NCBI GenBank assembly: GCA_900498245.1
Contig: LS998015.1
Span: 73,035-94,573 of the forward strand
Length of the DNA: 21,539 nt
Source: Candidatus Zixiibacteriota bacterium
GTDB taxonomy: Bacteria; Zixibacteria; MSB-5A5; GN15; PGXB01
Direction: 5' to 3'
In this document: piece by piece, positions 1-21,539 of the stretch
How positions within the stretch are numbered: position 1 is the stretch's first letter
Layout of the letters: the number at the start of each line of letters is the position of its first letter
Position numbers and translations under genes: made by a program
The notes under the pieces: generated by a model
The model's input: the letters and a program-made list of their open reading frames with translations, nothing else
Database searches by the model: none
Told to the model about the DNA's origin: nothing

Positions 1-335
1 TTTAGAAGCAATTCTGGAATCGGATCCAGTTCCGTTTCACCTTTCCCGGGGCCGTCCCCCGAGGGATGCGGCAAAATCAATTCTGTCAGGACATCACCTT
101 TTCCGTCATACTGGGCCCGGCAGCGGGTTATTTTCTCGTCCTCATCAATGCGTATGCTCAACATATCGGCGCCGGAGAAAAGGAGTATTGAGGAGGAAAT
201 CCGGCGCAGGAAATCAAGGCGCGAGTATTCAAGGTTGGCGTAGGAAAGCAGTTTATGCAAAAGTTCCCGAAAGCCAAAAAGAACATTGCCTCTCAGATTC
301 GGAACTTTCGATGAAATCTGGCTATCTCGTTCCAT
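1..335 (-). CDS. N-terminal fragment of a probable sensory/signalling protein
   Basis: The reading frame opens at an ATG at 335 (an AGG lies about 9 bases upstream) and stays open for 111 codons to the window edge, so the C-terminus is missing. The visible part begins MERDSQISSKVPNLRG, then a helical stretch (FRELLHKLLSYANLEYSRLDFLRRISSSILLFS), then ADMLSIRIDEDEKITRCRAQYDG. A helix followed by a strand that senses how an input was formed looks like the start of a GAF-type sensory domain, as in histidine kinases, but no catalytic domain is visible. It is divergent from the receiver/ATP-grasp gene at 636, with about 300 bp between them, so a signalling partnership is possible. The domain assignment is inference; only the open, well-formed frame is certain. 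Confidence 0.55.
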   Translation of the reverse strand, partial: MERDSQISSKVPNLRGNVLFGFRELLHKLLSYANLEYSRLDFLRRISSSILLFSGADMLSIRIDEDEKITRCRAQYDGKGDVLTELILPHPSGDGPGKGETELDPIPELLL

Positions 336-385
336 AAGGCAAACCTGTTGAACCTAAAAAGTGACCGAGGTCAAGGAACTATCAC

Positions 386-423
386 TTTGTCAAAAAATGG
401 CAAACCGACACACTTTTTATAAT
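386..423. promoter_or_regulatory. possible operator and -10 box between divergent genes
   Basis: An imperfect palindrome, TTTGTCA-aaaaa-TGGCAAA (386-404, 6 of 7 positions pair), sits 14 bases before a perfect TATAAT at 418-423. No good -35 box lies at the right distance on the plus strand, which suggests an activator-dependent promoter for the gene at 636, or chance in AT-rich DNA. The rest of 336-635 shows no gene. Confidence 0.3.
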
Positions 424-635
424 ATTATATAATTGTCCCCAAAACGCAACTGACATTGGGCACTTTTTCTCCGGGAGAGGCAAAATAACGGGGCAATCCT
501 CCCCGCCGAGCGGGCGATAGGCCTTGTCTTTCCGGGCAATAAATGTTATATCTATACCGTCGATAATTTTGATATTTGAGAATAAAGATTATTGGGAGCA
601 GTAAGAGCCTTTCCTTGCCTACCGGACTCTGATCT

Positions 636-3611
636 ATGCTGGATCGACTTCTAAGCGAAATAATCGGTGCCTCCATTCAGCCGGAGGTCCCGTATGATGC
701 ATTGATGCCGCGCCGGGTGAGCAATCTTCTTCTTGTCAGTAGTTTATACGACCATTACACAATCATCGAGGACGGCCGCCTCTCGGAAATGCTTTTCACC
801 GAGTATCTCGATTTTGATCTTCGTTTTACGCCTTCGATTGAAAGGGTTTCGACCGCCGATGAAGCGCTCGAAAGACTGCGTACGGAACGATTCGATCTGG
901 TGATTTCCATGATGCGGGTGGGGGAGATGAATGTGGAGGAATTCGGGGAAGCGGTTCATACAATCGCGCCCGAAATTCCGGTCATTTTACTGGCCTGCAG
1001 CGCCCGGGAACTCAGTATTTTGCCGCGTCCGGAGAATCTGAAAAATATCGATACGGTCTTCATGTGGCTCGGTGATGTCCGGCTTTTCCTGGCCATTATA
1101 AAATATATCGAAGATCGCATGAATGCCGCTCATGATGCCGAAACCGCGGGAATCAGGAGTATCGTGCTGGTTGAAGATTCGATTCAGTTTTATTCTTCAT
1201 ATCTCCCGATGCTATACACCGAGATTCTCAACCAGTCCCATGCCCTGACCGCCGAAAGCGCCAACCGGGGACAGAAAATCATGCGGATGCGGGCTCGTCC
1301 CAAGGTCCTTCTGGCCCGCACGTATGAAGAAGGTTTAAGAATTTGCGAGCGGTACCGGGACAACCTTCTCGGAGTCATTGTCGATGCGGCCTTTCCCCGG
1401 GAAGGGAAAGTCGACCCGGCCGCCGGTTTTCAACTGGCCCGGAAATTGCGTGAAAAAACCCCGGCGCTCCCGATTCTGATGCAGTCGGACGATCGGAATG
1501 CGGACCAGGCCGCAGAGGTCAATCTGGAGTTTATCGACAAGAATTCCCCGATGCTTCTGGCCAATCTGCGGAATTTTATGCAACAGCATCTTGGTTTCGG
1601 CGATTTCGTTTTTCAGAAACCTGACGGGCAGGTTATAAGCCGTGTGCCCGATCTGCGGACGCTGGATTGGGCCATCCAGGCCGTCCCGGATGAAAATCTT
1701 CTTTATAATATCAGCCGCTACGATTTTTCCACCTGGCTCATGGCGCGAACGGAGTTCGAATTGGCCGAAGCGATACGGAACCTTATTCGGACCGCCGACA
1801 GCGACCCGGCCAATCTCCGACAGGATCTATTAAAAGTACTGCGCGCTTTTCGGCAGAAATCGATATCGGGTATCGTCTCGGAATTTTCCAGCCATATGTT
1901 CGAGAGCGGCAGCGGTTTTGTGCGGATCGGCAAAGGATCACTCGGGGGCAAAGGACGGGGGCTGGCCTTTATCAATTCGATAATCAATCTGTACCGCCTG
2001 GAGCACCGCTTTCCCAATGTAAGGATATTTGTACCTCCCACGGCCGTCCTGGCGACAGGGGTTTTTGATCGGTTTATGGAATCCTCGGGACTTCTGTCAT
2101 ATGCGCTGAAGGAAACCGATGATGAGAAAATCACCCGGGCCTTTCTGAACGCCGAATTTCCGCCAGATATACTGGAAAACCTCTGGGACTATCTTCACTT
2201 GATTCGTTATCCTCTGGCGATTAGGTCCTCCAGCCTCCTGGAGGACGCCTCCTATCAACCGTTTGCCGGCATCTATAAAACATTCATGATTCCGAACAAT
2301 AACGATGATCCGGAAGTTCGTCTGGAAGAACTATGTAACGCCATTAAGATGGTTTACGCGTCTACTTATCATGCCGATCCCAAGGCCTATATGGAGTCAC
2401 TGCCCAATCGTCTTGAGGAAGAGAAAATGGCGGTGATTGTCCAGCAGATTGCCGGCCGCAAGCATGATACATATCTCTATCCCAATTTTGCCGGGGTCGG
2501 CCGTTCCATAAATTTTTACCCGATGCCGGGGATCAGACCCGAAGACGGGGTAGTCTCGGTAACTTTGGGGATGGGGAAAGCGGTGGTCGACGGGGGGCGC
2601 TGTATCCGTTTCTGCCCGGCCGCTCCGACCAAGCCGATTCAGTCTTTTTCTCCCGATGATTATCTGGATAATTCCCCAAAGGAATTTCTCGCTCTCGATC
2701 TGGTCCATGCCGGGCCGAAATCCCGCGGCGCAGAAATTGATTCCATCGATCTGGTGACACTCGATATTGAGACGGCCGCCAAGCATGGGACTCTGTACTC
2801 GGTGGGCTCGGTTTATTCCCGGGAAAACGATGCCATTTATGACGGTATCTCCCGTCCCGGTATCAAGCTGGTGAGCATGGCCGGGATATTGAAAGGCAAT
2901 ATTTTTCCGTTGGCCGAAATTACGTCGTTCCTCTTGAAAGTCGGGACGGCGGCTTCGTCGTGCCCGGTCGAAATCGAGTTTGCGGTCAACCTTTCCGAGG
3001 GATCGGGGAAGCCGCATGAATTCGCATTCCTGCAGATTCGTCCCCTCGTGCTGGGTTCCGAAATTCAGGAAATAGAAATAGACAACATCGACTTGAAAGA
3101 GGCTGTCTGTGTATCGAACATGGCGCTGGGGAACGGCTTCATCCGGGATATAAGGGATGTTGTTTATGTTAAGAAAGACAAATTCGAGCGCAACATGACC
3201 GTGAAAATGGCGGAAGAGATGGGCCAGCTCAATGCCGATTTGAAACAGAGGAAGCGGCCCTATCTATTAATCGGCCCGGGCCGCTGGGGGAGTTCCGACC
3301 CCTGGCTGGGGATACCGGTCAAATGGGCGCAGATATCGGGGGTTCGATGCATTGTCGAAACGGGATTTGAAGACATGCATGTCGACCCGTCGCAGGGTTC
3401 GCATTTCTTCCAAAATATCACGTCATTCGGGATCGGCTACCTGACGATCAATCCCAAATTGAGATCGGGGGATTTCATCAACCTGGATGACTTTGACGGA
3501 TTGGGCGCGGCCTCGGAAACGGATCACCTGCGGCATGTAGCTCTACCGGGGCCTTTGAAAATCGCCCTCAACGGCCGCAAGAATTTCGGCGTCATTCTCA
3601 AATCAAACTGA
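636..3611 (+). CDS. receiver-domain / PEP-pyruvate-type ATP-grasp fusion protein
   Basis: 991 residues. Residues about 28-155 form a receiver-like fold whose phospho-acceptor position is lost (DLVISMMRV where an Asp is expected). Residues about 173-315 form a second receiver with the acidic pair E180/D181, a candidate acceptor D250 (GVIVDAAFP) and K302. The PEP synthase/pyruvate phosphate dikinase N-terminal (ATP-grasp) domain starts near residue 428 with GKGSLGGKGRG and includes LAIRSSSLLEDASYQPFAG near 526. A conserved C-terminal block RPYLLIGPGRWGSSDPW is near 873. The phosphohistidine swivel motif (GGxxSHxA) and the PEP-binding barrel of true PEP synthases are absent, so it is unlikely to make PEP by itself. 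I infer a phosphorylation-controlled ATP-dependent phosphotransfer or regulatory role. The start at 636 has no clear ribosome site, but the in-frame ATG at 705 would remove family-like sequence (YDALMPRRVSNLLLVSS). It may work with the divergent sensor fragment. Confidence 0.85.
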   Translation: MLDRLLSEIIGASIQPEVPYDALMPRRVSNLLLVSSLYDHYTIIEDGRLSEMLFTEYLDFDLRFTPSIERVSTADEALERLRTERFDLVISMMRVGEMNVEEFGEAVHTIAPEIPVILLACSARELSILPRPENLKNIDTVFMWLGDVRLFLAIIKYIEDRMNAAHDAETAGIRSIVLVEDSIQFYSSYLPMLYTEILNQSHALTAESANRGQKIMRMRARPKVLLARTYEEGLRICERYRDNLLGVIVDAAFPREGKVDPAAGFQLARKLREKTPALPILMQSDDRNADQAAEVNLEFIDKNSPMLLANLRNFMQQHLGFGDFVFQKPDGQVISRVPDLRTLDWAIQAVPDENLLYNISRYDFSTWLMARTEFELAEAIRNLIRTADSDPANLRQDLLKVLRAFRQKSISGIVSEFSSHMFESGSGFVRIGKGSLGGKGRGLAFINSIINLYRLEHRFPNVRIFVPPTAVLATGVFDRFMESSGLLSYALKETDDEKITRAFLNAEFPPDILENLWDYLHLIRYPLAIRSSSLLEDASYQPFAGIYKTFMIPNNNDDPEVRLEELCNAIKMVYASTYHADPKAYMESLPNRLEEEKMAVIVQQIAGRKHDTYLYPNFAGVGRSINFYPMPGIRPEDGVVSVTLGMGKAVVDGGRCIRFCPAAPTKPIQSFSPDDYLDNSPKEFLALDLVHAGPKSRGAEIDSIDLVTLDIETAAKHGTLYSVGSVYSRENDAIYDGISRPGIKLVSMAGILKGNIFPLAEITSFLLKVGTAASSCPVEIEFAVNLSEGSGKPHEFAFLQIRPLVLGSEIQEIEIDNIDLKEAVCVSNMALGNGFIRDIRDVVYVKKDKFERNMTVKMAEEMGQLNADLKQRKRPYLLIGPGRWGSSDPWLGIPVKWAQISGVRCIVETGFEDMHVDPSQGSHFFQNITSFGIGYLTINPKLRSGDFINLDDFDGLGAASETDHLRHVALPGPLKIALNGRKNFGVILKSN

Positions 3612-3652
3612 GAAATCGGCGTTTTCTGAGATTTCAGGAGACAAAAGAAAAG

Positions 3653-3725
3653 CTCCCCCGGCAGGACTCGAACCTGCGACCCGGTGATTAACAGTCACCT
3701 GCTCTACCAACTGAGCTACAGGGGA
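3653..3725 (-). tRNA. tRNA-Asn (GTT)
   Basis: A complete cloverleaf reads on the minus strand from 3725 to 3653: acceptor TCCCCTG/CGGGGGA (with one T-G pair), D arm GCTC...GAGC, anticodon arm GGTGA-CTGTTAA-TCACC with anticodon GTT, T arm GCAGG-TTCGAGT-CCTGC, discriminator G73 as usual for Asn. The CCA end is not encoded. Confidence 0.95.
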
Positions 3726-3757
3726 GTGGAAACCTATCCCTATATCGTCAAATTCAT

Positions 3758-3783
3758 AAAAAACTTCCCTGCTTTCGGCAGGG
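3758..3783 (-). other. hairpin with U6 tract in the tRNA-Asn leader
   Basis: Read on the minus strand, CCCTGC-CGAAA-GCAGGG (3783-3767) is a perfect 6-bp stem, followed by AAG and six T (3763-3758). It has the look of an intrinsic terminator but lies between the tRNA-Asn promoter and the tRNA. The predicted start of transcription (about 3783) falls at the first base of the stem, so the primary transcript would begin with this hairpin. Confidence 0.55.
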
Positions 3784-3789
3784 GCTGAT

Positions 3790-3817
3790 ATTATAACAAT
3801 TTCCAGTGATTTGTCAA
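3790..3817 (-). promoter_or_regulatory. sigma70-type promoter of tRNA-Asn
   Basis: On the minus strand a perfect -35 TTGACA (3817-3812), a 16-base spacer and a perfect -10 TATAAT (3795-3790) precede the tRNA gene. The stretch after the -10 is G/C-rich, as in many stringently controlled stable-RNA promoters. Confidence 0.8.
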
Positions 3818-4013
3818 GACGATTTAAACCCTGTCGACTCCGGCGGGGGATTTCTGCTTAATACGGTTTTATCGGTCTCATTCAATCCGGAATAGACAGC
3901 ACCCCCTCATTAGGCCTGATGACGAAATCAGCCAGGGACTCCCCCCAAAAATAATTGCGGACGAAATACAATAAGGTTAGATTTCGCTTATACCCCAAAT
4001 CATGGAGGAAAAA

Positions 4014-4805
4014 TTGGCTCAGTCATATAAATCATCAGATAAAATTGACACCTTCTTGAGCGACCATATTCTGAGAATAATCATGAATCGCCCCGAGAAA
4101 AAAAATGCTTTGACTGTCGCCATGTATTCAAAGATGACGGAGTTTCTTTCGCAGGCCGAAATCGATGAAAATGTCAGGATTATCCTTATTGGCGGCGCCG
4201 GAGGTTCATTCACCAGCGGTAACGACCTGAAAGATTTTCTTGAAAACCCGCCCCGTGACAAATCCAGCCCCGTCTTTGCCTTTATGAACGCGATCAGCCA
4301 GATGGAAAAGCCGGTTATTGCGGCGGTTGAGGGGCTTGCGGTCGGGATCGGCACCACCATGCTTCTCCATTGCGACCTGGTTTATGCCGGGAAAAACTCT
4401 AAATTTCTCCTGCCTTTTGTCAATCTGGGATTATGCCCCGAAGCCGGATCCAGTTTTCTTTTGCCACCTCTGGTTGGGGCCAGAAATGCTACAGAATTGC
4501 TGTTCCTCGGCGAGCCGTTCTCAGCAGAAAGGGCCAAGGAGTTGGGGCTGATAAACGGCATTCTGGAAGATTCCGAGGTTCTGAAGTATGCGGAACAGCA
4601 GGCGAGGAAATTGGCCCTGAAGTCGCAGACTTCGATTCGTCTGACAAAAGCTATGCTGAAGCGAAAGTATGGGCAAATAATAAAAGACACGATTTCCGAA
4701 GAAGCCGAATTACTGATGAAAAGACTGGCCTCACCCGAAGCAGCGGAAGCCTTCGCCGCTTTCTTTGAGCACCGTCAAGCCGATTTCGAAAAATTTAACA
4801 AGTAG
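4014..4805 (+). CDS. enoyl-CoA hydratase/isomerase family protein, delta3-delta2-enoyl-CoA isomerase-like
   Basis: Crotonase-fold protein, a soluble enzyme acting on acyl-CoA thioesters in fatty-acid breakdown. Numbering from the upstream ATG at 4002: RIILIGGAGGSFTSGNDLKDF (59-79) is the CoA-binding/oxyanion region and VIAAVEGLAVGIGTTMLLHCD (105-125) the second oxyanion loop. Both glutamates of classical enoyl-CoA hydratase are replaced (T119 and F139). NLGLCPEAGSS keeps a glutamate, E147, at the position used by ECI2/PECI-type delta3-delta2-enoyl-CoA isomerases, and SGNDL is also typical of that group. An isomerase is therefore more likely than a hydratase. Start: GGAGG (4004-4008) lies 5 bases before a TTG at 4014, whereas the ATG at 4002 has no ribosome site; the two differ by four residues. 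It stands alone, converging on ada with a 77-bp gap. Confidence 0.85.
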   Translation: MAQSYKSSDKIDTFLSDHILRIIMNRPEKKNALTVAMYSKMTEFLSQAEIDENVRIILIGGAGGSFTSGNDLKDFLENPPRDKSSPVFAFMNAISQMEKPVIAAVEGLAVGIGTTMLLHCDLVYAGKNSKFLLPFVNLGLCPEAGSSFLLPPLVGARNATELLFLGEPFSAERAKELGLINGILEDSEVLKYAEQQARKLALKSQTSIRLTKAMLKRKYGQIIKDTISEEAELLMKRLASPEAAEAFAAFFEHRQADFEKFNK

Positions 4806-4882
4806 AAAGTTCAGGGAGAACCAGGGGTCCCGTTGAACCATAACAGGGATATTCAACAGACGCTTCGCCCAGTGCTTTTACT

Positions 4883-6016
4883 TCAGATATCCAGCGAAGA
4901 TTGCCGGGCCGCAGGGGTGATTTTCTCAGGATTCTTTCCTGAGACTCGGCTTTCGTGATGCAGGAGCCACCTTTTCCGCCAGATGCCGCCGCCATAGCCG
5001 CATAATTCCCCATCAGCCCGAATTACTCGATGGCAGGGGATGACTATCGCCAGATGGTTCCTGCCGTTGGCCATCCCCACCGCCCGGGTTGCTGTCGGGC
5101 GCCCCAGTTTCCGGGCCATTTGCACATACGACCAGGTTTCTCCGGGCGGAATGGTGCGAAGCAGATCCCAGACCTTCTTTTCAAAGGGGGTGCCAATGAT
5201 TACCAAAGGAACCGAGAATTTCAATGATTTTCCGTCGAAATAATCTTTCAGCTCCTGTCCCAGCCGCTCCAGATGAGGATTGGTGCCGGGAACGATGCAG
5301 AATCCGCTTTTCTTCTGCAAATGCGTCAATTCTTTCTCCAAACCGCGACGATCAACGAATTCCAGGAGATGAACGCCGTCATTATTTCCGAACGCGGCCA
5401 TTGCTCCCAGCGGTGTGTCAAACCATTTACCCTGAAGATATTTTATATTCTCGGCTTGGCTGGGGGGAGCTCCAAAAACCTGCCTAAATGCTTCCCAAAA
5501 TCCGCTTGATGATTCAAAGCCGTTTTCCAACTGCGCCCCTATGACGCTTTCGCCGCCATGAATTTCATCGAGCGCGGTCCCCATCCGTCTGGCGCGATGA
5601 TAAGCGTGAAAAGTCATCCCGTAGTATTTTTGGAATTGACGGCGGGCGGTGGACGGTTCAATGCCCATTTCTTTGAGGACCGAATCGGTCATTTTGCCGG
5701 TATCCGACCGCTCTATGGCCTCCCGCAACTTGACTACCAGTTTCGGAGCTTTAATATCTTTTTCCAGAGGGTGACATCGGCTACAGGGACGGTACCCGGC
5801 CCTTATTGCTTCCTTTATTGAAGGAAAAAACTCCACGTTTTCGGCCCGCGGTTTCCGGGCGGGGCAAGTCGGGCGGCAAAATATCCCAGTGGTCTTGACC
5901 CCGGCATAAAATACCCCTTCGAAAGCCGTATCGCGTTCAACCAGTGCCTGATACATTATCGAAACGGAGGGGAGGTCCGTTTTATTATTATCTTTTTCCC
6001 CGGCTTGGTAATTCAT
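4883..6016 (-). CDS. ada: Ada: methylphosphotriester/O6-methylguanine-DNA methyltransferase and transcriptional activator
   Basis: 377 residues, close to the length of E. coli Ada. Residues about 22-85 are the N-terminal zinc domain with the four cysteines C47, C51 (FCRPTCPARKP), C78 and C81 (RPCSRC); in the family the first accepts methyl groups from DNA phosphotriesters. Residues about 90-190 are the AraC-type helix-turn-helix linker. Residues about 195-355 are the methyltransferase domain with the active-site motif IPCHRVI, where C328 accepts the methyl group of O6-methylguanine. All three parts appear complete, so self-methylation should convert it into an activator of alkylation-repair genes, including its own. 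The ATG at 6016 is supported by a GAGG 8 bases upstream. The gene appears monocistronic and converges on the isomerase gene. Confidence 0.95.
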   Translation of the reverse strand: MNYQAGEKDNNKTDLPSVSIMYQALVERDTAFEGVFYAGVKTTGIFCRPTCPARKPRAENVEFFPSIKEAIRAGYRPCSRCHPLEKDIKAPKLVVKLREAIERSDTGKMTDSVLKEMGIEPSTARRQFQKYYGMTFHAYHRARRMGTALDEIHGGESVIGAQLENGFESSSGFWEAFRQVFGAPPSQAENIKYLQGKWFDTPLGAMAAFGNNDGVHLLEFVDRRGLEKELTHLQKKSGFCIVPGTNPHLERLGQELKDYFDGKSLKFSVPLVIIGTPFEKKVWDLLRTIPPGETWSYVQMARKLGRPTATRAVGMANGRNHLAIVIPCHRVIRADGELCGYGGGIWRKRWLLHHESRVSGKNPEKITPAARQSSLDI

Positions 6017-6042
6017 CTTATTAACCTCGCAGCCTGATTTAG

Positions 6043-6057
6043 AATATACATCGCTTT
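6043..6057 (-). promoter_or_regulatory. possible ada promoter element
   Basis: On the minus strand upstream of ada, TATATT (6048-6043) could serve as a -10 box. Just upstream lies AAAGCGA (6057-6051), close to the E. coli Ada box AAAGCGCA. The spacing differs from the E. coli promoter and there is no convincing -35 box. Confidence 0.25.
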
Positions 6058-6082
6058 TTCAAATTACGAGCCAAATTTAATT

Positions 6083-6229
6083 TCATATAATTATTCTGCA
6101 TCCGTTTTTCAGGCATTGAATTAATAAAAATTCAAGAATATCCATGGCGTTTGCCGCGGCGATGGGAGTCTCTTTATCGCTGACGGCCTCGCGATTGAAC
6201 TGGATATGATCTCCGCCGGCAAAGTTGTT
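6083..6229 (-). pseudogene. decayed coding remnant, unrecognised
   Basis: A minus-strand frame of 48 codons (6229-6086, stop 6085-6083) reads like real protein with G/C-rich third positions (NNFAGGDHIQFNREAVSDKE, then TPIAAANAMDILEFLLIQCL), but it lacks a plausible start: a TGA at 6232-6230 closes it upstream. A second frame carries protein-like sequence just upstream (AMVILKHHNET from about 6265), so a one-base frameshift could join the two. I do not recognise the family. This lies in the 335-bp gap between ada and the kinase gene, which otherwise shows nothing. Confidence 0.3.
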
Positions 6230-6351
6230 TCATTATGATGCTTAAGGATAACCATTGCCCGCCTTTTGAGAGATATCACGGCATTGGCCGTACCCTATTG
6301 CTATGGAGCAGGAATTAGTTATATTATGTTCAAAGACAACGCCAATGAGGA

Positions 6352-9300
6352 ATGGTTTGCATCCTCCATTTTATCGGGATAAGCCAAATGCAGATTGAAT
6401 CTGAAAAACCCGAATCCGAATTTTTTTCTTTTGAGAAGCCGCTCTCGGAAAATGAAATCACTCAATCGTGGCGCGCCACGGAAGTCAAAACGGGAACACC
6501 CTGCTTTGTAAAAATTTCCAAAACCGGCGCCCTGGGTCACAATGAAGCATCATCCATTCTGGATAAATCCTTCGGGCTTCAGAAGCTTTTACGATCCAGC
6601 CGAATATTGACGGCAATAAGAAAGATCATGGTCAATGAACGGACATTCATTGAATATCCCCTGCTGAATCCGGGGAAGTGGCGGACCCTTGAGCCGAGTC
6701 TATTCTGGAGCCATTATCCCGACCTGCTCGTCGATATTTTTACTATAATTGACTATCTCCATCTTTTCGGGCTGGTCCATTGCGATCTCAAATTCGAGAA
6801 TTTCCAGATTGATATATCCGGCGATAAAATCAGAATTATTCTCATCGATCTCGATTTTCTGGCCAAATCCCGTACATCGCCCGCGTTAAAAATATTCGGA
6901 ACTCCCGGACATATCGCGCCGGAGATACTGAAGAATGAGGAAGTTTTAATTGAATCGGATAATTACTCGATCGGAATTGCCCTGGACAAATATCTAAGGG
7001 CCTTTCGGGAGAAGGCCTGTTCCTTTTCTCCCGATCAGAAAATCGAGGGAAATAATATTGCCGATCTGGTAAGAGATTTAATCGCCGAGGACCCTGTTCA
7101 AAGACCGCCGTCATTAATTGCGGCTATATATAAGCATGGCATTATCGACAGGGGGTCTTTTGACGCGGCGCAGAAGAATCTTCTCGCGATGAAATTATTG
7201 ACAGATTTCGGAAAAATCCGGAGCCGTGCAAGGCATCACCCCGATGATGCCCAGAAGATTATATCTTCCCGAAACGGAATTTTCGGTCTGCCGCTGGAAT
7301 TGATAGAGTTGCTGACAGCGGAAATGGCGATTCACCCCTATCAGAGTTTTCGACATTTTAAGACTTTACTGGCCGCTTCCGCAGTGGAAAGATTCGGCGA
7401 CTCCTGGCACCTTAATGTTCCCGATGAATCGACCTGGAGTGTCCTGAGTAACATGGAGGTTATGGATGGCAATTTCGGCCGAGCGGCAAGGATGCTCCCC
7501 GATGGCGGTCAGGAAATTGATAGATCAATAATTGAATCTATTTTATCAAGCCGGGAGGATGACAGGCCGTACCTGTCATTTCTGGCACTGAAGTCCGCCT
7601 ATTTATTAATTAAGAATAGCGGGCGAGAGGAATTTGGCAATTTAAGATATCAAATTGAGAAAAAACTGGCGGCCCTGAGCAAAAAATTGGGACGTAACCG
7701 GGAAGAAGAGGAATTTTTGGTTTCGGCGATTGCCCATTGTCCGGCTGATTCGACCGAAAAGATTCAGTTGTTTTATGAACAGAGCCAGATGCAGTTACTT
7801 CTGGGAAAAACCGACAGTTTTCTGAGGACCGTTTCCGCCGGGAAGGCCCTATGCGAACGGCTCGGCGACATGAAATTTTACCGGATTTTTCAGCGGCAGG
7901 AGGCCTGGCTTTCAATCGCGCGGGGGGAAATTGAGACGACCGATGCCCTGCTTTCACAGTTGCTAGAGAAGGCCCTTGATGACGGCTGGTATGCTGAAGC
8001 CTCCAAAGTTCTGAGCACCCGGGTTGCAATTCTTCATCGACAGGGGCAAATTCCCGCGGCGATAGATATGCTGAACAAGGCCCTCACATATGCCAAGAAG
8101 CAGGGCGAAGCGGCGGATTTGGTGATTCTTTATTCCAATCTGGCGGTCTTTCATTTTCAGACGGGAAGTTACACTCTCTCAATAAAGTGCGGCAAACAAG
8201 CCGCTGAACTTGCCAATAAAATCGGGCGCTATCACGCTCACCTGTCGGCTCTATATTTGAATTTGATGATTAGTTACTCCCGATTGGCCGATTATGAGCA
8301 GGCCGATTACTGGCTAAATAAGTATTTAAACGGAAAGATAATGGGCCTGGACAGGAAATTTTTTCAAAATTATGGCATTTATCACGGAAACTTGCTGCTC
8401 AAAAGGGGTCAGTTGCGGGAGGCCCGTGATCTGTTTTTTCAGTTCCTGTCGCTCCATTCAGGTGAGGAAAGCGATCGGGACCAGGGCAAACTTTATCAAA
8501 ACATTGTTCTTCTCTCTCTGTACACCGGCAATAGCGGTCAGTTTGAGGATTTCATTTTCAGGGCGCGGAAAGTCTTCAACAGCATTAAGGATTCGACCTC
8601 GCTTCTGGAGTTGGATTTCCTGGAAACCATCCGGGATATTTACGCCAAAACCGCGAGTGATCTGGAGGGGCTGGAGGATTTTTGTGACCGATTCATCGTG
8701 GGTAGGAATCATATAAACGCTGCTCTCTGCCAATTTTACATCATGCTCTATGGCGGCGAATCGGCCAAGAAGAGGGTGCTATCCGATGCCGACCGATACT
8801 CATTCATGAGCAATGAGCCTAAGGTGCCGATATTCAGGGCTGTCCTCGAGCTTATTGAAGCCGAGAACTCAAAAAACCGGGAGAATAATGAATTTCTTGT
8901 TCATCTAAAAACGGCATATCGCGTGCTCAATAATTCCGGAGACCGATATAATTCCCTTCTCCTCTGTTTCCGCATCGGCGAAATCTATAAAGAACTGGGC
9001 TTGGACAAACTGGCCAGAAAATTCCTTCAGCAGGCGCACCTGGAAGCGCAGAGGATCGGTCATACCGCTCTGAATGAAATAATCGAGCGAATCCTGCAGG
9101 ATATGCCCGACCGCGCCGATAATCAATATCATCTGGTTAACTCCCTGAAACATATTTCGGAAATTCTCTATAGTATCGAAGATCGCGATTTATCACTCTC
9201 GAAACTGGTTCGTTACGCCGTCGATGAAACCGGTGCGGAACGCGGCGTGCTTCTCATGCGGGCCGACCCGCAGGCGGAATTGAAGGTCAAGGTGGTGGTT

Positions 9301-10596
9301 AATTGCGATGATAATTGCCTTGAAGACATCAGGCAATTTTCCAATTCGATCGTGAACACGGTTGCCGTGCAACAGACCCCTCTTATCATCGATAATGCTC
9401 TCAGTGACGACAGAACCAGGAGATTCAAGAGCATCGTATCATACAATATTTTATCGGTGATATGCGTTCCTATCAGACAGGATAATATTCTGAAGGGGGT
9501 CCTGTACCTGGATCATCATACCATTCCGGCCCTGTTTGAATCGGAAGATATTACTTTTATCCATGCCATCGCTAATTTTATATCGGTCCTGCTTCGCACC
9601 GTGAATGCTTATGGTCAACATCTGTTTCACAACAGGCAATTGACCGAGGATTTTCAGAAGCTCGGCGGCTCTCAGTTTTTCATAACCCAGAATGCCTCGA
9701 TGCACCGCTTGTTTTCGAAATTTCCCGAAATAGCCGGGAGCAATGCCAGTATTTTGCTCGTGGGGGCAAGCGGTACCGGCAAGGAGATACTGGCGCAGAT
9801 GATTCATGAACAGAGTCTGCGCGCCTCCGGCCCGCTGATTAAACTGAATTGCGCCGCGATATCGGCATCGCTGATTGAAAGCGAATTGTTCGGCGTGGCG
9901 AAAAATGCCGCCACCGGCGTCGATGAACGGGACGGAAAATTGTGGGCGGCCGACGGGGGGACATTGTTTTTCGATGAAATCGGTGACATGCCGCTGGAAA
10001 TTCAGAGCAAGATTCTGAGGGTTATCGAATATCAGCGATTCGAAAAAGTCGGCAGTAACCGGACCCTGTCCACCGACATCAGGTTCCTGTATGCGACCAA
10101 CAAGAATCTCAAGGAATTGATCGGCCAGGGGAAATTCCGGGAAGACTTATTCTATCGGATAAATACAATTACCATAAATGTTCCCGCTCTTTCGGAACGA
10201 GCCGACGATATTCCCCTGCTTCTTGATCATTTTTCGATGCTATTTTCCCCTGACGAAAGGAAGCGGCCGATATTTTCCGATTCATGTATTGATGCGCTGG
10301 GTTCATATTCATGGCCGGGCAATGTCCGGGAGTTGAGAAATTTCGTCGAAAAATGCTGCATTTATTACCCGGGGAAAAATATTGACTGCGACGACCTGCC
10401 GGCGGAAATAAGGGAAAAATCAAGACTGGCGGTTGCAGATCCGGATAAAGCTGCCCTTATAGAGAGACGGAAAATACGGGAGATGCTCCGCCTTTGCCGG
10501 TGGAATCAGTCCGAAACTGCTCGCCGTTTAAACATTCCGCTTTCGACACTGCGAAGAAAAATAAAAAAATATCGAATTGACAAAGACCTGCCATAA
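6352..10596 (+). CDS. Ser/Thr kinase-TPR-GAF-AAA+ (sigma54-activator type)-Fis HTH fusion regulator
   Basis: 1,414 residues. Residues about 30-270 are an Hanks-type kinase domain: K54 (CFVKIS), the catalytic loop HCDLKFEN (143-150), DLD (166-168) in place of DFG, GTPGHIAPE (183-191) and R251. Residues about 440-910 are helical TPR-like repeats. Residues about 935-1085 are a GAF domain (ISEILYSIEDRDLSLSKLVR ... SVICVPIRQDNILKGVLYLD). The AAA+ domain spans about 1110-1330 with Walker A GASGTGK (1138-1144), ESELFG, and Walker B FFDEIGD (D1208, E1209). The C-terminal Fis-type HTH is about 1373-1408. The GAFTGA loop that contacts sigma54 is replaced by NAATGV (1185-1190), so sigma54 activation is doubtful. 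Start: the ATG at 6352 has GAGG too close; the in-frame ATG at 6388 has a weak GGGA 8 bases upstream and may be the true start. Cytosolic; probably a multi-input transcription regulator. Confidence 0.85.
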   Translation: MVCILHFIGISQMQIESEKPESEFFSFEKPLSENEITQSWRATEVKTGTPCFVKISKTGALGHNEASSILDKSFGLQKLLRSSRILTAIRKIMVNERTFIEYPLLNPGKWRTLEPSLFWSHYPDLLVDIFTIIDYLHLFGLVHCDLKFENFQIDISGDKIRIILIDLDFLAKSRTSPALKIFGTPGHIAPEILKNEEVLIESDNYSIGIALDKYLRAFREKACSFSPDQKIEGNNIADLVRDLIAEDPVQRPPSLIAAIYKHGIIDRGSFDAAQKNLLAMKLLTDFGKIRSRARHHPDDAQKIISSRNGIFGLPLELIELLTAEMAIHPYQSFRHFKTLLAASAVERFGDSWHLNVPDESTWSVLSNMEVMDGNFGRAARMLPDGGQEIDRSIIESILSSREDDRPYLSFLALKSAYLLIKNSGREEFGNLRYQIEKKLAALSKKLGRNREEEEFLVSAIAHCPADSTEKIQLFYEQSQMQLLLGKTDSFLRTVSAGKALCERLGDMKFYRIFQRQEAWLSIARGEIETTDALLSQLLEKALDDGWYAEASKVLSTRVAILHRQGQIPAAIDMLNKALTYAKKQGEAADLVILYSNLAVFHFQTGSYTLSIKCGKQAAELANKIGRYHAHLSALYLNLMISYSRLADYEQADYWLNKYLNGKIMGLDRKFFQNYGIYHGNLLLKRGQLREARDLFFQFLSLHSGEESDRDQGKLYQNIVLLSLYTGNSGQFEDFIFRARKVFNSIKDSTSLLELDFLETIRDIYAKTASDLEGLEDFCDRFIVGRNHINAALCQFYIMLYGGESAKKRVLSDADRYSFMSNEPKVPIFRAVLELIEAENSKNRENNEFLVHLKTAYRVLNNSGDRYNSLLLCFRIGEIYKELGLDKLARKFLQQAHLEAQRIGHTALNEIIERILQDMPDRADNQYHLVNSLKHISEILYSIEDRDLSLSKLVRYAVDETGAERGVLLMRADPQAELKVKVVVNCDDNCLEDIRQFSNSIVNTVAVQQTPLIIDNALSDDRTRRFKSIVSYNILSVICVPIRQDNILKGVLYLDHHTIPALFESEDITFIHAIANFISVLLRTVNAYGQHLFHNRQLTEDFQKLGGSQFFITQNASMHRLFSKFPEIAGSNASILLVGASGTGKEILAQMIHEQSLRASGPLIKLNCAAISASLIESELFGVAKNAATGVDERDGKLWAADGGTLFFDEIGDMPLEIQSKILRVIEYQRFEKVGSNRTLSTDIRFLYATNKNLKELIGQGKFREDLFYRINTITINVPALSERADDIPLLLDHFSMLFSPDERKRPIFSDSCIDALGSYSWPGNVRELRNFVEKCCIYYPGKNIDCDDLPAEIREKSRLAVADPDKAALIERRKIREMLRLCRWNQSETARRLNIPLSTLRRKIKKYRIDKDLP

Positions 10597-10665
10597 TCCA
10601 AGTTTGCCATTTTGCCAATTTTCTGCAATTCTCGCCACTCGTAACTCTTTGTAATATAACGATTA

Positions 10666-10697
10666 GCCAAATGGTCTCCGAATTTGGCAAGTTTTTT
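10666..10697 (+). terminator. possible intrinsic terminator of the kinase-regulator gene
   Basis: GCCAAAT (10666-10672) and ATTTGGC (10682-10688) form a perfect 7-bp stem with a 9-base loop, followed by AAG and six T (10692-10697), about 70 bases after the stop codon. The stem has only three G-C pairs, and similar TTTGCCA-type boxes lie upstream in this gap (10603-10617), so it may instead be an operator. Confidence 0.4.
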
Positions 10698-10852
10698 GGC
10701 GAGCTGAATTGACCCCGGGTTTCTCCAAATACATATAACTCAATCCCCATCAACCGCTTAACTGCCTCGCGCATCGGCCATACCGTCGGGTATGAATCTT
10801 GTCTTGTCCCGAATTGATACCGGCACAGGGAAAATTCATATTTGGAGGCGGC

Positions 10853-11116
10853 ATGCCCAAAAGCAGGGCTTTTCAGATCATTATTGTCTTAATGAGTTTG
10901 CTGTTAATAGGAATCGGCGGCGTTATCGTTATTCCAAATCCGGCATCCGGGGAGGATATCATCGGAGTCGTAATGCCGCCGGTTCAATTACAGATGTCGG
11001 AGGCCGATTCGACTTCGACCATTGACACCGTAAAGACGGAAAATCCCGAAATTGTGTCATCTGACACATCAACCATTTTGACCGAAATTGCACTTCTGAT
11101 CATTGAATGGCTCTGA
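10853..11116 (+). CDS. small single-pass membrane or exported protein
   Basis: 87 residues from an ATG at 10853 with GGAGG (10844-10848) 4 bases upstream; longer in-frame extensions lack a ribosome site. The N-terminus is a short basic stretch (MPKSRAFQ) and a hydrophobic segment of about 20 residues (9-28), then a Pro at 28, then an acidic Ser/Thr-rich tail (SEADSTSTIDTVKTENPE) ending in hydrophobic ALLIIEWL. This fits a membrane anchor or uncleaved signal with an outward-facing tail. No family is recognised. It probably forms an operon with the HTH regulator 50 bp downstream. Confidence 0.6.
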   Translation: MPKSRAFQIIIVLMSLLLIGIGGVIVIPNPASGEDIIGVVMPPVQLQMSEADSTSTIDTVKTENPEIVSSDTSTILTEIALLIIEWL

Positions 11117-11125
11117 GGGGGGATG

Positions 11126-11158
11126 AGAGGGTGACGGTGGCACGACACCTCACCCTCT
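11126..11158 (+). promoter_or_regulatory. strong hairpin in the leader of the HTH gene
   Basis: AGAGGGTGA-c-GGTG (11126-11139) pairs with CACC-TCACCCTCT (11146-11158): a 13-bp stem with one bulged C and a 6-base loop. There is no T tract after it, so it is not a standard terminator. It ends 7 bases before the ATG at 11166, where no free Shine-Dalgarno is seen, so it could control translation or separate expression of the two genes. Confidence 0.55.
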
Positions 11159-11165
11159 GAAAGTT

Positions 11166-11774
11166 ATGGAAAAATTTTCTAAAATACTTTTGCTTCTCAA
11201 CCTGCTTTACCACCGTCAGGCCGTCTCGATTCCCGAGATAAAGCGTCTCTGCCGCATTTCCGAAAGGAGCGTTTATCGCTATGTAAATGTGCTTTCGTCG
11301 GCCCATTTCCCGGTAGTGTACGACCGCCGGCTCGGAGGTTACAGACTTCTTTCAAAAGGGCAGAAGCAATTTGACAGATTCGGTTTTGATGAGGCGATTT
11401 TGCTGGTACTGGCCCTGGATATGCTGGCCGACAGGGTGAACGGCGATTACGGGTCCATGATAAAAAACCTCATATCAAAAATAATGGCGGATCAGGAATC
11501 GTCCATCGAAACCGTGCTTCAAGGTTTTCTCCAGACTCCGCGTCAGCGGCGAGAGATGAGCGACTTAACTCAGACCCTTAACGACCTGATATTAAGGTGC
11601 GGCATCCAGGGATCAAAACGGATGAAGATTACCCTGAAATCAGACTGGAATAAGAAGTTTGATTTGAATAAGGCCATAATGAGCTTTGACAGTGTCTGGT
11701 GTATACAATTGAACGACCTTGACCATAAAGATGCCGTTGCTCTCGATGATATAAGAACGGTGCGCGCGGGATAG
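11166..11774 (+). CDS. HTH-type (winged helix, YafY/WYL-like) transcriptional regulator
   Basis: 202 residues. Residues 1-55 (SIPEIKRLCRISERSVYRYV followed by VYDRRLGGYRLLSKG) form a winged HTH of the HTH_11/DeoR-like type found at the start of YafY/WYL regulators. The middle is helical. The C-terminal 55 residues (ITLKSDWNKKF ... VALDDIRTVRAG) resemble a shortened WYL ligand-sensing domain, mainly through the final DDIR motif; a complete WYL motif is not visible. It is likely a cytosolic DNA-binding regulator sensing an unknown ligand. The HTH begins right after the chosen ATG, so 11166 fits although no Shine-Dalgarno is evident; the hairpin just upstream may matter for its expression. Confidence 0.75.
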   Translation: MEKFSKILLLLNLLYHRQAVSIPEIKRLCRISERSVYRYVNVLSSAHFPVVYDRRLGGYRLLSKGQKQFDRFGFDEAILLVLALDMLADRVNGDYGSMIKNLISKIMADQESSIETVLQGFLQTPRQRREMSDLTQTLNDLILRCGIQGSKRMKITLKSDWNKKFDLNKAIMSFDSVWCIQLNDLDHKDAVALDDIRTVRAG

Positions 11775-11843
11775 GGACTCTTCCGGCAAATTCGATAACT
11801 TTTTTCCGAGAGAAATAAAAATATTTTTAAAGGAGTTTAATAC

Positions 11844-12032
11844 ATGGCGGTATTCGTTCAGGCAAGAAAGAGTCAGATATGGCATTGGCGCCGGGATTGC
11901 TCAAATTATCCCACGGCCGCCAATATAGCCATCATAACGCCACAGCGCCCGGGTACCGGAGCATTGTGCGATGAGTGCAGGGAAAAAGAAGAAGCGGAAA
12001 GACCGATTAAAAGCGGGGCCGCGGATTCTTGA
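11844..12032 (+). CDS. small His/Cys protein, possible zinc-binding
   Basis: 62 residues with a strong ribosome site, AAAGGAG (11829-11835), 8 bases before the ATG. The sequence contains H14 and C19 (WHWRRDCSNYP) and a C42-x2-C45 pair in RPGTGALCDEC. This spacing (H/C pair, then G-x-L-C-x2-C after an RP) recalls the small zinc fold of the Ada N-terminal domain and its stand-alone relatives, but similarity is limited to this pattern. The tail is charged and probably disordered. It is 69 bp after the HTH gene and could be co-transcribed. It is the last chromosomal gene before the tRNA-Lys scar. Confidence 0.65.
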   Translation: MAVFVQARKSQIWHWRRDCSNYPTAANIAIITPQRPGTGALCDECREKEEAERPIKSGAADS

Positions 12033-12114
12033 CCCGGGGTCGCTCCTTTATGGCCGGAAAAAAGATCCAATTGCACAAGCACTTGCGGCGAATTTTTAAG
12101 GGATTAAAACAAAA

Positions 12115-12160
12115 TGCGCCATCAAGGACTCGAACCTTGGGCCCGCTGATTAAGAGTCAG
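12115..12160 (-). other. attachment-site remnant: 3' half of tRNA-Lys(CTT)
   Basis: Read on the minus strand, 12160-12115 starts inside an anticodon arm (CTGA-CTCTTAA-TCAG, anticodon CTT), continues with a perfect T arm (CAAGG-TTCGAGT-CCTTG) and ends with a 3' acceptor strand ATGGCGC plus discriminator A. No D arm or 5' acceptor strand (expected GCGCCAT) follows at 12161 and beyond. Integrases of the tyrosine family often use the 3' half of a tRNA gene as the crossover site, leaving such a half copy at the far end of the element and an intact tRNA at the other end. I therefore read this as one end of an integrated element lying to the right. Confidence 0.7.
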
Positions 12161-12167
12161 AAGGACC

Positions 12168-12186
12168 GCGTTTCAGAATGAAACGC
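12168..12186. repeat. inverted repeat beside the attachment site
   Basis: GCGTTTCA (12168-12175) and TGAAACGC (12179-12186) form a perfect 8-bp inverted repeat with a 3-base GAA spacer, starting 8 bases inside the element from the tRNA break. It may be a recombinase or excisionase site or a hairpin. Confidence 0.5.
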
Positions 12187-12616
12187 TGCGGTTTAATGAG
12201 TTACGGTGGCAAGTCTCACGTTTCCCGGACACTATCAGGAGTCCTGTTTTCGATGCACCAAATGGCACCTAGTGCATCATGTTTCCATTATTGTCGCTAA
12301 TGTAAGTGCATGTTCATTAAAAGTCAAGTGACTCTTTATCCCGCGTTTGATAATATATAGGTAGGGAATTTTATTGGGTCCCATGTGATAATTTGGACAT
12401 TTGCTATCACGAAATTGGAGATCATTGCCCAAAAATTATTAGGAGGGAATCTTTCGACAATCAGATTATAGCATTCAAACTGCAATTACTCTTGACACCT
12501 TAACTCGATAAACTTGTTCAGCACCATGACCAAAGGCAACTTATGCGACCCAGTTGAACCCCAGAAATATTATTGAATCAGGGCTGAACTAAACGCCGGA
12601 AAAGCCCGAAAAATGC
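12187..12616. other. non-coding stretch at the element end, with a GTGCAT inverted repeat
   Basis: No convincing gene is seen. GATGCAC (12252-12258) and GTGCATC (12272-12278) form a perfect 7-bp inverted repeat with a 13-base spacer, and a further GTGCAT lies at 12306-12311. The same motif recurs in the promoter at 16081-16100 and at 16681. The end of the minus-strand operon (12617) is followed by no clear terminator. Confidence 0.45.
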
Positions 12617-13402
12617 TTACCAAATCTCCAAAAATCCCTTACTCCCCCGCTGAATAAGCCTTGGATCCTTACCCAAGACTGTCATCAATTCTTCCAGAGC
12701 ATCAATGACTATGTGGTGAACGATAGTAACCCAGGCCCTCATGTCCTGATGAACTAGAATATTTTTTGGCACAGATAGAGCATCAGAATACCCGGTAATC
12801 TTCGACGAAAGCCATCTTTTCAAACGCCCCGGCTCAACCGTCAGAAACCGGCAGCAGTCCAGATAATTGCCATAATCCCTGATCCCGATATATATGTGGT
12901 AATCATGAAATTCCCTGAGATTCACTAAAAGGAAATTGCGTTTGACCTTGGCAAATAGCCCTGAGCTTTTAACCAATCCATAAAACCATTCGCAGCCCCC
13001 GGGAATTTTGGCTTCCAGCAGCCTTTTATGAATATCCAGAATTACTTCCTGGGCATGCCCGGCCCCATGCTCCACAACTGTTCCCCATTCGTTAAGAATC
13101 AGCTCTTCCTTAATGATTTTTGATCCGCCCTTGAGGATACCAATCTCTGTCGAGCCTGACCTTGATTCTGAGTTCCCCGCATCGACGGACCGAAAAGCTT
13201 CATGATTCTGCTGACTTTCGTCTTCAATTTTAATCAATTTCTCTTTAAGCTTCCAAAGCCCACCCCGTTTGTCAGCTTCATACTCTACTATCATAAGGGT
13301 ATCTCGGTCATAATTTGCAGAGTTCTCCTCAAGCATTTTGACCAATTCGGCGTCATCGCACTTGCTGATTTTTTCTTCCATTTCCCGCAATTTCTTGTTC
13401 AT
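12617..13402 (-). CDS. hypothetical protein in the HerA-like ATPase operon
   Basis: 261 residues from the ATG at 13402, which has GGGAGG 4 bases upstream; a TTG at 13414 lies inside that ribosome site and is unlikely. The N-terminal 65 residues are highly charged and helical (MNKKLREMEEKISKCDDAEL), possibly a coiled coil. A polar Ser/Asn/Gln-rich linker (about 66-90) follows, then a folded-looking C-terminal part with aromatic strands (EFHDYHIYIGIRDYGNYLDC) and a final helix (VHHIVIDALEELMTVLG). I recognise no family, signal peptide or catalytic motif. It is the third gene of the operon, 17 bp after the replication-relaxation gene, so it probably serves the same DNA-handling process. Confidence 0.75.
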   Translation of the reverse strand: MNKKLREMEEKISKCDDAELVKMLEENSANYDRDTLMIVEYEADKRGGLWKLKEKLIKIEDESQQNHEAFRSVDAGNSESRSGSTEIGILKGGSKIIKEELILNEWGTVVEHGAGHAQEVILDIHKRLLEAKIPGGCEWFYGLVKSSGLFAKVKRNFLLVNLREFHDYHIYIGIRDYGNYLDCCRFLTVEPGRLKRWLSSKITGYSDALSVPKNILVHQDMRAWVTIVHHIVIDALEELMTVLGKDPRLIQRGSKGFLEIW

Positions 13403-13419
13403 AATACCTCCCAATTAAA

Positions 13420-14313
13420 TCACGTTTTTCCCCCTATTGAATAGACCTTATTATCATCCGGATTAATTGACCGCCAGACAGGCGAAAAAAGACTCTCCGA
13501 AGTGACATCTTGAAATAGCCCCAGCCAGATAAATTGCTTGGCTTTTTGGGGCACCTGAAGCCCAAATGTGGCTTTCCTAATATTCGCTAATCTGGCCTCA
13601 GAAGTTGTCAGATAAAGGGCTCGGAATCCTTTAAAAGCTTCAATGCCAAAATCCTTGGCATACCTTTGATAGCCCCCGTCAATCAAATAATTGGAATAAA
13701 ACCTCAGGCTTTTTAAAACCCCTTTATCGTTGTCAGAAACTGTTTCCGTTCCCCGATCGATCTCAAGAAAAAACAGGGCCGCCTTACCCGCTTTTTCCAG
13801 AGCAAAAACCCCGTCAGGAGTATGAGAAACTTGCTCCCTTTCTGCTGACATGTCGCAAACAACATCTCGGATATATTTGGCTATCCCGCCCTTTTCCGTG
13901 CGCTCTCCACAGTAATCAGGGATAAAACCCAACAGCTTGACCCTTTCCAGGCTACAGGCTTGATTTAGGATTATCCTGAAATCATTGATGGCCAGAAAGT
14001 GCCGCATAAAGTAATAGTCTCTTGGCTTGGATTTGATATCTGTTAATCTCAAATCCGACACTTCTGTTCCCAGAGCGGCCGCGACTACTTCCAATCCTTT
14101 TCTATCCACAGAAAATATTGATTCGCTTATATTGGCAACGGTGAATGAAGCCACCCAGCCGGCGTTTTTAAGCAGCTTCAGCCTGCGGTAGGCAGTCTGC
14201 ATAGAGGGAAAATGCAGGGCTTTCAGCTGGGAAACAGTCAAAAAGCGATGTTTGTATAAATCAACCAGAAGCTGACTGTCCCGAGCAGTAATTTTAAAAC
14301 CGGACTTCTTCAA
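13420..14313 (-). CDS. replication-relaxation family protein (copy A)
   Basis: 297 residues. Residues about 8-75 form a winged helix (RDSQLLVDLYKHRFLTVSQL ... AYRRLKLLKNAGWV). Shared with the copy at 20079 are an INDFR block (109-113, in HFLAINDFRIILNQAC), a PD pair (P166 D167, HTPDGVF) and FFLEIDRGTE (E184, D186). PD followed by ExD across a beta hairpin is reminiscent of restriction-like (PD-(D/E)xK) nuclease cores, though activity is unproven for this family, which is known mainly from plasmids. The TTG start at 14313 overlaps the TGA of the ATPase gene (TTGA), with a GAGG 7 bases upstream, so translational coupling to the ATPase is likely. The family call rests on the domain layout and shared motifs. 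Confidence 0.75.
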   Translation of the reverse strand: MKKSGFKITARDSQLLVDLYKHRFLTVSQLKALHFPSMQTAYRRLKLLKNAGWVASFTVANISESIFSVDRKGLEVVAAALGTEVSDLRLTDIKSKPRDYYFMRHFLAINDFRIILNQACSLERVKLLGFIPDYCGERTEKGGIAKYIRDVVCDMSAEREQVSHTPDGVFALEKAGKAALFFLEIDRGTETVSDNDKGVLKSLRFYSNYLIDGGYQRYAKDFGIEAFKGFRALYLTTSEARLANIRKATFGLQVPQKAKQFIWLGLFQDVTSESLFSPVWRSINPDDNKVYSIGGKT

Positions 14314-16070
14314 TCAAATACCTCTTCCGGATCCAGCCCGGCCAAGGGATCATCTCCTTGGTGATTATGCCTTGTCTCAGACCCAGTTGAGGGAAATATC
14401 CTTGGTATGCCGTACTTCTGCCGGGAAGTCTCAATAATAATTTCCGCCATTTCCCTGTCCGGGTGATCATCGACTTTGGGCACTCGCAAAGGAAAAGTGT
14501 TCCTGCCAATCCGGCAGTAAGCCTGGCCGATATTCAGCTTTAATAGCTCCTCAGGCTCCAGCGTTTCGATCTCAAAATCAAATTGATTAATGAATTCCTT
14601 TGATAATTTTAGAGAATCAGGCTGGGAGACCTGGAAGGAAACCATAGTCGAGACATTGCCGAATATCTCGCGCAAAAGCTCCAAAGGTATTTGCCCTGTC
14701 TGCTGGTGGGCTAGGATAAGCCCCAGTTTATACTTTCTGGCCCGGGAGAGTATTTTTTCATATGATTTAGAGGCTATTCCGCAGAAATTCTGAAACTCAT
14801 CAAGATATAAATAAAAGGGCTTCCTTGTCTGCTTGGCTTCATTGGCCCGGCTCATGGTGGCGGTTTGGAATTTGGAGACAATAAACTGGCCGATGAGCTG
14901 GCTGGCCGCCTCACCCAGGATTCCGTCAGACAAATTAAATAACAGAATCTTGCTTTCATCCATAGCCCGCCTGATATTTAATAGCCTATCAGCGACCTCA
15001 GATGTGCTAAAAGAAGTGTCTTTTGGGGGGCAAAGGCAGTTTCGAACAAATCTGGCTCTGATTATTCGTCCAATGCGGTTGACAACGGGAAAATGGGCGT
15101 CTTTGGGAAACTGCGGATAAATATGCTGAAAAAACTGCCTTGTCTGCTCATCAGAAGTAGTGCGGATTACCTCATTTCTCAAAGTAACGTCCTGCCGGTC
15201 AAGGAGAGGCTCGATATCAAGCAGGGTGGAGCCGGGCCGTTCCATCAGGGCATAAAGGGTGTGGCGGAGGATTTCATCCATTCTGGGCCCGCCTTCACCC
15301 GCAATCCTCTGCAAAATGGTAAAGGCTTCGTCAACATGAAGGTCAATATCCTCGCCAGCCTCAATATGAAGCGGATTCAAAACCACCGGTTGAGCCAGAT
15401 CAGCAGGATTGAAATAGATGACATCTTCGACCCGGTTCTCAGGAATGAAAGGCAGAATTTCCTCGGTCAGCATCTCATATTCCGGAGCCAGGACACCGAT
15501 GCCGTTCCCCTTTTCCAGGTCCTGTATGATCATGTATCGTAAGAAATTCGTCTTGCCGTAACCGGATTTGCCAATGACATAAATGTGCCTATCGCGGTAT
15601 TCCTCAGGGAGGATTACCGGTATGCCGCTTCGTCCGATGCCCTGGAAACCCAGTTCAATTCCCCCAACTGCGGATATGCGGCCTGCTATAAAAGAACAGA
15701 GGTCATCGGATGACATGCTGGAATCAATTTGCTCTTCCAGTTCTTCCCGGGACACTACCGACCGGGCGATATAACCCTGATAATTGGCAAAATAGCGGAC
15801 TACCTTTTCACACTCGGAAAGCCTCCTGGATTCGGACGCTTCCCGATCCAGGGCAGCTTGTTTTCTTCTTTCGGCATCTCTTCTGAATGCCCTGAAGAGA
15901 AACCAAAGCACCGCGAGAAGAACAAAAATGAAAAAGAGATTCTGCAATGATTTAGCCTTCTGAAACTGTTGAACGATGCTATATATAGCCTGTATATCGG
16001 CTGCATAATCGGATTCTACAGTGATGAAGCTAATTGATTGTGGAATATAGGGATTTACAAATGATATCAA
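14310..16070 (-). CDS. membrane-anchored HerA/VirD4-like DNA-translocating ATPase
   Basis: 586 residues. A short N-terminal segment precedes one membrane helix (about 44-60, NLFFIFVLLAVLWFLF), a charged helix, then the P-loop ATPase: HIYVIGKSGYGKTNFL with Walker A G167-T174, and FYLYLDEFQNFC with Walker B D424-E425. LILAHQQTGQIP (about 450) is the conserved Q-containing sensor block of VirD4/TraG/HerA ATPases. These proteins form hexameric rings that pump DNA, as coupling proteins in conjugation or as HerA-type translocases. The start is a TTG at 16070; no ATG occurs in frame before the membrane helix. It is the first gene of a three-gene operon with a replication-relaxation protein. No relaxase or secretion channel genes are seen beside it, so conjugation is only one option. 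Confidence 0.85.
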   Translation of the reverse strand: MISFVNPYIPQSISFITVESDYAADIQAIYSIVQQFQKAKSLQNLFFIFVLLAVLWFLFRAFRRDAERRKQAALDREASESRRLSECEKVVRYFANYQGYIARSVVSREELEEQIDSSMSSDDLCSFIAGRISAVGGIELGFQGIGRSGIPVILPEEYRDRHIYVIGKSGYGKTNFLRYMIIQDLEKGNGIGVLAPEYEMLTEEILPFIPENRVEDVIYFNPADLAQPVVLNPLHIEAGEDIDLHVDEAFTILQRIAGEGGPRMDEILRHTLYALMERPGSTLLDIEPLLDRQDVTLRNEVIRTTSDEQTRQFFQHIYPQFPKDAHFPVVNRIGRIIRARFVRNCLCPPKDTSFSTSEVADRLLNIRRAMDESKILLFNLSDGILGEAASQLIGQFIVSKFQTATMSRANEAKQTRKPFYLYLDEFQNFCGIASKSYEKILSRARKYKLGLILAHQQTGQIPLELLREIFGNVSTMVSFQVSQPDSLKLSKEFINQFDFEIETLEPEELLKLNIGQAYCRIGRNTFPLRVPKVDDHPDREMAEIIIETSRQKYGIPRIFPSTGSETRHNHQGDDPLAGLDPEEVFD

Positions 16071-16080
16071 GTCTCAACTG

Positions 16081-16114
16081 ATGCACATGATAGTGTGCAT
16101 TAGGCTCCCGCCAA
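16081..16114 (-). promoter_or_regulatory. promoter with palindromic operator for the ATPase operon
   Basis: On the minus strand TTGGCG (16114-16109), a 16-base spacer and TATCAT (16092-16087) make a plausible sigma70 promoter a few bases before the TTG start region. A perfect inverted repeat ATGCACA/TGTGCAT (16081-16087 and 16094-16100) brackets the -10 box, an arrangement expected for a repressor. Confidence 0.5.
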
Positions 16115-16200
16115 TGGTGGACATGGCAGCTAAATCTAGTGGTTTACATTTATTACAAGATCATTAATCTGTCCCAAAGAATGGACAATCTTGAAAGAAA

Positions 16201-16353
16201 TTGATTATAACAGAAATTTATCTGGCAATGTTGGCTATAACGGGATTTGCTCTGGGTCAATACTTCTCTTTCCGTAAACTCGGGATTGTAGAAATAGAAG
16301 CCTATAAGACGGCCTTTCGGCCATCCCCTACATCCTCTGAGATGGCCCTCTAG
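16201..16353 (+). CDS. possible 50-residue membrane peptide
   Basis: The frame from a TTG at 16201 to a TAG at 16351 encodes a hydrophobic helix (IYLAMLAITGFALGQYFSF) followed by a basic, polar tail (RKLGIVEIEAYKTAF). An alternative start is the ATG at 16228. There is no good ribosome site, so this is only a candidate; the helix makes it worth recording. Confidence 0.3.
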   Translation: MIITEIYLAMLAITGFALGQYFSFRKLGIVEIEAYKTAFRPSPTSSEMAL

Positions 16354-16436
16354 GGGCAATTTGGCGCCGGGCCGTGCTTATTCGTTATTTGGGACTTAGA
16401 GTCTTTTTTCCTTAAGGTGGATTGAATCATAGGATA

Positions 16437-16595
16437 GTGGCAACAAACCAAAAAGAAGACAATTCAGTAGGTGAGGAAATATTTATCAAAAAGGGGTTGA
16501 TAAGAGGCCAAATACGTCTTAACTTTAAGAAGTTGGGGTCCATGAGATTTGACGAAATTCAGGCGGCAAGCGTCTGCGGTGGTCAAGGGCGGTAA
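16437..16595 (+). CDS. possible 52-residue basic peptide
   Basis: A frame open from about 16422 (TTG) or 16437 (GTG) to the TAA at 16593 reads VATNQKEDNSVGEEIFIKKG, then LIRGQIRLNFKKLGSMRFDE. It looks protein-like but the start signals are poor and no family is recognised. The rest of 16115-16820 shows no other gene. Confidence 0.25.
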   Translation: MATNQKEDNSVGEEIFIKKGLIRGQIRLNFKKLGSMRFDEIQAASVCGGQGR

Positions 16596-16665
16596 ATCTT
16601 AGGAAGGCAATAACAAATTAAATGATAGGCTCTAATTCGCAGAGGAATGGGATATCAGCAAGTGA

Positions 16666-16694
16666 TTGTGATAGGGCAAAGTGCATCATAACTT
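16666..16694 (+). promoter_or_regulatory. weak promoter candidate with GTGCATCAT box
   Basis: TTGTGA (16666-16671), a 17-base spacer and TAACTT (16689-16694) could drive the cargo genes from 16821. The -10 match is poor. The spacer contains GTGCATCAT (16681-16689), the same motif as the operator at 16081-16100, suggesting shared control. Confidence 0.3.
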
Positions 16695-16700
16695 AAGGTA

Positions 16701-16725
16701 TCGCCAAGTCGGAATTGTTTGGCGA
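16701..16725. repeat. inverted repeat upstream of the cargo genes
   Basis: TCGCCAA (16701-16707) and TTGGCGA (16719-16725) are perfect 7-bp arms with an 11-base spacer, just downstream of the weak promoter and about 95 bases before the cargo start codon. Likely an operator or leader hairpin. Confidence 0.4.
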
Positions 16726-16820
16726 CGTACAGGGCCAGTCAGTCAATTGATCGCCAGTTGCGGGTCAAGCAGAGGCATTCAATCATCAATTATTGCCAAA
16801 TGAATGGAAGGAGGTCATCC

Positions 16821-17678
16821 ATGAAGGGATGGCTTTATGAAATTTTGACCAAGCCTAGGGCTGGCTCATTACGATATATATTTCTTAATATGTCATTATG
16901 TCTTTTTGTTGTGGCTTTCTGCATTATTCCCGCCTTGACACACGCAAATGCTCTCACCAAAGTCATGCTCTATAGCCCCCAAAACAAAAACCGCCCTGTA
17001 TTGACATTATCAGGGAATTATAAAGAAAAACTTGAACAATCGGTTTCCTCAATCCGAAAGGATTCTTCCTCAGAAGGAGACTCATCCCGTAGAAATTTTA
17101 AAATCCTTTCTCTGCTGCTTTCCTTTGGATTTGGTTACGAAAATCTCAATAGTTCTGATTTTAAAAGATTCGAACAGGCTGGCTTGGGCAAAATCCATCA
17201 GAGTGCTTTCGAGGTTCGCTTGGAAACTGGGGCTGCCATAAACCTCAGGTATTTATTAATGTCGGGCCTGGTTTCATGGCATGGTGGAAGCCATAATTGG
17301 CTGAAATTCTACGGCAGCGATCAGTGGATCCCGTTACAGAGTTCGGCTCTCGATTTGGAATTAGAGGTAGGTCCAATTTTCGTAAGTTCTGATCGGATAT
17401 TGACACCCTTTCTAATTGTTGGCAAGACTTTTAATATGAATTTGACTGATAAAGACGGCAATGGTTTTAACAAAGGAGAAGGCCCCATATTTTATGGCGG
17501 TGGCGTTGGAATAATCTCCGACATCGGATCATTTGGAATAAGTGGTAATCTAAAATTTATCTACTATGGAAATTGCGCCTACAAAGCATTCAAGGTAGGT
17601 GACCAATTCCCACTGGAAGTGAAATTGTCACCCTACTCCATTACCCTGGGATGCGCAATTTGGATAAACATATTTTAA
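16821..17678 (+). CDS. exported protein, probable outer-membrane beta-barrel
   Basis: 285 residues. AAGGAGG (16808-16814) six bases before the ATG at 16821 fixes this start; the frame is open further upstream without a ribosome site. A long basic N-region precedes a signal-type hydrophobic stretch (FLNMSLCLFVVAFCIIPALT) with a likely cut after THA. A polar Ser/Lys-rich linker (about 70-90) follows. The rest alternates aromatic and polar residues in strand-like blocks with Gly-rich turns (LLSFGFGYENLNSSDF, GPIFYGGGVGIISD, SPYSITLGCAIWINIF), as expected for a small beta-barrel. No specific family is recognised. It probably forms a two-gene operon with the next barrel-like gene 54 bp downstream. 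The DNA is more AT-rich than the left part of the window. Confidence 0.65.
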   Translation: MKGWLYEILTKPRAGSLRYIFLNMSLCLFVVAFCIIPALTHANALTKVMLYSPQNKNRPVLTLSGNYKEKLEQSVSSIRKDSSSEGDSSRRNFKILSLLLSFGFGYENLNSSDFKRFEQAGLGKIHQSAFEVRLETGAAINLRYLLMSGLVSWHGGSHNWLKFYGSDQWIPLQSSALDLELEVGPIFVSSDRILTPFLIVGKTFNMNLTDKDGNGFNKGEGPIFYGGGVGIISDIGSFGISGNLKFIYYGNCAYKAFKVGDQFPLEVKLSPYSITLGCAIWINIF

Positions 17679-17732
17679 TCCATCCCGAAATTCGTGCATA
17701 ACAATGAAATTCTGAATAAAAGGAATAAAAAA

Positions 17733-18326
17733 ATGCGAGAGAATTATATTTCATTAATGGCGATATTTCTGTTTTTAGTTTTCGCCAGCGATGTTTGCTC
17801 TCAATCAGAAAAAATGAAAATGCAGTTTACATTCGGTATAAGTTCAGTGAGATTGCAGCAGTCATTTATAAGCGGCACCGTAATTCACGATCTCAAATCA
17901 TTTTCACATCTTCAATGCGCGCCGGGGTATTATTTCAATGAGCACGCGGAGCTTGAATCGGAAATTATATTCCCAATCAATAAAAGCGACAGGTTTGGAA
18001 TTAATTTGAATACGAATTTCATCTATAATATTTTCGACTACAATTCCCCATTTTTCCTGGTTGGAGCCGGATTTGAAAAATCCCATCGCTACATATATGA
18101 GGGATATGATGATGAGGGAAGGTCATTAAATTTGAATTTCAGCAAAGATTATGCGGTATTAAATGTGGGCGTGGGTCTAAAAGTCGCATTTTATCGCGAT
18201 AGCAAATCCGCCTATCGCATGGAGTATCGATATCAGAAATACTATATAATGGGAGACAAATCACCTTTCGACCCCAATTTAAGTTTCCATTACTTTCTTA
18301 TTGGATTATCGTTATTCATGATTTAA
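17733..18326 (+). CDS. outer-membrane beta-barrel protein (OmpA-N/OMP_b-brl-like)
   Basis: 197 residues from the ATG at 17733, which has AAGGAA about 8 bases upstream; a longer in-frame GTG start at 17694 lacks a site. The signal peptide is MRENYISLMAIFLFLVFASDVCSQ. The mature part is a series of strands alternating hydrophobic and polar residues (MQFTFGISSVRLQQSF, FFLVGAGFEKSHRY, AVLNVGVGLKVAFY, AYRMEYRYQKYYIM) ending in FHYFLIGLSLFMI. The LVGAGF ... NVGVGLK ... EYRYQ pattern is typical of eight-stranded OmpA/OmpW-type barrels. Its role is unknown; as cargo of the putative element it could alter the cell surface. Confidence 0.7.
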   Translation: MRENYISLMAIFLFLVFASDVCSQSEKMKMQFTFGISSVRLQQSFISGTVIHDLKSFSHLQCAPGYYFNEHAELESEIIFPINKSDRFGINLNTNFIYNIFDYNSPFFLVGAGFEKSHRYIYEGYDDEGRSLNLNFSKDYAVLNVGVGLKVAFYRDSKSAYRMEYRYQKYYIMGDKSPFDPNLSFHYFLIGLSLFMI

Positions 18327-18648
18327 TTGATCCCAAAATTCCACCGCTTGGGGCGGACATGCAAACATCTTCTTTGTTTTGGCACTTTTTGACCCAGTGG
18401 ACGATAATTGGTTCATCAGCCCTGTTTTATTACCAAAATTAGGCGAGATCCCCCTAGAGCCCCTGGCACAAAAGGGGCTTGGCATTCTTTTCTATTCTTT
18501 CGCATTAAGAGCATCATGATTTACTTGGCCAAAATTGCTGACTGGCGCATATATTCGTCAATATTATTAATTGGCAACCTGTGTTCCATAACTCATTAAA
18601 CCACAAGTATTTTTGTCAAATCAGTGTCATTAAAAATAGATAAATGGC
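18327..18648. other. non-coding gap with a possible terminator
   Basis: No gene is supported here. The one clear structure is AGCCCCT (18458-18464) pairing with AGGGGCT (18473-18479), an 8-base loop, followed by a T-rich stretch, which could terminate the barrel-protein operon about 130 bp after its stop codon. Confidence 0.4.
18458..18490 (+). terminator. possible intrinsic terminator
   Basis: A perfect 7-bp G/C-rich stem (AGCCCCT/AGGGGCT) with an 8-base loop is followed by a T-rich but interrupted tract. Confidence 0.4.
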
Positions 18649-18677
18649 TTGACAAATGCTGTTTTTGCAAATATTCT
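18649..18677 (+). promoter_or_regulatory. sigma70-type promoter of the TPR gene
   Basis: A perfect -35 TTGACA (18649-18654), a 17-base spacer and -10 TATTCT (18672-18677) lie about 50 bases before the start codon at 18727. Confidence 0.65.
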
Positions 18678-18726
18678 TTAATCCATTGGATTGTATCCTC
18701 TAAACTTTTAAAATTGGAGAGCCATA

Positions 18727-19536
18727 GTGAATAAGATTATAATGGTCTGTGTTTTTTGTTGTATTTTCTGCGCGAATGCAAGCGGAAAGAAGGATGAGGC
18801 GGCTGAATTGCATAAAAAGGGATTGCAATATATTGAAAAAGAACAATATCAACAGGCAGTTGAAACCTTCAAAAAGGTAGTTGCAATCAAACCTGATGAT
18901 GCGAAAGCTTACAATAATTTGGCTCTTGCTTATTGTAACCTTGTACGCTATCAAGAAGCGATTGATGCATGCCTTGCAGCCATACGGATTGACCCCACTT
19001 TACCAGAACCTCACTGTTATTTGGGTATAGGTTATCTTGGCTTGGAACGCTTCCAAGAGGCCGCAACTGCATGTGAAGAATCAATCCGCTTGAAACCTGG
19101 TTTTGTCTTAGCCCACAAGACACTTGCTATGATCTATGAAAAACTTGGTCGCGCAGATGAAGCCAAAAAACACATTCCAGGTCTGCTTATGACCGGGCCA
19201 TTCGGGGTTCTTAACGAAAAACACGGAGAAAATTGGTATGTAATTGATTGCGGTCGGAGCGCTATAATCATCGACAAAGAGATCAAAGCCAAATTGGATA
19301 GGCAAGGATCCCTTGAATTGATGCCGGGAGAGCATTCCGTTCTTATAAAGGATGGTTCAAGAACCATACATCTCGTTATCGAGTCCGGCAGAGCTTATCA
19401 GTTGCTGCGCATCATGCCATTGGGTATGGAGCAGTACTCAAATATGGTCAATTACTGCATTGAAGTGCATGACCCTGACATCAGAACCGGAAATGGCGGG
19501 ACTCGCTTGGATTGTCCTTGGAATCAAAACCGGTGA
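18727..19536 (+). CDS. secreted TPR-repeat protein
   Basis: 269 residues from a GTG at 18727, with GGAGA six bases upstream (18716-18720) and a good promoter. The signal peptide is short and Cys-rich (MNKIIMVCVFCCIFCANASG); there is no clear lipobox. Residues 25-58, 59-92 and 93-126 are three canonical TPR units (AKAYNNLALAYCNLVRYQEA; PEPHCYLGIGYLGLERFQEA) and 127-152 a partial fourth. The C-terminal half is a beta-rich domain (GSLELMPGEHSVLIKDGSRT) whose 'MPGEHSV' turn resembles PEGA-like or carboxypeptidase-regulatory folds; that part is weakly assigned. It likely acts in the periplasm or at the surface as a protein-binding scaffold. It is monocistronic, in AT-rich cargo. Confidence 0.8.
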   Translation: MNKIIMVCVFCCIFCANASGKKDEAAELHKKGLQYIEKEQYQQAVETFKKVVAIKPDDAKAYNNLALAYCNLVRYQEAIDACLAAIRIDPTLPEPHCYLGIGYLGLERFQEAATACEESIRLKPGFVLAHKTLAMIYEKLGRADEAKKHIPGLLMTGPFGVLNEKHGENWYVIDCGRSAIIIDKEIKAKLDRQGSLELMPGEHSVLIKDGSRTIHLVIESGRAYQLLRIMPLGMEQYSNMVNYCIEVHDPDIRTGNGGTRLDCPWNQNR

Positions 19537-19620
19537 GACCAGCTTGATATATAAATAATTTGAAATAGTTGAGAGGGGTCAATAATCTGATGTTCATAAT
19601 GTGTGATTCTTTTTTATATA

Positions 19621-19640
19621 GATCCTGATATTACAGGGTC
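19621..19640 (+). terminator. weak terminator candidate after the TPR gene
   Basis: GATCCTG (19621-19627) pairs with CAGGGTC (19634-19640) with one G-T pair and a 6-base loop; the sequence after it is only moderately T-rich. Confidence 0.25.
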
Positions 19641-19700
19641 ATTATTCTTAGGGGCGAGTGTGGGGCACTATGTTTAGAATTCGGCTAGTGACGATGATCC

Positions 19701-19729
19701 GTGACATTAATTATCAATTTGCATATAAT
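19701..19729 (+). promoter_or_regulatory. sigma70-type promoter of the frameshifted small gene
   Basis: GTGACA (19701-19706, five of six), a 17-base spacer and a perfect TATAAT (19724-19729) lie about 65 bases before the ATG at 19794. Confidence 0.6.
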
Positions 19730-19793
19730 AGATCGTGATGTTTGTGGTTGAATTGTAAATTGTCATTCATAATCTAGTCGCAAAGGAGTGCAC

Positions 19794-19999
19794 ATGAATG
19801 ATGAGCAATTGAAAAAATCAAATCAATTGCAAATGAGCACAAGATTCTAAGTGCTCTTGGGACAAACCGAAAAATCCTTATGTTTGTTCTTGACAGAAGG
19901 GGAATTGAGTGGCAAATCTTAATACATGAAGATTTTGAAGCATTTGACTTGCAGGACGCTCCTTGGCAAGCATTGAAATCAAACTCTAGAAAATATTGA
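19794..19999 (+). pseudogene. small gene with a -1 frameshift at an A6 run
   Basis: The ATG at 19794 has a strong ribosome site (AAAGGAG, 19782-19788) and a good promoter, but frame 0 ends after 18 codons. Reading MNDEQLKK, then slipping back one base at the A6 run (19812-19817), gives a protein-like 68-residue product: IKSIANEHKILSALGTNRK, ILMFVLDRRGIEWQILIHED, FEAFDLQDAPWQ, ending KSNSRKY and TGA at 19997. The second frame has no start of its own. So either the gene is intact by programmed or polymerase slippage, or one A of an original A7 was lost. The family is not recognised. Confidence 0.5.
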
Positions 20000-20012
20000 A
20001 TTTGCTCCCGCA

Positions 20013-20045
20013 CCCGGCAGATGAGGATATCCTCAATCCGCCGGG
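20013..20045. repeat. nested palindromes at the end of the replication-relaxation operon
   Basis: CCCGGC (20013-20018) and GCCGGG (20040-20045) enclose a perfect 12-bp palindrome GAGGATATCCTC (20023-20034). It lies just downstream of the minus-strand gene ending at 20079 and could act as a transcript-end hairpin or protein site; there is no T tract on either strand. Confidence 0.45.
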
Positions 20046-20078
20046 CCCGTTATACCTTTAGCCAGCTCCGGTTTTCGG

Positions 20079-20996
20079 TCAGCACACCGGTGGTTTACCT
20101 GGTGCTGTCGGGAGCTTTGAGGGGGGCCCGGAGGGTATTAGACTGGTCATCAATTCAATCCCGTCTCTGCAATATGTTTTCCAAATCGGTTTAAGCATAC
20201 TCTCGGGTTTATAAAGGGAATATTGGGAAAAGTCAGTCATATAGATTATGTCCGGTCTGGAGAAAGATGGTGGAAAGGTCTTTAGGGAATCAAGCATATT
20301 CCTAAGCCGCTTTTGGCCTGAGGTGACAAATAGCACTCGGAATGATTGGATGTCCAATTTCGTAATCAATGATTTATTGTGCCATAATGAAAGATAGGCA
20401 GAAGCTTTTGACTTGATTCTTCCCAGATCGGCGGTTCCCCGGTCAATCTCCAAAAAGAAGGCAAATTTCTTCTCTTTGACCTTTAATTCAAAATAGGCGT
20501 CCGGTACTAAGACAGTCTCCTTCATGCCGGTCTTTTGAAAAGCAGGAACTCTTATTTTTATATCTCGGCCTTGCTTCCAGCGTTCAATAATTGGCTTCCC
20601 GGATTTTCGGCAGGCTAAGTCCAGGCAGAGTCTGAAATCATTAATGCAGATGGAATGTTCGCTGAATGAGGTCGAGTATTGCCGGTGTCGGGTCAGCTTT
20701 GATGGTCCTTTTCGTTCACCTTCAAGTAAAGCTTTTCCCTTGGCCGAGAGAGCATATAGAAAAGCAGCTGATCCCTCGCCCATTCTCACCGGCCTAATGA
20801 TTCTATTCAATAATCGATGCTGCCAAAGTTGATACAATCGCTTACGCGCGCGATTGATTGAGGGGAAAAGCAAATGAAATATCTGTTCGGTTGAAAGTAT
20901 CCTATAATCAGCAACAGCTTTTAAGATCCTTTTGTCCCTGTCGTTTACCTGCAAGGGCCTATGGTCTGCCTTGGGTTTTATTATTGGAGATTTCAT
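20079..20996 (-). CDS. replication-relaxation family protein (copy B)
   Basis: 305 residues. Residues about 17-85 form a winged helix (NDRDKRILKAVADYRILSTE ... RARKRLYQLWQHRLLNRI). It shares with copy A the INDFR block (118-122, HSICINDFRLCLDLAC), PD (P165 D166, LVPDAYFELK) and FFLEIDRGTA (E183, D185). The PD...ExD layout recalls a restriction-like nuclease core, but the classical Lys is not obvious. The C-terminus (PSGPPSKLPTAPGKPPVC) is Pro-rich and probably disordered. Its start overlaps the upstream RuvC-like gene by 38 bp, so the two are almost certainly co-transcribed. Copy A is 5.8 kb away and quite diverged, so this is not a recent duplication. Confidence 0.75.
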   Translation of the reverse strand: MKSPIIKPKADHRPLQVNDRDKRILKAVADYRILSTEQIFHLLFPSINRARKRLYQLWQHRLLNRIIRPVRMGEGSAAFLYALSAKGKALLEGERKGPSKLTRHRQYSTSFSEHSICINDFRLCLDLACRKSGKPIIERWKQGRDIKIRVPAFQKTGMKETVLVPDAYFELKVKEKKFAFFLEIDRGTADLGRIKSKASAYLSLWHNKSLITKLDIQSFRVLFVTSGQKRLRNMLDSLKTFPPSFSRPDIIYMTDFSQYSLYKPESMLKPIWKTYCRDGIELMTSLIPSGPPSKLPTAPGKPPVC

Positions 20997-21510
20997 AATT
21001 GGATAGATTGCCGTCTTTTTTAAAGGCCAGATAGGTCAGACCGCAGGCCACGGCGTCAAATAAATTTTGATTGTATCGTTCTTTCCAATGGATGTGTGAT
21101 TCCCGATAGACCTTAAGTTCCTTAAACTTGGCGGAGACCACCCGGGCGATGATTCTCTTGGTGGCCCGACCGTCACCGGTGACTGTCTTCTTAATAGTAC
21201 CGGCCGCAAATTCATAGACCGGAATGCGGTTTTTTTGGGCGAGTCTTTCAATGAGAGCAATGGCTTTGTCAACTGAGGACTCTGAAAATCCTTTGGGAAA
21301 GCAGGTCTTTTCAATGGCGATGGCATCCGGCATCTTTTCCTTAATCAATCTTGTCATGATCTGAGCCAGTGTCTTTAAGACCGGGATTCTTGAATACGTG
21401 CGCCTCAGGGATTTGACCCCATAGTCGATTAAATCTGACCCTAAAAAGTGGGCCACGCCCATTTCCCGCAGACCCGGATCAATGGCCAACAAACTAGGCC
21501 TGCCGTCCAT
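20959..21510 (-). CDS. RuvC-fold Holliday junction resolvase-like protein
   Basis: 183 residues. LLAIDPGLREMGVA gives the first catalytic Asp (D11), IAIEKT the catalytic Glu (E67), and NLFDAVACGLTY the C-terminal Asp (D152). In E. coli RuvC the last motif holds two Asp three residues apart; here the first is N149, so only three of four acidic residues are visible. Other blocks fit the family (SVDKAIALIERLAQKNRIPV; KKTVTGDGRATKRI). Such enzymes cut four-way DNA junctions formed in recombination or replication. RuvA and RuvB are not adjacent, so this is an element-borne resolvase rather than the housekeeping copy. The ATG at 21510 lacks a strong ribosome site. It is the first visible gene of the operon with copy B. 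Confidence 0.75.
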   Translation of the reverse strand: MDGRPSLLAIDPGLREMGVAHFLGSDLIDYGVKSLRRTYSRIPVLKTLAQIMTRLIKEKMPDAIAIEKTCFPKGFSESSVDKAIALIERLAQKNRIPVYEFAAGTIKKTVTGDGRATKRIIARVVSAKFKELKVYRESHIHWKERYNQNLFDAVACGLTYLAFKKDGNLSNYEISNNKTQGRP

Positions 21511-21539
21511 AATTTCTGAGGATGTGAATGAAAATTGCC

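Follow-up and report, generated by a model that had tools for sequence, protein, structure and literature searches.

An orphan tRNA half in the window

What is half a tRNA gene doing on its own, and what does it mark? The stretch of DNA analyzed here (the window, 21,539 nucleotides) spans C1:73035–94573 of a genome that consists of the single contig C1 (3,508,505 bp), and a window base is the C1 position minus 73034. The minus strand of window bases 12115–12160 reads CTGACTCTTAATCAGCGGGCCCAAGGTTCGAGTCCTTGATGGCGCA, which corresponds to positions 28–73 of tRNA-Lys(CTT) and covers part of the anticodon stem, the CTT loop, the variable region, the T arm, the 3' acceptor strand, and the discriminator A. 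An earlier note, made from the sequence alone, had described the anticodon arm, T arm, and 3' acceptor strand as perfect and the 5' half as missing, and both descriptions hold. No 5' half of tRNA-Lys was found in the next 400 nt, where the best ungapped match to the 27-nt 5' part was 13/27. As expected for a half gene, it was called neither by ARAGORN nor by Rfam at the gathering score; the sole tRNA called by these programs in the window was a tRNA-Asn at 3652–3725.

Chance is not an issue for this match. When the 21-nt anticodon-arm block was searched for across the 3.5 Mb with up to two mismatches, it occurred at three sites (the half, an intact tRNA-Lys(CTT), and a tRNA-Met(CAT) with two mismatches), and perfect copies were present exactly twice, in the half and in the intact tRNA-Lys(CTT). 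The reversed control pattern gave zero sites in the same 3.5 Mb. A tandem array or an older element to the left of the half was ruled out, as there is no further copy of the tRNA-Lys block.

An intact tRNA-Lys and an integrase gene 118 kb away

The earlier note had proposed that the half is the distal att site of an element inserted in the 3' half of a tRNA gene, and had predicted that an intact tRNA-Lys(CTT) would lie to the right of the window, on the same strand and with the 46-base block duplicated. The prediction was borne out by 50 identical bases: the 46-base block and four common terminator T's form an exact repeat that starts at the second anticodon-stem base, extends to the tRNA 3' end, and recurs without mismatch on the same strand, 118 kb to the right, at C1:203140–203189. 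This copy sits within an intact tRNA-Lys(CTT) (C1:203144–203216) that adjoins tRNA-Lys(TTT); the lack of a second copy in the genome, which would have refuted the proposal according to the note, is thereby excluded. The interval that ends with these two repeats, which we call E1, is C1:85145–203189 (~118 kb, with 117,945 bp between the repeats), and its G+C fraction is 0.432 between the repeats compared to 0.495 in the left flank and 0.499 in the right flank.

An integrase gene, which the note had suggested looking for beside the intact tRNA, is also present. The gene (C1:202105–203031) encodes a complete tyrosine recombinase of 308 aa, starts 109 bp from the repeat on the element side, and is transcribed away from tRNA-Lys(CTT). 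Its product matches Pfam Phage_integrase PF00589 with E=9e-39 and has the catalytic set R-K-HxxR-H-Y, as in active tyrosine recombinases; the best named models are XerC, XerA, and XerD, with scores under their cut-offs. Integrases of the same subfamily lie about 109–162 bp downstream of the 3' ends of tRNA-Asp, tRNA-Arg, tRNA-Arg, and tRNA-Lys in genomes G018, G035, G024, and G037, respectively, and no distal tRNA halves were found for them within the 15–19 kb examined. Used as a query, the E1 integrase gave one distant match (27%) in genome contigs and none in viral contigs, and the E1 coupling protein likewise gave no match in viral contigs.

We conclude that the half tRNA is very probably the distal attachment site of a 118-kb, tRNA-inserted integrative element, E1, which is most likely mobilizable. 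In the mechanism that we propose, a XerC/D-like tyrosine integrase would have recombined a circular form of E1 with tRNA-Lys(CTT), with strand exchange placed in the anticodon arm because the repeat runs from the second anticodon-stem base to the tRNA 3' end. The att site of E1 itself would bring a tRNA 3' half, so that the integrase end would again have a whole tRNA read from the host promoter, and the old 3' half would be pushed to the far end of E1, where it would be the half seen in the window. The reverse reaction would excise the circle and restore a single tRNA. For transfer, E1 would use its own MOBC-type relaxase and coupling ATPase and a mating channel borrowed from another element.

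Gene content of E1

The left end of E1 carries a module of putative transfer genes (Table 1), in which the second relaxase candidate overlaps the RuvC-like gene. A second TraD/HerA-like ATPase of E1 (C1:174787–176073) and a PD-(D/E)XK protein are encoded near a defence-like stretch, which contains SMODS and SMODS/AGS_C nucleotidyltransferases with 2TM/SLATT effector candidates, a TIR protein, AbiEi/AbiEii, an Mrr-like nuclease, an SMC/AAA protein, and Fic. Additional cargo comprises metallo-beta-lactamase-fold proteins, radical-SAM proteins, a PAS histidine kinase, response regulators, and paralogues of two adjacent host-side proteins, the 1414-aa regulator and the HTH regulator. Because three further tyrosine-recombinase genes lie inside E1 (at 139–150 kb of C1), the element may be composite, with nested units.

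The short hairpin next to the element end is a candidate for a terminator, an accessory-factor or arm site, or a transfer-related site; an obvious counterpart was not seen at the left end of E2, the related element described below. Elsewhere in the genome, at C1:490.9–497.1 kb, a further pair of PF13814 genes occurs with a VirD4/TraD-like and a RuvC-like gene at host-like G+C, and this gene set may represent a relative of E1 and E2 that is older or has decayed.

Table 1. Features at the left end of E1 and in the adjoining host-side cluster K (window coordinates; positions outside the window are given on C1).
Feature	Position	Strand	Remarks
Host-side kinase-TPR-GAF-sigma54 activator, 1414 aa	6352..10596	+	Cluster K; E1 paralogue 49% identical at C1:110848-115023
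Host-side HTH regulator	11166..11774	+	Cluster K; E1 paralogue at C1:115591-116199
ORF62, host-side ORF of 62 aa	11844..12032	+	Last gene of cluster K; about 80 bp separate it from the half tRNA
Orphan 3' part of tRNA-Lys(CTT), positions 28-73 + TTTT, read as distal att site	12111..12160	-	50-bp perfect direct repeat of C1:203140-203189
Element DNA in the window (left end of E1)	12161..21539		E1 runs on past the window edge to C1:203139
Short perfect hairpin GCGTTTCA gaa TGAAACGC	12168..12186		7 bp inside the element end
Conserved protein of unknown function, 261-265 aa	12617..13414	-	E1 left end; E2 counterpart 86% identical
PF13814 Replic_Relax protein, MOBC-type relaxase candidate	13420..14313	-	E2 counterpart 82% identical
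VirD4/TraD-like DNA-transfer ATPase, coupling protein candidate, 586 aa	14310..16070	-	E2 counterpart 84% identical
Second PF13814 Replic_Relax protein, 305 aa	20079..20996	-	
RuvC-like Holliday-junction resolvase, 183 aa	20959..21510	-	

Relatives and the rearranged left flank

The earlier note had also called for a comparison with relatives that lack the insertion. When 60 genomes were searched with the anticodon-arm block (few loci were viewed singly), G001, which is from the same genus, and most others had one CTT copy, the other matches were copies with two mismatches and other anticodons, and no related genome with the half but no element, which the note had named as grounds for dropping its proposal, was noticed. 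Genome G011 has a second tRNA-Lys(CTT), which was rejected as a half tRNA because it is a complete gene. On the right flank, the order FKBP, tRNA-Lys(TTT), tRNA-Lys(CTT) is kept across the family. An exact empty site, in which ORF62 would adjoin an intact tRNA-Lys, was not found, and the tRNA-Lys loci of 29 relatives matched the left flank only in the tRNA sequence itself.

A simple empty site was not found because tRNA-Lys ancestrally had a neighbour other than the DNA that now lies left of the half. In G001, G004, G006, G008, and G013, tRNA-Lys is followed by a dienelactone hydrolase (DLH) gene, which in the studied genome lies at C1:373.7 kb together with CHAT, NorB, RecO, and GlyRS; DLH, and not cluster K, is therefore the ancestral neighbour as judged from gene order. 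Comparison within the genus involves one draft genome, G001, in which a close relative of the E1 integrase is absent (best E 1.8e-29, about 30% identity) and in which cluster K adjoins a tRNA-Glu 3' fragment that has the same orientation; in the studied genome, the tRNA-Lys half is found there instead. The possibility that the half-RNA beside ORF62 in G001 is a tmRNA end was rejected, as it matches the tRNA-Glu 3' end. The non-ancestral left flank and the position of cluster K next to a tRNA-Glu fragment in G001 place a rearrangement breakpoint near the att site, and this breakpoint is probably older than E1, since the two repeat copies of E1 still match perfectly.

Alternative explanations

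Could the half be unrelated to the tRNA at 203 kb, having been left behind by an old element that has since been lost, or having arisen by a chance tRNA duplication? Such an origin would suit a rearranged spot, which the left flank shows this to be, but the 50-bp repeat is perfect and correctly oriented, it encloses a single low-G+C stretch, and an integrase lies at the expected end, and we regard a remnant or duplication as very improbable. It is also unlikely that the interval between the tRNA copies holds a prophage, or a complete ICE capable of its own transfer, instead of a mobilizable element, although relaxase candidates and VirD4/TraD-like ATPases could be expected of an ICE as well. 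Searches with PF03135, which represents one VirB4 family and was the sole mating-channel model used, gave no match anywhere in the genome and did match in a control search of Caulobacter; no phage structural family was detected among about 45 E1 proteins scanned with Pfam, which are part of the element's genes. The lack of a VirB4 match is one reason for reading E1 as mobilizable; the other is that PF13814 is known as a MOBC relaxase domain in integrative mobilizable elements (IMEs) and that plasmid CloDF13 is mobilizable with a coupling protein of its own. An element of this class has its own integrase and relaxase, for which E1 offers the PF00589 protein and two PF13814 candidates, and its genes make an integrative mobilizable element the most likely class for E1.

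A further possibility supplements the main explanation and does not compete with it, namely that the element end in the window is also an inversion breakpoint, with the 203–250 kb segment and its outward-facing tRNA-Lys and tRNA-Glu genes flipped relative to G001. E1 would then have entered after the flip or been carried along, and the half would still mark the end of E1, but its neighbour would be uninformative about the original site. We give this inversion about an even chance. In G001, tRNA-Lys adjoins CHAT/DLH, cluster K adjoins the tRNA-Glu 3' fragment, and other neighbours of cluster K map to C1:351–358 kb, all of which is consistent with a flip; G001 is, however, a draft with contig ends here, and a simple inversion leaves about 100 kb (271–371 kb) unaccounted for.

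A sister element in tRNA-Gly

The same genome contains a second element, E2 (87 kb, C1:2197096–2284156), in tRNA-Gly(TCC). The stretch C1:2197138–2284115 of E2 has the left-end module of E1 (80% identical at the nucleotide level over 3.5 kb), and another common module, with a PD-(D/E)XK and a TraD-like gene, is 82% identical over 3.9 kb; the two integrases are 44% identical. Both ends of E2 carry a 41-bp repeat that corresponds to the tRNA-Gly(TCC) 5' half: the left end has the intact gene, and next to the integrase is an orphan 5' half. In relatives, the genes to the right of the orphan half and to the left of the intact tRNA-Gly are neighbours, contiguous around the tRNA. The orphan half retains an upstream TATAAT-like stretch similar to that of G004, and the intact tRNA-Gly has element DNA upstream. 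Based upon these gene orders and the TATAAT-like stretch kept by the orphan half, E2 appears to have supplied tRNA-Gly with a new 5' half and to have moved the original promoter away from the gene.

We lean toward a picture in which integrases of one subfamily cross over in the anticodon arm with the same polarity in both elements, with E1 rebuilding the 3' half of its target and E2 the 5' half, thereby taking the functional tRNA-Gly from its own promoter. If so, a switch of the carried tRNA half would be an easy evolutionary step within one element family. E1 and E2 lend themselves to a natural comparison of how the repair of the target tRNA changes within an element family and whether the tRNA then depends on an element-borne promoter.

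E1 (C1:94730–96914) and E2 (C1:2208.9–2211.2 kb) agree at 97% of positions in two stretches, of 1,027 and 485 bp, compared to only 80–82% for the backbones, which suggests a recent exchange between the two. A probable third element occupies C1:250622–271358 (about 20.7 kb), where an intact tRNA-Glu(TTC) has an adjacent tyrosine recombinase gene (250872–251606) and a distal 3' fragment at about 271.3 kb. The element-side flank of that fragment is conserved in G001 and G004.

Comparison with known systems

E1 is a mobile element of 118 kb with well-defined boundaries and a cargo of defence and regulatory genes. It comes from a lineage in which few relatives have been compared, and its discovery illustrates that a half tRNA spotted by eye can locate an element whose far end lies 118 kb off. 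E1 resembles the tRNA islands of the Islander collection, in which 3,760 of 3,919 islands leave 3' fragments and the anticodon subsite is the commonest, being used by 2,083 of the 3,919 (PMC4383910). Like islands of subsite A and the 3' fragment type, E1 has an intact tDNA and a fragment on one replicon in the same orientation (both minus), the 3' fragment lies on the 3' side of the intact tRNA, a tyrosine integrase gene is inside the interval and near the intact tRNA, and the length of 117,945 bp falls within the Islander range of 2–200 kb. We see no essential difference between E1 and these islands; the E1 integrase is nearest to XerC/XerA/XerD models. E2 corresponds to the Islander 5'-fragment type, a known but rare one (159 of 3,919 islands; PMC4383910).

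With respect to transfer genes, the domain given for MOBC relaxases of streptococcal IMEs is PF13814 (PMC5357655), and plasmid CloDF13, of the MOBC1 family, encodes the MobC relaxase and its own coupling protein, MobB, and needs a helper T4SS (PMC7431656). In E1, PF13814 and VirD4/TraD-like genes lie side by side, with ATPase similarity to VirD4/TraD that is weak (E about 1e-5 to 1e-8). Unlike CloDF13 and MOBC IMEs, E1 is chromosomal and 118 kb long, its relaxase candidates and coupling-type ATPases number two each, and it has a RuvC-like gene. The tRNA-island mechanism itself is ordinary and is cleanly confirmed here, and E1 is a fresh example of a well-known kind of element.
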